A stretch of DNA of 64,000 nt from Bacteroidia bacterium (GTDB lineage Bacteria; Bacteroidota; Bacteroidia; J057). The position numbers and the translations under genes are program-made. The DNA is taken from the NCBI GenBank assembly GCA_033391075.1, contig JAWPMV010000001.1:7130001-7194000 (forward strand), given 5' to 3'. The notes beneath the pieces were generated by a model that was not told the DNA's origin, did no database searches, and worked only from the letters and a program-made list of their open reading frames with translations. Shown one piece after another: positions 1-64,000 of this stretch; the stretch's first letter is position 1, and each line of letters starts with the position of its first letter.

Positions 1-67
1 GGTCGGCAAAGAATTTTGTAACCACTTCCAGGGGTTTATTGATTTCTTTAGAGCCTTTGTACTTCAT
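1..67 (-). CDS. SRPBCC-like protein, N-terminal fragment
   Basis: Only the first 22 codons lie in the window; the gene runs off the left edge. The peptide starts MKYKGSKEINKPLEVVTKFF. A short strand, then an INKP-type segment followed by a helix, is how many Bacteroidota SRPBCC (START/Bet v1-like ligand-binding) proteins begin. The family call rests on this pattern alone. The start is the only ATG before the upstream gap. Confidence 0.45.
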   Translation of the reverse strand, partial: MKYKGSKEINKPLEVVTKFFAD

Positions 68-181
68 AGCTTAAGTCTATTTGGTTAAAAGCAGTCTATA
101 GTACTACCTAATATATGGAAAAGTGTTGAATGCCGACAAATCTCAAAGATCTGCCGGCACTTCTCAGATAGTTATTCTGTA

Positions 182-730
182 CTAAAATAATTTTGCTTTG
201 GGAGGCTCAATACCTTTCACCCGAAAATAGATTGCACACTGACCTCTATGGTGAGTTTGGTGTTCGAAGGCTTTATTCAACCAGGCTTGACGACTGATTT
301 TGAAGGGACCTCTTTCGATCACCTCATCCAATTTCGAAGCATCCATTTCTTCGATGCTTTTTATGACATAATCATAGCATTCGGTCACGATTTTCTTTAG
401 GGCTTCTTTTTCGTGGTATTGTTCTGATTTTTCCAGATTCACATCGGCATAAATCCGTTCCGCTCCAGTACCATTAGAGGCTAAACCGACATTGCCCTGA
501 GAGATGTGTAGCATCTGCACTGAAAAGGAACGTATGCCTTCAACGGGTCGATAAGACATAGCATCTGCCGGCATAGCATCCACATATTCCAGTGTATAGG
601 TTTTAGCGCGCTCCCAATCTTCGATCATCAATTGTTTTGTCGCTTCCTCAGGAATGGATTCCTGGGCAAAAGTGGGATTCGAAATACCAAAAAAGGGGAT
701 TAGCAGGAGAAATAGGGATAGTCTTTTCAT
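182..730 (-). CDS. Secreted DinB-family protein
   Basis: A 182-residue protein with a signal peptide (residues 1-22, ending in FAQ) followed by a DinB/YfiT-like four-helix domain. The features seen are a histidine in the LHISQG segment and a C-terminal HQTHHRGQ segment, the expected positions of metal-binding histidines in DinB-like metalloenzymes, followed by the usual short tail. DinB-family proteins are often thiol-dependent transferases or hydrolases, but the substrate cannot be told here. The signal peptide suggests periplasmic action, common for Bacteroidota members. It stands alone on the minus strand, separated by about 115 bp from the SRPBCC fragment and about 80 bp from the T9SS gene. 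Confidence 0.8.
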   Translation of the reverse strand: MKRLSLFLLLIPFFGISNPTFAQESIPEEATKQLMIEDWERAKTYTLEYVDAMPADAMSYRPVEGIRSFSVQMLHISQGNVGLASNGTGAERIYADVNLEKSEQYHEKEALKKIVTECYDYVIKSIEEMDASKLDEVIERGPFKISRQAWLNKAFEHQTHHRGQCAIYFRVKGIEPPKAKLF

Positions 731-809
731 CGTAATGAATTATAGGTTAATGAAAATATCTCCTCCTGATGTTACAACATTAATTTACGCATTATTTCTG
801 GATTAGGCC

Positions 810-1301
810 TTAAAACCTCTTTTGGAAACGAAAGCTATTCAGAATTTTCCCATTCCCATCTTTCAACAAAAGCATATAGGTTCCCACTGCGTAGTTGCTT
901 ACATCAAAGGTATGCTCGCTATTGCTTCCTATTTCTATAGGCAAAGCTTTGCTAACTTTTCGTCCCCTCATATCTATGAACTCAACAGCGATTTTTCTTC
1001 TCTCTTCACTCTCTATTTCCAGGATCAGTTTTTCTCGTGTAGGATTGGGATAAAGCCTGAAAGTCGCTTTCCCTAATAAAGGATCAACAGAAGTTGCCCA
1101 AAGTTCATCGGGCTGCTGAAATCCTTGTGCGAGGATCAGATCACTTCCACTTGCTGTAGCAATGACACTTTCTCCCAGGGTAGAACTGAGTTGATCATTA
1201 TTCGAACCTCCTGAGCTGATGACGGATCGGCTGATGCTTTGGCCCTGACAAAGATGAAGACTCAGGAGCAAAGCCATGCTAAGCATTGATTTGAAAAACA
1301 T
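810..1301 (-). CDS. T9SS type A sorting domain protein, small
   Basis: A 163-residue secreted protein. A signal peptide (residues 1-20) is followed by a short SISRSVISSGG...LAQGFQQP module, often seen in Bacteroidota just before a sorting domain. The type IX secretion C-terminal domain occupies about residues 78-163: it begins FRLYPNPT and ends in a beta-rich stretch with GTYMLLLKD. Cargo with this domain is exported across the outer membrane and often anchored. There is no catalytic domain, so it may be a small surface or adaptor protein. It lies 4 bp downstream of the tail-fibre protein gene on the same strand and is very likely co-transcribed with it. Confidence 0.85.
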   Translation of the reverse strand: MFFKSMLSMALLLSLHLCQGQSISRSVISSGGSNNDQLSSTLGESVIATASGSDLILAQGFQQPDELWATSVDPLLGKATFRLYPNPTREKLILEIESEERRKIAVEFIDMRGRKVSKALPIEIGSNSEHTFDVSNYAVGTYMLLLKDGNGKILNSFRFQKRF

Positions 1302-1305
1302 AGGA

Positions 1306-3378
1306 TTATTTTTTTAGGAGTGCTTCTAATTGAGTTAAACGGTCTTCCAGACTTTTGATTCGGGCTTCTTGCGTTTCTATGACATCCTGTTGCTCTTGCA
1401 TGGCAGAAACCATGATCGGAATCAGGCCGGTATAGTTTAAAGCTTTGAAATGGAATCCCTGTCCTTCTTCGGTATCCGATTTCGCTTTATCATAAGCCTG
1501 AAAAGAATCATTCACCAATTCTGGCAAGAGATTTTCAATATCCTGAGCTAAAAATCCATGCTGAATGCCTTCGGGGAGGTTCATAAAATCATACTCCTCT
1601 CGTTTATACTCATAGCTTTTTGGCCTCAATTTCATGATTGTTCCCAGGCCATTTTGTACCTCGATGATATTCGACTTTAAACGAGCATCAGAAGTTTGAT
1701 AAGCACCTGTTGCATAGGTATTCCCACTAAAATACCCAGCATATCCATTGGAAGTAGGGGCATAGGCATATACTCCGTAGTTCGCATTGGAAGCATTGTT
1801 AGCATAGCCATAGAGGCCATAGCTTAAGTATGAATCAGCATCTGAACTTCTGCCATACACATTATAGAGTCTGGGGAAACCAGAATTGGACTGTTGAGAA
1901 AGACCGACCCTGAGCCCATAGTTGTAAGTAGTAGAGGTTGTAGTTCCAAGGTTGTTGTAGAGGTTCATAACCCGGGTACTTTGTTTCCCATTTATTTCCA
2001 CTGCATAAGCGGGATTTGCATCATTGATTCCCACTCGTCCTCTTGCATTGACTGAAAATATGTCTCCGGCATCGCTATGATACACATTGAATTGGGCGTT
2101 GGCTAAATTGGTATCTGTCCTTGCAGCGATGTCCCAGAAATTATTATGAATCGTATTATCCATAGTGATTCTTGAGAAATCAAATTGAGACTCTGTCAGT
2201 TTCATATGGCCGGTTCCCGTAGCGCTATTATCCACAATATGCATCCTTGCCTCGGGACTGAAAGTACCTACACCGATTCGTTGCTGTCCTGAAAGTTGCA
2301 CCTGGAAAACAGGCAGATTATCTCCAATCCAGTTAAAGGCATCCGCCGTATCATTATACTGAATGCCCCAGCTGGAGAAGTTGGGGGAATGGGCGACCAG
2401 CATACGTGTGCTATTATTGGTACCTGACTGGAACATTTGGATCATAGGTGCATTTGAACCATTGGAATTCGCAAAACGCAAACTTCCCTGATCGTCTTTC
2501 AAAACGATATCTCCGTCTGCACCATGTACCTGGAATTTATCGCCATTTCCTACTGTGAGTGTCGCGATAGGGCTATTGTCTCCGATTCCGACTTTTCCAG
2601 TATTGAAATAGAGATTGCTCCCGGAATTATTCCAGGGAGAGGAAAATGAAGCCAGGCTCACCGATCCTCCTCCGAGGGAAAGACTCAAGGTATTTCCGCT
2701 CAGGGACATGCTTTGGATTTCATTGGTCGTGCTGGCATCTGCATCATTTACATTGTCGGTAGAGCTGATGGTGAAATTGGGGTAAGTTCCGCTGATGCTG
2801 GTCGCTCCATTTCCAGTTAGACTTACACTCTGATCGGGAGCCTCATTGGTGATCACATTCCCTACTACGCTGATCCCCGTTCCTCCTGTATAGGACCGCT
2901 CATCTTTGGGCACCCAGGCAGTCCCATCCCAGGCCAAAACCTGCTCATTGAATGGAGGCAAATCACTTACATCTCGCAAATGATTGAGCTGCATATCTGT
3001 GGCCACTTTCGCATAGGGCACAGATTCAAAAAGACTTGTATCTAAGGAAACTCCATTCAGTTCTACAATCAGGTAATAATCGTCCTCATTCCAGGCGATG
3101 GTATTAAAATCTCCCGACTCAATGAGTCCTTTTCCTATATCCAGATTTACCAGGCCGAGATTATTGGTATTAGGAGTATGTTTTTCCTGATAGACCAAAG
3201 TACCGGAGGGACTATTTGCTCGAATTTGAAATCGTAGGTTGATTTGGGTATTGCTGAGGATCGCTCCTCCATTATCACGGGCTACAGCCTGATAGTGAAA
3301 GGCTCTATTGCTTTGAGCAATTAAGGCGGGCATAGAGAAAGCAAAGGCAAGCGTAAGGAGAAGTAGGCGGCATCTCAT
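1306..3378 (-). CDS. Secreted tail-fibre-like protein with S74 chaperone domain
   Basis: A 690-residue protein with a signal peptide (residues 1-21), a beta-rich N-terminal module (RAFHYQAVARDNGG onward) common in Bacteroidota surface proteins, a long Gly/Ser/Asn-rich beta repeat region, and a C-terminal peptidase S74/endosialidase chaperone domain. That domain starts with SDARLKSNI near residue 562 and contains GFLAQDIENLLPELV. A 30-residue coiled coil (MQEQQDVIETQEARIKSLE) ends the protein. In phage fibres this domain drives trimerisation and then cleaves itself. Here the signal peptide and T9SS neighbour suggest a trimeric surface fibre rather than a phage protein; no phage genes are nearby. 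Confidence 0.85.
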   Translation of the reverse strand: MRCRLLLLTLAFAFSMPALIAQSNRAFHYQAVARDNGGAILSNTQINLRFQIRANSPSGTLVYQEKHTPNTNNLGLVNLDIGKGLIESGDFNTIAWNEDDYYLIVELNGVSLDTSLFESVPYAKVATDMQLNHLRDVSDLPPFNEQVLAWDGTAWVPKDERSYTGGTGISVVGNVITNEAPDQSVSLTGNGATSISGTYPNFTISSTDNVNDADASTTNEIQSMSLSGNTLSLSLGGGSVSLASFSSPWNNSGSNLYFNTGKVGIGDNSPIATLTVGNGDKFQVHGADGDIVLKDDQGSLRFANSNGSNAPMIQMFQSGTNNSTRMLVAHSPNFSSWGIQYNDTADAFNWIGDNLPVFQVQLSGQQRIGVGTFSPEARMHIVDNSATGTGHMKLTESQFDFSRITMDNTIHNNFWDIAARTDTNLANAQFNVYHSDAGDIFSVNARGRVGINDANPAYAVEINGKQSTRVMNLYNNLGTTTSTTYNYGLRVGLSQQSNSGFPRLYNVYGRSSDADSYLSYGLYGYANNASNANYGVYAYAPTSNGYAGYFSGNTYATGAYQTSDARLKSNIIEVQNGLGTIMKLRPKSYEYKREEYDFMNLPEGIQHGFLAQDIENLLPELVNDSFQAYDKAKSDTEEGQGFHFKALNYTGLIPIMVSAMQEQQDVIETQEARIKSLEDRLTQLEALLKK

Positions 3379-3496
3379 GGGAAAATTTTTATGATGTTCG
3401 ATTTGTTAGTTGACGGGTATAATAGAAAATAGGAGAAAAAGACAAACTTCTTCTCCTACTAGTGAGCTTTCCCTTGCAAAACGTTACCGTTTTCTT

Positions 3497-4075
3497 TTAG
3501 GGAGTTAGAGCTTCTTTAAAATGAAGGACAAATTCCAATTCAAATTCATCGGCAATGGCCTGTTCCTTCAGATTGGTAAAGACATTGGGGGAATTGAAAT
3601 AGATACCATATTGGGTTCGATCTATGGTCATACTTCCTGTAAGCCTATAGCTGCCTTGATCCTCAGTAATCTCTATTTGAATCTCTGCAGGATGACTTTG
3701 TTTTTTAATGATCAGATTTCCTTTGAGCCTTTGTTTGCCTGCTGTAAACGGGCTGGTCTCAGTCAGGACGAAGGACGCTTCCGGATACTTCTTTACCTCA
3801 AAGAAATCTTTGGAACGCAAATGCTTTTGAAGGTCCTTGTTTTCTGCTTCCAGGCTTTTCATATCGATGAGAATATTAGCTGAAAGCAGGCTGCCATTTT
3901 CCAGTCTTAGTTGGGCATATTCGGCTTCCAGACTTCCTGAGAGGGAGTAGGCATTGAAGGCTGCTTTACCCGTCCAATTGAGCTGACTCTTTGTGGGCTC
4001 CAATTCAAAGTTTTGGGCCAGGCTAAGTTGAGTCAGAATAAAAATAGTGCTGATTGAGAGAATGATATTTTTCAT
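3497..4075 (-). CDS. YceI family lipid-binding protein
   Basis: A 192-residue protein with a signal peptide (residues 1-20) and a YceI-like domain through the rest. It begins with the typical phrase on residues FELEPTKSQLNWTGKA. Further family signs are DMKSLEAENKDLQKHLRSKDFFEVKKYPEASF and a late LTGSMTIDRTQYGI stretch (the acid-Arg-x-x-[YF]-G pattern). YceI proteins are periplasmic lipocalin-like barrels that bind polyprenoid lipids. Its nearest gene, downstream on the same strand, is the S74 protein about 120 bp away, so it is probably its own transcription unit. Confidence 0.88.
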   Translation of the reverse strand: MKNIILSISTIFILTQLSLAQNFELEPTKSQLNWTGKAAFNAYSLSGSLEAEYAQLRLENGSLLSANILIDMKSLEAENKDLQKHLRSKDFFEVKKYPEASFVLTETSPFTAGKQRLKGNLIIKKQSHPAEIQIEITEDQGSYRLTGSMTIDRTQYGIYFNSPNVFTNLKEQAIADEFELEFVLHFKEALTP

Positions 4076-4094
4076 GATAAAATTGTGTTAGAGA

Positions 4095-4583
4095 TTATTC
4101 GTAAAGTTTGCCGACCGTATCCAGTTTGCCGATGCCATAGACTTTTTTACCGCTTGAGGTTTTGCCGATGACATACCACATGGCCCAACCTCCTACAAGT
4201 CGACTGTCTCTTCTCCAGTTATCGACAAAGGTGTAGGGTTGACCGGCCTTCATTTTGCCTTTGGGAATATTGTAAAGTTTGCAGAAATCTTTGGCGGACA
4301 TAGCTACTCTGAGGTTCCATTGGTTGTTGTAAAAAATGTAGGCCCCACCTTCCAGAATCTCCACATCCTCTGTTTGAGACATGAGACTGGTATTGTGTTT
4401 CCAGAAATAGGTGCCGGCTTCATCAGGATCCGTAGAGGCAAGCACAGGGGATGGAAAGTGTGATACATTGAGTATCGCTTCCATTTCTGCAAATTTGTCC
4501 GGTAGAGGAGCTGTCTGTGGGTCTTGAGCAAAGATGCTGAGGGGGAAAATGATCAGGATGATCCATGTGTTTATTCGCTTCAT
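4095..4583 (-). CDS. Secreted protein of unknown function
   Basis: A 162-residue protein that I do not recognise. The start at 4583 is chosen because it gives a clean signal peptide (MKRINTWIILIIFPLSIFAQ); the longer frame adds 39 residues with no signal character. The mature part is soluble, aromatic-rich and contains two similar late segments: NWRRDSRLVGGWAMWYVIG and KKVYGIGKLDTVGKLYE. It lies 19 bp upstream of the YceI gene on the same strand, so the two may form an operon. Periplasmic location is inferred. Confidence 0.65.
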   Translation of the reverse strand: MKRINTWIILIIFPLSIFAQDPQTAPLPDKFAEMEAILNVSHFPSPVLASTDPDEAGTYFWKHNTSLMSQTEDVEILEGGAYIFYNNQWNLRVAMSAKDFCKLYNIPKGKMKAGQPYTFVDNWRRDSRLVGGWAMWYVIGKTSSGKKVYGIGKLDTVGKLYE

Positions 4584-4673
4584 AATGATTGATTTTGAAG
4601 CAAAGAAAGGGGCTATATACGCTCCTGGCGTCCTATTTGGAGAAATGAGACCTTTTTGAGGGCCTTGGGTACA

Positions 4674-4704
4674 AAAGAAAAAGGGCTTGCCTTTCGACAA
4701 GCCC
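4674..4704 (-). terminator. Intrinsic terminator of the SPFH gene
   Basis: A 7-bp perfect stem (GGGCTTG, 8-nt loop, CAAGCCC at 4683-4704) is followed on the minus strand by a T-rich run. It sits 30 bp after the SPFH gene's stop codon. Confidence 0.75.
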
Positions 4705-4734
4705 AGCTTTCTATGTGTGAATCTAAACGCTATG

Positions 4735-5643
4735 CTATTCTGCTCCTGTATTGATTACAGGATTTGTGGCACTATCCGAACAAAGGACTACCATCAGATT
4801 GCTGACTATATTGGCTTTTTGAGCATTATTCAATTCTACCAATCCTTTTTTGTCCAGTTTCTCGATTGCCATCTCCACCATGCCTACTGATCCTTCAACG
4901 ATCTTCTTACGGGCAGCTATTATAGCCTGCGCTTGCTGACGCTGTAACATAACTGCAGCGATCTCGGGAGCATAAGACAAATTGGACAGACGTGCTTCCA
5001 GAACTTCGATACCGACCATTCTGAGTCTTTCCTTCAACTCTTCTTCCAAGGCCTTGTTTATTTCATCAAATCCCGAACGAAGCGTAATGGTATCTTCATT
5101 TTCTGTCAGGTCATCATAGGGATAACTATGAGCGATTTTTCTCAAAGCTGCTTCTGCCTGAATCTTCACAAAGTTCTGATAAGAAAGCTCCGTATTTTTT
5201 GAAGCCACTCCTGAAGCCGCATTTATAGTACTTGCTGCTTCAATATCAAAGATAGCTTTGTAGGTATCTACTACTTTCCAGACAACTACAGCGCTGATGA
5301 GGATAGGGTTTCCCAATTCATCATTTACCTTGATAATCTGTGATTCCAGGTTTCTCACCCTAAGAGATACTTTCTTTTTGGAATAAAAAGGGTTGACCCA
5401 GAAGAATCCATTGTTCTTTACGGTTCCTTTGTACTTACCAAAAAAGAGCAATACCCGCGTTTGATTAGGCTGGACAGTAAATAGTCCAATTAGCCAGATG
5501 AGACCAACAAAGCAGAGGAAAAATAAAAGCCCTGCTAAAGCCGGTGAGCCTTGAAAAATTAATAGTAAGGGTGAAAAAATTAAAGCAAGTGCGATAAATA
5601 AATGGAGGAATCCATTGTTTTTCAGATTGCGAATTTTTTCCAT
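4735..5643 (-). CDS. SPFH/Band 7 (stomatin-like) membrane protein
   Basis: A 302-residue protein with two hydrophobic segments near the N-terminus (about residues 11-30 and 36-57) followed by an SPFH domain (about residues 58-240). Typical stretches are VQPNQTRVLLFFGKYKGTV, NPFYSKKKVSLRVRNLESQ and the late EARLSNLSYAPEIAAVMLQRQQAQAIIAARKKIV, which leads into a helical oligomerisation region. SPFH proteins form ring-shaped scaffolds in the membrane; this one resembles the stomatin/prohibitin group. No NfeD-type partner protease is adjacent. It is monocistronic, with its own terminator. Confidence 0.88.
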   Translation of the reverse strand: MEKIRNLKNNGFLHLFIALALIFSPLLLIFQGSPALAGLLFFLCFVGLIWLIGLFTVQPNQTRVLLFFGKYKGTVKNNGFFWVNPFYSKKKVSLRVRNLESQIIKVNDELGNPILISAVVVWKVVDTYKAIFDIEAASTINAASGVASKNTELSYQNFVKIQAEAALRKIAHSYPYDDLTENEDTITLRSGFDEINKALEEELKERLRMVGIEVLEARLSNLSYAPEIAAVMLQRQQAQAIIAARKKIVEGSVGMVEMAIEKLDKKGLVELNNAQKANIVSNLMVVLCSDSATNPVINTGAE

Positions 5644-5864
5644 GGTACGAGTGATTAAGTGTATGTTTCAGGATAAAGATAGTTTAGTATGTTGAATAGT
5701 TGGAATTCTAAGAAAAAATCTTTTCAAAACTGCCAATCACGCTTATTAAGTAGGAAGTACACAGCTCTTCGCAAAATCCGAACGGATAAAAATTTTGCCT
5801 ATTTTTTCCTCTTCAGCCTTCCTAACTTGTAGGTAACATTAACCAAAACTTCTATCATTCAACT

Positions 5865-6668
5865 ATGAAAAGACTCATCATCACAGTCTTCGCGCTAGCG
5901 TTGGCTTCCTCCCTCTTCGCACAAAATTCCAAAACCAAACTCTTCGGTATGCCGCTTAAACGCACGGGAATCTCCCTGGGTATAGAGTGGGATAAGGTCC
6001 AGAATTTCAGTGCTGTGAGTTTTGAAAGAATGGCGGGTCTACCCAGTCTTTCAGAAGATTTGGGCCTGGATACAGATCAGGCCGACATTTACAGCGGATA
6101 TTGTGAAAATCCGCATTTGCGCCTTCAAGCTGCCTGGATGACAGCAAATCCTAAAGTAGAACTCCATACTTCTTTATTAGTCGTTGCCAATCGTTATGAT
6201 GGGCTGACCTTTTATGGAGAAAGTTTGAGTCGCTATGACAATTACCTCACCATGAATTCCTGGGGAAATGAAATTGCTCTGGATGTAGCCCTGGTAAGAA
6301 GATTGGAAGCAGGACCTTTTGCCCTTCATGTAGGAGTTGGTGGAAATACCGGATATAGTTTCCTCAATACCATCGATATCACCGGAAGCCTCCAGGCAGA
6401 GTCCAGCATTTCTTCTTTAAAATCGTCCGGAATCGGCAGATTGAATGAATCGGATTATGGCGATTTTCACATTTATGATGTGGAAGTAGGAGATGGCATC
6501 TCTCAAAGACTTTATGGTCAACTCGGATGGTCCGTTACCATTGCGAAAAGAGTTGAGATTGGCATGGAAGGCCGTTGGGGCTATGGCTACCGCTGGCACT
6601 TCGATGGATCACCCGTCAGCACCAACCTGAGATCACTAGGCGGAATTGCGCGTTGGGTACTGAAATAA
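5865..6668 (+). CDS. Secreted beta-rich protein, probable outer-membrane barrel
   Basis: A 267-residue protein with a signal peptide (residues 1-19, ending in LFAQ). I recognise no specific family. The mature sequence alternates hydrophobic and polar residues in short strands: GISLGIEWD, HTSLLVVANRYDG, FALHVGVGGNTGYSF, RLYGQLGWSVTIA and VEIGMEGRWGYGYRW. This, with the C-terminal hydrophobic strand, suggests an outer-membrane beta-barrel. It is transcribed away from the SPFH gene across a 221-bp divergent gap and ends in a strong terminator. Confidence 0.6.
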   Translation: MKRLIITVFALALASSLFAQNSKTKLFGMPLKRTGISLGIEWDKVQNFSAVSFERMAGLPSLSEDLGLDTDQADIYSGYCENPHLRLQAAWMTANPKVELHTSLLVVANRYDGLTFYGESLSRYDNYLTMNSWGNEIALDVALVRRLEAGPFALHVGVGGNTGYSFLNTIDITGSLQAESSISSLKSSGIGRLNESDYGDFHIYDVEVGDGISQRLYGQLGWSVTIAKRVEIGMEGRWGYGYRWHFDGSPVSTNLRSLGGIARWVLK

Positions 6669-6690
6669 ACAGACGTGACGCTAATAGGAT

Positions 6691-6735
6691 GAGCCCGGAT
6701 CGAGCTATACGCTCGGTTTTGGGCTTTTTTGTTTT
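6691..6735 (+). terminator. Intrinsic terminator with nested hairpin
   Basis: AGCCC at 6692-6696 pairs with GGGCT at 6721-6725, enclosing a second hairpin (CGAGC/GCTCG, 6701-6714), and is followed by a run of T. It ends the beta-barrel candidate gene 23 bp upstream. Confidence 0.8.
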
Positions 6736-6740
6736 AGAAA

Positions 6741-6824
6741 GTGCTAGGGTGTTGTAGTGTTATAGTGCGGTTGTTGATCATTTCTTAAACTTTAACACTA
6801 CAACACTCTTGAACTACAACACTT
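6741..6824. repeat. Octamer-repeat palindrome, copy A
   Basis: The left arm (6741-6772) is four degenerate 8-bp units of the type GTGTTGTA. The right arm (about 6785-6824) carries the complementary units (CAACACTA type). A perfect 14-bp inverted repeat pairs 6749-6762 with 6793-6806. It lies directly after a terminator. Three more elements built the same way occur at 36534, 57451 and 60482. Confidence 0.8.
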
Positions 6825-7481
6825 CTCTTTCATTTAGATTTCCCCTCCCATTCCCACTTATCTATGTCGAAAAGAAAGATTCATTTGCACGAATAATAAT
6901 AGTTCCTGAACGAATACTTTCTTTTTGGCAACCAATTTGCATTTGTACTATAAAATGAGGCTTGATGTTTATACATTTATTATGTAAAGTCCGAGAAAGA
7001 CTACGTCAGTTTTTCTGTGACTACCCGAAGATCAAATTTTTGAACCTCTTAACACCCTTTATTATGGACCGATTGTTTTTGAAACAAGTACGTGCAGAAG
7101 GAATATGGAGCAGACGGAATTGTTCAGAAATTTACTCTCTTTGAATTCAGCCCACCTTAATGCATTGTCAGCGAGGCGGATAAACAGAGATGAATAAAAG
7201 AGAGTAATTCCAAGAACCTCTCCGTTCATCTTTCGCCAGAAATCTACAGGAGTAGATAAGCTGAAATGAAAGAATCAACATATTGACAATGACCAGAAAC
7301 AGTTTCTGGGGAATTCTTTGCCAAAAAGACGGGGATATGCATTGTTCAGAATCCCGAAGACTGGCCTGAGAAAAAATATTCCCTATATTGAAATATGTTT
7401 CTGCTTTTGCAGTATTCTGCCTTTGATTTTAGACTCCTACAGTCTCCACATGTACTTGTTCCTCCGATAAGAAGCTGGCCC
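6825..7481. other. Long intergenic stretch without a convincing gene
   Basis: About 650 bp between copy A of the octamer palindrome and the EAD-like gene. Short frames here (for example 6962-7144) have no recognisable composition. A small perfect hairpin (CCAGAAA/TTTCTGG, 7293-7309) and AT-rich promoter-like sequence around 6930-6955 are visible. An untranslated leader or a small RNA is possible, but nothing is supported beyond that. Confidence 0.4.
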
Positions 7482-8603
7482 ATGGTGCAGCCCAATCAGG
7501 AGTTTGTCAATAATTTTGGCATCATCCGGGAATCTTATAAAAGTGTGCTTTCTCCGCACTTGCTCCCGGAGGATAATGTATACGTAGATTGTCGAAACAG
7601 CCTCAAATTTTCAGATCTCGATCTGGAGGATGATCCTGTTCGCATAAGCGTAAAGATGAGACGCATGGTATTTGACGGTAGGGGAGGCGTGAAGTTTTTT
7701 GTCGGCATGGTCTTGCATATGCCGGAGGACATTCCCTTTCCGGAATTGGAGGATGCTCTTCAGTTTGCTTTGCATAAGAAAGTGAGAATTTCTTCTCCCA
7801 GTCAAACAGAAAAAGAAGTGAACCTGGCCAATCTTTCTCCTTCTTTCAAAAATCTATACCTACACTCGAGTAGTATTGGAAATGAAGCGTCGGCTGAAGG
7901 ATACCTGGTCCGGCAGCAAGCTCCTTTATTACTGCTGGATTTATCTTTGAGGGAATTTGAGCATTTTAAGCTAAAGGAGAAATATCAGGAGCATCGCTTT
8001 CCTCCGGACCTTCAGCTTTATTATTGTCGAAACCAAATTGCTCAAAAGGCTTTCCACAGTTTCCTGAGCCTTAATTTGGATAAACATGCCTTGAACCGCT
8101 TGAATAAATACTACCTCTCCCAACTCAATGGCGAGATAGAAAACTTTCGGAGCCTTCAGTATTTCACGAAACAGGGAATCGCATTTTCCGAACGAGCTAA
8201 ATTTGAGCTTGATAAGACCTATAGCCGCCTATTTGGCCAACTGCAACCTGAGCAATGGCAAGGAGTCTCCGCAATGTATCAGGCACTCTTTCCCCAACAA
8301 ATAGAAGCGCTGAAAAATGACTATAAACTTCTAGCTGACTTTGTCGATAAGCAGGCAGAAGTCCAGATTAAAAAACAGCTGAAAGAGATATTGATTGGAG
8401 GAGATTTTGACGCGAGTTTTAAACTGGCGGATTCACATAAAGAGCTTTTTGACGAAAGGGGTCAAGGTAATTTGGCGATCCTGGAAGCGAGATATCGCAG
8501 AATAGAAAAGGAATTTTTGGAGGGGGTTGTCGAGAATGAAGATAGATGGATCGAGAAAAACCGCATATCCAGTGCCCTGTTGAATCTTTTCCGAAACATT
8601 TGA
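7482..8603 (+). CDS. Orphan protein with C-terminal EAD11-like domain
   Basis: A 373-residue cytoplasmic protein with no signal peptide or membrane segment. The start at 7482 is preferred over the earlier ATG at 7395, whose extra 29 residues look non-coding. Residues 1-285 match nothing I recognise; they hold a beta-rich first third and a helical second part. Residues 290-373 look like effector-associated domain 11: a GGDFDASFKLAD helix, then N-x-x-x-LEARYRRIE, a small loop, and EKNRISSALLNLF. In the family the conserved pattern is N...RY..L...G.I....NRI..ALL.LI. EADs are adaptor domains of NTP-dependent conflict systems, usually paired with STAND NTPases, peptidases or other effectors. No partner with a matching EAD is adjacent, so the N-terminal part may be a new effector or sensor. 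Confidence 0.65.
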   Translation: MVQPNQEFVNNFGIIRESYKSVLSPHLLPEDNVYVDCRNSLKFSDLDLEDDPVRISVKMRRMVFDGRGGVKFFVGMVLHMPEDIPFPELEDALQFALHKKVRISSPSQTEKEVNLANLSPSFKNLYLHSSSIGNEASAEGYLVRQQAPLLLLDLSLREFEHFKLKEKYQEHRFPPDLQLYYCRNQIAQKAFHSFLSLNLDKHALNRLNKYYLSQLNGEIENFRSLQYFTKQGIAFSERAKFELDKTYSRLFGQLQPEQWQGVSAMYQALFPQQIEALKNDYKLLADFVDKQAEVQIKKQLKEILIGGDFDASFKLADSHKELFDERGQGNLAILEARYRRIEKEFLEGVVENEDRWIEKNRISSALLNLFRNI

Positions 8604-8665
8604 GTAAATTATTGAAAAGGAGCGACTGCTTCTTTCAATGCCAAAACCTACATAACCTAAGCACT

Positions 8666-10123
8666 ATGAAGAAGCTGCTGCTATCTTTTATTCTCATTTT
8701 ACTTATTTTTTCTCTCTCTGCACAAGAAGGCAAAGACATCAATATTGGTAAATCTTATGTATTAAAGTCTGAAATCCTGAAAGAGGATCGGCCATTCTCT
8801 GTGTATTTGCCTGCGGGCTATTCGCCTACAGGAAATCCTACACCTGTTATGTACCTCCTGGATGGAGATTACCATTTTCATCATACAACGGGAGTTGTTC
8901 ATTTTCTCTCAACGCAGGGACGTATGCCGGAGATGATCGTAGTTGCTATCCCTAATACTACAGATCGTACTCGTGATCTAACGCCTGAGATTCTGAAGGA
9001 TGAGCAAGCCAAAAAGAATTTCCCCACAGGTGGCCAAGCCAATAAGATGCTGAGCTTCATCAAAGATGAGCTCATTCCCCATATAGCCAAGCAATACAAT
9101 ACGAGCCCTTATACCATGTTGATCGGACACTCTTTTGGAGGAATTTTCGCCGTAAATGCCTTCCTTGAAGAACCCGACCTTTTTGATTCCTATATCTCCA
9201 TTAGTCCCAGTATGTGGTGGGATAATCAGAGTTTGGTGGAGAAAGCTGAAAAGTTTTTGGATGAAAAGCCGGAGCTGAATACCTACTTCTACATGACAAT
9301 GGGAAATGAAGGAGGGACTATGTTGGGAGGAGCTATGAAGCTGGCGGCCTTATTTGAAGAGTATGAAGGCGAAGATTTCAATTGGGATTTCAAAGTGATG
9401 GAGGAAGAAACCCATGGTTCAGTTCCTCATAGGAGTACTTACTATGGATTGGAGAAGATTTTCAAGGAATGGTACAGCGCTGATGTGGTAGAGCTTTATC
9501 AGACAGGGGGAATGGAGGCTTTAGAAAAGCACTATGCTATGATTTCAGAAAAACTGGGATATAGCTGGAAGATAGATGAAGCCCGAATGAATACATTGGG
9601 TTATCAATTGATTGGCAAAGGCAAGCTTAGGGAAGCCAAAGAGGTTTTTGCCAGAAATATAAAGGAACACCCCAAATCTTTCAATACCTATGACAGCATG
9701 GCCGAAGCCTATATGGCCAATAAGGAGAATGATAAAGCCATTGAGTATTACAAAAAATCTCTGGCAATCAATCCTGGCAATGCCAATGGAGTTGCGATGC
9801 TGAAAAAGCTGGGTCTCGACTATGACCCTATGTCCATGAAACTGGATTTGTCTGCCAAGAAGCTGAAGAAATATGAAGGTAAATACAAAACGCCTATGGG
9901 AGTTGTTGAGGTGAGTGTCGTTGATGATAAGCTCATGGCTAAAGTCAAAGGCGGATTTCCTCAAACAGAAATGATTCCTTTTCCGGATGAAGTATTCCTC
10001 GTCAAATCCTTAAACTCTGTGGTTCAGTTTGAGGTGAATGATAAAGACGAAGTTAATAGCTTTACCGCCCAGCAAGGCATCGGACAGATGATGAAAGGAG
10101 TGAGATTGGAAGGAGCGGAATAA
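8666..10123 (+). CDS. Secreted esterase with TPR and C-terminal beta domain
   Basis: A 485-residue protein. The start at 8666 gives a signal peptide (MKKLLLSFILILLIFSLSAQ). Residues about 25-275 form an esterase D/Fes-type alpha/beta hydrolase: MYLLDGDYHF strand, the nucleophile elbow GHSFGG, an ISPSMWWDN segment and a late ETHGSVPHRS carrying the probable catalytic His. TPR-like helices follow (AKEVFARNIKEHPKSFNTYD and KAIEYYKKSLAINPGN). A C-terminal DUF3471-like beta module starts LKKYEGKYKTPMG. Similar three-part proteins in Bacteroidota act on small esters or siderophore-like compounds; the substrate here is unknown. It starts about 60 bp after the EAD-like gene and may be read through with it. 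Confidence 0.85.
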   Translation: MKKLLLSFILILLIFSLSAQEGKDINIGKSYVLKSEILKEDRPFSVYLPAGYSPTGNPTPVMYLLDGDYHFHHTTGVVHFLSTQGRMPEMIVVAIPNTTDRTRDLTPEILKDEQAKKNFPTGGQANKMLSFIKDELIPHIAKQYNTSPYTMLIGHSFGGIFAVNAFLEEPDLFDSYISISPSMWWDNQSLVEKAEKFLDEKPELNTYFYMTMGNEGGTMLGGAMKLAALFEEYEGEDFNWDFKVMEEETHGSVPHRSTYYGLEKIFKEWYSADVVELYQTGGMEALEKHYAMISEKLGYSWKIDEARMNTLGYQLIGKGKLREAKEVFARNIKEHPKSFNTYDSMAEAYMANKENDKAIEYYKKSLAINPGNANGVAMLKKLGLDYDPMSMKLDLSAKKLKKYEGKYKTPMGVVEVSVVDDKLMAKVKGGFPQTEMIPFPDEVFLVKSLNSVVQFEVNDKDEVNSFTAQQGIGQMMKGVRLEGAE

Positions 10124-10143
10124 AGAATTAATTGTATAATAAA

Positions 10144-10178
10144 AGCGGGTACAGCTGATCAGATGTACCTGCTTTTTT
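10144..10178 (+). terminator. Intrinsic terminator after the esterase gene
   Basis: AGCGGGTAC (10144-10152) pairs with GTACCTGCT (10165-10173), with one G-T position, and is followed by a T run. It overlaps the 3' end of the convergent pbpC gene. Confidence 0.78.
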
Positions 10179-12570
10179 ACTTTCCTTTCTCTACAATTTC
10201 GAATTCTTTTTCTAGTATTTCACCAAACTCATCAACGCAAACCAATTTATGCAATCCTAACTGCGGTGCCAGGGGCATTTTATGTTCGTCGCGTGTCTCC
10301 CCGAGGAATTCTCCATTTAGGTGCCAGAACACTCGTACAGAAGAAATCTTATGTGCGAGTTCAAAAATTGCATTGCTGCGTTTTCCATCTAAGCCATAGG
10401 GGATAAAGATTCTTGCATCGTGCCGAGGGTAGATCCAATCCATAGATGGATTCTGAGTGTTTGCATTACTTACTTCACAACCTTCTCTGAAAGGCGGTGG
10501 AGATTTGTAAGCCAAATTCCCTTGAACATAAAACCGTTCCATAGCTGGAGGTAACACAAAAAAGGGCGTGTGCTTGATCTCCGAAGGGGAAATACAAGAG
10601 CTATTTACCTGCCAGTTAAGGGAAGGATCCAGATGGAAATTTTTATGATAGGGACATGCAAGCGTTTTTAAACCTGATTTTTGTACCCAGGAGCTATCCC
10701 GGGATTCACAAATCGTGGAAGCCCGATATCCACTTTCTTTGCAGACGGGAATTTTTGCCATTTCGTCGAAAGGTTGGAAGAACCATTTATCAGAACGAGG
10801 AAGGGCATTGAAAATATCAAATAAAATGGGGGCAGCTGCATGCAAGCCAACCAGGCCAGGTCTTCCTTCACCGTCAGCATTTCCGGCCCAAACGGCTACT
10901 ACATAATCGGGAGTACAACCCACGGCCCAGGCATCTCTGAAGCCAAAGCTTGTACCCGTTTTCCAGGCAATATTTGCTCGGTGCGACAGCTGGTCTCGAA
11001 TCTGATCTTCATGGGGTCTCAAAACTTTTTTCATGGCTTCAAAGGTGTGCCAGATTGCTGAAGCGCTTAAGGGAGGATGCTTGACAAGTTTTTCTGAATG
11101 CTCAGAGGCCGGAATGGTGGTATAAGAATTTCCTTTCAAATAATTAGGTGGCCGATAAATCTCCGGGTCGTATCTACCGTTGTAATGGGGGTAGTTTTTG
11201 AGGGTTCGGGCCATTCCTCCGTACATTTTTGCCAGGTCCCAAAGGCTGGTTTCTGCTCCTCCTAAAATCAAGGTGAGTCCGTAATTTGCGGGAGCTCGAT
11301 CCAGGGTACTCATGCCGACTTCTTGGAGTTTATGGTGGAATTTAGCGATTCCGTAATCTCTGAGCATATGAACAGCTGGGACATTGAGAGACTGCGCTAA
11401 CGATTGATCGGCCTGCACGGCGCCTAAAAAGCTTCGGGTAAAGTTTAGGGGGCGGTATCCATTAAAATTGGTAGGGATATCAGGAATAAGGGTTTTGGGG
11501 AGAATTTCACCTTCGTGCAAGCGAGAGGCATACAACAATGGTTTCAGGATGCTACCGCTACTTCTTCGCGCCTGGATGATGTCTACAAACCTTCCGTCAT
11601 CTCCTTTTCCCTGAGGGTTCATGATGTTGCCCGCATAAGCTTTGATGTCTCCACTTTCTACTTCTATGATTAAAGCTGCTGCATTTCCTATGGCATTTTC
11701 CCGAAGAATTTTCCCATGGCGTTTTAGAACCTGGTTTACTTTAAGCTGCAATGGTTTGCTGAGAGTTGTATATACCTGGGCACTACTAGCATCCTTTTTT
11801 GAACTGTTATGGGTTTGAAGTAGATGAAGTGCGTCCTGAGCAATCGGAAATGTTTTTAAAGGAAGAGGTTCAAATACCGAAAAGGACCACGTAGTTGAAT
11901 CAATCTCTCCATTTATGTAAAGTTTTCTTAAAAGGGTATTCCTTTTTTTCAATAATTCTTCTCGATTACGATTGGGGTTCACCAATGCGGGACTATTTGG
12001 GAGTACTGCCAGCATGGCTGATTCTGCCCAACTTAATTTGGAAGGTTCTATTCCAAAATACCGCCAGGCAGCCGTTTCTAATCCAACTACATTTCCTCCA
12101 AAAGGGGCATAGGTACTATAATACCTAAGTATCTCCTTTTTGCTATACCTCAATTCAAGGCGTATAGCTTTTAGTAATTCCAAGATTTTTTCGCCATAGG
12201 TTCTTTCTTGCCCTTTTCGAGAAAGTCGGATTAGCTGCATGCTAAGTGTGCTAGCCCCGCTAATAATTTTCCCTTCGCGAATATTCTGATAAATTGCTCT
12301 TCCCAGTGCTAGTATATCGACCCCTATATGATGTTCAAAGCGTTTGTCTTCATACGTTTTAAGGCAAATGACAAATTTCTTTGGCACACGTTTAATTAAT
12401 GGAAATCGCCATTGCTCATCCTTGGCAATAGTTGCACTTAGCAGTTCTCCATTTTCATCATAGAGAACGGATGAATTAGGTTCAATAAAAATAGGTTCAG
12501 GAAGGCACTGGTAAAACCAAAGGTTAAATACCAATGACAAAACTATCAGTAGCTTCCATTTTAGGTGCAT
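10177..12570 (-). CDS. pbpC: Penicillin-binding protein 1C
   Basis: A 797-residue class A penicillin-binding protein. An N-terminal membrane anchor (about residues 5-22) is followed by a GT51 transglycosylase domain (about 40-215; catalytic Glu74 in YEDKRF, then GASTLSMQL near 105). Next comes a transpeptidase domain with SxxK at Ser340-Lys343, SLN at 394-396 and KTGTS at 537-541. The C-terminal BiPBP-type beta domain (about 700-797) has DWIYPRHDARIFIP and LNGEFLGETRD. It polymerises and cross-links peptidoglycan in the periplasm. All active-site motifs look intact. The alpha-2-macroglobulin gene 33 bp upstream on the same strand is its usual partner, as in the E. coli pbpC-yfhM pair. Confidence 0.93.
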   Translation of the reverse strand: MHLKWKLLIVLSLVFNLWFYQCLPEPIFIEPNSSVLYDENGELLSATIAKDEQWRFPLIKRVPKKFVICLKTYEDKRFEHHIGVDILALGRAIYQNIREGKIISGASTLSMQLIRLSRKGQERTYGEKILELLKAIRLELRYSKKEILRYYSTYAPFGGNVVGLETAAWRYFGIEPSKLSWAESAMLAVLPNSPALVNPNRNREELLKKRNTLLRKLYINGEIDSTTWSFSVFEPLPLKTFPIAQDALHLLQTHNSSKKDASSAQVYTTLSKPLQLKVNQVLKRHGKILRENAIGNAAALIIEVESGDIKAYAGNIMNPQGKGDDGRFVDIIQARRSSGSILKPLLYASRLHEGEILPKTLIPDIPTNFNGYRPLNFTRSFLGAVQADQSLAQSLNVPAVHMLRDYGIAKFHHKLQEVGMSTLDRAPANYGLTLILGGAETSLWDLAKMYGGMARTLKNYPHYNGRYDPEIYRPPNYLKGNSYTTIPASEHSEKLVKHPPLSASAIWHTFEAMKKVLRPHEDQIRDQLSHRANIAWKTGTSFGFRDAWAVGCTPDYVVAVWAGNADGEGRPGLVGLHAAAPILFDIFNALPRSDKWFFQPFDEMAKIPVCKESGYRASTICESRDSSWVQKSGLKTLACPYHKNFHLDPSLNWQVNSSCISPSEIKHTPFFVLPPAMERFYVQGNLAYKSPPPFREGCEVSNANTQNPSMDWIYPRHDARIFIPYGLDGKRSNAIFELAHKISSVRVFWHLNGEFLGETRDEHKMPLAPQLGLHKLVCVDEFGEILEKEFEIVEKGK

Positions 12571-12603
12571 TCTATCAATCTATATTTTAAGCGAGCAAGT
12601 AAA

Positions 12604-15600
12604 TTATTTGGTAATTGAAATTCTTCTTCTTTTACCTCTAATATACATTGAGCTATTGTACTTGGCCTTTAATTCAATTGGAGGAAACTCAAATTCTCCA
12701 ATGTATCCTGAATTTAATTGGACATAAAAGATTTTTTGAAAATCTGCTTCTTTACCCAGGTTGAAAAAAGTGCTTACCATTTGATCCTTAACTAATTGAT
12801 GAGTTGGAATACTTCCTGGATTGCATTCCGTTGAAATGATTTGAAAACCAGCAGGAAAATTTTGAATCAGGATAAGGTTATCTATGTCTTTCTGATTTCT
12901 ACTTCTGACTTTTACCTCTACGATTACATCGGTTCCCTGATCGAAAAAATTGCCCTGGACTTTTTTCCATGTATTTCGGTTAGAATTACACTGCCCCTCA
13001 TAATAGCTAACTTCCATGTTTAATTCTGATGAGCTCACCGAATCTATGCTTTCCTCCAGATTAATCTGTGGGGAGATCGCTTTAGATCCTTTGTTCTTGA
13101 GTTCTAGGGTTTGAATTTTTTGGTTGCCAAGTAAGCGATAAAAATTACCACTTTTAGTACTAATATTTATCCAGGGACCTGCATTTAGGCGATAATCAAA
13201 CTCCAATGGATTTAAGAAAGATTCAAGGGAATTATAATTCAGGATCGCGATCATGCTCATTGCCATTTCATGACTATTTAATTCATCTTTGCTCAACAGC
13301 TTATCTTGTAGAATTTGTAGAAGGGAATCTGCTGGTAAATTATTTCTAATAATGCCCATACTAAATAGCATCAGCGCTTTATCACGGATTTCAGATCCCA
13401 TGTTTGTTTCCCAGAAATCCATTATACTAATTCTAGCTGAAGAGAAATCACTAATAATACCCTCAGCCTGTTGAGGGCGGCCAATCTCATGGTATGCTGC
13501 TGCTAATAACCAATCAGCAAGTGGATGCTCAGAATCCCCAAAATTCAATTGATTCATGGATCTGACTGGTGCCTCTTTTGCAAGAGCTAACAAATACAAG
13601 CGGTAGGCCTGCATCAAACGGTCGTTTTGATCCCAACTATATGCCTTTCCTTTTTGAAAGGAAATCCACCTTTGAAAGAAAAAAGGATCTACTTTATATC
13701 CTGCCTTTTCAGCCTCCAGCATAAAGTGTCCGGCATAATTCGTCAACCAATCATAATTCTGATATGAATTTTTCCAATAACTAACGGCCCCATTTTCTAA
13801 TTGATATTCTTGAATCTTTGCAATGCTTGAGTTAATTGCGTTTACATAAGATTTTTGTACCTCTTTATCAATCGAAGGATTAGCAGCTAAATAAATTAGA
13901 GGAAAACTTTTTGAAACAATGATCTCAGCATTTGTTTCTGGAGAATTCTTTAATTGAGATAGTCTTCTGTTCCAACCCCGTAAGATAGGGGGATTAACTT
14001 CAAGGTATAGATTACTGTTTATGGATTCTTTTGCCCAGGGAATTGTAGCCTTCCAGCTTTCTCCAGGGCTAATGGAAGGCGGATTAATTATTTTACTCTG
14101 AACTCTGTTTGGAGAAACAACATTTAAGGCAGTCTCATAACTATCTTTGTTTGAACCGGACCTGACGTTAATTTTTATTCCAGCTGACCCTGTTTTGTTC
14201 TTTGTTTTTAAGTTAAAGAATATGGTTTCTGTGCCTGATTCTGAAAATGAAACAAGCTGATTCATTTTTCCATTTGACTCAAATAAACCTGTTGGCTTAA
14301 GAAATACTTCCACATCTTTGATTCCATCAACATTGGCAAATACCGTAACGGGGACACTTATTTCCTCATTTGGTCCCATATTGCTCGGTAATTCGCCTAA
14401 GACCATCAATGGCAAAGATAATCTGCTGATTTGCTCATCGGATCCATAGGCTTTTCCACTACGGGCGATAAGCATGGTTTTCAAGGTACCTTTTGAGTTC
14501 CCAATAGGAATTTTATGGATTCTCTTATTATTTTTTCCCGCTTCTAAAAAGAATGGCCCCTTAAATATTACTACAGGTTTAAATCGGTCTATATCAGCAT
14601 CCGGTGGTTTCTCTCCCATATCACCTCCTCCAATACTTACTACATTATTTACCGGAGAATTTAAACTGAGGTATTTGTACATATCGAAACTTCGAACCTT
14701 TAAGGCTTCTTTCTGGTAGAATGTTTCATAAGGATCAGGGGTTTCAAATTCAGAAATGTCCAACAAACCTTTATCTACTATAGCGAGTGTATAAGTCATG
14801 GCTTTTCCAGACCTTTCACTCACTTGAATTGATGCCACTTGATTAGGGCGAAGTTGATTGGGCATACTTATTTCCGGCTCCAGAATAGTATTAGGGTCTT
14901 CTACCTGAATGGGAATAATTCCATAAAGCCGAATAGGACGGTCATTTTTTGTCTCTTTATGTCCTTGAATCAAGGTCACATGAGCATATACATTGGGGGA
15001 CATACTTAAATCTGTCTGAATTCTTGTAGTATTCAATCCAGCATGGGTCTTTTCCCAGAATGAATGTAAAACATTATTTCCTGATTCAAGGCTAATCAGT
15101 GCACGTCCATTTTCTGTACCTTCAAAATTGAGTTCAATTTCTTCCCCAAGTTGATATTTGGTTTTCGAAGAAAAAACGTTCAGGACTAGTTCTTCGTTTT
15201 CGAGATCAAGCCTTCCTTCATTATCTATTGATGACAATAAAAGCCTGCTTGTATGATTGCTTGATGGATTGCTTACAATTAATTCAAAATAACCTTTTTC
15301 ACGAATAATAAAGTTCCAACTGGCTCTACCCTTGGCATCCGTTATTAGTTTCTGGCTTAATGATTTATAAGGTTTCGAATTGTGGGCACTGTTGAAATTA
15401 TTACTACTTCCTTTATAAGCTGTAGAAGTCTGATCATGCCATATGTTTGGGGCGATGCTATTAATATTGACTTCAACTTCTCTGTTTTTTACTCGTCGCC
15501 CTTTTGAATCAACCACAACAATATTTGCCATATATTCCATCCACCCGTTTAGGTGGGCTCTTTGGTCTTCCATAACCAGCGTTTTGGGCGGACCTGTCGG

Positions 15601-18243
15601 AGAAAGGTAGACCCCAACATATTCCGAATGCTGATATACCTTTCGGGTATATCTTCTAAAACTATATCGTCCTCCAGGTTCAAATACCCTGACCTTGTAA
15701 ATCTCTGAAAGAATACCTGGCCACTTTCGGGCTTCTGGTTCTGATTTTGAAAAGTTTTCTTCAGGTATCCCCGCGTCCAGGATCCCTTGATCATTGGTAT
15801 GATTCTCAGCCTGTACGGTAGAGAAATATTCTCTGTATTCGCCAAATCTGACATCTTCAAACGAATAATCCGGGAAGGATTCAAAGGAAGTAACCAGCCT
15901 TTTTATGGTTACTTCCGTTCGGGATTTTAAGTTTTTTGCGGCGGCTCCCCCATTTAACCAACTAATTCTTAAGGGTTCTTTGAAGGGATCACCCTTAAAT
16001 TCTAACCGACTAGGGTAGAAGGTCTCAACTTTCAATAATTTATCGAAAACAGTTCCTCCTACTCTTATTCTGAACAAATACTTTCCGGGAACTGCATTTG
16101 GACTGGTATACGGGTGGAAAGCGTACACCCCATTTTTCCCTTGATAGGTTTGAGTCTCACTTATCAACAGCTTAGTATGAGGATCATGAAATTGCATGAT
16201 CACGGGATGCCCTTTTGGTAAGACTTTCTCTTCATCCTCTAAGATGAAACTTATATGCATAGTGTCACCTGGGCGCCATAAGCCTCTTTCTCCGTATATG
16301 TATCCTTTTAGCCCCCGATGGTATGTATTACCTCCTATCTTGAATTCAGTTAATTCAAGGGCATTGGCATTGTCGAGTTTCAGATAACCTCTTTGTTTGT
16401 CTTTTTTTGCTATCAGTAGAAAAGGCTTATTAGGAATGAGGTTGGGTTTTTTCGGGAAATTGACCACCGCTTTCCCTTCTGCATTTGTTATTCCGTTAGC
16501 AATAAATTGCTGTGTATAGTCATAAAGTTCTATTTCAACTCCCTTTACAGGTTCTGTGGTATTTAAATCTGTTACGAAATAGTGCCCTTCATCTTCCCCT
16601 TGTTTGGCAATAATTCCCAGGTCAGAAGCTAAAAAAAGGTAGCTCCTAGAGGGTTTTCGACTGGTGTAGTACAATTCATAGCAGGGTTCACTTCTTTGGA
16701 TTGTCCTCGGTGAGAATAAAATATCATTAAACGAGTCATCATCTTTCCAAACGGTATCTTCAGCGGAAGTATACCTATGTTTATACCAAATTGAGGGAAG
16801 TTTTAGCATATCTGCATGCTTCCCGTTTTCCTCAATCACTTCATTACATTGTCCTACATAATGTTCACGGCGATATCCTAAGGTGATCTCATATATTGCT
16901 CCTGGGTCAAGATTGACATAGGCTGAAAGATCCAGGGTGAATGGTTGTAATTTTGTGAAGTCCCGACTTGCATAATCTGTTAGAGCAACTGTTTTTCTTA
17001 ATGCAAGTTTACCAACACGCAGGAGATCTTCATCGTAACGATAAGTGCTGTATTTTGATTCTATACTAACCAGTTCTTGGGTTTGAAGAAACTGGGGAAT
17101 ATTGTTTTCAAATATTTTTATAATCCTAATATCAATTGCCTTCAGATTTCGAGCTTGAAATCTGATAGGGATTAAGTTGCCGGAGCTCGGAATAATCGAA
17201 TGATGTGGATCACCCAACAATACTACTTCAGGCTCTTTGGATCCGAATGCGAGGGTTTTTGTAAATACTTTTTTTAATGGTGCACCGGATATAGTTTTAA
17301 TTCCAGGCCTTACCAATAATTTAAAATCGCCATCCAGGTGTTTAGATGGATAGACATGTATACGATTACCCTCTATTCGTGTAGTGGCTTCAACATCAGC
17401 CAATTCAATTAAACCTTTTAAGTCCTGATCGAGATCAAGTAGGTCAGAAAATTCAACAGTCAGGTATTGGTCAGGTGCAAAAAAGCTATGTACTTTATGA
17501 ACAACAAATTTGTCCTTTGAGGGAATTAGAAAATTCTGGCTACCTTCCGTGTCTACGCCCACTTTATTTCCATCCCAGCTTATGGAAAGCTCTTGATCCA
17601 AGTCTCCTCGTTTTACTTTCTCTATACTAAAATGATGGGTTTTAAGATCTTTCTGGTGATTCCAATTTATATTCAATTCATCCCCCTTAGCGGTTTCAGC
17701 TTGAAGGACGAATTTCACCATAGTTGTGTCAGATTGCTCAGACAAACTAATAACTCCTTCAAGTATTTGCCACTTTTCTCTTCCCTGCTGGCTAGCCTTT
17801 AGGGCTTTGAATCTTATATCCATTCGTTTAGGTCCGGTCCAAAAACCAAACTTAAAGTATTCGGGGGCCTGGGCGATGAGATTACTTACCTTTAATTTTC
17901 CCTTGTAGAATTGAGCTTCATTTAATGGGGTAGATGGCTCAAAAGCAATGGTTCGTTTATCTATCCAGAACGCTTTTCCCTTTATTTTTGGATCAAAATG
18001 AAAGAGTTTTTCATTGATATCCTTTCCTAATTCTTCGGAACTAACCATATCCTCAAGGAATCTCACCTTTAAGATAGAATTAGATGAAAGTTCTCCTGCA
18101 GTATATGCGCTTAAGTATGTATCAAATGCAGGATCATAATTCATGTATTCTTCTAAATCGCTGTCCCTATTTAGAATAAGAAATACGGAAAGAAATAGGA
18201 GGGCAATAAGGCCCACAGTTAATTTTTTGGTAGTAGTATTCAT
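12604..18243 (-). CDS. Alpha-2-macroglobulin family protein, thioester lost
   Basis: An about 1,879-residue bacterial alpha-2-macroglobulin. The start at 18243 puts the membrane anchor (KKLTVGLIALLFLSVFLIL) near the N-terminus; an ATG 18 bp earlier is also possible. A string of macroglobulin-like beta domains follows. It includes an MG2-type region (RGLKGYIYGERGLWRPGDTMHI, which is diagnostic), a bait-like region, the A2M domain (FKGPFFLEAGKNNKRIHKIPIG) and a helical thioester-type domain. Where the CLEQ thioester normally stands (YPYGCLEQ), this protein reads SPETNAEI with Asn encoded at 13930-13932, so the covalent trap is missing. The family traps proteases in the periplasm and works beside PBP1C in envelope defence. 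The trap here would have to be steric. Confidence 0.9.
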   Translation of the reverse strand: MNTTTKKLTVGLIALLFLSVFLILNRDSDLEEYMNYDPAFDTYLSAYTAGELSSNSILKVRFLEDMVSSEELGKDINEKLFHFDPKIKGKAFWIDKRTIAFEPSTPLNEAQFYKGKLKVSNLIAQAPEYFKFGFWTGPKRMDIRFKALKASQQGREKWQILEGVISLSEQSDTTMVKFVLQAETAKGDELNINWNHQKDLKTHHFSIEKVKRGDLDQELSISWDGNKVGVDTEGSQNFLIPSKDKFVVHKVHSFFAPDQYLTVEFSDLLDLDQDLKGLIELADVEATTRIEGNRIHVYPSKHLDGDFKLLVRPGIKTISGAPLKKVFTKTLAFGSKEPEVVLLGDPHHSIIPSSGNLIPIRFQARNLKAIDIRIIKIFENNIPQFLQTQELVSIESKYSTYRYDEDLLRVGKLALRKTVALTDYASRDFTKLQPFTLDLSAYVNLDPGAIYEITLGYRREHYVGQCNEVIEENGKHADMLKLPSIWYKHRYTSAEDTVWKDDDSFNDILFSPRTIQRSEPCYELYYTSRKPSRSYLFLASDLGIIAKQGEDEGHYFVTDLNTTEPVKGVEIELYDYTQQFIANGITNAEGKAVVNFPKKPNLIPNKPFLLIAKKDKQRGYLKLDNANALELTEFKIGGNTYHRGLKGYIYGERGLWRPGDTMHISFILEDEEKVLPKGHPVIMQFHDPHTKLLISETQTYQGKNGVYAFHPYTSPNAVPGKYLFRIRVGGTVFDKLLKVETFYPSRLEFKGDPFKEPLRISWLNGGAAAKNLKSRTEVTIKRLVTSFESFPDYSFEDVRFGEYREYFSTVQAENHTNDQGILDAGIPEENFSKSEPEARKWPGILSEIYKVRVFEPGGRYSFRRYTRKVYQHSEYVGVYLSPTGPPKTLVMEDQRAHLNGWMEYMANIVVVDSKGRRVKNREVEVNINSIAPNIWHDQTSTAYKGSSNNFNSAHNSKPYKSLSQKLITDAKGRASWNFIIREKGYFELIVSNPSSNHTSRLLLSSIDNEGRLDLENEELVLNVFSSKTKYQLGEEIELNFEGTENGRALISLESGNNVLHSFWEKTHAGLNTTRIQTDLSMSPNVYAHVTLIQGHKETKNDRPIRLYGIIPIQVEDPNTILEPEISMPNQLRPNQVASIQVSERSGKAMTYTLAIVDKGLLDISEFETPDPYETFYQKEALKVRSFDMYKYLSLNSPVNNVVSIGGGDMGEKPPDADIDRFKPVVIFKGPFFLEAGKNNKRIHKIPIGNSKGTLKTMLIARSGKAYGSDEQISRLSLPLMVLGELPSNMGPNEEISVPVTVFANVDGIKDVEVFLKPTGLFESNGKMNQLVSFSESGTETIFFNLKTKNKTGSAGIKINVRSGSNKDSYETALNVVSPNRVQSKIINPPSISPGESWKATIPWAKESINSNLYLEVNPPILRGWNRRLSQLKNSPETNAEIIVSKSFPLIYLAANPSIDKEVQKSYVNAINSSIAKIQEYQLENGAVSYWKNSYQNYDWLTNYAGHFMLEAEKAGYKVDPFFFQRWISFQKGKAYSWDQNDRLMQAYRLYLLALAKEAPVRSMNQLNFGDSEHPLADWLLAAAYHEIGRPQQAEGIISDFSSARISIMDFWETNMGSEIRDKALMLFSMGIIRNNLPADSLLQILQDKLLSKDELNSHEMAMSMIAILNYNSLESFLNPLEFDYRLNAGPWINISTKSGNFYRLLGNQKIQTLELKNKGSKAISPQINLEESIDSVSSSELNMEVSYYEGQCNSNRNTWKKVQGNFFDQGTDVIVEVKVRSRNQKDIDNLILIQNFPAGFQIISTECNPGSIPTHQLVKDQMVSTFFNLGKEADFQKIFYVQLNSGYIGEFEFPPIELKAKYNSSMYIRGKRRRISITK

Positions 18244-18428
18244 AACAGGTAAGTCTTCCATTAGATAAAATACCTATTAATATGGGAAACTCATAAATTC
18301 CGATTTGATAAAAGGATTTAATTATTCGGAATGATTTTTTTTCTATATTATTAATCTTGAGCTACTATTTCCTATATAAGTAGGCTTTTAGTTAAACAAG
18401 GTGATTCAATCATCTACATATATCTGTC

Positions 18429-20117
18429 ATGAAATATGAGCTGATACATGATACCGTAGCCAGCCAGGTATTTGTGAAGGCTTCTATAGAAGCGAGGACT
18501 CGACGCAAAGTGGAAAAATTAATCCATGATCGTTTTGAGGCCCATCAACTCCGTGGGGTAAAGCTTAGCCAGGATGATGTCGATGAAATAGGTAAATATC
18601 TTGAAGTTGTAAATATTAGTCAGGAAGAAAGAGATTTTGTAGATGAAAGTAAAAGATCTCTGGAAAGAGCCAAATTGCGTTTGCGCTTAGTTATAGGAAT
18701 TGTAATAGTTGTATTGCTTTCCATTTCAGGTGTTGCATTAACTCAATGGCAAATTGCCGAAGATAAGACCGAAAACCTGACGGAAGCTCAAGAAGAAATT
18801 AAACGACAGAATATTGAAATAACAGAAAAAGCCGAAAACCTGAATTCGATAAATATAGAAATAACAGAAAAAAATGAATATGTAGATTCAATAAACGCTA
18901 AGCTAGAAATTTCATTAAATGAAGCAAATACCCTTAAGTTACTAGCAGATCAGAAGACTCGGGAGGCAGAATCAAGACTCAAGGACCTTAATCTGGCAAA
19001 CCGTAATAGAATTAAAGACCTGGTAAATCGCTTGCCCGATGCCTTAAATGCAAGAAATTTTGACGTGGCTACCTTGATAGCTTCTGATGTCTATGAAATA
19101 AAAATTGATAAGCAAGATGTGCTTTCAGAACTGCAAGAAGTAGCAGAAGTCATATATTTCTTGAAAGAGGCAGAGAAGTATACCAAAGCAGTTGAAGTTG
19201 TTATGAAAACTTCACACAATTATGATTTTTCTCCCCCTAGGCCTGCATTTAAGGATACGTTGAATTGGTTGGAGATGGCCCTAAATCAATTAATATCGAA
19301 GGCTGATAACTCAGAATTGGAGAACAAATATTATCCTAAGATGATTCCAATCAAAGGAGCGCGGTTTCGCATGGGGCCGGGAGGAGGGAGAACAAGAGAT
19401 GCGAAAACGATTGAAGTTGAGGTTTCTGATTTAGAAATTGCAGATACAGAATTAACAGTATTTCAATACTTGTTTTATTGTTTCGCTACAAATACTGATC
19501 CTCCGGAAGGTCCAGGATTCAATAATTGGGAACATGATTATCCTGTTGCCTACATTAGTTTATTAGATGCTGCGCGATATTGTAATTGGCTAAGCGCTAG
19601 AAAAGGGCTGAGCTCTTATTATATGATTGAAGATGATGATGATCAAGGATTTAGTATAAAAATATCAGCAGCCAAAGAAGGGTATAGATTACCCTCTGAG
19701 GCTGAATGGGTATTAGCTGCTAGTTATGGTAATAGTAGGAATATTGATACTGGAGTAAGAGATTATAAATACGCTGGATTATTTCCATACAAGAAGAAAA
19801 AATTATCTGATTATGCATGGTTTGAGCAAAACAACGTACAAAAGGTCAGGACTAAAGGTTATATTTCTTACCGGAAAAGAATCTATGACATGAATGGAAA
19901 TGTTGCTGAATGGTGTTGGAGTAGATTCGGACCTTTGAAAGAGTATAATCAAAAGGTCTCAGAAGTAAATTCAGAAACAGAGGTTGTGGTAAAAGGAGGA
20001 AGTTGGGCAAATGATTCGAGAAGATTAGAAATAAGCAATAGATCTACTCATTTCCCCAACTACAAAGACGACAAAATCGGCTTCCGTGTAGTGAGAAGTG
20101 TTCCTGAAAGCAAATAA
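18429..20117 (+). CDS. nSTAND-tail/transmembrane/FGE-fold protein, NTPase part missing
   Basis: A 562-residue protein. Residues 1-80 (YELIHDTVASQV, then charged helices) resemble the C-terminal winged-helix end of nSTAND NTPases, where YE(I/L)xHD(T/S)LA is a hallmark. The NTPase that should precede it is absent: an in-frame TGA sits 21 bp upstream of the ATG. One membrane helix (87-106), a coiled coil (108-190) with an internal IEITEK repeat and a helical linker lead to an FGE-sulfatase fold (303-557). That fold shows YRLPSEAEW, MNGNVAEW and VVKGGSW. The two catalytic cysteines of true FGE enzymes are replaced (Asn528, Leu533), so it is more likely a binding domain than an oxidase. It is convergent with DUF4230 genes. 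It may be a domesticated or decayed conflict-system component. Confidence 0.75.
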   Translation: MKYELIHDTVASQVFVKASIEARTRRKVEKLIHDRFEAHQLRGVKLSQDDVDEIGKYLEVVNISQEERDFVDESKRSLERAKLRLRLVIGIVIVVLLSISGVALTQWQIAEDKTENLTEAQEEIKRQNIEITEKAENLNSINIEITEKNEYVDSINAKLEISLNEANTLKLLADQKTREAESRLKDLNLANRNRIKDLVNRLPDALNARNFDVATLIASDVYEIKIDKQDVLSELQEVAEVIYFLKEAEKYTKAVEVVMKTSHNYDFSPPRPAFKDTLNWLEMALNQLISKADNSELENKYYPKMIPIKGARFRMGPGGGRTRDAKTIEVEVSDLEIADTELTVFQYLFYCFATNTDPPEGPGFNNWEHDYPVAYISLLDAARYCNWLSARKGLSSYYMIEDDDDQGFSIKISAAKEGYRLPSEAEWVLAASYGNSRNIDTGVRDYKYAGLFPYKKKKLSDYAWFEQNNVQKVRTKGYISYRKRIYDMNGNVAEWCWSRFGPLKEYNQKVSEVNSETEVVVKGGSWANDSRRLEISNRSTHFPNYKDDKIGFRVVRSVPESK

Positions 20118-20129
20118 AGTCAAGAGGCT

Positions 20130-21287
20130 CTACTCCAACCTAATATAATGCTGAAACTTATCGAGCATTTTAAAATCCAGTTTAGGAGAGGCTTTCAATT
20201 CAGCGAGCAGTCCATCAAAATCTTTGCTGTGTACAATTTCTACACCGTTTATTCCTTTCTTGTTTTTGGGATCTAGCATCTGCATTAAGCCATATATACT
20301 TTCTTCTGCGGAAGATTTAGCCGTTTCGAAAATGTCTTTTTTCAAAGCTTCTTCAATGAGTTCTATCCTTGCAGTTTTTTTAGTTCGACTAATTAGTTTA
20401 ATAGGAACCTGATTTTTGGCTTTTTTCTCATCCATAGAAAGATTGGGATTTTGGACTTTATCCTTGATCGATACTTGCAAGAGTTCAAAACCTGGAACTC
20501 CATTTGTATACGGACCTTGGGGCGGAATAAACCAGGGATTGATATCGGCAGCTAGAATATATGGGTCAAGGCCAGTAATTTGCACGATACCATTAGAGTC
20601 AGGTTTGAACTCTTCATTTCCTATGGTTTTTAAGTTATATCCAGCTTTTATCCATCCTCTGCAGAGATAATGTATGTCAATTCTATCTAGAATTTCTGAC
20701 GCATATTTATCTTTTTCATTAGCTAGTATTGTTTTCCTATTCCCGTTTTCAATAAAAGTTGCCCAGTCTAGATTTGGATTCATCAACTCTTTAAAGAAGT
20801 TAATTTCTTCTTCTCTTTTTGCTTTTTTTAGCCTGGGGTTTTTACTGGCTATTCTCAACAGATGCACATAGGTGATCCTTTCCCGCTCTTCCGAATATTC
20901 CTCAAAATATGTATAAACCTCCTGCCATACTTTGGCCCTTTCTCTCACTTTTAAATCTTGCCTGTTTCCAAACAATTCTTTTCTGTGAATCTGAAAGAAG
21001 AATGGAATCTTTTCTCTGAATGCATTAAAGCTACTCTCAAACGCCTCATCACTATTAGTTTCAAAACCTTCTCGTAATGAATGAATAATTTCACCATAGA
21101 ACTCTGCACTCATCAATTCTCCAATATCCTTTACTTCTTCTATAGTAAGTGCAGAAGTTCCCAAGCTAAAAGTGGTCTTTACGATGAGTCCTAATCTATT
21201 GAGGAAAAATACCAGGATGATTAGACCGACTAATATTCCGCCAAGTATTCGAATTGGACTGCTAAAAAATCCTAAAATCTTTTTCAT
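20130..21287 (-). CDS. DUF4230-type membrane-anchored protein
   Basis: A 385-residue protein. The start at 21287 lies 4 bp after the upstream gene's stop; a longer frame would overlap that gene. One N-terminal membrane helix (IRILGGILVGLIILVFFLN) is followed by a segment starting ALTIEEVKDIGELMSAEFYGE, typical of DUF4230 proteins. A long helical insert and a second half with QITGLDPYILAADINPWFIPPQG follow. The protein family has no known activity; members often flank each other in Bacteroidota. It ends 12 bp from the convergent nSTAND-tail gene. Confidence 0.6.
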   Translation of the reverse strand: MKKILGFFSSPIRILGGILVGLIILVFFLNRLGLIVKTTFSLGTSALTIEEVKDIGELMSAEFYGEIIHSLREGFETNSDEAFESSFNAFREKIPFFFQIHRKELFGNRQDLKVRERAKVWQEVYTYFEEYSEERERITYVHLLRIASKNPRLKKAKREEEINFFKELMNPNLDWATFIENGNRKTILANEKDKYASEILDRIDIHYLCRGWIKAGYNLKTIGNEEFKPDSNGIVQITGLDPYILAADINPWFIPPQGPYTNGVPGFELLQVSIKDKVQNPNLSMDEKKAKNQVPIKLISRTKKTARIELIEEALKKDIFETAKSSAEESIYGLMQMLDPKNKKGINGVEIVHSKDFDGLLAELKASPKLDFKMLDKFQHYIRLE

Positions 21288-21291
21288 GGTT

Positions 21292-21921
21292 CTAATTATT
21301 AGTAGGATTAAGGTCACCTAAAGACTTCCTCAATACGTTTAAGCTCTCTTGAAAATATTTTGCCTGATCTAGTGAGATGGGTTCAAATTCAAGGATAACT
21401 TCTTTGAACCCCATATTTTTGAATAAGGTGCTTAAAAATAGTCGGGTTTTTTCTTGCCCATTTTCTTCGATATCTACAAAATGTAAATCTCTTCGTATTT
21501 CGACTTCAGCAAGTCGAGAAAACGTCTCGATATCTTCGATCTTGAGCTTCCCCTCTGTTAGAACTGTATCTACCTGAAATTTATCAGGAGGGTAAGAGAA
21601 ATTGAGAATTTCTACGGGGGGAAGTTGAACACGAATAGATTCTCCATTTACTTCTACATCCTGGGGCTTCAGTTTATTTAGATCTATACCTATTTTGACC
21701 CGTGCCTCGGTTTGAGCGATAAAATGGGCATCACTCAATTTGATAAAGGCAATTTTCTTTTCCTTAAGACCAAATATATATTTACTGAGGACATATTCTA
21801 CGGTAGCCAGCTTAGCGGATGCCTGGACCTTACTCACGATCAATCCTCGCGGATCGGAAGGCCCGCAGCCAAGTAGTATCCCTGCCAATGTCAGGCAGAA
21901 AAGGGCGTTTCTTATCTTCAT
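21292..21921 (-). CDS. DUF4230 lipoprotein
   Basis: A 209-residue lipoprotein: the lipobox LLGC places the lipidated Cys at residue 19. The mature part shows the DUF4230 pattern: KLATVEYVLSKYIFG, then ARVKIGIDLNKLKPQDVEVN and the Pro-rich strand VQLPPVEILNFSYP. It ends in an amphipathic helical region. It precedes the larger DUF4230 gene by 4 bp, so the two proteins are almost certainly made together and probably sit in the same envelope compartment. Function is unknown. Confidence 0.75.
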   Translation of the reverse strand: MKIRNALFCLTLAGILLGCGPSDPRGLIVSKVQASAKLATVEYVLSKYIFGLKEKKIAFIKLSDAHFIAQTEARVKIGIDLNKLKPQDVEVNGESIRVQLPPVEILNFSYPPDKFQVDTVLTEGKLKIEDIETFSRLAEVEIRRDLHFVDIEENGQEKTRLFLSTLFKNMGFKEVILEFEPISLDQAKYFQESLNVLRKSLGDLNPTNN

Positions 21922-22055
21922 GTGGCGTATGATTATTGTATGTGTCTGGGTAAGATAAGAAAAGCTCCAGAAATCTGCTTCATAGTTTGGAAATATTCGG
22001 CCATGGTGAGAGAAAGGGCAAATGTGTATCTTGTTAGATCAAATTACCCAATACC

Positions 22056-22943
22056 ATGAATCTAGCCAGCTGGAAAGAAAACGGAAAATACTTCACCTAT
22101 AAGGGGCAGTATCAAATATTTTATCAAGAGGCCGGGACTGGAGAACCTCTCCTACTGCTCCACGGATTTCCTACTTCTTCCTGGGACTGGAACAAGGTCT
22201 GGAACAAATTATTAGCACAAAGATTTCAGCTAATTGCGCCGGATTTTATCGGCTTTGGCTACTCAGATAAACCTCGTGGCTATGCCTATTCGATTTTGGA
22301 TCAGGCAGATATTGTGGAAGAGCTGATAGATAAAATGGGGATTAAACAGGCCCATGTACTGGCACATGATTATGGAGATACGGTCATGCAAGAGCTCTTG
22401 GCCCGGGATATAGATCGACGGGAGAAAGGAGAAGAGGGGATTAAATACCTTTCGGTGGTTTTTCTCAATGGAGGACTTTTTCCAGAAACTCATTTGGCAA
22501 GAAGAATTCAAAAATTGCTCTTGAGTCCAATAGGATTTATGTTGACCTGGTTTATGGGTAAAGGGAAATTTCATCAATCATTTGATGAAGTTTTCGGACC
22601 AAATACCAAAGCCAGCCAGCAAGAGATCGACGAGTTCTGGGAATTGATCACGGAGCAAAAAGGGCAGCATAACTTTCACCGCCTCATCCATTATATGACG
22701 GATCGTATCAATAATCGGGAAAGATGGGTGAAATGTCTGCAGGATTCCCCGGCTCCGATTCGGGTGATCGATGGAGCCTATGATCCGGTTTCCGGTGCGC
22801 ATATGGTAGCCCGCTATAGAGAACTCGTCCCCAATCCAGATACTGTACTTTTAGACAATATCGGCCACTATCCACAAACCGAGGCTCCGGAAGCTGTCCT
22901 GAAACATTATTGGGAATTTTTGGAGCAAATAAAAGCCCGATAA
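22056..22943 (+). CDS. Alpha/beta hydrolase, haloalkane dehalogenase/epoxide hydrolase type
   Basis: A 295-residue cytoplasmic hydrolase. The oxyanion-loop motif HGFPTSSWDW (from residue 36) and the nucleophile elbow AHDYGD with Asp105 place it in the Asp-nucleophile branch (haloalkane dehalogenases, epoxide hydrolases, MEST-like proteins) rather than the Ser branch. The catalytic His is His271 in NIGHYPQTEAPE; an acid lies in the VIDGAYDPVSG strand-loop. Substrate is unknown. It is a single gene whose stop codon is inside a bidirectional terminator hairpin. Confidence 0.87.
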   Translation: MNLASWKENGKYFTYKGQYQIFYQEAGTGEPLLLLHGFPTSSWDWNKVWNKLLAQRFQLIAPDFIGFGYSDKPRGYAYSILDQADIVEELIDKMGIKQAHVLAHDYGDTVMQELLARDIDRREKGEEGIKYLSVVFLNGGLFPETHLARRIQKLLLSPIGFMLTWFMGKGKFHQSFDEVFGPNTKASQQEIDEFWELITEQKGQHNFHRLIHYMTDRINNRERWVKCLQDSPAPIRVIDGAYDPVSGAHMVARYRELVPNPDTVLLDNIGHYPQTEAPEAVLKHYWEFLEQIKAR

Positions 22944-22963
22944 GCAACAAATACTTATCGGGC
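22935..22963. terminator. Bidirectional terminator
   Basis: A perfect 10-bp stem (GCCCGATAAG at 22935-22944, CTTATCGGGC at 22954-22963). On the minus strand a TTTTATTT tract follows, ending the BNR gene. On the plus strand a second GGAAT/ATTCC hairpin with T run (22965-22985) may help end the hydrolase gene. Confidence 0.82.
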
Positions 22964-22982
22964 CAAAAGGAATGATTCCTTT

Positions 22983-25900
22983 TTATTCTGGCATAATCTC
23001 CAAAGCCGAACTTCTCACCATATCCTGAAAAGTTTTAAAATCACCCTTCAGAAAGGAGTCGATCTCTGTAGTGACTTCGCTCAACTGTTTTTCAACTTTC
23101 GACAGCGCTTTTTCCTGGCTTTCACTTGGGCGCACCATAGCAGAGAAGAAATAGGTACCAATGCCCTTCAATCGTCCAATCAGGTCATCCGTATCGCCTA
23201 CAATTCCTTTCTGAGGTTTGGCCATGATCTTTCCATTTAGCATCATCATTTTCTCCTGAAGCTCTTTAGCCGCTCCGAGGATTTTTCCCGCTTCTTCATC
23301 CTCTCTCCCTTTCAGAAATGCCATTAGTTTTCCTAGCCCTTTAGTGGCTTTGTCCATGCGGTTGAATTGCTCAGTCGCTTTGCCAATAGCCGTTTGGTAT
23401 CGATCTTTCAAAGACAGCTGAGTTTTGAATTCTTCCATGCTGATGCTCATGTGCGGATCTGAAAGCACTTTCAAATTCTGGCTGGTTACATTCTCTCCAA
23501 TTTTAACTTCAACCAAATAATCTCCGGGCAATATTTCTGTACCGCTGGAGAAAAAGCTGGCAAAGGGATCGGGTGGTCCGGGGAAACGAGCGGCTTCTTT
23601 CTTCATATCCCAGGCCAAACGATTTACTCCGGGCATAGTGGTAGTTTTTAACTCCCGAACTACTTCTCCTTGAGCATCCTTGATCGTGATAAAAGTAGAG
23701 TCTTTGGCAGAAGCTGTTTTGGACCAAAAGGAAAGCATAGCTCCCGGAGCTCTGTTTTGTCCGGCAAATACATCATTAGATCCGGAGAAAAAGGAAGGGA
23801 ATCCTAAAGCTGCCTGATAAGCATCCGGAGGACTGAACATATGCAATTCCGTATCTGCCATCTTTTTCCCCATACTTGCCATTTCTCTTAAAGGACGAAT
23901 ATCATCCAGAATCCAAACCGAGCGCCCAAAGGTACCCACGACCAAATCATGTTCGCGAGGATGGATCACCATGTCCATGGCTGAAGTCGTAGGGAAATCA
24001 GATTTCCATTTCGTCCAACTTTCTCCTCCATTGATGCTGACATATAAACCGAATTCAGTCCCGAGAAAAATGAGGTTCTCTTCATCCGGGTCTTGAGCCA
24101 CGCTTAAAGTATAGCCCCAGACATCACCGATATTGGTCATCCTTTTCCAGCTCTTTCCATAATTGGAAGTCTTGAATAAATAGGGCGACCAATTGTTGCG
24201 ACGGTGATCATCGAATACGACAAAAGCTTCCCCTTCTCTATGAGTCGAGGCTTTAATCTGAGCTACCCATGAGCCCTGGGCTAACTCCCGGATATTACCG
24301 ACGACATTGGTCCAGTTTTTTCCGCCATCTCTGCTGATCTGAACATTGCCATCATCTGATCCTGCCCAAATCACATCCTTTTCAAGGGGACTAGGTTCTA
24401 TGACAGTCAAAGTAGTAAAGTTCTCAGCAGTTGAATTATCGATGGTCAGACCTCCGGATTCGTATTGCTTTTGTTTTTCAGGATCGTTGGTGGTTAGGTC
24501 AGGAGAAATGATCTCCCAACTGTTTCCTTTATCCTGACTTTTGTGGACAAACTGACTGCCAACATAAATGGTAGAAGGATCAAAAGGATCGATGGCCATG
24601 GCAGAGTTCCAGTTGAAGCGCAATTTGGTATCATCCGGATCGGCGGGTTTGATGATGCTGATCAGACCGGCCTGTTTATCATAGCGCATAAACATTCCCC
24701 CCTGAAAAGTAGAGTATCCATAACGATTATCATCTGGATCAGGAATGACATCAAAACCATCTCCAAAGCCTACGCTTTGAAAATCACTATTGCCGATATT
24801 TCCGAGCAACTGCCATTTGTAGGCAGGACCTGACCAGCTGCCATTGTCCTGCAATCCTCCCAATACATTATAAGGAATTTCATTGTCCACGCGGATATGG
24901 TAAAACTGTCCAAGGGGAAGATTATGGTGAAAGCGCCAGGATTTTCCTCCATCTGTGCTACTATACAAACCTCCGTCATTTCCGTCGAGGATATTTTTGG
25001 GATTATCAGGATCGATCCAAAAGGCATGATGATCACTGTGAACTGAAAACATACCCATCAATGGACGAAAGTTCTTTCCACCATCTTCACTCACAGTAGT
25101 CTGAGTAGCAAGGCTGTATACCCGGTTCTCATTTTGCGGATCAACATATATTTCTGCATAATAAAAGGGGCGATCGCCTACTTTGTCCGAAGTCATGCGA
25201 AAGGAAAGGCCGCCATTATCAGAGCGATAAAGTGCTGTTTTTTCCGATTCGACCAGGGCATACACCACATTGGGGCTACTGGCAGAAATGGCTAATCCGA
25301 TACGCCCCCATTCTCCTTTGGGAAGCCCATTAGCTGCGACCCGTGGTGCCCATGTTTCTCCTCCGTCCATCGTTACATGAATGCCTGATCCTTTTCCTCC
25401 AGATTTGAAGAAATACGGCCAGCGCTGAAATTGCCACATAGCCACGATGAGCTTATTCGGATTCTGTGGATCCATGACCATTTCGGCAACCCCTGTAGTA
25501 TCATTTACCGAAAGAATCTGTTTCCAGCTTTCCCCACCATCTACGGATTTATAGACGCCTCGCTCTGTAGTAGGTGCCCAGGCAGGACCTTGCACCCCTG
25601 CATAGACCACATCAGGATTATCCGGATGAACGATGACTCGATGGATGTTGCGAGAATCATTTAGGCCCAGGTGTTTCCAGGTTTTTCCTCCATCTATAGA
25701 CTTATACATTCCATTTCCACTGGATTGGCTATTGCGAGGGTTCCCTTCTCCTGTGCCGACATAGATGATGTTGGGATTCTTTTGGTATATGCTAATGTCT
25801 CCGATGGAGGCTACTTTCGCTCCATTGAACATCGGCTTGAAATTGATTCCGCCATTTTCAGATTTCCAGACACCTCCTGTGGCAGTCCCAATGTAGATTT

Positions 25901-26072
25901 CGGCTTTATTTCTCTCAACTACGTCAATAGAAGTGACCCGCCCGCTCATTCCCGCCGGTCCGATATTTCGGAATTTCAGGGCATTCAGTTTGCTCATGTC
26001 CAGCTCCTGGCCCGACAAAGCCATGCATGCCAACAAAAAGATTGTTGTGAATAGTGTGTGTAGTTTTCTCAT
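22983..26072 (-). CDS. Secreted BNR/VPS10-like beta-propeller protein
   Basis: A 1,029-residue protein with a signal peptide (residues 1-21). The first 720 or so residues carry many Asp-box turns of the form S-x-DGG-x-x-W (KSENGGINF, KSIDGGKTW, KSVDGGESW, VTMDGGETW, SSTDGGKSW, ISRDGGKNW, VSINGGESW). This indicates one or two large propellers like sortilin/VPS10 and the Bacteroidota glycosyl hydrolase-like proteins of about 1,000 residues. The last 300 residues include a beta-sandwich-like stretch (FITIKDAQGEVVRELKTT) and a helical tail. No catalytic residues can be assigned and there is no T9SS sorting domain. A binding or export role in the envelope is inferred. Confidence 0.85.
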   Translation of the reverse strand: MRKLHTLFTTIFLLACMALSGQELDMSKLNALKFRNIGPAGMSGRVTSIDVVERNKAEIYIGTATGGVWKSENGGINFKPMFNGAKVASIGDISIYQKNPNIIYVGTGEGNPRNSQSSGNGMYKSIDGGKTWKHLGLNDSRNIHRVIVHPDNPDVVYAGVQGPAWAPTTERGVYKSVDGGESWKQILSVNDTTGVAEMVMDPQNPNKLIVAMWQFQRWPYFFKSGGKGSGIHVTMDGGETWAPRVAANGLPKGEWGRIGLAISASSPNVVYALVESEKTALYRSDNGGLSFRMTSDKVGDRPFYYAEIYVDPQNENRVYSLATQTTVSEDGGKNFRPLMGMFSVHSDHHAFWIDPDNPKNILDGNDGGLYSSTDGGKSWRFHHNLPLGQFYHIRVDNEIPYNVLGGLQDNGSWSGPAYKWQLLGNIGNSDFQSVGFGDGFDVIPDPDDNRYGYSTFQGGMFMRYDKQAGLISIIKPADPDDTKLRFNWNSAMAIDPFDPSTIYVGSQFVHKSQDKGNSWEIISPDLTTNDPEKQKQYESGGLTIDNSTAENFTTLTVIEPSPLEKDVIWAGSDDGNVQISRDGGKNWTNVVGNIRELAQGSWVAQIKASTHREGEAFVVFDDHRRNNWSPYLFKTSNYGKSWKRMTNIGDVWGYTLSVAQDPDEENLIFLGTEFGLYVSINGGESWTKWKSDFPTTSAMDMVIHPREHDLVVGTFGRSVWILDDIRPLREMASMGKKMADTELHMFSPPDAYQAALGFPSFFSGSNDVFAGQNRAPGAMLSFWSKTASAKDSTFITIKDAQGEVVRELKTTTMPGVNRLAWDMKKEAARFPGPPDPFASFFSSGTEILPGDYLVEVKIGENVTSQNLKVLSDPHMSISMEEFKTQLSLKDRYQTAIGKATEQFNRMDKATKGLGKLMAFLKGREDEEAGKILGAAKELQEKMMMLNGKIMAKPQKGIVGDTDDLIGRLKGIGTYFFSAMVRPSESQEKALSKVEKQLSEVTTEIDSFLKGDFKTFQDMVRSSALEIMPE

Positions 26073-26250
26073 CGTTTAGATTATCTGCGTGATTAGAGTT
26101 AGAATGGGTTTTGCCACTTTTTAGAAATACGGCGCAAAATCGAAACGAAAAAACAAGCCTGCTCAAGTCCATCCGCTGAGTTTTCGTTTCATCCCCAACA
26201 TGCTTATCTAAGATTAATCTCTTTAAAGCGGTTTTAATTTAATAAGAATT

Positions 26251-26838
26251 TTAACTTCCCTTTTTAGCGAGCAGACTTGCGAGTGCTTTTTTTCGTCCAC
26301 TTTTCATTTCTACGATTTTTTCCCGATAGGAAAGGATTCTCAATTCGCGAAATGCATGGAGGAGTTCATTCTTCTGTAGGACATAATCGGTATTCATTTT
26401 ATTTCCGAGAATTTCATGATCGTCTGTATAGACGGTTTCATAAAATAAGAGCCCCCCTTCCTTTAATGAATATATGATCTTAGGAAAGAGTTCGCGGAAA
26501 AGGAAGTTGAAACAGATGATGACTTGATATCCCGCCTGCGGAAAATCTTGTTCTGCGAGATTGACTTGATACCCCTGGATATTCAATCCATCTTTCTTTG
26601 CTTCCTCATTCAACCAATCAATCGCTAAATCAGAAACATCTACCGCATCGACCTGAAAGCCGAGTTTTTCCAAATAGAAAGAATTTCGCCCAAATCCGGA
26701 AGCAATATCCAGAGCGCTTCCTTTCTCCAACTCCTGCAAAATATCTTCATGTTCTAGTAACCAATCTGAAGCCCCACTTTTGTAGCTGCTCAGTTTCCTG
26801 TTTCTATATTTTTCATTCCAACGCTCTCTATCCGTCAT
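26251..26838 (-). CDS. Class I SAM-dependent methyltransferase, TehB-like
   Basis: A 195-residue protein of the small Rossmann-fold methyltransferase type. Motif I is ALDIASGFGRNSFYLEKLG, motif II the acidic VDAVDVSDLAIDW, and the post-motif region VIICFNFLFRELFPKI replaces the usual hydrophobic strand 4. It resembles TehB-like methyltransferases that act on tellurite or thiols, but the substrate cannot be assigned. It stands alone, with 178 bp before the BNR gene on the same strand. Confidence 0.83.
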   Translation of the reverse strand: MTDRERWNEKYRNRKLSSYKSGASDWLLEHEDILQELEKGSALDIASGFGRNSFYLEKLGFQVDAVDVSDLAIDWLNEEAKKDGLNIQGYQVNLAEQDFPQAGYQVIICFNFLFRELFPKIIYSLKEGGLLFYETVYTDDHEILGNKMNTDYVLQKNELLHAFRELRILSYREKIVEMKSGRKKALASLLAKKGS

Positions 26839-26974
26839 GATTTTTTCTCAAAATAGCTTCGAATTTATGTACTAAAATGCCGAATCATCGTTATAAGCTA
26901 ACACATCTGTCAAGTCCGGGTAATGAAAAAGAATGCTTTGATCGTATTCTTTCGTCCATTTATACTCGAAATTT

Positions 26975-27706
26975 ATGAATCAATTTACCAAAATAATATC
27001 CAGCCTCATCTTTATAGTGCTGCTGGGTTCTTCATGGGGGTTTTCTCAAAATGTATCTATTCAAATTGAAGGAGGGGTTTTTCTGGGGAGTCCCTATACC
27101 CTGGAAGGAGTTCCCGAAGGTTCCACAGGAGGTCCTCTGATTGGACCTCATGGAGGCCTGTCTTTTTCCTATCATTTTACAGAAAGAATTTCTGCGAGAC
27201 TGGGGATGCATTATGCGAGGAAGGGGTCAGAATATCTGGTGCCTATTTCTGGCAGAACTCGTGTTGAACGAAGCATTTTTGGGCTGAACTTTGAAATCCC
27301 GTTTAACCTTAATTATGAAGGTACGGCAGAAGGGGAGTATAACAATGAATATATTGACCTCCCGTTAAGTTTTGTCTTTAGAAATCGCAAAGGAAATCTT
27401 GCTGTAACAGCAGGGCCATATGCTGCATACTTATTGAAAGGCTTTCATAAAGGAACTGTTAACGTTCGGGTAGCAAATCTATTTAATGTAAACGATGAGC
27501 CATTTGATCAAAGCGAGCTTATCAGATCCTGGGACTATGGGGTGCATCTTGGGACAGAATTTAGAATCTTAGATAGATTTTATGGATCCGCAAGCGGAAT
27601 GTTTGCACTCGTATCTGTTTTCTCCGAAAATCCAGAAGGACTGGAAGGAGTCTACCGCAACATCTTTATGCGTGTGGGATTAGCCTACAGAATCGGAAAA
27701 AATTAG
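26975..27706 (+). CDS. Outer-membrane beta-barrel protein
   Basis: A 243-residue protein with a signal peptide (about residues 1-25, ending in GFSQ). Alternating strands typical of an 8-strand barrel follow: VSIQIEGGVFLGSPY, RISARLGMHYARKGSEY, NLAVTAGPYAAYLLKGF, WDYGVHLGTEFRILDRFY, and a last strand MRVGLAYRIGKN. This matches the OmpW/PorT-like outer-membrane barrel group common in Bacteroidota. The exact role is not known. The next gene begins 13 bp after its stop. Confidence 0.8.
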   Translation: MNQFTKIISSLIFIVLLGSSWGFSQNVSIQIEGGVFLGSPYTLEGVPEGSTGGPLIGPHGGLSFSYHFTERISARLGMHYARKGSEYLVPISGRTRVERSIFGLNFEIPFNLNYEGTAEGEYNNEYIDLPLSFVFRNRKGNLAVTAGPYAAYLLKGFHKGTVNVRVANLFNVNDEPFDQSELIRSWDYGVHLGTEFRILDRFYGSASGMFALVSVFSENPEGLEGVYRNIFMRVGLAYRIGKN

Positions 27707-27719
27707 GATATTGCCTGTT

Positions 27720-28358
27720 ATGAAAGCAGGTGTCATCCCCGATTTCGATTATCAGCGATTTTCTCAATTGAGCCCTAAAGTGCTCAACTTGCTCAAAGAT
27801 CGCGTATCGAAGTCGGGGGATTTTATTTCTCTCCCTACTCTTCATCTGGAAGATGACATTGAGAACTATGGAAAGCAGCTAAAAATCTTTCGATGTCCAG
27901 GCAAATTGGAAGCCGTATGGGATGCCTATACAAAAGGAAAACCACAGGAAGTCTGGAAAGGGCCAATGGTAAATTTTCTGTTCTCATTTTCCGAACGAGA
28001 CAAAAAACTCTATTATCCGGACGATGAGATGCCTTTATTTCATGTGGGGCAGCAGTTTTATTGCTGGTTAAATATTATGGGGCCGAGGTTGGTGGTAGGC
28101 TTTCGATTGATGAAAGTAGATGAAGAGAAGAAAGAATTGGAGATCGCTTATCTGAAAGGGGGGATGTATAGGGGAACGCAAATCCTTTCCTTTGCTCAGG
28201 AAGGGGAAGAGACCACCATAACGCATAAGAGTTATTTCCGCAGTGCCAATAGATTGATGGATGCGACTTTGTATCCTTTCTTCCATAAGCTGACAACGGG
28301 GGAGCATCACAAAGCGGTAAGAGAAAATTTATTACAAAAAAGTAGGGCTAGCTCATGA
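27720..28358 (+). CDS. Conserved-looking protein, possible SRPBCC-like fold
   Basis: A 212-residue soluble protein with no signal peptide that I cannot place with certainty. The ATG at 27720 is preferred to a TTG three codons earlier. The second half reads VGFRLMKVDEEKKELEIAYLKGGMYRGTQ, then EETTITHKSYFRSANRLMD and YPFFHKLTTGEHHKAV. This strand-and-terminal-helix layout is reminiscent of SRPBCC/DUF1990-like proteins. It is probably co-transcribed with the beta-barrel gene. Function is unknown. Confidence 0.6.
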   Translation: MKAGVIPDFDYQRFSQLSPKVLNLLKDRVSKSGDFISLPTLHLEDDIENYGKQLKIFRCPGKLEAVWDAYTKGKPQEVWKGPMVNFLFSFSERDKKLYYPDDEMPLFHVGQQFYCWLNIMGPRLVVGFRLMKVDEEKKELEIAYLKGGMYRGTQILSFAQEGEETTITHKSYFRSANRLMDATLYPFFHKLTTGEHHKAVRENLLQKSRASS

Positions 28359-28392
28359 GCTACCCCTATCTATATATATCCTAATATTTATC

Positions 28393-29010
28393 CTAGAAAG
28401 TTACTCCGACCGTAAAGGAGGTATTATAATTCACTCCGCTGATCGGTGCAAAAGATAATTCGTTGACTCCTTCCCAGAATCCGGTTTTGAAATCATCAAA
28501 GGTGGCATCAAACTCAACTCCTACCAGGAGGATTTTGAAGAGCCTTGCGTTTACTCCTCCAACAACTCCCAATCCGGCTCTTGTATTGCCATTTTGGATA
28601 TTGTCAAAGTTTTGCTGAATGACGTCTTCGCCTACTACGGTAATCGGGATGAATACGCCTGGATAGAAATCCAGAAAAGCGACCTTAAAGTGTTTTTCAA
28701 TACCAAATACTCCAGTCAGATCTCTTCTTCTTGCATCATAATCCGTGGTGATTCCATCTCCTACGGTATAGTTGATGTTGTCGAGACCTACTCCTGCACG
28801 AAAGGCCCAATTCTTTTTGGTAAAGTAACGGGCATTCAGCAAGAGAGAAGTACTTCCTGCATAATCAATATTTGTATTTCCAGCATTGGTATTATCGATA
28901 TTGAAATCGCTAATATTTACAACTGCGGAAAAACGTTGGGCTTGGATGGGGGAGAATGTGAGTACGAAAAGACTCACACAGGCTACTAAAGTTTTGAACA
29001 AAAATTTCAT
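28393..29010 (-). CDS. Outer-membrane beta-barrel protein
   Basis: A 205-residue protein. The start at 29010 gives a signal peptide ending in IQAQ; upstream ATGs only add a non-signal extension. The mature part has eight or so beta strands: RFSAVVNISDFNI, STSLLLNARYFTKKNWAFRAGVGLDNINY, GVFGIEKHFKVAFLDFYPGVFIP, NARLFKILLVGVEFDATF, and a final NTSFTVGVTF ending in Phe. This suits an 8-strand outer-membrane barrel. It is convergent with the preceding gene. The 34-bp gap between them carries an imperfect inverted repeat (28343-28368), a weak terminator candidate. Confidence 0.78.
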   Translation of the reverse strand: MKFLFKTLVACVSLFVLTFSPIQAQRFSAVVNISDFNIDNTNAGNTNIDYAGSTSLLLNARYFTKKNWAFRAGVGLDNINYTVGDGITTDYDARRRDLTGVFGIEKHFKVAFLDFYPGVFIPITVVGEDVIQQNFDNIQNGNTRAGLGVVGGVNARLFKILLVGVEFDATFDDFKTGFWEGVNELSFAPISGVNYNTSFTVGVTF

Positions 29011-29231
29011 ATCTCTTTTCTGTGTTGTTGACATTCTTACGGCAAAGACCTCGCCTGAATTGTAGAGTTGCGTATATAAACAGCCCACTTCTTTCAAACG
29101 TGTCAATGTGACAGCTTTTCGTGTTGGCTTACTTCTGGATGAATTTCCTCTAAGCCAATTTTTGTTCTACTTTGATCTGTGAGGAGTGCAGTTTTGGAGA
29201 TAATTTTTCTTGAGGGAATGTGTTTTCCTGT

Positions 29232-30065
29232 TTAGACCTTCTCTTTCTTTTCGTATTTCTCGGCCTTGATGTGAATGTTGAATACCTTATCCGGATACTG
29301 TGGGCCGGAAGTTATTTTTGAATCAATGGATTTGGGATGATAAATAGCACAAAGGGTATTGGAAACGTGGTAGATATGTTTGCGTGCTTCTCGGGGAGCT
29401 CCGTCCATCATTCCTGCCAGCACTTCCCATTGAGGTTTTTCAAAAGTATTGCCGTAGTCATGCCAAACGATCACAGAGTTCTCATCTTTCAATAATTTGA
29501 AGGCATTCTCCGTATCAATTCTCACGCCTTTGTAGGAATGATCTCCGTCGATAAAAATGACATCAAATTTCTTCCCCAGACTCGAGAAGTCAAAGGTATG
29601 CGAATTGGCCTGGACGTGATTTACATTAGGAATCCCTTCTGAAAAGAAGCGTTGAAAGCGGGCATCTTCTGTCCATCCTCCTTTTTCCATCTCATCATCC
29701 GGCAAGCTTACCGAAGTACATGAATTGGCAAAAGCAGCTACATTGGAAATGCTTTCTCCTCTCCAGGTCCCGATCTCCATATAGTCGCATCCTGCTCTTT
29801 CCTTTACCAATAAATTCAATAAAGCAATATCAATTGGTCTGGAAGTACCATCCAGGTAAGTGTAATTGATCACCTGGGACTCAAATCCCGGGATCAAGTC
29901 CATGACATTTACATCCGGGAGCCCATGTTTAAGGTGAGCATATGTTTTCAAGACGTAGTTTTTCTTGCTCTGCTCATTTGTGAAATGATATAAATTCTTC
30001 AGAAAGGAGCTCAAATCCGTAAAAAGGATTTTCAGGAAGGCAAAAAATAGCTGCGGTTTGTTCAT
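29232..30065 (-). CDS. Class I methyltransferase (Methyltransf_24-like)
   Basis: A 277-residue protein. The SAM-binding strand CDYMEIGTWRGESISNVAAF (about residues 93-112) and the later FDVIFIDGDHSYKGVRIDTE and VIVWHDYGN are typical of Methyltransf_24/cephalosporin hydroxylase-like enzymes often found near glycan genes. N-terminal residues 1-60 are helical. Substrate is unknown; small-molecule or sugar methylation is inferred. It is a single minus-strand gene. Confidence 0.78.
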   Translation of the reverse strand: MNKPQLFFAFLKILFTDLSSFLKNLYHFTNEQSKKNYVLKTYAHLKHGLPDVNVMDLIPGFESQVINYTYLDGTSRPIDIALLNLLVKERAGCDYMEIGTWRGESISNVAAFANSCTSVSLPDDEMEKGGWTEDARFQRFFSEGIPNVNHVQANSHTFDFSSLGKKFDVIFIDGDHSYKGVRIDTENAFKLLKDENSVIVWHDYGNTFEKPQWEVLAGMMDGAPREARKHIYHVSNTLCAIYHPKSIDSKITSGPQYPDKVFNIHIKAEKYEKKEKV

Positions 30066-30145
30066 ATAAACGAAAACTAATGTCAGGCAGCGAATTTATA
30101 CATTATTGAAGGAGAATCGCTAATCCAGAACAAATTATTGAGGCC

Positions 30146-32548
30146 TTATTCTTTCATGAATTTCAGATAGCCGATGTTTTTTTCATCCTCTACCTGGATG
30201 ATATAGATACCTTTTGGAAGCTCTTTTACTGAAATTTCCAGCTGTTCGCGAAAGGCAGTTTCCTTTTTCAAAACTTGTTGCCCATTCGTATTAAATATGC
30301 TGATGTTAAGCTTGCCAGAGTAAAAAAGGGCTTTTCCCAGCAAAAAGGAGTGCCGTACAGGATTGGGATAGAGTTGCCATCCAAATGGGCTGAGTTCCTG
30401 GCCATAACTGGAGGCTAAAGAATCAACCATGACTAGCTGACAAAAAGTATCTAAGCAGACATTGAGTTCATCGTAAAATTTCTCGACCGTCAAACAAACA
30501 TTGTAAGAGCCTGGTAGAAAGTATTGGTGGTCTATGGTATCTGTTTGAAAAACAGATCTCCGGTTTCCGTCGCCAAAATCCCAGCGCCATCTATCGATGC
30601 CACTATCAGGCCCAATAGAAGCATCCATAGCCGTCAACACCAATCCATTGCTGGTATAGTCAAAGTTTGCCTGAAGGGTAGTCGTATCACAAGGGGAGGC
30701 AAACTGACAGCTTTCCGGATTTACCTGAAAAAAAGAGGTATCCGGGCAGCCCAATGCATTTGTTCGAACAAGCTGAAATAAAGTGGTATCAGTAGGAAAA
30801 GCTTGTGGATTCGGACAAGTTGTACAGCTCAATCCAGGAGCTGGAGACCATTGATAGGAACTTGATCCATCGTCTCCATTGAGAATGGCAGTGTCTCCGG
30901 AACAGATGTTGAAAGTTTGGAGGTTGTTGTAATCTGCTAGAGTCCTTATTTCATTGATACAAAGTTCACGACTATAAAACCTAATATCATCCATTTTCCC
31001 ATTAAAAAAATAGAGAGGGCCTGAGCTTGTGAATCCATCATTTCGTCCCAGATTTCCATTGTTGTTGCTGTAAACCATATTTCCCCCAGTTCCGCTATAA
31101 GTTCCACAATCATTATTCCCGTTATAATAAATATCCATATCCAGAGGACCTCTGATAATAATTGCAACATGGGTCCAGCTAAAAAGCGGGGCTACACTCG
31201 TTCCAAACTTGGTTCGCCTGCCTGCGGGACTCACTGGACCTCCGTCTCCATAAAGAGCACCGGTAATTCCATTTTGATTGCTTACATAGATACCTGTCCG
31301 TTGATTTTCAATAAAGTCGTTTCTGAATATGAGATTGAAATCGTGATCTGCCAGTTCGATCCATGCAGTCACTGTAACCGGAAATTGTTGAGGCTTGAAT
31401 TTTTGATTACTCAATAGATCTATGTAATCATCCACTCCATCAAATTGATAAGCAGAATTAGCGTTCCCAAATCTATCAGTTGTTAATGTTGCTCCAACAG
31501 GGGTCCCATGATTCCCATTAGCTGAAACATCCAGAGCATTCCCATCCAAGGGGTAGTGAGCGATAAGACTATCTTGTAAACTAAAAGAGGGATCACAGAC
31601 ACTTAGATTACAATTTCTCACATGCACTTGATAAAAAGTAGTATCTGGACAGCCGCGTGAATTTGTTCTTATAAGTCTGTATGTGGTAGAATCATTTGGA
31701 CTGGCCGTTGGAGTAGGACAATTCGTGCAACTAAGCCCTTGACTTGGAGACCATTGATAGCTCGCAGATCCATTATCCGCATCCAATATATTTTGAGAGC
31801 CCTGGCAGACATTTAAGGTGCTAGTATTTTGATAGTTGGCTAAAAAGCGTAACTCATCAAGACTCAGTTCCCTATTATAAAAGCGAAATTCGTCAATTTT
31901 CCCCTTGTAATAAATCAAGCCCCCAGCTCCATTCTGATCATCATCTCTACCAAAGTTTCCATTATTGCTGCTATATGCGAGCGTGCTACCAAATCCACTA
32001 TAAGTTCCACAATCAAAGTTCCCATCAACATATACATCCATATCTTGTGGCCCTCTGATGATCACGGCTATATGTTTCCATTCCAAAAGAGCCAGGGTAG
32101 TGGATCCGCTTACTGATCTACGACTATTGGGGCTAATCACACCTCCATCTCCGTAAGCTGCAACTGTTCGCCCATTTACCATATTCAACCAAATCCCATT
32201 GTAGCGATCCTCTTCAAAATCATTCCTAAATACCAGATTGAAATTATAATCCTGCAACTCTATCCAGGTAGAAATAGTTACTGGAAATTGTTGGGGCTTA
32301 AATTTTTGATTAGCAAGTAGGTCTATATAATCATCAATTCCATCAAATTGATAGGCAGAATTAGGACTGCCAAATCTATCAGTTGTCAATGCAGCCCCAT
32401 GTACTGATCCATGATTTCCATTGCCTGAAATATCGAGGACATTGCCATCAAGTGGATAGTGGGCGACAAGGCTATCTTGCAGGCTTAATTGTGCCCATGA
32501 AAAATTAAAAAAAAGAAGTAGAATAATACCTGGAACAAATGTTTTCAT
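30146..32548 (-). CDS. LamG-LamG-PKD surface protein with T9SS sorting domain
   Basis: An 800-residue secreted protein with a signal peptide (1-19). It carries two concanavalin-like LamG/Laminin_G_3 domains (about 25-235 and 325-540; each has SLQDSL(V/I)AHYPLDGN, then a GKIDEFRFYNREL or GKMDDIRFYSREL end). Each is followed by a Cys-containing spacer (SCTNCPTPTASPNDSTTYRL type). A PKD domain (about 640-715, WRWDFGDGNRRS) and a T9SS type A sorting domain (from GWQLYPNPVRHSF to the end) follow. It is probably an outer-surface carbohydrate- or matrix-binding protein. The next gene upstream is a close paralogue. Confidence 0.9.
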   Translation of the reverse strand: MKTFVPGIILLLFFNFSWAQLSLQDSLVAHYPLDGNVLDISGNGNHGSVHGAALTTDRFGSPNSAYQFDGIDDYIDLLANQKFKPQQFPVTISTWIELQDYNFNLVFRNDFEEDRYNGIWLNMVNGRTVAAYGDGGVISPNSRRSVSGSTTLALLEWKHIAVIIRGPQDMDVYVDGNFDCGTYSGFGSTLAYSSNNGNFGRDDDQNGAGGLIYYKGKIDEFRFYNRELSLDELRFLANYQNTSTLNVCQGSQNILDADNGSASYQWSPSQGLSCTNCPTPTASPNDSTTYRLIRTNSRGCPDTTFYQVHVRNCNLSVCDPSFSLQDSLIAHYPLDGNALDVSANGNHGTPVGATLTTDRFGNANSAYQFDGVDDYIDLLSNQKFKPQQFPVTVTAWIELADHDFNLIFRNDFIENQRTGIYVSNQNGITGALYGDGGPVSPAGRRTKFGTSVAPLFSWTHVAIIIRGPLDMDIYYNGNNDCGTYSGTGGNMVYSNNNGNLGRNDGFTSSGPLYFFNGKMDDIRFYSRELCINEIRTLADYNNLQTFNICSGDTAILNGDDGSSSYQWSPAPGLSCTTCPNPQAFPTDTTLFQLVRTNALGCPDTSFFQVNPESCQFASPCDTTTLQANFDYTSNGLVLTAMDASIGPDSGIDRWRWDFGDGNRRSVFQTDTIDHQYFLPGSYNVCLTVEKFYDELNVCLDTFCQLVMVDSLASSYGQELSPFGWQLYPNPVRHSFLLGKALFYSGKLNISIFNTNGQQVLKKETAFREQLEISVKELPKGIYIIQVEDEKNIGYLKFMKE

Positions 32549-32635
32549 GATTCCTGAATGTGATGCCTGTACAAAGGCGTTTTTTACTTGAAATAGCTGA
32601 ACTAGATTTTATTCATTTGATAGCGGAATTTCCTC

Positions 32636-35017
32636 TTACTCCTTAACAAACTTCAAAAAACCCGTTTTTTCTTTATTTTTAATTTCTAAAATGTATAAAC
32701 CGGATGCTAGATTTTGAATGTCGATTTCTAGCTTGGCTTCAAAAAAATTCTCTTGGATATCAAGCTCTTTACCTCTGAGATTGTAGACCTTAAGTTGAAT
32801 TTCCCCTTGATAATCCGCATGTGCTAACATAATGCTTCTTTTAGCAGGATTGGGGTAGAGTTGCCATCCAAATGGGCTGAGTTCTTGACCATAGCTGGAG
32901 GCTAAAGAATCCACCATGACTAGCTGACAGAAAGTGTCGAAGCAGACATTGAGCTCATCGTAAAATTTTTCTATGGTCAGGCATACATTGTAAGAGCCTG
33001 GCAGAAAATATTGGTGGTCTACGGTATCTGTTTGAAAAACAGACCTCCGGTTTCCATCGCCAAAATCCCAACGCCATCTATCGATGCCACTATCAGGTCC
33101 GATGGAGGCATCCATACCCGTAAACACCAATCCATTGCTGGTATAGTCAAAGTTTGCCTGCAGGGTGGTCGTATCACAAGGAGGGATAAACTGACAAACT
33201 TCAGGAGTTAATTCGAAAGACAAGGTATCTCGACAATTGAATCCATTATCACGAATGACCTGATATAGAGTGGTATCTGAGGGATAAGCCTGAGGATTAG
33301 AACAATTGCTACAACTGAGGTCTTGAGCCGGAGACCAACTATAAGTGCTGGATCCATTATCTACATTCAAACTAGCCGTATCTCCTGTGCAAAAATTCAG
33401 AATCGTATAATTGCTGTACTCAGCCAATTCTCTGATTTCATAGATACAAAGTTCGCGATTATATAGTCGGACATCATCTATTTTTCCATGTAGGTAAAGG
33501 TCATTTCTGGATGTACCTACTCCTAACATGCCATCAACCAAAGAATAAGCCATAGGACCTCCTGATCCACTATAGGTTCCACAGTCGTTTACCCCGTTTA
33601 TAAAAATATCCATGTCAAACGATCCTCTGATAACCACTGCTACATGATACCATTGATTGAGATTGAGGGTAGTCGTTCCCGTCTTTGACCTTCTCCAATT
33701 AGGACCTGTTGGTCCTCCGTCTCCAAAATGAGCAGAAACTTTTCCATTGACGATATTCATCCAGGGACCGTGATAGGTGCCTAGTATGAAGTCATTTTGG
33801 AAAACATTGTTCAGGTCATAATCTCTGATTTCTACCCAGGCCGCTATGGTAACAGGCAAGGCAGGTTTGAATTTGGGATGATTGGCTTGGAGGCTAATAA
33901 AATCATCTACTCCATCCAGAAAATAGGCTTCATTTGGATTGCCAAATCGATCTGTAGTCAATACTGCTCCCGTAGCAGTTCCGTCATTCCCAAAACCTGA
34001 TGCATCCAGGAAATTTCCATTGACAGGATAATGAGCTACCAGGCTGTCTGTAAGGCTGAAAGACGAATCACATGGATTACTTTGACAATTGAGGACATTC
34101 ACTTCTACGCTAAAGGTGTCAGGACATGCATTTGAAATGCTTCTTATAACCTGATACTCGGTAGAGACTGTTGGATTAGCAATAGGCGTCCGACAAGTAG
34201 TACAACTCAATCCTGTGGAAGGAGACCATGAGTAACTATTAGCTGCACCGGCATCAATATTGGCAGAAGTACCTCCACATATACTATAACTTCTTTTGAC
34301 AGTTATTTCGGACAGCTTCTCTACTTCTTCTGGTCCCAAAGCACGATTATAAAATCGGACATCATCTATTTGGCCATTAAAGAAATTGAGCGGGCCCGGA
34401 CTGGCAAAATCATCTGATCTACCCAGGTCTCCATTTGACGAACTGTACGCTAAATTTCCGCCGGAACCTGTATAAATTCCACAATCATTTTTGCCATTGA
34501 TGTAAATATCCATATCCTGGGCTCCGCGGATTACTACCGTAACGTGCGTCCATTGGAATTGTGGCAAAACGCTCGTGCCTCTTTTGGATCTCCGACTAGT
34601 GGGAGAAACAGCATTCCCATCTCCAAAGCCTGCAGAGATAATCCCACCTGAGGAATTCATCCAAACCCCGTGATAAAAATTCTCTTCGAAATCATTTCGA
34701 AAGACCATGTTGAGATTATAATCATGGAGTTGTATCCAGGCGCTTATGCTGACAGGTAATTGCGGTTTGAATTTTTGGTTGGCTGATAATTCGACATAAT
34801 CATTGAATCCATCAAATTGCATCGCCGCATTCGGATTGCCATAACGGTCTGCTACCAGAACTGCACCTTGAAGGCTGCCATGATTTGCATTGCCGGAGAT
34901 ATCGAGGGCATTGCCATCAAGTGGATAGTGGGCGACAAGGCTATCTTGTAGCGTAAGTTGAGCTTGTGCAATATGAAAGAATGAGCATACCGCTAGGAGA
35001 AGTATTTGTGTTTTCAT
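32636..35017 (-). CDS. LamG-LamG-PKD surface protein with T9SS sorting domain, paralogue
   Basis: A 793-residue paralogue of the neighbouring gene with the same order: signal peptide (MKTQILLLAVCSFFHIAQAQ, start at 35017), two LamG domains with Cys spacers, a PKD domain and a T9SS sorting domain (YPNPAKRS). The PKD part and the PNP lead-in are nearly identical to the neighbour, while the last 70 residues and the second LamG domain differ more. The pair lies in tandem 87 bp apart, consistent with duplication followed by partial gene conversion. It is probably a surface adhesin or matrix protein. Confidence 0.9.
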   Translation of the reverse strand: MKTQILLLAVCSFFHIAQAQLTLQDSLVAHYPLDGNALDISGNANHGSLQGAVLVADRYGNPNAAMQFDGFNDYVELSANQKFKPQLPVSISAWIQLHDYNLNMVFRNDFEENFYHGVWMNSSGGIISAGFGDGNAVSPTSRRSKRGTSVLPQFQWTHVTVVIRGAQDMDIYINGKNDCGIYTGSGGNLAYSSSNGDLGRSDDFASPGPLNFFNGQIDDVRFYNRALGPEEVEKLSEITVKRSYSICGGTSANIDAGAANSYSWSPSTGLSCTTCRTPIANPTVSTEYQVIRSISNACPDTFSVEVNVLNCQSNPCDSSFSLTDSLVAHYPVNGNFLDASGFGNDGTATGAVLTTDRFGNPNEAYFLDGVDDFISLQANHPKFKPALPVTIAAWVEIRDYDLNNVFQNDFILGTYHGPWMNIVNGKVSAHFGDGGPTGPNWRRSKTGTTTLNLNQWYHVAVVIRGSFDMDIFINGVNDCGTYSGSGGPMAYSLVDGMLGVGTSRNDLYLHGKIDDVRLYNRELCIYEIRELAEYSNYTILNFCTGDTASLNVDNGSSTYSWSPAQDLSCSNCSNPQAYPSDTTLYQVIRDNGFNCRDTLSFELTPEVCQFIPPCDTTTLQANFDYTSNGLVFTGMDASIGPDSGIDRWRWDFGDGNRRSVFQTDTVDHQYFLPGSYNVCLTIEKFYDELNVCFDTFCQLVMVDSLASSYGQELSPFGWQLYPNPAKRSIMLAHADYQGEIQLKVYNLRGKELDIQENFFEAKLEIDIQNLASGLYILEIKNKEKTGFLKFVKE

Positions 35018-35141
35018 GAGTAAAAAGGATCTAGTTGGCTGGCTGTAAAAGTAAGAAAGATCAATATTTAAACTAAACAAATTCCTGTAGAATTCTGAGA
35101 ATCAACAATCTTTTTTAGCTTTGCTCCTCCTATAGAAACGG

Positions 35142-36389
35142 ATGAATAATCTTCTCAGGCAGATCTGGCAAAAAAACCTGATGCGTATAAAGCAGGTATT
35201 TTTTATTTCGCTGGATTTCCTCCTGTACTGTTGCTTGCCTACCCCTGAAATTGATCTCTCTTCGAGTTCGGATAAAAGACTGGTGCTTTTTTTAGGAGAT
35301 AGCCTGCAAGCTCGTATCCCCCGAATGGCCAAATGGCTGCAGAGAAAAGGAAATTATAGCTGTGTTCTGATGACAGCTCAGGGGAAGGGTTTTCAGATTT
35401 TCAATACGGAGATTTTTTCTGAGGTCCTTAGCTATCGATCTTCCTGGGATTTGAAAAGGAAGTTAAAGGGCTTAAAAGGAGTGGATCTTATCCATGCCTT
35501 TACCATACCCAGTCTTCCCATCAAAATAGCCATTGATCATGCGGATAGTCCCGTGATCATGGATATGCAGGATATGTACGTTAGCTACTTTGGCTTGAAA
35601 AGTCCCAAGCTGTATATGCGCCTTGATATGCCAAATGAAGCCTATTCAATTCGCAATGCGCATGGATTGGTAAGCCATAGTATCGAACTCATTAATGCCT
35701 GCAAGGAATACGAAATTGAGCAAAGACCGCCCACCTTATTCTTCCCGGTATATGCAGATGAAGATTATGCGATTGAGCCAGAAGAAATAAAACCCCTGGA
35801 TGAAATTCACATTGTATACGCAGGTTCTATAGCGGGCTCTTTTCAGGACGATCAGCACTTTGGGAGTATGAAGCTGTTCTGGCTGATCGAAGAGTTTGCC
35901 CGGCAAAGGATTCATTTTCATATCTATCCTTCCCCCAATATGCGTTTTCGGGACCTTATCTTATCCGAATACCATAAGATTGAGGCAGAAAATCCTTATT
36001 TCCATATGCATGAATCGGTCAAACAGGACCAGTTGGCAAAGGAATTGGGACAATATAGTTTCGGATTATTGCCTTTCTTTCTGGAAGATACCTCCCGAAC
36101 TTTCAACAAATTGGGGAGGGGGAGCAGCCAGAAGTTGTACAATTATATGGAGGCAGCTATACCCGTGATCATCTCTGAAGATTTAGCTTTTCAGGCATGG
36201 ATGGCTGGGCGTTATGGAGGAGGAGTAAAAGTGAATAAAAAAGACTTTTACCAGATGCGGGAAATCATAGAAGGGATTGATTATGTAGAAAGGCGGAAGG
36301 AGATTCTTAAGAATCGGGAAAAGGTCTTTTTGGGGGCTAATATTCCTCGCTTGATTGATTTTTATGAGGAGATTCTTGCTAAGGGATAA
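35142..36389 (+). CDS. GT-B-type glycosyltransferase
   Basis: A 415-residue protein with a GT-B-like layout: an N-terminal domain starting VLFLGDSLQARIPRMAKWL and a C-terminal domain with IHIVYAGSIAGSF, then LAKELGQYSFGLLPFF and the acceptor/donor-site segment RGSSQKLYNYMEAAIPVIISED. This last segment matches the E-x7-E-like position of GT4-family enzymes in a diverged form. It is soluble, probably membrane-associated, and adds a sugar to a surface glycan. It reads toward the glycan operon but is separated from it by the 484-bp gap holding the palindromic element. Confidence 0.75.
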   Translation: MNNLLRQIWQKNLMRIKQVFFISLDFLLYCCLPTPEIDLSSSSDKRLVLFLGDSLQARIPRMAKWLQRKGNYSCVLMTAQGKGFQIFNTEIFSEVLSYRSSWDLKRKLKGLKGVDLIHAFTIPSLPIKIAIDHADSPVIMDMQDMYVSYFGLKSPKLYMRLDMPNEAYSIRNAHGLVSHSIELINACKEYEIEQRPPTLFFPVYADEDYAIEPEEIKPLDEIHIVYAGSIAGSFQDDQHFGSMKLFWLIEEFARQRIHFHIYPSPNMRFRDLILSEYHKIEAENPYFHMHESVKQDQLAKELGQYSFGLLPFFLEDTSRTFNKLGRGSSQKLYNYMEAAIPVIISEDLAFQAWMAGRYGGGVKVNKKDFYQMREIIEGIDYVERRKEILKNREKVFLGANIPRLIDFYEEILAKG

Positions 36390-36411
36390 AGTTTGATCTT
36401 TAAAGAAGTGT

Positions 36412-36743
36412 TATGGTGTCTTTTTCTTCTTTTCCTTAGATGAAAAGAAGAAAAAATCAAGCTGCTGCAAAGCCAGCACACAGTCCGGCCCCCGCACCCG
36501 ATGCAGCAGCGGGCCCCCCTCGCGCAAAGGGAAGTGTTGGCGTGTTAGAGTAATAGCGCGTTGGAGTTGAGGTGAATCTAAGTAATAACAATCGCTAGCA
36601 CCCTAATACACTAACACCTTCCCCTCTTCCCAAGCGCGTTGGCCCTGCAGAGTCCATCGGGAAAAGAGGCGGCAAGTGAGGCTGGCTTTGGGCTCTGCGA
36701 TTTTTGACTCCAGCTTTTTCTAAAAAAGATGGAAAAACATCTC
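36412..36743. repeat. Large imperfect palindromic element, MITE-like
   Basis: Most of the 484-bp gap 36390-36873 is one degenerate inverted repeat of about 330 bp centred near 36579. Anchors are a perfect 14-bp hairpin in the left arm (36421-36434 with 36442-36455), CAAAGCCAGC 36468-36477 with GCTGGCTTTG 36681-36690, and CCCGATG 36498-36504 with CATCGGG 36655-36661. The octamer palindrome (copy B) forms its core. No reading frame of a transposase is inside. It could be a non-autonomous mobile element or a folded RNA/DNA structure. Confidence 0.7.
36534..36618. repeat. Octamer-repeat palindrome, copy B
   Basis: Left units from 36534 (GTGTTGGC, GTGTTAGA, GTAATAGC, GCGTTGGA) and right units 36595-36618 (CTAGCACC, CTAATACA, CTAACACC) share an 8-bp period. 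Pairing is imperfect; several mismatches are A/G or C/T changes. It sits in the centre of the 330-bp palindrome. Confidence 0.75.
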
Positions 36744-36846
36744 AAAAAGTGTAATCAAGAAAGAGGGGAAAGAATTACCGAATTACTTTTTAGGAGAAAA
36801 TCCTACTTCTTATAGTTACCGTAATAAAGAAGTAGAAAAGATTGAC

Positions 36847-36854
36847 TAATTTTG
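36847..36854 (+). promoter_or_regulatory. Promoter box for the glycan operon
   Basis: TAATTTTG matches the TAnnTTTG box of the Bacteroidota sigma factor, about 20 bp before the sulfotransferase ATG. A clear upstream TTG box was not found. Confidence 0.4.
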
Positions 36855-36873
36855 CAGCAAATTTTAAGTATAT

Positions 36874-37647
36874 ATGAATGATGGCAATGTCCCTTTGATC
36901 GGGGTAGCCTGGTGGCCTCATAGTGGAGGCAGATGGTTTTGCAGAAGTATATTAAATCAGCATCCTAAGGTAATGGGCGCTACCTTCGTGCACCCCTGGT
37001 TGTTCTACTCTACAGATATGACCATGGAGCTGGACATAACAGCTCAGGTGCATAAGGCTCGTTCTCTACCAGAATTGAAAAAACATTTGGCAGCTCTTAA
37101 AGGGAGCATAGATGCAGGAAGAGTTGAAGGCCTAAGAAGCTATTTTCAATCCATTGCTGACAATTATTTAGAAGAGGGGGGAGAGAAAAGTCATATTGTA
37201 GGAGAAATGTGTTTGGGTTCACCTATCCCCAGAGCGCTTGAAGTGGAGGCTTTATTCAAGGCATGGCCCAATTTTAAGCTCATTCATTTGGTAAGAAGTC
37301 CTCTGGAAAGCTTTCAGTCATTTGCAGTAAGACATGAGATGGACAGCGATCCGATCAAGGTAGGTGGTAGCTGGTTAAGCTTGAATGCGGGCATTCAGGC
37401 CTTCTTTGAAAACAATCCTCAATATGCGAAGCAGTATCATATGGTGAAATATGAGGACCTGCTGACAAATGCAGATGAGACCATAGAAAAGGTATGCGAG
37501 TTCACAGAATTAGAAGTGGATCAGTCTCTGTTTAGCAATATGAAACAACGCTGGGGAAGAAATACCAAGCCTGAGACACCTGCCTCGATCTCAAATCAGA
37601 TCAAAATGGTAGCTGAGACAGGTCTGAAACATTACGGATATTTATAG
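36874..37647 (+). CDS. Sulfotransferase
   Basis: A 257-residue cytosolic sulfotransferase. The 5'-phosphosulfate loop PHSGGRWFCRSIL begins at residue 15, and the 3'-phosphate segment is HLVRSPLESFQSFAVRH; KYEDLL appears late. These are the standard PAPS-binding elements, so it should transfer sulfate from PAPS to an acceptor such as a sugar or lipid. As the first gene of the eight-gene operon, it points to a sulfated glycan or precursor. The gene sits 10 bp before the first epimerase. Confidence 0.82.
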   Translation: MNDGNVPLIGVAWWPHSGGRWFCRSILNQHPKVMGATFVHPWLFYSTDMTMELDITAQVHKARSLPELKKHLAALKGSIDAGRVEGLRSYFQSIADNYLEEGGEKSHIVGEMCLGSPIPRALEVEALFKAWPNFKLIHLVRSPLESFQSFAVRHEMDSDPIKVGGSWLSLNAGIQAFFENNPQYAKQYHMVKYEDLLTNADETIEKVCEFTELEVDQSLFSNMKQRWGRNTKPETPASISNQIKMVAETGLKHYGYL

Positions 37648-37657
37648 CAATTAATAG

Positions 37658-38653
37658 ATGGCAGAAAAACAATTTCACAACGTATTCATTACCGGTGGAG
37701 CTGGTTATGTAGGCTCTGTACTCGTTCCCAAGCTTTTGGGCAAAGGGTATAAGGTGAGTGTAATTGATCTCATGATCTATGGGGAGGATGTCTTGCCGGA
37801 GCATGAGAATCTTACAAAAATCAAAGGAGACATCCGTGACAAAGAATTATTAGCCAAATCAATCCCCGGACATGATGTAGTAATTCACCTCGCTTGTATT
37901 TCCAATGATCCCAGTTTTGAATTGAATCCTGAGTTGGGAAAGGAGATCAATCTGGATGCTTTTGAGCCTATGGTCAACATTGCCAAAGATGCCGGAGTAA
38001 AGCGATTTATATATGCTTCTTCTTCTTCCGTATATGGGATTAAAGAAACGCCCAATGTGACGGAGGACATGGAATTGGAACCGCTGACGGATTACTCCAA
38101 ATTCAAAGCCATGTGCGAGGATATTCTGGCGAAATATCAGTCAGAGGATTTTACGACCGTTACCATACGCCCGGCGACTGTATGTGGATACTCTCCTCGC
38201 CTTCGCCTCGATCTGGTAGTAAATATCCTCACCAATCTGGCTATCAATAAAGGAAAGATTACGGTTTTCGGGGGAACGCAGCTTAGGCCAAACTTGCATA
38301 TTGAGGATATGACAGATCTTTACTGCTATCTACTCGAATTACCAAAAGAGCAAGTCGCAGGTGGGATATACAATGCAGGCTACGAAAACCATCCGGTTGC
38401 TGAACTTGCAGACATTGTAAAAGAGGTGGTCGGACCCTCTGTCAATATCATTACCACTCCGACAGATGATTTGCGCTCTTATCACGTTTCCTCTGAGAAG
38501 ATCAAAAAGGAACTGGACTTTGTGCCAAAGCATACCATTGGAGATGCTGTGAAGGACCTAAAGAAAGCGTTTGATGATGGGAAAATTCCAGATTCACTTT
38601 CTGACCCTAAATACTTCAATGTAAAATTGATGCAAGACATCGAACTCGAATAA
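37658..38653 (+). CDS. NAD-dependent epimerase/dehydratase (extended SDR)
   Basis: A 331-residue extended SDR. The NAD-binding GGAGYVG lies at residues 13-19, the Ser of the active site in SSSSVYG and the catalytic YxxxK is Y146-S-K-F-K150. It resembles sugar-nucleotide 4-epimerases/dehydratases that act on NDP-sugars. It makes an NDP-sugar intermediate for the following aminotransferase. It is second in the operon and overlaps nothing; the stop is 1 bp before the next ATG. Confidence 0.9.
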   Translation: MAEKQFHNVFITGGAGYVGSVLVPKLLGKGYKVSVIDLMIYGEDVLPEHENLTKIKGDIRDKELLAKSIPGHDVVIHLACISNDPSFELNPELGKEINLDAFEPMVNIAKDAGVKRFIYASSSSVYGIKETPNVTEDMELEPLTDYSKFKAMCEDILAKYQSEDFTTVTIRPATVCGYSPRLRLDLVVNILTNLAINKGKITVFGGTQLRPNLHIEDMTDLYCYLLELPKEQVAGGIYNAGYENHPVAELADIVKEVVGPSVNIITTPTDDLRSYHVSSEKIKKELDFVPKHTIGDAVKDLKKAFDDGKIPDSLSDPKYFNVKLMQDIELE

Positions 38654-38654
38654 T

Positions 38655-39773
38655 ATGGAAGGGATCAAGCAAAAAATACCTTACGTAAATATCGGTGGTC
38701 AATTCGCTGGACCCATGAAGCAAGAAATCATGGATGCGGTTGAAAAGGTCATGTCCAGTGGATGGTTTATTTTGGGCCCTGAGGTAAAAGCTTTTGAAGA
38801 ATCTTTTGCCCAATTATGCGAAACGAAATATGCCGTAGGAGTTGCTGATGGAACAGACGCCCTGATCCTTGTCATGAAAGGCCTTGGACTGGAAGCAGGG
38901 GATGAAGTGATCGTTCCTCCCAATTCTTATTTAGCATCTGCTTCCTCCGTAGCATTAGCGGGAGGTACACCGGTATTTGTTGATGTCAATCAACATTACA
39001 ACCTTGATCCCCAAAAAATAGAAGCAGCTATCACTCCCAAAACCAAAGGGATCATGGCCGTACACCTCACTGGCAGACCAGCAGATATGGACGGAATCAA
39101 TGCCATAGCTGACAAGCATGGACTCTGGGTGTTGGAAGATGCTGCTCAGGCAGTAGGTGCTACCTATAAAAACAAATCTGTCGGAGGATTGGGGAGAGCA
39201 GCAGGCTTTAGTTTGCATCCCCTGAAAAACCTGAATGCAGCAGGAGATGCTGGAGTGATCACCACCAATGATCAGAAACTCTATGAATGGCTGCTAAAAG
39301 CTCGGACGCATGGACATCGCAATCGAGATGAATGTGAATTCTGGAGCTTGAATTCAAGACTGGATGCCCTTCAGGCAGCTATTCTTAATGTTAAATTGAA
39401 ATACCTTCCCGCCTGGAATAAAAGACGCAGGGAGATTGCTGAGATATATCAATCGCGGATTGCGAACTATGTCTGGGTACCTACCGATAATAAAGATGAA
39501 GCGGCTGTATACCATACTTTTATCATACAGACAGAAGAAAGAGATGCCTTGAAAAGCTTTCTTGAGGAACAAGGTGTGGATACAAAGATCCATTATCCTG
39601 TGCCCATTCACTTACAGGAATCTGCTGCCTATTTAGGGGCTAAAAAAGGAGATTTCCCCATTACAGAAAAGCAGACAGATACTATCCTGAGCCTTCCTGT
39701 CTTCCCCGAACTTACAAACGATCAGGTCCACTACATTTGTGATCAGATCCAGGCATTCTTTGAATCAAAATAG
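38655..39773 (+). CDS. DegT/DnrJ/EryC1/StrS aminotransferase
   Basis: A 372-residue PLP enzyme of the sugar aminotransferase family. The PLP-binding Lys is Lys191 in GFSLHPLKNLNAAGDAG; EDAAQAVGA gives the usual cofactor Asp, and the late RNRDECEFW and NSRLDALQAAIL segments are conserved. It transfers an amino group to a keto-sugar nucleotide, so the glycan is likely to hold an amino sugar made by the preceding epimerase/dehydratase. The full family length is present. Confidence 0.93.
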   Translation: MEGIKQKIPYVNIGGQFAGPMKQEIMDAVEKVMSSGWFILGPEVKAFEESFAQLCETKYAVGVADGTDALILVMKGLGLEAGDEVIVPPNSYLASASSVALAGGTPVFVDVNQHYNLDPQKIEAAITPKTKGIMAVHLTGRPADMDGINAIADKHGLWVLEDAAQAVGATYKNKSVGGLGRAAGFSLHPLKNLNAAGDAGVITTNDQKLYEWLLKARTHGHRNRDECEFWSLNSRLDALQAAILNVKLKYLPAWNKRRREIAEIYQSRIANYVWVPTDNKDEAAVYHTFIIQTEERDALKSFLEEQGVDTKIHYPVPIHLQESAAYLGAKKGDFPITEKQTDTILSLPVFPELTNDQVHYICDQIQAFFESK

Positions 39774-39781
39774 CAGTTTAC

Positions 39782-40804
39782 ATGGCGTATTTGGAAAATA
39801 TACTTGATCGCTTCAAAGAGGTTTATGAAAAAGATCGGGCAAAGTACATCCCCAAATGGGTAGCTAGTTGGTCTTACCAGGATAAGAAGCAAACCAAATA
39901 CGAAGGAGATTTACCGCAGGATTTTTATGAGTTCAATGGAGCCGAGGACTTTCGGAAATGGTTTCATTGGCAATTTTCTGTAGACCGTCCGGATTATTTC
40001 AAAGATCCACGTTTGGAAAAATGGCAGGAACTCTCCCGATCATTTGATCAGAGAATATTTGCTACGCATAAGCTCGAATTTCCTGATGTGAAGACCTATG
40101 ATGCAGTAGTAGGGAGAAATAATTCGCAGGATTATCTCCTTACACATCTCTATCCCGTTCCGGATAGGTATCAAATAAACAGAGTACTCGATTTTGGTGC
40201 AGGCTTTGGCCGACAAGCCAATCTCTGGACCCAACTCAATGATGAATTGGTGATGGTATCTATGGATGCTATTCCCAAATCCTATTGCCTGCAACATTTC
40301 TACTATAGCCAGGCAGAGTATCCTTTATACGAATATGCTGAAGACCCTGACAACTTCAGGCTTGACCTGGATAAGAAAGGGATATATCACCTTCCTACCT
40401 GGCGCCTGGATTTGCTGCCAGACAATTCTTTTGACATGGTGCTCTGTGTACAGGTCTTACCAGAACTTGGAGGGAAATTGGTCAGACATATGATAGAAAA
40501 TTTCTATCGTATCCTGAAGCCTGGCGGTGCGCTTTACCTTAGAGATAATGACGAAGCCTGGAAGCCTGCCAATAAGATGAATCTGAATCACTATTTGCCG
40601 GATCATGGCTTTGATCTGGAATTCAGAGCACATGTGGTAAATAAGAAGGATATCCTGGGGATGCCGAGGATCTGGCGAAAAAAGGATCCAAGGGTAATGG
40701 CCAGTCGGGTTCGTACTCAAAAACAAAAATTAAGAGATCTTGCCTGGGAAGCCGATGCGCTCAGTCAGGGAAGATTGCGAAAACTCTATAAAAAATTCTT
40801 TTAG
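39782..40804 (+). CDS. SAM-dependent methyltransferase
   Basis: A 340-residue protein. The SAM motif RVLDFGAGFGRQANLW (about residues 137-152) is followed by MVSMDAIPKSYCLQHFYYSQ and, later, SFDMVLCVQVLPELG and NFYRILKPGGALYLRDND. These are classical class I motifs. The first 130 residues are an extra helical region, as in sugar O-methyltransferases. The operon position suggests methylation of a sugar or sugar nucleotide; the acceptor is not known. Confidence 0.8.
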   Translation: MAYLENILDRFKEVYEKDRAKYIPKWVASWSYQDKKQTKYEGDLPQDFYEFNGAEDFRKWFHWQFSVDRPDYFKDPRLEKWQELSRSFDQRIFATHKLEFPDVKTYDAVVGRNNSQDYLLTHLYPVPDRYQINRVLDFGAGFGRQANLWTQLNDELVMVSMDAIPKSYCLQHFYYSQAEYPLYEYAEDPDNFRLDLDKKGIYHLPTWRLDLLPDNSFDMVLCVQVLPELGGKLVRHMIENFYRILKPGGALYLRDNDEAWKPANKMNLNHYLPDHGFDLEFRAHVVNKKDILGMPRIWRKKDPRVMASRVRTQKQKLRDLAWEADALSQGRLRKLYKKFF

Positions 40805-40807
40805 CGA

Positions 40808-41800
40808 ATGAAAGCACTCGTAACTGGTGGATGTGGCTTTATTGGGAGCCATTTGGTAGATGCCCTTCTTGAGAGAGGCATGGAAGTTCAGGTCATTGAC
40901 AACCTTTCCACAGGCAGACTCCTCAATCTCGAACATCAAAAAGAAAACCCTTTACTGAAGGTTAATATCGCAGAGCTTGCCAATTATGGAGAAGTTGATC
41001 ATCTCTTTGAAGGTGTGGACTGGGTCTTTCATTTAGCAGCTTTGGCTGATATAGTGCCTTCTATACAAAGGCCTTTGGATTATCACAAAGCCAATGTTGA
41101 TGGAACCATCAATGTGCTGGAAGCTGCCAGAAAAGCCGGAGTCAAAAGACTGGTATATGCTGCCTCTTCTTCCTGCTATGGTATCCCGGATAATTATCCT
41201 ACACCAGAAACTGCAGAAATTCGTCCGGAATATCCTTATGCAACCACCAAATGGTTGGGAGAACAATACGTACTCAACTGGCACAAGGTCTACAACATGG
41301 CCAATACAGCCTTACGTTTTTTCAATGTATATGGGCCACGTTCCAGAACTTCAGGCACCTATGGGGCCGTATTCGGAGTATTCCTTGCCCAAAAGCTGAA
41401 TAACAAGCCTTTCACGGTAGTTGGAGACGGAACGCAGACAAGAGACTTTACCTATGTTACCGATGTAGCCGCCGCCTGTATTGCAGCTGCTGAGAGCGAA
41501 AAAGCCATTGGTCATACCATGAATGTTGGGAGCGGAGGCCATTACTCCGTCAATAAGCTGACCCAACTGCTGGGGGGAGAGGTTACGTATATCCCTAAAA
41601 GACCGGGAGAACCGGATTGTACTTTTGCGGATACCACTAAGATCCGGCAAATGCTGGACTGGGAGCCCAAAGTGAGTTTTGAGAAAGGCGTAGGGATCAT
41701 GATGGAGCATATCGATTATTGGAGAGAAGCTCCACTTTGGGAGCCTGATAGTATAGCAGAAGCCACCAAAGACTGGTTTAAATACCTGGGGGATAAGTAG
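40808..41800 (+). CDS. NAD-dependent epimerase/dehydratase (extended SDR)
   Basis: A 330-residue extended SDR with NAD-binding GGCGFIG at residues 7-13, the active-site SSSCYG and a YATTK catalytic motif. The stretch NTALRFFNVYGPRSRTSG is typical of UDP-glucose/GlcNAc 4-epimerase-like enzymes. It makes a second sugar nucleotide for the same glycan. It begins 3 bp after the methyltransferase gene. Confidence 0.9.
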   Translation: MKALVTGGCGFIGSHLVDALLERGMEVQVIDNLSTGRLLNLEHQKENPLLKVNIAELANYGEVDHLFEGVDWVFHLAALADIVPSIQRPLDYHKANVDGTINVLEAARKAGVKRLVYAASSSCYGIPDNYPTPETAEIRPEYPYATTKWLGEQYVLNWHKVYNMANTALRFFNVYGPRSRTSGTYGAVFGVFLAQKLNNKPFTVVGDGTQTRDFTYVTDVAAACIAAAESEKAIGHTMNVGSGGHYSVNKLTQLLGGEVTYIPKRPGEPDCTFADTTKIRQMLDWEPKVSFEKGVGIMMEHIDYWREAPLWEPDSIAEATKDWFKYLGDK

Positions 41801-41817
41801 GAGAGAAGGTTGATACT

Positions 41818-43335
41818 ATGAAAGATAAAATACAGGAACTCGAGCAACTTGCAGAGATCATCGAACAATTGAAGGGTGAAGGAAAAACCGTGATGCATTG
41901 TCATGGCTGCTTCGACTTACTTCATATTGGACATATAAAACATTTTGAGGCTGCAAAAGCCGGAGGAGATATATTGATCGTTACCCTTACTCCGGATCAT
42001 TTGGTGAATAAAGGTCCGGGTAGACCTGCCTTCAATGAGCAAATGAGAATGGAAGCTTTGGCTTCTCTGGAAGTGGTGGATTATGTGGCTTTGAATAAAT
42101 GGGCAACTTCTATTGAAACCCTAGAACTTCTCAAGCCGAGTTTTTATGTAAAAGGTTCTGAATATAGAGACTTCGAAAAGGACCTTACCGGAAATATCCA
42201 AAAAGAGGTTGATGCGATTCGCTCTGTAGATGGAGATATCTATTTTACGGATGAAATCACCTTCTCTTCCTCGAAACTCATCAATGCTCATTTCAATCCC
42301 CTGGGAGATGAGGCCCAAAGGCATGTCAATATGCTCAAAGGCAAATACGGAGCAGATGATATCATTGGAATTATCGATGGTCTCTCTGATGCCAAAGTTC
42401 TCGTTATCGGAGATACCATCATCGATGAATATTTTTATGTCAGACCTCTGGGAAAATCCTCTAAATCGCCAACTCTTTCCACCCTCTACAAAAGAGCAGA
42501 GAAATTTGCCGGTGGAGTATTGGCCATTGCCAATCACCTGAAGGAATTTGCCGGAGATGTACATCTTGTGACCTGTCTGGGAAGAGAAAATGATCAGATG
42601 GAAATTATTGAGCCTAAATTGAGCGCTGAGATTTCCACCAAATTTTTCTATCGGGAAGATGGACCTACGCCTACCAAGCGGAGGTATATGACAGAGTTCC
42701 TCAATTCCAAGATTTTTGAGGTTACTTATATGAAGGATAGCCATATCCCTCAGGATCTCGAAAAGGAAATCATCAGTTATCTTGAAGGGATCATCAAAGA
42801 GTATGATCTGGTCATGATTTCTGACTTTGGACATGGCCTGATTTCCCCTGCTTTGCAAGACTTTTTATGTAAGACAGGAAAATTCGTAGCAGTAAATGCC
42901 CAAACCAATAGCAATAATTTCGGGTACAACTATATCACCAAGTATCGGGATGCCGATTACATTTCTATAGATGAAAATGAAATCAGACTTCCTTATGGAG
43001 ATAAATATGGCGAACTGGAATCTTTGATTACGCGCTTGCATGAAGATACAGCTTGCCCCTCTATCACCATTACTCTGGGACAAAAAGGAGCCGTTTACTC
43101 CAAAGATCAGCAATTCAATTTTGCACCCGCCTTTGCGACTAATGTGGTCGATTCGGTAGGTGCGGGAGATGCTGTACTTTCGGTCAGCGCCCTTTGTGCC
43201 CTCAAAGCTTGTCCCGGAGACTTATTGCCTTATATTGGAAATTGCGTGGGAGCTTTAGCCGTTCAGATTCTAGGAAATGAGCGCCCGGTAAATCGAACTG
43301 AATTGAATAAGATGATCAGCCACATGTTTAAATAG
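41818..43335 (+). CDS. Bifunctional nucleotidyltransferase-PfkB kinase, inverted HldE-like order
   Basis: A 505-residue fusion. Residues about 1-150 form a cytidylyltransferase/adenylyltransferase-type domain: CHGCFDLLHIGH carries the HIGH at 36-39. Residues about 160-505 form a PfkB (ribokinase-like) kinase with GDTIIDEYFYV, the MISDFGHGLI strand and VVDSVGAGDA near residue 450. In E. coli HldE, the ADP-heptose enzyme, the kinase comes first and the nucleotidyltransferase last; here the order is reversed. With the GmhA-like gene downstream it probably activates a heptose phosphate as a nucleotide sugar. GmhB (the phosphatase) is absent from the operon. Confidence 0.82.
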   Translation: MKDKIQELEQLAEIIEQLKGEGKTVMHCHGCFDLLHIGHIKHFEAAKAGGDILIVTLTPDHLVNKGPGRPAFNEQMRMEALASLEVVDYVALNKWATSIETLELLKPSFYVKGSEYRDFEKDLTGNIQKEVDAIRSVDGDIYFTDEITFSSSKLINAHFNPLGDEAQRHVNMLKGKYGADDIIGIIDGLSDAKVLVIGDTIIDEYFYVRPLGKSSKSPTLSTLYKRAEKFAGGVLAIANHLKEFAGDVHLVTCLGRENDQMEIIEPKLSAEISTKFFYREDGPTPTKRRYMTEFLNSKIFEVTYMKDSHIPQDLEKEIISYLEGIIKEYDLVMISDFGHGLISPALQDFLCKTGKFVAVNAQTNSNNFGYNYITKYRDADYISIDENEIRLPYGDKYGELESLITRLHEDTACPSITITLGQKGAVYSKDQQFNFAPAFATNVVDSVGAGDAVLSVSALCALKACPGDLLPYIGNCVGALAVQILGNERPVNRTELNKMISHMFK

Positions 43336-43341
43336 GCGATC

Positions 43342-44823
43342 ATGGGAATAGTCCAGCGACAAAGTTTTTGGAACCTTATCTACACCGCTATCGGGGTTGT
43401 CCTGGGAGCTGTAAATAAACTTTTCCTCTATACGGAGTGGCTGAGCAAAGGAGAGTTTGGGCTGATAGAACTCCTGATGGGAGCAGCTATCGTTGGAACG
43501 GAATTTTCCCTCCTGGGGGCGGGAAAAATTACCACCCGTTTTTTCCCCTACTTCAAAGACAATAAAGAAAAACAAGGCAAGTTTGTCAGCTTTGTAGCGA
43601 CCTATGTCTTGCTAGGTTTCCTGCTTTTAGTGGGTATTCTTTTATTGGGGAAAGATATGGTCGTTGAGCAATATGCGGAGAATTCTCCCTTATTCGCTGC
43701 CCACTTTCTCTATCTACTTCCATTCTGCTTTGGCTATGCCAGTTTTCGGGTCTTACAAGCCTTTTCCCAGGCATTGCTTAAATCTGTCGTACCCAATTTC
43801 GCTTTTCAAGTAGCCATGCGGGTGTATCATACCCTGATCATAGTCATTTACTATTGGGGATGGATGGATTTTGACGCCTTTCTCCTGTCCTATGTATTTG
43901 GCTATTGTATTCCCAGTATTATCATTGCCAGCTATTTGATTTGGCTGGGGAAACTTTCCTTTAGTTTCAGCCTTGATTTCTGGGGCAGTCGATTGGCAAA
44001 AATTGTCATTGTTTATGGGCTTTTTGTCCTTTTATCTGATGCTTCGGTAGTGATTTTGGGGAAAGTGGATATCCTCATGGTGGGAGATATTCTGGGAGAA
44101 AGTCTGGCAGGCTCCTATGGGGTAGCCCTATATATGGCGAATCTGGTCACTACTCCCAAAAGAGCAATTTCGAATATAGTGGCTCCCTTGATTGCCATCA
44201 GATATAAAGAGAGGAACTGGAAAGAGATCGGAGAAGTCTATCAAAAGAACTCTATGGCAAATCTCTTGATTGGAGGATTAATATTAATTGGGATATGGGC
44301 GAATATCGATAGCTTTTTCGAGCTCTTGCCCAAACACATCGACGGAAGAGATGCTGCAGTAATTCTGGGGATTGGATTCCTGGCCAATATAGCTACCGGA
44401 CCCAGCAGACAGATTATCATAGTCTCACGGCACTTCCGTTTTGACCTCTACCTCAATGTGATAATGATGTTTGTGGCTATCGTCGGGAATGCTAGCCTGA
44501 TTCCGATAATTGGTTTAAAAGGCGGGGCACTGGCAACTGCAGCTACCCTTGTCTTCTACAATATTGCTTCCGTCGTTTTTGTCTATGTGAAATTTAAAGT
44601 CTTTCCGTATACCTGGCATACCCTTCTGGGAGTGGGAATCTTGCTAGTCGTATTGGTCTTCGGTTTGTATACGCCTATGCCTGAAAATCAAATTTGGGCG
44701 ATTATACTACGTTCAGCTAGTATGAGCTTCATATTTGGCATCATAGTTTATGGATTGAAATTGCTGCCAGAAGCCAATCAGTTGGTCGATAAGTACCTGG
44801 GCCGGAAAGGAATGCCCTCATAA
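43342..44823 (+). CDS. Polysaccharide flippase, Wzx-like
   Basis: A 493-residue membrane protein with about 12-14 hydrophobic helices, the pattern of MOP/Wzx-type O-antigen and capsule flippases. The N-terminal region has FWNLIYTAIGVVLGAVNKLFLY and EFGLIELLMGAAIV; the C-terminal half shows GLKGGALATAATLVFYNIASVVF. It should move the lipid-linked glycan across the inner membrane. No polymerase (Wzy) is seen in the operon. It begins 6 bp after the fusion enzyme gene. Confidence 0.88.
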   Translation: MGIVQRQSFWNLIYTAIGVVLGAVNKLFLYTEWLSKGEFGLIELLMGAAIVGTEFSLLGAGKITTRFFPYFKDNKEKQGKFVSFVATYVLLGFLLLVGILLLGKDMVVEQYAENSPLFAAHFLYLLPFCFGYASFRVLQAFSQALLKSVVPNFAFQVAMRVYHTLIIVIYYWGWMDFDAFLLSYVFGYCIPSIIIASYLIWLGKLSFSFSLDFWGSRLAKIVIVYGLFVLLSDASVVILGKVDILMVGDILGESLAGSYGVALYMANLVTTPKRAISNIVAPLIAIRYKERNWKEIGEVYQKNSMANLLIGGLILIGIWANIDSFFELLPKHIDGRDAAVILGIGFLANIATGPSRQIIIVSRHFRFDLYLNVIMMFVAIVGNASLIPIIGLKGGALATAATLVFYNIASVVFVYVKFKVFPYTWHTLLGVGILLVVLVFGLYTPMPENQIWAIILRSASMSFIFGIIVYGLKLLPEANQLVDKYLGRKGMPS

Positions 44824-44837
44824 TTCCCCCTAAATGC

Positions 44838-44859
44838 CGCAAGAAAAGCGTAACTTGCG
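44838..44859 (+). other. Hairpin in the operon gap before gmhA
   Basis: CGCAAG (44838-44843) pairs with CTTGCG (44854-44859) and is followed by CTTCAAATTTTT. It could reduce read-through into the isomerase gene or end the transcript after the flippase, but the T-tract begins about six bases late. Confidence 0.35.
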
Positions 44860-44882
44860 CTTCAAATTTTTAAAGAATAGTA

Positions 44883-45497
44883 GTGGATATAAAAGAGTTT
44901 AGTAATACCTATTTCCAACGTTTTCAGGAAGCTATGGAAGGGATTGAGGCCTCAGATGGGCAGGAGAAAATGCCCTATACCGATGCCATGGTGAAAGTGC
45001 AGGAACTTCTGAAAGTCGTGCAGGAAAATAAAAATAAGATCATGATCATTGGCAATGGAGGGAGTGCCGGAGTTGCCAGTCATATGAGTGTGGATTTCTG
45101 GAAAAATGGAAATGTACGGGCCATGACCTTCAATGATGCGCCTACCCTTACCTGTGTTTCTAATGACTACACCTATGAGGATGTCTTCCAAATTCCCATT
45201 CGTCAATTTGCAGTGGAAGGAGATGTGGTCATTTGTATCAGTAGTTCCGGAGGTTCTGAGAATATCAAAAGGGGAGCTATAGCAGGCAAAGAATGTGGAT
45301 GCCATGTCATCACCTGCAGCGGCTTTAATCCTGAAAATCCCTTGCGCAGCATGGGAGATCTCAACTTCTATGTTCCTTCCCATTCTTATGGATTTGTGGA
45401 AACCCTGCATCAGCTAATTATCCATTCTTTCCTTGACGCAAAGATGTACTGCATTGACAAAAGGGATATTTTTATGCGCAACATGGAGATGGTTTAG
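44883..45497 (+). CDS. SIS-domain isomerase, GmhA-like
   Basis: A 204-residue SIS-domain protein. The start is a GTG at 44883. The phosphosugar-binding loops IGNGGSAGVASHMSVDFWKNG and ISSSGGSENIKRGA are clear, and the late FVETLHQLIIHSF resembles the metal-binding end of sedoheptulose-7-phosphate isomerase (GmhA). It would convert sedoheptulose 7-phosphate to D-glycero-manno-heptose 7-phosphate, supplying the kinase/nucleotidyltransferase upstream. DiaA, a related non-enzymatic SIS protein, is less likely in this context. Confidence 0.8.
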   Translation: MDIKEFSNTYFQRFQEAMEGIEASDGQEKMPYTDAMVKVQELLKVVQENKNKIMIIGNGGSAGVASHMSVDFWKNGNVRAMTFNDAPTLTCVSNDYTYEDVFQIPIRQFAVEGDVVICISSSGGSENIKRGAIAGKECGCHVITCSGFNPENPLRSMGDLNFYVPSHSYGFVETLHQLIIHSFLDAKMYCIDKRDIFMRNMEMV

Positions 45498-45662
45498 GCC
45501 ATTTTGTCGGGTTTCGCGCAGGATCGATTGGGAAAAAAGAAAAAAGAAGATATATTGATTTAGAGCTAAAAAAGTTCTGGAAAACGCCCGTTACCGAATA
45601 CCTGTCTCACGGGAAAATTTTGAGTTGCTGATCTGTCTGAATTAAATTGATCCAAGATAGGG

Positions 45663-47747
45663 ATGATCACCTACTGCCAAAAATTAGGTCCTGTAATACT
45701 TGTCATTCTTCTTTTGCACCAGGTAGCCTTTGCCCATGGTCCCGATTCGGAAGTGGATAGTCTCAAGCATGCTTATGAGATTGCTCCTACCGATTCCGCA
45801 AAATATGAAACTGCAAAATTGCTGATGCGCCAGTTTTTTGAAAATGACGCACAGCAAGGTTTGACTTATGCAGTTATGGCTTTTGATCTCGCCAAAAAAC
45901 TCGGCAAAACAGATCGATATGCTTTTCATCACAATACCAAAGGACTCTTTCTGGTTAGCCTCGGCAGGTACCAGGAAGCCGTTGATGAATTTGAGCAGGG
46001 ACTAAAGACCGTCGAACTGATAAGCAAGGAAAAGAGTAAGGCCAATTTTCTCAGTAGCCTGCATGGAAATCTGGGATTGGCTTATGGACATTTAGGAAAA
46101 CTGGAACAACAGCAAGCCGAGTATATGCAGGCACTGGAGATTGCAGAAGTCCATGGTTTTCAGAGTGCGCAGGCGATATTTACCAATAACCTTTCAAAAC
46201 TATACCTCGACCTGGGCAATCTCCCGGAGGCAAAGATTTATGTTTATAAGGCACTGGACATCATTAAAGATGTGGATATCCCGGAAGCAAAAGTACTGCC
46301 TTATCTGAATTTGGGCTCCTTTTTCCTTGCCCAAAATCAGCCTGATTCTGCCACCAAATATTTCGAAATTGGCCTTAAACATTCCGAGGCTTCAGGTTCA
46401 TTATTTGATAAAGGAGCTGCTTTGATTCAGCTTAGCGAACACCTGACCGAGCAGGGGCAATATGAAAAAGCCTATTCATATGCCAATCGAGCCATGAAAG
46501 TAGCGGAGAAAGTAGGGAATAAGGAACTCCTGATCCTGACTGATCTCGCGATGGCGCGGGTGAAGAGAAAAATGGGCAAACTCCAGGATGCTAGCTTTTG
46601 CGCAAATCGTGCCCTGGGAAATTTGGAAGGAGAATCTCCGCTAAATGAGATAAAGATCTATGAGGAACTTGAGAAAATTGCCTTAGAGAAAAAAGATTTC
46701 GAGCAGGCTCATGTTATGCAGAAAAAGATTCTGGTGCTGAGAGATACACTTCTGGACCTGGACCGGCAAAAATACATCGCCAATGCAGAGAATCGATTTA
46801 AATTAGATAAAATGCGGATTGAGGGGCTTGAGAAAGACCGGCAAATCAGTGAACAAGCGATTAAGCAAAGAAATATTGTTCTGAGTTTTTCCTTGCTAGC
46901 ACTTTTCCTGGCCGTCATTGCAGCCGCTTTCCTCTTCAGAAATATCCGTCAGAAAAGACAGTATCATATTGCACTGGAAAAGACCGTTAGGCAACGCACA
47001 GAAAAGCTGAGTGAATTAAATGCGGAACTGGAACAAGCCAATTTCGAACTTAAAGGATACAACCGAATAGTCTCCCATGATCTCAAGGCTCCTTTACACA
47101 ATATCAAAGCCCTCCTGGAGATTTTGGAAAGAGAGAACAGCGGATCGGAAGAGAATGTTCGGAATCTGATGTTTATCAATCGTAGTACAGATCAAATCCT
47201 GAAACTGCTGGATGATATATCTTCTTTCTACAATTTTGATAAGAGTCAATTAAAAAAGGAAAGCTTCTCCCTCAATACCTTGATGGAGGAAGTAAGCCTC
47301 GCATTAAGACCCCTCCTTGAAAGCCAGAAGGCTAATTTCTCTTTTCCTGACTTACCCCATGTTCATTCCTATTGGACTCCTTTATTCCTGACATTTAAAA
47401 ACCTGGTTGAAAATGGAATTAAATACAATGAGTCAAATGCTCCCCAGGTGAAAATAGATTATCGGGAAGAAAAACATGCCCATGTTTTTTTCGTTACTGA
47501 TAATGGAATCGGAATTCCCGGAAACCATTTTGAAAAAGTCTTTGAAGCTTTCAAGAGAGTTTCTCCTCATGGAAAATATAAAGGTTCTGGATTGGGATTG
47601 TCGATCTCGCAAAAAATGGTACGAGAAATAGAAGGAAGCTTGCTGATTAAAGAATCTTCTTCAGCAGGGACTAAATTTGAAATCAGAATTCCACGCAAAA
47701 ATGAAATGCCGGATTCCACCAGCAGAAAAGCAAAACTCGCCCATTAA
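45663..47747 (+). CDS. TPR-containing sensor histidine kinase
   Basis: A 694-residue protein with a signal peptide (about 1-25), a tetratricopeptide sensor region of six or so repeats (about 45-365), one membrane helix (IVLSFSLLALFLAVIAAAFLF), a coiled coil and a kinase core. HisKA phospho-acceptor is His472 in VSHDLKAPL; the HATPase domain has NLVENGIKYNES (N box), DNGIGIPG (G1) and GSGLGLSIS (G2). It senses an unknown signal in the periplasm. No response regulator is adjacent, so its partner is elsewhere. Divergent neighbours suggest it is monocistronic. Confidence 0.9.
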   Translation: MITYCQKLGPVILVILLLHQVAFAHGPDSEVDSLKHAYEIAPTDSAKYETAKLLMRQFFENDAQQGLTYAVMAFDLAKKLGKTDRYAFHHNTKGLFLVSLGRYQEAVDEFEQGLKTVELISKEKSKANFLSSLHGNLGLAYGHLGKLEQQQAEYMQALEIAEVHGFQSAQAIFTNNLSKLYLDLGNLPEAKIYVYKALDIIKDVDIPEAKVLPYLNLGSFFLAQNQPDSATKYFEIGLKHSEASGSLFDKGAALIQLSEHLTEQGQYEKAYSYANRAMKVAEKVGNKELLILTDLAMARVKRKMGKLQDASFCANRALGNLEGESPLNEIKIYEELEKIALEKKDFEQAHVMQKKILVLRDTLLDLDRQKYIANAENRFKLDKMRIEGLEKDRQISEQAIKQRNIVLSFSLLALFLAVIAAAFLFRNIRQKRQYHIALEKTVRQRTEKLSELNAELEQANFELKGYNRIVSHDLKAPLHNIKALLEILERENSGSEENVRNLMFINRSTDQILKLLDDISSFYNFDKSQLKKESFSLNTLMEEVSLALRPLLESQKANFSFPDLPHVHSYWTPLFLTFKNLVENGIKYNESNAPQVKIDYREEKHAHVFFVTDNGIGIPGNHFEKVFEAFKRVSPHGKYKGSGLGLSISQKMVREIEGSLLIKESSSAGTKFEIRIPRKNEMPDSTSRKAKLAH

Positions 47748-47904
47748 GTGTCAGCTAACTGACCCTAAAGCCGCGATAATTTTTGTGAATTTGCGCTACA
47801 ATAGAACAAATCCCCCATTAAATACTTTAATTGTTTTAACCGTTAATCCTTAGTCATTTATTGTTGGGTTAATAGCCCTTCTCACAATCAAAATTAATAT
47901 CCTT

Positions 47905-48495
47905 ATGAAAAAGTTTCTAACACTCGCTTTACTGGTTTTTGCATCTTTTGGGCTTCAGGCTCAAGCTGAAGGCGAAGAATTGAAATTCCCCGGGGTAGAC
48001 AAAAGTGTAATGGATATGGCTTACTATCCACAAAGAGCTGCTTTTAGAGCCTTTGCCAAAACAGAAGAAGATAAAGCCGCTGCACAGCCCGTTATGCGTG
48101 TAGTGTATTCTCGTCCTATGAAAAATGGAAGAACCGTTTTCGGAGAACTTCTGAAGTATGGCGATATGTGGAGAGCTGGTGCCAATGAGTCTACAGAATT
48201 ATTGTTGATGAAAGACGTAAAAGTTGGTGGAAAAACATTGGAAGCCGGTCGTTATACCATTTATGTGATTCCTAGTGAAGAGGAATGGGAAGTTCACTTC
48301 AGCACAGATACGGATGGATGGGGACACTATGCCTTCAAACCTGAAGCTAGTTCCGTCGCCTCTATCACGGTGCCTACTGCTTCAACACCTTCTGAAGTAG
48401 AAGCATTTGCGATCATGTTTGAAAAGTCAGACGATGGTGCTCATATGATTATGGCATGGGACAAAACCATGGCACGTGTACCATTTACTTTCTAG
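47905..48495 (+). CDS. DUF2911 secreted protein
   Basis: A 196-residue protein with a signal peptide (about 1-20, ending in LQAQ). The DUF2911 core covers most of the rest: VYSRPMKNGRTVFGELLKYG, WRAGANESTELL, KTLEAGRYTIYVIPSEEEW and the late AFAIMFEKSDDGAHMIMAWD. The family is widespread in Bacteroidota and has no known activity. It is a single gene ending at a strong terminator. Confidence 0.9.
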   Translation: MKKFLTLALLVFASFGLQAQAEGEELKFPGVDKSVMDMAYYPQRAAFRAFAKTEEDKAAAQPVMRVVYSRPMKNGRTVFGELLKYGDMWRAGANESTELLLMKDVKVGGKTLEAGRYTIYVIPSEEEWEVHFSTDTDGWGHYAFKPEASSVASITVPTASTPSEVEAFAIMFEKSDDGAHMIMAWDKTMARVPFTF

Positions 48496-48513
48496 GCTTT
48501 GCGATAAAGCATA

Positions 48514-48543
48514 AAAAAAGGGAGCCCTAAGGCTCCCTTTTTT
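48514..48543. terminator. Bidirectional terminator
   Basis: AAAAAAGGGAGCC (48514-48526), loop CTAA, GGCTCCCTTTTTT (48531-48543). A perfect symmetric hairpin flanked by A and T runs serves both the DUF2911 gene and the convergent minus-strand gene. Confidence 0.92.
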
Positions 48544-48555
48544 GTTTTGAATCCT

Positions 48556-48954
48556 TTAGTTTTTGATAGCTTCCCCAAGCAGATTTCCTGTCATGGAAGA
48601 AAAGCCACCCAGCAATCCGCCGGTACAAGCTGTGAGCCCAATCATGGCCCAGGCAGGAGAAACCGCTGAGCTTGCACCTCCGCTCAGTAACTCAAATATT
48701 TTCTGACTTAGCAGAGAGGCGTTTTGACTGTCCAGCCACCAGGACATTGCTCCCCAGACTATTGCAATAGCGAGAAAGCCTGAAAGAAATGCATAAGCTG
48801 GAGCTTTCTTTTTCCCAAAAAGCCTGCGTGGCCGTTTTTCACTCATGATCACCCCAACCGCCAAAGCGACAAGGACGATGATCCACCAGTCAAAGAATTT
48901 TAATCCAATAAAGGATAAGGCCGCTATCGATAGGGTTCGTAAGAGAAATTTCAT
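48556..48954 (-). CDS. Small membrane protein of unknown function
   Basis: A 132-residue protein with about four hydrophobic segments: SIAALSFIGLKFF, WWIIVLVALAVGVIM, YAFLSGFLAIAIVWGAMSWWL and AWAMIGLTACTGGLLGGFSSMTG. A basic loop (SEKRPRRLFGKKKAP) lies between. I recognise no family. It starts 3 bp after the penicillin acylase gene on the same strand, so the two form an operon. Confidence 0.7.
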   Translation of the reverse strand: MKFLLRTLSIAALSFIGLKFFDWWIIVLVALAVGVIMSEKRPRRLFGKKKAPAYAFLSGFLAIAIVWGAMSWWLDSQNASLLSQKIFELLSGGASSAVSPAWAMIGLTACTGGLLGGFSSMTGNLLGEAIKN

Positions 48955-48957
48955 TGT

Positions 48958-51432
48958 CTATTCTTTTAAGGGGCCGGAGCTAATCGAGACTTCATACAGA
49001 CGCTTTTCTTCCTGAATATCTGCAGGATTCTGCATGAAATTGAGTTTGTAATAATTTCCAATCGCCCAATCATCGATAAAGCGATCATAATTAGGATCGC
49101 CGGGATTTCCACTTTGTCCTCCCGGATAAATACCATAGGCCTCAACCTTATCGCCGAGGGAAACGACCATCCGCCAGGAAGGTCCATGAGAGCCAGAGAT
49201 TGCATTTAGAGCTGTCCCTGTTCCTGCTGTTGAGATTTTCCTTCGACTGAAAGGAGCGATCGATCTACTCAGGTGATTGATGTTCGTAGGACTATGACGC
49301 TCCCAGTTCCAATTGGCAATATCAGCTTCATCCGCTATCAAATTATCAAGGGCTCGATGGAAAGCAGCATTGATAATATAAGTCCGATCAGGAATGACTG
49401 AGTCTGCCCGAGTACTGTCTTTTTCATTTTGGTAAAAAGAGTAAAGGGCACTATCTCGCAAGATCCGAATCGTAGTGGTAGAACTTGGCCAGACCAGAGA
49501 AATCTCATCTTGTCGGAACTCATCCTCCCAAACGCCAAAGAAAACCTCTCTCCACCAACGATTGTAGAGAGTTGGACCATTTTTATCTCTGTCAAATCTA
49601 TAATCCCAATTTTTAAGAGACTGGTAAGCTGCCAGCTTTTCTCCCTGAAGAGAAATAGTATCCAGATTTTCTAAGAGAGTAGGTAAGATGTCCGCTGCCT
49701 GATTGCTATAGGTGTCTTGCTGAAAGCTTTGCATATCGCGAACACTCACGCTATCTGCTTCCGTAAGCAATTTATTGATCCTTCTTCCTCTATATCCATC
49801 AAAATTTCCGGTATAGTAATACGGATAAAGGGGCGAGGTAGGATGCTGATTGGCTGAACTCACAAAGCCCTGGGGAGGATTGAGTACATGAGGATTTTGA
49901 TCTTGCGGAATATAGTCGTTCCACATGTGTTCCTTACGACTTGCATCCATGATAAAGCGGCCCTGTTCTTCCCATTTATTCACATACTTCCCTTGCTGCC
50001 AGATGGCGATATTTCCACTGGCATCTGCAAATACAAAGTTTTGTGCCGGGCACTGATAATGCTGTAGGGCATCGACATAATCTTCATAATTTTTTGATTG
50101 AGCCAACTTTAGAAAAGTCAGACTCTCATTGGACTGCTGATGCGCCATCCAGTTGAGGGCAAGTGGCAAAGACTGTTCGCCGAAGTTGCGGTCGTACATG
50201 ACCGGCCCAACATGGGTGAAAAGCAGGGTGTCTACAAATTGGCCGCCTCCTTTAAATGTGTGAACTTCTTCACGTACACTTACCGGAAGGGTCTGATTGT
50301 CGTATTCGTAGTATTCCCGTTTATCAGATGTGAATTTTACCTGATAAAGATCGGCTACATCCTGACCTGCATTGGTCAATCCCCAGGCAATGGAGTCATT
50401 GAAACCAATTACAACCCCTGGTGCACCGGGTAAGGAAACTCCATAGGCATTGAGCTGAGGAGAATTTACCTGAACCTCATACCAAATAGAGGGCAGGCTC
50501 ATATTTAAGTGGGGGTCATTGGCTAGCATGGGACGACCGGTGATGGTCTTATCTCCGGAAACCGCCCAATTATTAGAACCCACAAAGTATTCATTGGGAT
50601 CGGGAGCAGTATTGGCACCTGCAATCAGCATTTGACCTGGGTCATAATCTGCAGGCGCTGGAGGAGATAGTTTTTTGATACGCCTCCTTCTGATTCGAAC
50701 GGGATCTGGAATGATCGGTTTGTCATCATAGGGGTACTCCGGATACAAAATATTGAATCGTTCTCTTCCCCAGAGTTTGATCGCATTGGTATAACCAATA
50801 TCATTGACTCGAAAAGCCAGACTATTAGCCATGTATTTTAGCAAAAGAGCTGATTTATACACAGACCATGCTTCTGGCTTATAGCCGAGCAATTTGTATT
50901 CTATCGGTAGGTCTTTCTCTGATAATTGTTGAATGTAGGCATTTACTCCGGCCGCATAGGATTCCATGACGTCCTTTGTTAAAGGATTTTCCAGCATGGC
51001 TTTGGAGGACTTTTCCGCTGCGAATGGAATTCCTTTTCTACGATTACTTCTGTCCATTTCCAGCACACGCTCTCCTGGTCCCGGTCCCACAATCTCAGTG
51101 AGCCTTCCTGCAGCAGCCATTACCTGAAATTCCATTTGCCATAGACGGTCCTTCGCCGTTATATAACCTTGTATATAGGCCATGTCTTCGAGAGAGCTGG
51201 CGAAAATATGGGGAACCCCTCTTTCGTCATACACCACTTTTGCATCCTTGTCGAGTGAAGGAAGAGACAAATTGAGTGGAGCATGTTGATCCTGAGACAC
51301 TGCATTTTGCCAAAATCCCCTGAAAGGATTGAGGAAATCACCCAAGGCGGGAGCAGGGCCTGCCGGAAAGTATAGGGCAATTGCAATAGCAGCAGTAAAT
51401 AGAAGCGAGATGAAAAACTTTACCCAACGCAT
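48958..51432 (-). CDS. Penicillin acylase family protein
   Basis: An 824-residue Ntn-hydrolase precursor with an N-terminal membrane or signal segment. The alpha-chain region (about 65-280) has ERGVPHIFASSLEDMAYIQGY, and the spacer ends before the beta chain at Gly285-Ser286-Asn-Asn-Trp. Ser286 should become the catalytic N-terminal nucleophile. GRPMLANDPHLNMSLPSIWYE and SNESLTFLKLAQS follow. The family hydrolyses acyl amides, including beta-lactam side chains and acyl-homoserine lactones (quorum quenching); substrate not assigned. The downstream gene is the small membrane protein. Confidence 0.9.
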   Translation of the reverse strand: MRWVKFFISLLFTAAIAIALYFPAGPAPALGDFLNPFRGFWQNAVSQDQHAPLNLSLPSLDKDAKVVYDERGVPHIFASSLEDMAYIQGYITAKDRLWQMEFQVMAAAGRLTEIVGPGPGERVLEMDRSNRRKGIPFAAEKSSKAMLENPLTKDVMESYAAGVNAYIQQLSEKDLPIEYKLLGYKPEAWSVYKSALLLKYMANSLAFRVNDIGYTNAIKLWGRERFNILYPEYPYDDKPIIPDPVRIRRRRIKKLSPPAPADYDPGQMLIAGANTAPDPNEYFVGSNNWAVSGDKTITGRPMLANDPHLNMSLPSIWYEVQVNSPQLNAYGVSLPGAPGVVIGFNDSIAWGLTNAGQDVADLYQVKFTSDKREYYEYDNQTLPVSVREEVHTFKGGGQFVDTLLFTHVGPVMYDRNFGEQSLPLALNWMAHQQSNESLTFLKLAQSKNYEDYVDALQHYQCPAQNFVFADASGNIAIWQQGKYVNKWEEQGRFIMDASRKEHMWNDYIPQDQNPHVLNPPQGFVSSANQHPTSPLYPYYYTGNFDGYRGRRINKLLTEADSVSVRDMQSFQQDTYSNQAADILPTLLENLDTISLQGEKLAAYQSLKNWDYRFDRDKNGPTLYNRWWREVFFGVWEDEFRQDEISLVWPSSTTTIRILRDSALYSFYQNEKDSTRADSVIPDRTYIINAAFHRALDNLIADEADIANWNWERHSPTNINHLSRSIAPFSRRKISTAGTGTALNAISGSHGPSWRMVVSLGDKVEAYGIYPGGQSGNPGDPNYDRFIDDWAIGNYYKLNFMQNPADIQEEKRLYEVSISSGPLKE

Positions 51433-51516
51433 ACAGTCGGCAATATAGATTTATGTTAGTCCCTTTGTCTTTGGCTATGCCTTTTTCCTTCGATAAAATG
51501 GATCGAAGGATTTACA

Positions 51517-51543
51517 AAATAAAAAAACCATCCCGAAGGATGG
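51517..51543 (-). terminator. Terminator of the Fe-S carrier gene
   Basis: CCATCC (51528-51533), loop CGAA, GGATGG (51538-51543); on the minus strand it is followed by a TTTTTTTATTTT tract. Confidence 0.88.
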
Positions 51544-51575
51544 CATTTTATTTCAAAATTCTATGAATTATCGAA

Positions 51576-51917
51576 TTAAACGGAGAAACTTTCTCCGCAA
51601 GCGCAGGTTCTGCTGGCATTTGGATTGGCAAAATGAAAGCCTTGTCCATGAAGGCCACCGGAATAATCCAGCTCAGTACCTACCAGGTAAAGCAAACTCT
51701 TCATATTGACAAATATCTTGATGCCTTTGTCCTCAATCACCTGATCGCCGGGCAGTTCCTGATTATCAAAATCCAGTTTATAGGTCAATCCGGAGCAACC
51801 GCCTCCTTCTACACTTACCCGCAGCCCATAACTCTCATCATAGCCTTCTTTATCTCTCAGGCTTCCAATGTGAGTAAAAGCGTTTTCCGATACCTTGATC
51901 ATCGGTTCTTGTTGCAT
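51576..51917 (-). CDS. A-type iron-sulfur cluster carrier
   Basis: A 113-residue IscA/SufA/ErpA-type protein. The three cluster-binding cysteines are present: Cys41 in GGGCSG and the Cys105-x-Cys107 pair in RTCACGESF. The family carries a [4Fe-4S] or [2Fe-2S] cluster to apoproteins. It is alone, without isc or suf genes, as is common for ErpA-like copies. It is divergent from the topoisomerase gene. Confidence 0.92.
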   Translation of the reverse strand: MQQEPMIKVSENAFTHIGSLRDKEGYDESYGLRVSVEGGGCSGLTYKLDFDNQELPGDQVIEDKGIKIFVNMKSLLYLVGTELDYSGGLHGQGFHFANPNASRTCACGESFSV

Positions 51918-52102
51918 ATCTCTTCTTTAAAAGGTTTCCACAAAGGTAAATAGGTTTTTTCAATACTCCTTGTACGATTTTTGTCTGGATAAAGTTAATG
52001 TGAATAATTTGTTTAAATACTAATTTTTATTGCATTGTATTTCTTTTTATTTTCGCTTTGCTTAGTTTTTTAGCGAACCAACACAGAACAAAAAATCTCA
52101 AA

Positions 52103-53983
52103 ATGGCTAAAACTCCAATTTATAACGAGGATAGTATTAAGTCGCTCGATTGGCGCGAGCACATACGCTTGCGTCCGGGTATGTATATCGGAAAGCTGGG
52201 AGATGGATCCTCTCAGGATGATGGGGTTTACATTTTGGTGAAAGAGGTGATTGACAACTCGATTGATGAGTATGTGATGGGACATGGAAAGAAAATTGAT
52301 ATCAGCATCAAAGAGGGGGAAGTTGTGATTCGCGATTTTGGGAGAGGGATACCTTTGGGGAAAGTGATTGATTGTGTATCAAAAATAAATACCGGAGGTA
52401 AGTATGATTCGGAGGCTTTTAAGAAATCTGTGGGATTGAATGGGGTAGGTACAAAGGCTGTCAATGCCCTTTCAGATTATTTCAGGGTTGAGTCAGTGAG
52501 GGATGGAAAAATAAAAGTAGCTGAATTTGAAAAAGGAGACATTGTCAAAGACCATAAAGTTAAAAAATCCAAGGAGGAAAATGGGACAACGGTAATTTTC
52601 AGGCCGGATAAAAGCGTATTTAAAAATTATAGATTCAGACCAGAGTATCTGGAAAATCAGATCTGGAATTATGCCTACCTGAATTCAGGTCTTTCCCTTT
52701 TTATGAATGGGAAACGCTTTTATTCAAAAAATGGACTGCTTGACCTCCTTCAGAATAAAACAGATCCCGAAGCTATTCGCTATCCGATCATTCATTTGAA
52801 AGGATATGACATTGAAGTGGCCTTAACCCATGGCAATAGTTATGGAGAGGAATATTATTCTTTTGTTAATGGCCAATACACTTCTCAGGGAGGAACTCAT
52901 TTGCAAGCCTTTCGGGAAGCGATTGTTAAAACGGTTAGAGAATTCTACAATAAAAGCTTTGATACTACGGATGTAAGAGCTTCTATCATTGGAGCCATCA
53001 GTATTCGTGTACAAGAGCCTGTTTTTGAATCTCAAACCAAGACCAAGCTTGGCTCCCTGAATATTGGCCCGGAAGGTCCAACGGTACGGACCTTTATCAA
53101 TGACTTCCTGACCAAAGAGCTTGACAATTATCTGCACAAGCATCCCGACGCAGCAGAGGCCCTTTTGAAAAGGATTCTTCAATCGGAAAGAGAGAGAAAA
53201 GAAATTGCCGGGATTAAAAAACTGGCAACTCAGAGAGCCAAGAAAGCCAATCTTCATAATAAAAAACTCAGAGATTGCCGGGTTCACTATAGCGATAAGC
53301 GCAAGGATGAGGAGAAAAAGCTTAGTACCACCCTGTTTATCACGGAGGGTGACTCTGCCAGTGGTTCTATTACCAAGGCACGAGATGTAGATACCCAGGC
53401 TGTATTCAGTTTAAGAGGTAAACCTCTCAACTGTTTTGGGATGAGTAAGAAAGTGGTCTATGAAAATGAAGAACTGAACCTTCTCCAACATGCCCTCAAC
53501 ATTGAGGATGGTTTGGAAAATCTTCGATATAATAATGTAGTGATTGCAACGGATGCAGATGTAGATGGAATGCACATTCGTTTGTTGCTACTTACCTTCT
53601 TCCTGCAGTTCTTCCCGGATCTTGTACGCGGAGGGCATCTTTTCATTTTGGAAACACCACTTTTCCGGGTGAGAAATAAAAAGAAAACCTTCTATTGCTA
53701 TTCGGAAGATGAAAAGCAGAAGGCGATGAAAGAGCTGGGAGGTAAGCCGGAAATTACCCGATTTAAAGGACTGGGAGAAATCTCACCCAGCGAGTTTGGA
53801 CAATTCATTGGCGAAGACATCAGGCTGATGCCAGTGATGATTCGCCCGGATACCGGCATTGCTGATCTGCTTAAATATTATATGGGTAAGAATACGCCGG
53901 ATCGTCAACAGTTCATTATCAAAAACCTTCGTCACGAAAAAGATATCGTTGAAGAGAAGGAGCAAGAACTGGAACCCGCTTAA
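52103..53983 (+). CDS. parE: DNA topoisomerase IV subunit B
   Basis: A 626-residue type IIA topoisomerase ATPase subunit. The start at 52103 gives [20 protein letters not shown]; the earlier ATG adds an unlikely 15 residues. ATPase residues are in [11 protein letters not shown] and DFGRGIP, then [17 protein letters not shown]. The Toprim domain shows [12 protein letters not shown] and [12 protein letters not shown]. The C-terminal end is [18 protein letters not shown]. The length and N-terminus fit Bacteroidota ParE better than GyrB. It decatenates chromosomes with ParC, which is not in the window. Confidence 0.9.
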
Positions 53984-54391
53984 AAAGGAGTTGATCTTAC
54001 AAGACTCAGAAAATTCAGCCTGAAATATTGACCATTCACGCAAAACTCCTGACAGCTTAAGGGGAGAAAAAGTCCATTCCCTGCATATTAAGGACATTTT
54101 TAGGCGTAAATAAACAACCAAAGAGGTGTCGATATCGTATATAAAGTAGCTGAAAAGTGGTAGTATTCTTACACGCTGCCTTACAAACCTCTAGAATTAA
54201 TTTAAGAAACAAAGAACCCATCTCTGGAATTCGCCTGAGATATACCGTTTATTTTATTTGAAGTTTCGAATGTAGCCCGATTCTTGCACGGTATTTATCG
54301 ATAGGTAATTTTCAGAAAATTGGAATAAGTCTTTTCGTCATTGCTTTGAACGAGCAAAGAGGCTTCTTGTGCCATTGATTGATGTATAGAA
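53984..54391. other. Intergenic stretch, nothing assigned
   Basis: 408 bp between parE and the GH3-like gene. I see no gene, RNA or clear terminator. A distant AGGAGTT/AACTCCT pair (53986-53992, 54044-54050) and AT-rich promoter-like sequence around 54245-54310 are the only features. Confidence 0.4.
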
Positions 54392-57300
54392 ATGCGTAAT
54401 AGACTCCATGTATTTGGTATGTGGATCGCTGGCTCCATGGTGGCGCTAACAGCGACCTTATACTCTCCAGAAGTAAAGCATAGGACCGTTCCGGTTGCTT
54501 TCCTTCAGGCAGAGAGTCGTTGGGCAGATTCTATTGTCCAAAATATGAGCACATCTGCCAAGATCAATCAGATGTTTATCCTGGTTGATTCGGCGAAAGA
54601 AGATGTGGCTGATACCAGTCTGTATACCTTCCTCCAGGAACATCAGCCGGGAGGACTACTCTTTAGAAATTACGACCTCAAGACTCAATATTATTCAACA
54701 AAAAAAGCGCAGGAAGTAAGTGATGTTCCTTTGCTGATTGGCTTGGATGAAAGGAGTGAAGATCCTAACTGGATTCATTTGCCGGATGCACTGGCACTTT
54801 CTTCCATTGAAGATGAGGAACTGCTCAAAGAATTAGGGAAAGGCCTCGGAAAACAAGGCAAAGAATTGGGCCTGGACTTTTTGTTAAGCCCGGCATTTGC
54901 ACCTGTCTATACGGCCCAAAACCGCAATAGATTGTCTGGAAGGGAGAAAATCCTGAATAAGGGTATTAGCAAGGAAAAACTTCTGGCTGTCCCTAAAGAG
55001 GTCAAGGCATTCTTCCCCGGCATATTTGATAGCTTAAAAATCAGAGAGGAATTAGCTCCTTATAAAGCTTTGGCTAAAGCAGGTGCTCCTGCTTTGATGT
55101 TGGAGCGAGAGCAACTTTCGCCCATCAAAACTCATTTCCATAAAAAAGGTCTAATTCAGGAATCTTTAAAAGATGAGATCGGTTTTGAAGGATTGTTGAT
55201 GGTCGACATTTCTGACCTGAATACACAGGATAAGAGTGAATCTTATTTGCGTAAAGCAGTGCAAGTAGGTGTGGATTTATTGATGATAAATAGAGTTCAA
55301 TTGCCGGATGCACACTTCATAGTTCAGGACATGCTAAATCGAGGTGCGATGGATGTCCAGGATTTGAACAAGCATGTAAAAAGAAGCTTGTTAGCAAGAA
55401 CCTGGACAGCTAAAAAATCTCATCAAATAGGAAGCGGAGAAGAAGATTCACTTAGCATTGATAAAAGTCAGATTGCTTATCTCAATCAGCGGATATCAAA
55501 TGCCAAATTGACCTTGCTTCGAGACCGAGAAGGTTTAATTCCCTTTTCTCATTTACGAGACAAGCGAATCCATTTGAGTAGCCTGGGAGAAGAAGTTCCG
55601 CACTTGCTTTCAGGTATGAGATCTTATGGACCGGTAAGTAATACCGACTTTAGGCCAGGAGAGAAAAGTCCCTGGGCTGCTTTACCCGTCAGAACATTAC
55701 GTACCTATAATCCTGTGATTCTTTCATTGTCTGGTCAGGTGCCGGATGAAAGAAGAGATACTGCATTCATCTCCTCTGTAAAAAAGCTTACAGAGGAAAC
55801 AGATGTAATATTTGTCAACTTCGCTTCTACAGAAGCTTTGGAAGTAATGCCTGAATTTTCCCAGGTATTGCAGGTCTATGGTTCTGACTCTCTTTCTCAG
55901 GCACAAACGGCTCAGCTTCTTTTTGGAGGAATTGCGGCAGCGGGTAAACTTCCTGCAGAAGTAGGACCTTATGCCTATGAATCGGGATTGAAGACGGAAA
56001 TAAGCCGCTTGAAAACAAGTAGACCGGAAGCAGTTGGAATTGATTCAAAAGAGCTGGCTGTCATTGATAGCATCGTATATGAAGGTATAGGCTCCTATGC
56101 CATGCCTGGTTGCCAGGTGATGGTGATCAAAGGGGGAAATATAATTTTCAATGAGAGTTATGGCCATCATACCTATGCTCGGAGGAGAGGGGTATTTCCA
56201 ACGGATATTTATGATCTCGCTTCTGTTACCAAAGTAGCAGCAACTACTATGGCTGCCATGCATATGTATGAAAAAGGCAAGCTGAAGCCAGAGCATAGAT
56301 TGGGAAGGTTTTTCCGCGATCAAATCGTAATGGTTGATTCCATTAGAGTCCTGGACACCCTGTTTGTAGGGCTGGATAGCGTAATGCGGCAAGATACTGC
56401 CTTGCTTGCTAGTTTGGAGCCCAAGGTCGATACACAGTCTCTCTTTGTGAAAGTGTGGATGGGTTCTCGTCCAGGTCCATGGTTAGATACCCTGGAATTG
56501 CCGGGAGATTCGGTGATATTGGTGAAGTCTGTTAAGGCAGGTAAGATGAAGAAGCGAGGTTCTGTTTTCCAGGCCAGAATTGGAGAGATGATGTCTCATA
56601 CTTCCGGTTTGCCAGCAGGATTGCCAATTCGTCGCTTTACCAATTACCAAAGTAAAAGAAGAAAAATAGGCAAGTACGACAGGTACTTTCAGCCGAGAAG
56701 AGATAGCTTGTATAGTATACAGGTTGCAGGAGGATTTTACCTCCGAAATGACTACCTCGATTCCCTTTGGCAGGATAGCAAACTGATCGAAATGAGTCCT
56801 GCAAAGGAATATGAGTATAGTGATGCCAATATGATTCTGATTCAACAGGCAATAGATTCAATCAATCGTCAGCCGATGGATAGTTTCTTGCAGCGCGTTT
56901 ATTATGAACGCCTGGGAATGCAGAATACAGCTTTCAGACCTAGAGAAAGGTTTGAAGAAGATCGTCTGATCCCTACAGAATACGACGCTCGCTGGAGAGG
57001 TCAGCTATTGAGGGGATATGTACATGATCCTACTTCCGCATTGATGGGAGGAGTCGCTGGGAATGCGGGCTTATTTGCGAATGCTGGCGACCTGGCCATA
57101 CTATTCCAAATGTTGCTCAATGGAGGAACATATGGAGGCGAACGCTACTTGAGTGCTCGTACGATCAAGACGTTCACCCGAACTCAGGGAGCTCATAGAG
57201 GTTATGGCTTTGATAAGCAGCCCGGTGGGCCCTATATCATCGCGGAAAGTGCTTCGCCTCGTACCTATGGACATACCGGATTTACAGGTACCTGCGTATG

Positions 57301-57433
57301 GGTCGATCCGGATGAAGATCTCATCTTCATTTTCCTCTCCAACCGCATCCATCCTAAATCCAATAACTGGAAACTCAACCAGCTGCGAATCCGTCAACGG
57401 ATTCACCAGGCGGTTTATGATGCTTTAGACTAA
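54392..57433 (+). CDS. GH3-like domain, active site degenerate, fused to a beta-lactamase-type hydrolase
   Basis: A 1,013-residue envelope protein with an N-terminal signal or anchor. Residues about 45-340 follow the GH3 (NagZ-like) fold: MFILVDSAK, HQPGGLLFRNYD, PLLIGLDERSE, GKELGLDFLLSPAFAPV. The KHFPGHGDT loop that gives the His/Asp acid-base pair is replaced by KAFFPGIFD (205-213). The nucleophile position may survive as Asp272. A GH3 C-terminal domain follows (about 370-545). Residues about 550-1013 are a serine hydrolase of the class C beta-lactamase type: SxxK at Ser611-Lys614, a YSDAN motif near 816 and HTGFTG near the end, with a long insert between. Related fusions act on peptidoglycan; the GH3 half here is probably inactive. 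Confidence 0.85.
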   Translation: MRNRLHVFGMWIAGSMVALTATLYSPEVKHRTVPVAFLQAESRWADSIVQNMSTSAKINQMFILVDSAKEDVADTSLYTFLQEHQPGGLLFRNYDLKTQYYSTKKAQEVSDVPLLIGLDERSEDPNWIHLPDALALSSIEDEELLKELGKGLGKQGKELGLDFLLSPAFAPVYTAQNRNRLSGREKILNKGISKEKLLAVPKEVKAFFPGIFDSLKIREELAPYKALAKAGAPALMLEREQLSPIKTHFHKKGLIQESLKDEIGFEGLLMVDISDLNTQDKSESYLRKAVQVGVDLLMINRVQLPDAHFIVQDMLNRGAMDVQDLNKHVKRSLLARTWTAKKSHQIGSGEEDSLSIDKSQIAYLNQRISNAKLTLLRDREGLIPFSHLRDKRIHLSSLGEEVPHLLSGMRSYGPVSNTDFRPGEKSPWAALPVRTLRTYNPVILSLSGQVPDERRDTAFISSVKKLTEETDVIFVNFASTEALEVMPEFSQVLQVYGSDSLSQAQTAQLLFGGIAAAGKLPAEVGPYAYESGLKTEISRLKTSRPEAVGIDSKELAVIDSIVYEGIGSYAMPGCQVMVIKGGNIIFNESYGHHTYARRRGVFPTDIYDLASVTKVAATTMAAMHMYEKGKLKPEHRLGRFFRDQIVMVDSIRVLDTLFVGLDSVMRQDTALLASLEPKVDTQSLFVKVWMGSRPGPWLDTLELPGDSVILVKSVKAGKMKKRGSVFQARIGEMMSHTSGLPAGLPIRRFTNYQSKRRKIGKYDRYFQPRRDSLYSIQVAGGFYLRNDYLDSLWQDSKLIEMSPAKEYEYSDANMILIQQAIDSINRQPMDSFLQRVYYERLGMQNTAFRPRERFEEDRLIPTEYDARWRGQLLRGYVHDPTSALMGGVAGNAGLFANAGDLAILFQMLLNGGTYGGERYLSARTIKTFTRTQGAHRGYGFDKQPGGPYIIAESASPRTYGHTGFTGTCVWVDPDEDLIFIFLSNRIHPKSNNWKLNQLRIRQRIHQAVYDALD

Positions 57434-57447
57434 AGCATCAGCGTTTT
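57418..57447 (+). terminator. Terminator hairpin overlapping the stop codon
   Basis: TGATGCTTTA (57418-57427), loop GAC, TAAAGCATCA (57431-57440), then GCGTTTT. The stop codon TAA is the first part of the right arm. Confidence 0.75.
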
Positions 57448-57450
57448 AGG

Positions 57451-57515
57451 GTGTTAGTGTGTTAGCGCGAGTATCAAAAAAACCTCGTACCCTAATACCC
57501 AAACACCCTAACACA
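57451..57515. repeat. Octamer-repeat palindrome, copy C
   Basis: Left arm units GTGTTAGT, GTGTTAGC, GCGAGTAT (57451-57474); right arm units CTCGTACC, CTAATACC, CAAACACC, CTAACACA (57484-57515), followed by a T run. An 8-bp period runs through both arms. It lies between the hydrolase gene and the convergent toxin gene. Confidence 0.8.
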
Positions 57516-57518
57516 TTT

Positions 57519-57824
57519 TTAAAAAGGAAGCTCACTCTCGTGCAAAACGAGCAGGATCAATACCCGATCGGGTAGGACTTGAAAAATAACACGAAAATCT
57601 CCGGCAAGGGAAGCGATCCGATAGTTTTCAGATCCATTTTTTACTCCTTCACATACAGGAAAACGTTCGGCGAATAGAGGGATTTCCCCAAAGACAATAT
57701 CAAGGAAATCATTCATGAGTTCCTCTGCTTCTCGGGTTGCGCCTTCTTCCAGTAGGTGTGAATAAATGGAATGAATGTGCTCGGAGGCTAATTTTGTAAG
57801 TACGACTTCTCTTCTTTCAGCCAT
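57519..57824 (-). CDS. RelE/ParE-family toxin
   Basis: A 101-residue protein of the RelE/ParE fold: the N-terminal helix pair (SEHIHSIYSHLLEEGATREAEELMNDFL), a beta sheet with NYRIASLAGDFRVIFQVLPDRVLILLVLHE, and the expected length. In the family it is a ribosome-dependent mRNA endonuclease or gyrase poison; which one cannot be told. The antitoxin gene overlaps it by 37 bp, a normal arrangement for antitoxin-first pairs. Confidence 0.85.
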   Translation of the reverse strand: MAERREVVLTKLASEHIHSIYSHLLEEGATREAEELMNDFLDIVFGEIPLFAERFPVCEGVKNGSENYRIASLAGDFRVIFQVLPDRVLILLVLHESELPF

Positions 57825-58099
57825 TTAGGGTAGCGTGCGAAAAATTCCTCTTTAGTAAGCTCTCCGCTTTCTTTTGATGCACGGATCAGCTCGTTAAATG
57901 ATGTTAAATCCATAGCTTTTCCACTTCCGTTTGAAATGCGACTGCTTTTAAATACTAATGATTTTTCTGTCTCTTTGGCGCGGCTAACCGCAGCAAGCAG
58001 GTGATAGACTTCTTCTGCCAGCTCAGGATGCGTTACGGCATCTATTCTGATTTCAGTAAGCTTGCCAGAGGTGTCTTTAATTACCTGAATTCCATCCAT
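57788..58099 (-). CDS. Antitoxin of the RelE/ParE pair
   Basis: A 103-residue protein read first in the toxin operon. It has a beta-strand start (IQVIKDTSGKLTEIRIDAV), a helical middle and a charged, helical C-terminal part (TSFNELIRASKESGELTKEEFFARYPKW) that would wrap the toxin. No clear DNA-binding domain is visible, unlike many antitoxins. Its role rests mainly on the overlap with the toxin gene. Confidence 0.75.
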   Translation of the reverse strand: MDGIQVIKDTSGKLTEIRIDAVTHPELAEEVYHLLAAVSRAKETEKSLVFKSSRISNGSGKAMDLTSFNELIRASKESGELTKEEFFARYPKWLKEEKSYLQN

Positions 58100-58163
58100 G
58101 CAACAAGAATTTATTTCTAATATACGGATTTTAACCCGCTTATGAAAGCAGTGCTAAAGTATA

Positions 58164-58171
58164 TATCTTTG
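58164..58171 (+). promoter_or_regulatory. Promoter box upstream of nuoH
   Basis: TATCTTTG exactly fits TAnnTTTG, 62 bp before the TTG that opens the nuoH frame. Transcription from it would start about 58178, so translation should begin downstream of that point. Confidence 0.45.
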
Positions 58172-58232
58172 GTACAAATCTGCTGCCATAGAACCTATTT
58201 TAATCAACATATCTTACGGTTTTTACCTGCAA

Positions 58233-59321
58233 TTGTTTCTCACGCTAAATGTCGTTCTGATTTATGCGCTGGTAGCAGTATATGCAGAGCGGAAGATTTC
58301 TGCCTTTATTCAGGACCGTCTGGGGCCAATGGAAACGGGGCCTTATGGCTTGTTTCAAACCCTGGCAGATGTCCTCAAATTGGTATTAAAAGAACCGATC
58401 ATCCCGAGTCTGGCAGATAAGAAACTTTTTTTGCTGGCACCGGCTATGATCTTTGTCTCGGTGTTTGCAGCTTTTGCCGTTTTGCCTATAGGTCCGGGGA
58501 CAGCAGGTTCTGTAACTTCTATTGCACTTCTTTATATCATGGGGATTGTTGCGATAGATGTCATAGGCTTATTGATGGCAGGCTGGGGCTCCAATAATAA
58601 ATATGCCATGCTGGGATCGAGTAGGGCAGTGGCACAAATCATTTCCTATGAAGTACCTGCTTCCCTTGCTTTGTTGGTAGCCATCATGATGTACGGGAGC
58701 CTGGATTTGCAAGAACTTTCCGCAGCTCAGGGTATTTATGCCAGTGAGCCTGTTTATTTTCTGGGAATTTGGGAGGTGACAGAAGTCGGTGGCTTTTTGT
58801 CCTGGTCCATTTTCCGCTATCCACATCTCCTAATTGCCTATATCATCTATTTTATAGCTTCTCTGGCGGAATGTAATCGAGCTCCCTTTGATATTCCTGA
58901 AGCAGAATCGGAATTGGTAGCTGGCTATCATGTAGAATATGGCGGATTTCAATTCGCCCTGGTTATGCTTTCCGAATATGTGAAAATGTGGATCGTTGGG
59001 CTCGTGGCTGCTGTAGTTTTTCTGGGAGGCTGGAATACAATTTTACCCAACCTTTATTTCACCGAAAGTTTTTCACTTCCATTAGCTGATTGGACCTCTG
59101 GACCTGCGGATACAGCATCCGGGGCTTTTTGGGGGGCTTTCTGGATATTGGGAAAAAGTCTGCTTGCCGTATTTGTTCATATGTGGATCAGGTGGACTTA
59201 TCCGCGTTTTCGGGTGGATCAATTGATGCGTTTATGCTGGAAAGTGTTAACCCCGATTGCCCTGGGCCTCTTTTTGATTAGTGGCATCTGGAAACTTTGG
59301 GAAGTATATCAACATATCTAG
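58233..59321 (+). CDS. nuoH: NADH-quinone oxidoreductase subunit H
   Basis: A membrane subunit of complex I, at least 362 residues with about eight helices. Family motifs include YAERKISAFIQDRLGP, YGLFQTLADVLKLVLKE, ECNRAPFDIPEAESELVAGYHVEY and RWTYPRFRVDQLMRLCWK. The frame has no ATG or GTG: it is open from about 58158, and the only standard start is the TTG at 58233, which leaves a short N-terminal helix. A rarer start (for example ATA at 58188) would restore about 15 residues. It carries the quinone-binding region and is operonic with the next two genes. Confidence 0.92.
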   Translation: MFLTLNVVLIYALVAVYAERKISAFIQDRLGPMETGPYGLFQTLADVLKLVLKEPIIPSLADKKLFLLAPAMIFVSVFAAFAVLPIGPGTAGSVTSIALLYIMGIVAIDVIGLLMAGWGSNNKYAMLGSSRAVAQIISYEVPASLALLVAIMMYGSLDLQELSAAQGIYASEPVYFLGIWEVTEVGGFLSWSIFRYPHLLIAYIIYFIASLAECNRAPFDIPEAESELVAGYHVEYGGFQFALVMLSEYVKMWIVGLVAAVVFLGGWNTILPNLYFTESFSLPLADWTSGPADTASGAFWGAFWILGKSLLAVFVHMWIRWTYPRFRVDQLMRLCWKVLTPIALGLFLISGIWKLWEVYQHI

Positions 59322-59323
59322 AT

Positions 59324-59722
59324 ATGGTGGATACCAAACAACTAAAGGAAAAATACATAGGTTTTAGTAATAAAGAACTGATACGTATAGTGCGAAATCG
59401 TACAGATTATACGACTCAGGCAATAGAAGCCATTCAGGAGATTTTGGAAGAAAGGGCCCTCGAAACAGAAGAGATAGACCTCATTTTGGATGAGATCATT
59501 GCGGAGGATAAAGTTGAGCAAGCGCTGGAAGAGGAATCCCTGAACTATTGGGAGAAATTGTTGTTGGTATCTATACCTATCATAGGTTTTATCCTGTACC
59601 TCATTTTCCGCCTGCGAAATAAAGAGGTTAAATACAGTAAAAGAATTGCTAAAAGTCTCACGTATTCTTTGCTTGGGACTATAATTTTTGCAGTTTTCAT
59701 TATCGTCTGGATGAATCAATAA
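59324..59722 (+). CDS. Small membrane protein between nuoH and nuoI
   Basis: A 132-residue protein with a start at 59324, two bases after the nuoH stop. The N-terminal half is soluble and helical (MVDTKQLKEKYIGFSNKELI, with many Glu/Ile repeats) and the end has two membrane helices (LLLVSIPIIGFILYLIF and YSLLGTIIFAVFIIVWM). I do not recognise a family. It overlaps nuoI at TAATG, so translation is coupled. Its position suggests an accessory factor for complex I or its assembly. Confidence 0.72.
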   Translation: MVDTKQLKEKYIGFSNKELIRIVRNRTDYTTQAIEAIQEILEERALETEEIDLILDEIIAEDKVEQALEEESLNYWEKLLLVSIPIIGFILYLIFRLRNKEVKYSKRIAKSLTYSLLGTIIFAVFIIVWMNQ

Positions 59723-60429
59723 TGCCAAGAAGAAATAGCTATATCGGAAGTATTTGGGGAGGATTGAAAAATTCCTTTTCCGGCCTGGGGCTGACTTTCC
59801 GCCACCTCAAAAAAGGCTATAAAACCCGTACACCTGTCGGGGTGGAAAATGAACGCTATTTTGAAGAAGCAGATCAGAACGTAACCATCCAGTATCCGAA
59901 AGAGAAAATTCCCATTCCGGATTTGGGGCGTTATCGTCTCCATATGGAAACAGATGATTGCATCGTCTGTGATAAGTGTGCGCGCATATGTCCGGTTGAT
60001 TGCATCGATATCGAAAGCTTTAAGGCTGTTGATGATCTGGGCTATACTTCTGATGGTTCAAAAAAGAGACTGGAGCTTCCGGTTTTCGATATTGACATGG
60101 CCAAGTGTTGCTTTTGTGGCCTGTGCACCACGGTTTGCCCCACCGAATGCCTGACGATGACCAAAGTATATGATTACAGTGAGTACGATCGGGACAATTT
60201 TATGTACCATTTTGGTGCAATGAGTCCTGAGGAAGCTGTTGTAAAAAGGAAAGCCGCTGAAGAAATTCAATTGGCAAAGAAAGCTGCCAGGTCTGCTGAA
60301 TTATCTGATACCTCCGCTCCCAAACCCAAATTGGGCAAGCCGCTCATGAAGAAACCGAAGATGGGCAAACCGCTCATGAAGAAGCCAAAGATGGATTCGC
60401 CTTCTTCTCCTGATAAGGGGGATGAATAA
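59722..60429 (+). CDS. nuoI: NADH-quinone oxidoreductase subunit I
   Basis: A 235-residue complex I subunit with two [4Fe-4S] ferredoxin motifs: CIVCDKCARICPVDC and CCFCGLCTTVCPTEC. The conserved RYRLHMETDDC lead-in and the DYSEYDRDNFMYHFG region are present. The C-terminus (about 160-235) is a charged, Lys/Pro-rich tail with a 10-residue repeat (GKPLMKKPKM, twice in tandem at 60334-60393) that ordinary NuoI lacks. It couples electron transfer to the membrane arm. The other nuo genes are not in the window. Confidence 0.92.
   Translation: MPRRNSYIGSIWGGLKNSFSGLGLTFRHLKKGYKTRTPVGVENERYFEEADQNVTIQYPKEKIPIPDLGRYRLHMETDDCIVCDKCARICPVDCIDIESFKAVDDLGYTSDGSKKRLELPVFDIDMAKCCFCGLCTTVCPTECLTMTKVYDYSEYDRDNFMYHFGAMSPEEAVVKRKAAEEIQLAKKAARSAELSDTSAPKPKLGKPLMKKPKMGKPLMKKPKMDSPSSPDKGDE
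60334..60393 (+). repeat. 30-bp tandem repeat in the nuoI tail
   Basis: Two 30-bp copies (60334-60363, 60364-60393) encode GKPLMKKPKM each, differing at a few synonymous positions. A related KPKLGKPLM-type start precedes them. Confidence 0.8.
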
Positions 60430-60481
60430 AGCAGGAAGAATTTAAGAATAACGAACAAGGAATGGAGAAGTGAGATTAGAA

Positions 60482-60563
60482 GTGTTCTGGTGTTCTTGCT
60501 TGGGTCAAAGACAAGTCCAAAGACTCAACCCCTATACACCAACACGCCAATACTCCAACACGT
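60482..60563. repeat. Octamer-repeat palindrome, copy D
   Basis: Left units GTGTTCTG, GTGTTCTT, GCTTGGGT (60482-60505) and right units CTATACAC, CAACACGC, CAATACTC, CAACACGT (60532-60563). The 8-bp period is the same as in the other three copies; here the right arm is the longer. It is followed 22 bp later by a different palindrome. Confidence 0.72.
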
Positions 60564-60585
60564 TTTAAGATACCTCAAACAATCC

Positions 60586-60689
60586 TGTCATTGCGAGCCT
60601 GTACTATAGGCGAAGCAATCTCCTTGAAATCAAATAAGCTTTTTAAATCAAGGGGATTGCCGCGCTCTTGTTAAGAGCTCGCAATGACA
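60586..60689. repeat. Dispersed palindrome of the TCATTGCGAGC type
   Basis: TGTCATTGCGAGC (60586-60598) pairs with GCTCGCAATGACA (60677-60689); inner GCAATCTCC and GGGATTGCC parts pair too. This motif (CATTGCGAG ... GCAATC) is a dispersed intergenic palindrome that I recall from many bacterial genomes. It has no gene inside. Confidence 0.8.
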
Positions 60690-60728
60690 CGATGGTTTGT
60701 ATGTAAATAAGATGTTTTATCTATCTCC

Positions 60729-61436
60729 CTACGTCCAGGCAGGCTGCAATTGAGTTGCCTCCTTCATGATATGCATGATGCGCTCGATGGCTTCGATATC
60801 ATTGCCATCAGGTAAGGCATAGCAAATGCCTTCTTCCAAATCATAATCCTGAAGCATTTCCAGAAAAGCGTCTCGGATAAATTTCCTGACTTCATGGAAG
60901 GCATTTCCAACTTCCTCTAAAATCTCCAGCCTGCTTCCCAGCAAATAGATGATGTCCTCAAAGTCTTCACTCATGCGAATGTCATCTTTCCCTCTTTGCT
61001 GATAGGCTTCGATTTTGGCTGCGAGGTAATAAGCAGCGGGAAATATTTTTATGGCTGTTCCGTCTGGAAGCGGATATGAATTAGCGTGAAAGACTGCTTC
61101 TTCATACCATCTATTGGTATACCCGAGGCTTTCTGTAAACATGGGGAGCAAATTTACGGTCAGCTCAGCATGTATCCATGCGTGTTTTTTTCCGCACTCT
61201 TCTTCTGGTATATGTATGAAGCCTTTTTTCTCTAATTGTTGTTCCCAGGAGTAAAAACCTCCCAGAGTTGGAGCGGTAATTATGATATCGATGTCGTCTG
61301 TAGGCCTGTTTTCATAGGCCGCATGATCTGTGACATAAAGTTCCAGTACGGAGCCTCCCACAAAGACCACGTTATTCAACATTTCTCCCAATACAGTTGC
61401 CAGGTTCTGAATTTTATTAATGTTCCTGCTCGGCAT
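60729..61436 (-). CDS. Nucleotidyltransferase-fold protein, possible toxin
   Basis: A 235-residue protein with an MNT/nucleotidyltransferase fold: Gly-Gly-Ser at 27-29 (VFVGGSVLELY) and the Asp48-x-Asp50 pair in RPTDDIDIII. The AELTVNLLPMF segment is where a third Asp usually lies; it is Asn here. The rest is helical with FPAAYYLAAKIEAYQQRGKDDIRMSEDFEDIIYLL, typical of AbiEii-like proteins. These transfer nucleotides to tRNA or proteins in type IV toxin-antitoxin systems. The winged-helix gene overlaps it by 20 bp upstream. Confidence 0.75.
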   Translation of the reverse strand: MPSRNINKIQNLATVLGEMLNNVVFVGGSVLELYVTDHAAYENRPTDDIDIIITAPTLGGFYSWEQQLEKKGFIHIPEEECGKKHAWIHAELTVNLLPMFTESLGYTNRWYEEAVFHANSYPLPDGTAIKIFPAAYYLAAKIEAYQQRGKDDIRMSEDFEDIIYLLGSRLEILEEVGNAFHEVRKFIRDAFLEMLQDYDLEEGICYALPDGNDIEAIERIMHIMKEATQLQPAWT

Positions 61437-61959
61437 AGACCTGTTGCTTAATCTTTTTTTCCAACGCCTCTACTGCGATTTTGTGCTCTCTCGCTCTACC
61501 CACACGAATGGCATCAACAAGAGCCAACATTTCGTATAGATTCGGGTCTGTTCGTATGGCTTTTATGATGGAGGGATAAAGAGGGACGATTGACTGTCCA
61601 CGCATATTTCCTACAGGACTGGGCCATACGTAGGACTCCCTTTCTGAGACGATCAGATCGGACATAGGCTTAGCAGAATGTGCCGTGGGTATACCACGGA
61701 CCAGAGAACCGGGTTGAGCGGGGAATACATATTTTACTCCATGCTCGAGGAACTCCAAAAGCGAGGTGCGGAACACTTTTTTCTTTGAGCTATCAACCAG
61801 TCTCGCAATTTTCGAACGGTTGAGAGCCTCCGCGACCTCGGATTGACTCATATGCAAGGATTTTGCTATATCCGAATAACGCCAGGCCTCATCACCCAAG
61901 GATACTACCTTAAGTAAAATGACTATGTCCTGGGGTCTCATTCCATTGTGTTTGCGCAT
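61417..61959 (-). CDS. Winged-helix DNA-binding protein paired with the nucleotidyltransferase
   Basis: A 180-residue protein with an N-terminal winged-helix region (about 7-75): AWRYSDIAKSLHMSQSEVAEALNRSKIARLV is a clear helix-turn-helix, and KKKVFRTSLLEFL the wing or linker. The C-terminal part has PTAHSAKPMSDLIVS and a helical end (MLALVDAIRVGRAREHKIAVEALEKKI). It probably represses its own operon and may act as antitoxin. It is not the usual AbiEi layout. Confidence 0.75.
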   Translation of the reverse strand: MRKHNGMRPQDIVILLKVVSLGDEAWRYSDIAKSLHMSQSEVAEALNRSKIARLVDSSKKKVFRTSLLEFLEHGVKYVFPAQPGSLVRGIPTAHSAKPMSDLIVSERESYVWPSPVGNMRGQSIVPLYPSIIKAIRTDPNLYEMLALVDAIRVGRAREHKIAVEALEKKIKQQVYAEQEH

Positions 61960-62095
61960 AGCGAGGGTATCTAAATCGCGATTTGCGATTAAAATAGTAA
62001 ACTATAAAGACTTTTTAATACAAAAATCAGCCCAAACCTAATTCAGCTAAGAGAAATTTGGACTAAATACGAAGAGATATTCGGAAATTCCGCCT

Positions 62096-62761
62096 TTAGG
62101 AATAAAAAACGGCTACTTCTTCCAAATTTTTGCGCGAAAGGTCAGGAACCAGGGCTTCTTCCGGAGGATAGCCTACGGGCATTAGCAAAAATGCCCGTTC
62201 GTTGGAAGGCCTGCCGAGAACTTTCCCCAGAAAATCCATAGGGCTAGGCGTATGAGTCAAGGAAACCAGGCCGGCATGGTGAACAGCCGTCAAAAAGAAT
62301 CCTGCTGCCAATCCTACAGATTCATTTACATAGTAGTGTTTGCTTTTTTCTCCATTCTCCAGTCCATAGGTTTGTTTAAAAAGAATGATCAACCAGGGAG
62401 CGGTTTCGAGAAATTCTTTATTCCAATCGGTCTCAAAAACTTCCAGATCTTTGAGCCAATCCTCGGACATTCGCCCATGGTAGTTTTTATATTCCTCTTC
62501 TTCTGCGGCAATTCGAATCTTCTTTTTGATCTCCGGATCAGAAACAGCACAAAAAGTCCAGGGCTGCTTATGGGCGCCTGAGGGAGCAGTGGAACCGGCC
62601 AGGATCAATTTTTCAATGACCTCTTTGGGGACAGGCTTATCCGAGAATTGTCTGAGACTTCTTCTTTGTTCTAGCCAAAGGTGATAGGTTTCTGCCCTCC
62701 TTTTCATGATGGGGGCTTCATAACTTTCTTTTTGATAAGGAATGAATGAAGATACTTCCAT
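62096..62761 (-). CDS. Nitroreductase family flavoprotein
   Basis: A 221-residue FMN enzyme. RRSLRQFSDKPVPKEVIEKLI and APSGAHKQPWTFCAV are typical of the iodotyrosine deiodinase-like branch; the insert EEEYKNYHGRMSEDWLKDLE would form the lid over the flavin. VNESVGLAAGFFLTAVHHAGL is the shared helix. It reduces nitro or halogenated compounds with NADPH; dehalogenase activity is possible but unproven. It is divergent from the SDR gene across 69 bp. Confidence 0.88.
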   Translation of the reverse strand: MEVSSFIPYQKESYEAPIMKRRAETYHLWLEQRRSLRQFSDKPVPKEVIEKLILAGSTAPSGAHKQPWTFCAVSDPEIKKKIRIAAEEEEYKNYHGRMSEDWLKDLEVFETDWNKEFLETAPWLIILFKQTYGLENGEKSKHYYVNESVGLAAGFFLTAVHHAGLVSLTHTPSPMDFLGKVLGRPSNERAFLLMPVGYPPEEALVPDLSRKNLEEVAVFYS

Positions 62762-62830
62762 GAAGATTGCTTTCTTTTTATTCGGGATTCTGCGGCTAAT
62801 TTCCGTATTTCAACGCAAAGCTCAAATTAC

Positions 62831-63622
62831 ATGAACATCTCTTTATTAGGAAAGCGTGCCTTCGTTTGTGGTAGTACCCAGGGAATCGGTCGTGCAGTAG
62901 CTGAAGTTTTGGCGAAACAGGGAGCCTCTCTAACCTTACTGGCCAGAAATGAGGAAAGCCTGAAAGAAGTACAGGCATCATTGACTTCAGGTCCCGATCA
63001 GCAACACGACTATCTGGTAGTTGATTTTTCTGATCCTGAGGGATTGAAGCAGAAGGTAGCAGCCTATTTGGATGCAAAAAAAGAAGGAATTCATATCCTG
63101 ATCAATAATACGGGGGGACCTAAAGGAGGGCCTCTCATAGATGCGAAAGTTGAGGAGTTCTTTGGGGCCTATCGTATGCATCTGGCTTGCAATCATTATT
63201 TGGTTCAGGCTTTGGTTCCCGGGATGAAAGAAGCAGGCTATGGCCGAATTATCAATGTTATTTCTACTTCTGTAAAACAACCCATTCCTGGATTGGGGGT
63301 CTCTAACACCACAAGAGGAGCAGTTTCTTCCTGGGCAAAAACCCTGGCAGGAGAACTGGCACAATTTGGAATTACGGTAAACAGTGTTTTGCCCGGATTT
63401 ATCAATACCGGACGCCTGGATTACGTAATACAGACACGCGCCGATAAAGCTGGTCTGAGTTTTGATGAAATGAAGGAAAGTTTTGCCAGCTCTGTCCCGG
63501 CCCGTCGAATCGGAAAGCCTCAGGAAATTGCAGAAGTGATCGGCTTTTTGGCTAGTCCCGCTGCTTCCTATGTATGTGGGGTAAATCTGCAAGTAGATGG
63601 AGGGCGTACACAAGCCCTTTAG
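62831..63622 (+). CDS. Atypical SDR oxidoreductase
   Basis: A 263-residue classical-length SDR. Cofactor loop CGSTQGIGRAVAE (from 13), NNTGGPKGG replacing NNAG, and an active-site Ser in NVISTSV are seen. The catalytic YxxxK is replaced by Ser158-N-T-T-Arg162. This SNTTR change is known in a beta-ketoacyl-reductase-like subgroup, so activity may differ from normal FabG-type enzymes. The C-terminal GVNLQVDGGRTQAL is conserved. Confidence 0.87.
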   Translation: MNISLLGKRAFVCGSTQGIGRAVAEVLAKQGASLTLLARNEESLKEVQASLTSGPDQQHDYLVVDFSDPEGLKQKVAAYLDAKKEGIHILINNTGGPKGGPLIDAKVEEFFGAYRMHLACNHYLVQALVPGMKEAGYGRIINVISTSVKQPIPGLGVSNTTRGAVSSWAKTLAGELAQFGITVNSVLPGFINTGRLDYVIQTRADKAGLSFDEMKESFASSVPARRIGKPQEIAEVIGFLASPAASYVCGVNLQVDGGRTQAL

Positions 63623-63689
63623 GCCCAATTAGGTCTCAAGTTGAGGAAACGAGATAATACTCGTAAATTCGAAGCGTTACAATCTGAAC

Positions 63690-64000
63690 ATGAAAAGAAT
63701 AATACTTCCCGTTCAATGCCTGCTCATCCTTGTATTCTTACTTACAGGATGTGGTTCTGTTGACCTCTCTTTGATCAATGAGGTGAAAAGATTTGAACCG
63801 GAATGGATGAATTTGAGTGAAACGGTGACTTTCATCGAACGCAACCTCAATCTCACCCAAAGGAGGTACGCCAAAGACCTCAAAGAAATCGAACCTTTCA
63901 TCAAAAATCCTCAATCCAATCAGCGAAATGATCTCTATGGACTCAGATCCCAATACGAGAATATGATGGAGAAGAGAGATGAACTTCAGACAAATTTTGA
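63690..64000 (+). CDS. Lipoprotein, C-terminus cut by window edge
   Basis: An ATG at 63690 opens a frame running off the right edge (103 codons and two bases seen). The start is MKRIILPVQCLLILVFLLTG followed by Cys21, a lipobox (LTGC). The mature part is charged and helical (INEVKRFEPEWMNLSETVTFIERN, then YENMMEKRDELQ), suggesting a coiled-coil outer-membrane or periplasmic lipoprotein. Function is unknown. Confidence 0.75.
   Translation, partial: MKRIILPVQCLLILVFLLTGCGSVDLSLINEVKRFEPEWMNLSETVTFIERNLNLTQRRYAKDLKEIEPFIKNPQSNQRNDLYGLRSQYENMMEKRDELQTNF

What the first reader, a model, noticed from the sequence alone, without database searches (positions are those of the whole stretch)
18429..20117. 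nSTAND tail without NTPase, fused to a membrane helix and FGE fold
The start YELIHDTVA and the following helices look like the C-terminal end of nSTAND NTPases. In the usual protein an NTPase and a winged helix come before it. Here an in-frame stop lies 21 bp upstream of the ATG, so the protein begins in the middle of what is normally one module. Its long membrane-anchored coiled coil and FGE-type domain are intact, which argues against recent decay. It may be a captured sensor or receptor half of a conflict system.
Basis: partly seen in the sequence, partly recalled or inferred. Interest (0 to 1): 0.66.

Follow-up and report, generated by a model that had tools for sequence, protein, structure and literature searches.

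The report
Orphan receptor half of split STAND machine
A bacterial gene encodes only the membrane-receptor half of a predicted cell-suicide/defence switch whose ATP-driven half is a separate gene elsewhere in the genome; this split recurs in related species, so it looks like a built-in design of interchangeable receptors rather than a broken gene.

Summary
ORF 18429-20117 (562 aa) starts inside what is normally the winged helix of an nSTAND1 protein. A membrane helix (residues 87-105), a long coiled coil and an FGE-type domain (303-556) follow. There is no NTPase in the gene or the window.

It is not decay. The same tail is a separate gene in at least eight genomes (own genome, Lewinella, other Saprospiraceae). 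There it sits near a ~355-aa nSTAND1 NTPase that stops just before the tail begins, plus a CHAT-type protease with its His-Cys dyad intact. Fused relatives place the cut inside the wing beta-hairpin. Gene order varies, and some operons pair one NTPase with two tails. The own genome also encodes CHAT-nSTAND-tail-TM-FGE as one chain. Sensor ends vary (FGE, WD40, LRR, OmpA, caspase). In some operons the FGE, LRR or WD40 sensor is a separate signal-peptide protein, so this side is probably extracytoplasmic.

The window gene is an orphan, one of two in this genome; a third (LRR type) occurs in Lewinella. Best reading: an exchangeable transmembrane receptor subunit that completes the winged helix of an NTPase made elsewhere and triggers a CHAT protease. 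Trans pairing and defence role are inferred. New variant of a known kind.

The parts
18429..20117 (+). CDS, 562 aa: orphan tail-TM-coiled coil-FGE receptor subunit
18402..18404 (+). in-frame TGA stop, 24 bp upstream of the ATG; closes the frame so no NTPase can be read through
18429..18452 (+). MKYELIHD: second wing strand of the nSTAND1 winged helix plus the invariant E4, H7, D8; the point at which partner NTPase genes stop
18429..18668 (+). cytosolic tail domain (residues 1-80), homologous to the C-terminal end of nSTAND1 proteins
18687..18743 (+). transmembrane helix (residues 87-105), basic residues on the N side
18744..19049 (+). coiled-coil stem (residues 106-207; predicted as one helix with the TM)
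19059..19331 (+). helical spacer (residues 211-301); with the FGE it aligns to the signal-peptide protein L130 6654-7955 and to the single-chain protein L060
19335..20096 (+). FGE/C-type-lectin-fold domain (residues 303-556), predicted ligand binder
19995..20087 (+). C-terminal FGE motif GGSW...GFR (residues 523-553) without the cysteines of catalytic FGE
12604..18261 (-). divergent neighbour, alpha-2-macroglobulin-like (identified from sequence, not by a family search); not part of the system
20130..21317 (-). convergent neighbour, 395 aa, not part of the system; the tail gene is therefore monocistronic

Best explanation
The gene encodes a stand-alone transmembrane receptor subunit of a split CHAT-nSTAND1 machine. 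Its first ~80 residues stay in the cytosol and supply the missing second wing strand and following helices of the winged helix of a short nSTAND1 NTPase made from another gene. One helix crosses the inner membrane, a coiled-coil stem extends outward, and a non-catalytic FGE (lectin-like) domain samples a ligand outside the cytoplasm. Ligand binding would be passed through the stem to the wing, opening the NTPase so that it assembles and switches on the CHAT protease encoded beside it, probably with cell death or dormancy as outcome. Because this copy has no NTPase or CHAT beside it, it most likely works in trans with an engine encoded elsewhere; best guess is the operon at C1:6355292-6358227 (L052), whose own WD40-type tail is its closest relative. 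SHOWN: anatomy, conserved split site, varying gene order, one NTPase with several tails, single-chain versions, intact Walker motifs and CHAT dyad, loss of FGE cysteines, recurrence of orphans. INFERRED: physical docking, trans pairing, outward topology (well supported), activation and defence role.
For: Split site: ten split NTPases end '..RIFKEVN*', '..RIIKEVS*', '..LLRRFAEE*' and the like, exactly where fused relatives continue '..ILRKSQNGWELAHDSLA..'. In the AF2 model of the fused paralogue (510 aa, pLDDT 85.5) the cut lies between wing strands 349-351 and 355-358. Many two-gene pairs overlap or nearly touch (L053 TGATG, L054, L086, L108, L128). Order varies: tail-CHAT-NTPase (L052, L085, L100, L101), CHAT-NTPase-tail (L053, L054, L057, L086, L105, L106, L108, L128), and one NTPase with two tails (L100, L101, L106), so the tail must act as a separate protein. 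Single-chain CHAT-nSTAND-tail-TM-FGE in the same genome (L060 3564-7001), with the window protein aligning to its spacer+FGE (E=3e-32). Topology: positive-inside residues in nearly all tails; OmpA domain behind the TM in L057; the same FGE module as a signal-peptide protein after a fused NTPase-tail-TM gene (L130; window alignment E=1e-33), likewise LRR (L129, L077) and WD40 (L132). NTPase-tail distance matrices correlate over 21 pairs (r=0.62, 0 of 5000 permutations). Orphans recur: L055 (FGE) in the own genome, L127 (LRR) in Lewinella. CHAT His-Cys dyad (HYxGH, NGC) in all six aligned partners. Window tail nearest to L052 by tree and distance.
Against: No NTPase or CHAT lies near the window gene, and all four split NTPases of this genome already have a tail in cis, so the orphan's partner is unproven; the distance-profile test did not single one out (L057 0.81, L052 0.78). 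The mirror-tree correlation is partly shared species history. No orthologue of the window's particular gene was found in relatives, so its own conservation as an orphan is untested. One tail carries a caspase behind the TM (L085), so not every C-terminal domain is plainly a sensor. AF2 of the lone tail makes residues 3-42 one helix, with low confidence for the first ten; this fits a strand formed only on docking but does not prove docking. No experimental defence data; no PADLOC family matches the tail or CHAT.
Confidence: 0.62

Rival explanations
1. Orphan tails are inhibitors or decoys: they occupy the winged helix of short NTPases without being able to trigger them, setting a threshold for the cis receptors.
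For: A tail lacking its engine in cis and sharing the docking part with cis tails would compete for the same NTPase. Orphans with different sensor ends exist.
Against: The stem and a complete FGE domain are retained and orphans carry the same kind of sensor ends as single-chain proteins (L060). A pure decoy would not need them.
Confidence: 0.15
2. The gene is a remnant: a receptor half left behind after its NTPase was lost, kept by chance or on the way to decay.
For: No orthologue of this copy among relatives, surroundings not kept in the family, no partner in cis.
Against: 562-aa open frame, full-length FGE match, all tail hallmarks kept, its own start codon at the same place as cis tails, no NTPase remnant in the 167-bp upstream gap, recurrence of orphans.
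Confidence: 0.13
3. It has been co-opted to another partner: a membrane-anchored FGE lectin that docks a different winged-helix or STAND protein, for example the caspase-nSTAND1 protein of the same genome, with no role for CHAT.
For: The closest paralogue lies in a cluster that also encodes a caspase-nSTAND1 protein and a second caspase (L052 2316-8749). In L104 a tail follows a gene with an nSTAND-like NTPase.
Against: All split operons with complete flanks contain the CHAT plus short-NTPase pair.
Confidence: 0.1
4. The split is only apparent and a frameshift joins NTPase and tail into one protein.
For: Stop and start overlap in several pairs (TGATG in L053).
Against: Tail-first operons (L052, L085, L100, L101) and orphans cannot be made by frameshifting; gaps of about 55 bp separate some pairs (L105, L106).
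Confidence: 0.02

Closest known systems
STAND NTPase-FGS (FGE) conflict systems with nSTAND1 (PMC8195603; PMC10907252)
   Same: nSTAND1 or other STAND NTPase joined to a C-terminal FGE/CLec domain proposed to sense invaders; enriched in multicellular bacteria.
   Different: There NTPase and FGS are one chain, sensing is proposed mostly inside the cell and often DGR-diversified. Here the chain is cut inside the winged helix, the sensor lies behind a membrane helix, the FGE DNA has no second copy in the genome, and this gene is an orphan.
Single-chain CHAT-nSTAND1-tail-TM-sensor proteins of the same genome (L060, L058, L059)
   Same: Same modules in the same order, including FGE in L060.
   Different: The window gene keeps only the last modules (tail, TM, stem, sensor), as a separate gene.
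iSTAND2/TERNS3 ternary systems (PMC8195603)
   Same: Precedent for a conflict-system component whose C-terminal part (vWA-L plus effectors) is a separate adjacent gene.
   Different: Different proteins (MoxR-vWA); the break is not in a STAND winged helix; no orphans described there in the passages read.
Avs/bNACHT/CARD-NLR bacterial NLR-like defence proteins
   Same: STAND switch coupling a C-terminal sensor to an N-terminal or neighbouring protease or nuclease; the fold search finds Avs4 and the plant NLR resistosome among the matches.
   Different: From general knowledge, single-chain cytosolic sensors with no membrane receptor half; only weak profile matches of the NTPase to Avs4.
Plant sensor-helper NLR networks (established knowledge, analogy only)
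   Same: Several sensors may share one signalling engine.
   Different: Plant sensors keep their own NTPase; here receptors have none.

Membership tests
nSTAND1 NTPase (Pfam PF20703) | P-loop NTPase domain with Walker A and B | tested here: not met
   No NTPase match in the window protein at E<=1; none in the window.
nSTAND1 NTPase (Pfam PF20703) | C-terminal end of the winged helix with E-[LIF]-x-H-D-x-[LIV]-[AG] and following helices | tested here: met
   Invariant E4, H7, D8 in 13 split and fused proteins; fused L106 shows the Pfam model reaching into this segment (residues 8-416, profile 1-375).
Split tail (receptor-subunit) family described here | Own start codon within a few residues of the ELxHDxxA strand, then TM at about residue 83-131, then variable C-terminal domain | tested here: met
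Split tail (receptor-subunit) family described here | Short nSTAND1 NTPase and CHAT protease in the same operon | tested here: not met
   Neighbours are unrelated opposite-strand genes and no partner is in the window; likewise no partner near L055 and L127.
Formylglycine-generating enzyme (catalytic) | FGE/CLec fold | tested here: met
   PF03781 E=2.9e-32, full length
Formylglycine-generating enzyme (catalytic) | Active-site cysteines in the C-terminal GGS..C....C motif | tested here: not met
   No Cys in GGSWANDSRRLEISNRSTHFPNYKDDKIGFR; control L001 of the same genome has two.
DGR-diversified FGS antigen sensor (PMC10907252) | Template repeat matching the variable region, plus reverse transcriptase | tested here: inconclusive
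   No second copy of the FGE DNA in the genome at E<=0.01, which argues against a template; reverse transcriptase not searched.
CHAT-nSTAND conflict machine (engine side, in own genome) | Walker A GxSGxGKTS, Walker B DQFEE, CHAT H..C dyad | tested here: met
   (partner genes, not the window gene)
Known anti-phage families (PADLOC) | Match to a curated model | tested here: not met
   No match for the window protein or the CHAT proteins; NTPase only weakly Avs4 (5.6e-07).
CHAT-nSTAND split machine | Physical binding of tail to short NTPase and ligand-dependent protease activation | not testable with these tools
   Needs a complex prediction or bench work

The most novel reading that the evidence does not exclude
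Saprospiria-type bacteria run a receptor network in which one STAND-CHAT engine is shared by several exchangeable transmembrane receptors, some encoded next to it and some as orphans elsewhere. Each receptor plugs in by strand complementation of the engine's winged helix, giving a bacterial NLR-like switch that senses outside the cytoplasm and can gain new specificities by adding receptor genes alone.
Probability: 0.4. Interest if true: 0.82.

Novelty: new variant of a known kind. Interest (0 to 1): 0.66.

Why it matters
STAND/NLR switches are normally thought of as single chains with sensor and motor covalently joined. A conserved gene break inside the winged helix, with the receptor half on its own gene and behind a membrane helix, means sensing and switching can be mixed and matched. 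It makes the open question of how a STAND sensor talks to its NTPase directly testable, because the two halves can be expressed, swapped and titrated separately. It also suggests that searches for STAND defence systems keyed on the NTPase miss the orphan receptors.

Tried and rejected
Frameshift joining NTPase and tail: rejected by tail-first operons and orphans. Recent decay with an NTPase remnant upstream: rejected, only a 167-bp gap and a divergent gene. Catalytic FGE: rejected, no cysteines. DGR-diversified receptor: no second copy of the FGE DNA in the genome. Phage-borne origin: no relative in viral contigs. A partner NTPase within the window: none. Identifying the partner by distance profiles: did not single one out. 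Empty-site comparison: neighbours not kept in the family. Promoter search upstream: no Bacteroidota-type TAnnTTTG box found. Alignment A2 was too diverse for a pattern scan, so the closer A3 was used. Literature searches found no description of a STAND cut in the winged helix or of orphan tails, but the library holds open-licence papers only.

Full report
OBSERVATION. The ORF 18429-20117 (+) encodes 562 aa and is closed upstream by TGA 18402-18404, 24 bp before the ATG. Pfam finds a complete FGE domain at residues 303-556 (E=2.9e-32) and nothing significant at the N-terminus. A 19-residue membrane helix lies at 87-105 with basic residues before it, within a long predicted helix 65-207. Used alone, the first 138 residues find five paralogues in the own genome with E from 1.8e-37 to 6e-9. 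One of them (L056 4508-6040) is a fused nSTAND1 protein. Residues 1-302 also find fused nSTAND1 proteins in other genomes.

THE SPLIT IS A STANDING ARCHITECTURE. In the own genome (9.49 Mb, five contigs; window = C1:7130001-7194000) four operons hold a CHAT-type protein of ~600 aa, an nSTAND1 NTPase of only ~355 aa, and a separate tail gene (L052, L053, L054, L057). Two tail genes stand alone: the window gene and L055 4196-5545, both with FGE. In the fused paralogues the sequence runs '..ILRKSQNGWELAHDSLAGQIY..'. In the split ones the NTPase ends '..RIFKEVN*' and the next gene begins 'MKVELAHDSLALKIY..'. The alignment of nine fused and ten split NTPases shows the split ones ending at the same place. 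In the AF2 model of the fused L056 protein (pLDDT 85.5) this is the loop between wing strands 349-351 and 355-358 of the winged helix.

OTHER SPECIES. A scan of 84,980 species genomes found relatives in Lewinella cohaerens, an uncultured Lewinella, several Saprospiraceae and other Bacteroidetes MAGs and one MAG labelled Gemmatimonadaceae. Sampling the phylum with the tail profile, only 4 of 395 genomes matched, so the family is concentrated in this lineage. Layouts vary: tail-CHAT-NTPase, CHAT-NTPase-tail, and one NTPase with two tails (L100, L101, L106). Nine genomes were searched for all tails and most of the unclear ones inspected. Eight of them hold separate tail genes (all but G010, where the tails are fused). 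One more orphan appeared in the uncultured Lewinella (L127 1459-3855): tail-TM-coiled coil-LRR, with no NTPase or CHAT on its 7.3-kb contig and opposite-strand genes beyond it on both sides; a small same-strand reading frame, read by eye, lies between it and the upstream one. Tandem-NTPase variants with a different break occur in L133 and L135.

MODULES AND TOPOLOGY. Behind the TM the tails carry FGE (window, L055), WD40 (many), LRR (L127), OmpA (L057) or a caspase domain (L085). The own genome also encodes the whole machine as one chain, CHAT-nSTAND-tail-TM-FGE (L060), and the window protein aligns to its spacer and FGE (E=3e-32). In L130, a fused NTPase-tail-TM gene is followed by a separate protein that starts with a signal peptide and consists of the same spacer plus FGE (alignment to the window protein E=1e-33). 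The same arrangement occurs with LRR (L129, L077) and WD40 (L132). Together with the positive-inside pattern and the OmpA domain in L057, this places the sensor outside the cytoplasm and the tail inside. Signal peptides were judged by eye from sequence.

ENGINE. The short NTPases keep Walker A (GASGTGKTS) and Walker B (IFDQFEEL). The CHAT partners keep His and Cys (HYxGH, NGC) in all six aligned, and those tested pass the Pfam cut-off. Caspase genes are neighbours in several loci (L052, L100). The FGE lacks the catalytic cysteines, while a true-looking FGE of the same genome (L001) has two. NTPase and tail distances correlate (r=0.62 over 21 pairs, 0 of 5000 permutations), with the caveat that species history contributes.

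THE WINDOW GENE. It is monocistronic between a divergent and a convergent unrelated gene. Its nearest tail is that of the L052 operon (57% identity over 112 columns). The tree places it in a supported set of 12 tails dominated by the tail-first and Lewinella operons. No split NTPase in this genome lacks a cis tail, so the orphan would be an additional receptor for an existing engine, and which one is not resolved.

MECHANISM. Ligand binding by the FGE outside is passed through the coiled coil and TM to the wing strand docked on the NTPase, which opens, assembles and activates the CHAT protease. Every step after the anatomy is inference. Established knowledge used: the winged helix of STAND proteins takes part in keeping the closed, ADP-bound state, and CHAT is a caspase-like protease fold (as in Craspase, PMC9729208, abstract).

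COMPARISON. STAND-FGS combinations as predicted invader sensors are known (PMC8195603, PMC10907252), and separate genes for parts of other conflict systems are known (iSTAND2/TERNS3, PMC8195603). I found no description of a STAND protein cut in the wing with membrane-anchored receptor subunits, nor of orphan tails; coverage is limited to open-licence papers. Hence 'new variant of a known kind'.

WEAK POINTS. Trans pairing of the orphan is unproven. The conservation of this particular gene is untested because no same-genus genome was among those searched. AF2 of the lone tail does not show the strand. No functional data link these machines to phage defence.

Noticed in passing
L060 3564-7001 (G000:C1:6661563-6665000): Single-chain CHAT-nSTAND1-winged helix-TM-FGE protein, 1145 aa; a one-gene version of the split machine.
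   Followed up: yes
L052 2316-15227 (G000:C1:6345316-6358227): Dense cluster: caspase-nSTAND1 (1451 aa), caspase (690 aa), tail-WD40 (1158 aa), CHAT, short nSTAND1; possible engine for the window orphan.
   Followed up: partly
L127 1459-3855: Orphan tail-TM-coiled coil-LRR in an uncultured Lewinella: an NLR-like LRR receptor half with no NTPase nearby.
   Followed up: yes
L085 6442-8031: A tail gene whose domain behind the TM is a caspase (Peptidase_C14, E=1.2e-11), suggesting an extracytoplasmic caspase or a tail that carries an effector.
   Followed up: no
L133 4546-8888, L135 3654-7941, L056 4508-8958: Tandem nSTAND1 NTPases; in L133 and L135 the second NTPase is itself broken across two genes at a different point, between profile positions ~245 and ~259.
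   Followed up: no
L102 7689-15423; L100 4628-5920 and 7609-8913: Repeated paralogous secreted proteins sharing an 'LGGED/LGGQD' stretch lie beside the tail genes and the CHAT-NTPase pair; function unknown.
   Followed up: no
L130 4930-7955, L129 4913-9813, L077 1-3021, L132 4432-7895: Second recurrent break point: fused NTPase-tail-TM gene followed by a separate signal-peptide sensor protein (FGE, LRR, WD40).
   Followed up: partly
L058 914-5731: CHAT-nSTAND-tail-WD40 single chain with many nearly identical WD repeats (WDVSGKELAAMEHES...), suggesting recent repeat expansion.
   Followed up: no
L104 2733-7631: Tail gene after a gene with an nSTAND-like NTPase in a MAG labelled Gemmatimonadaceae; either transfer or mis-binning.
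   Followed up: no
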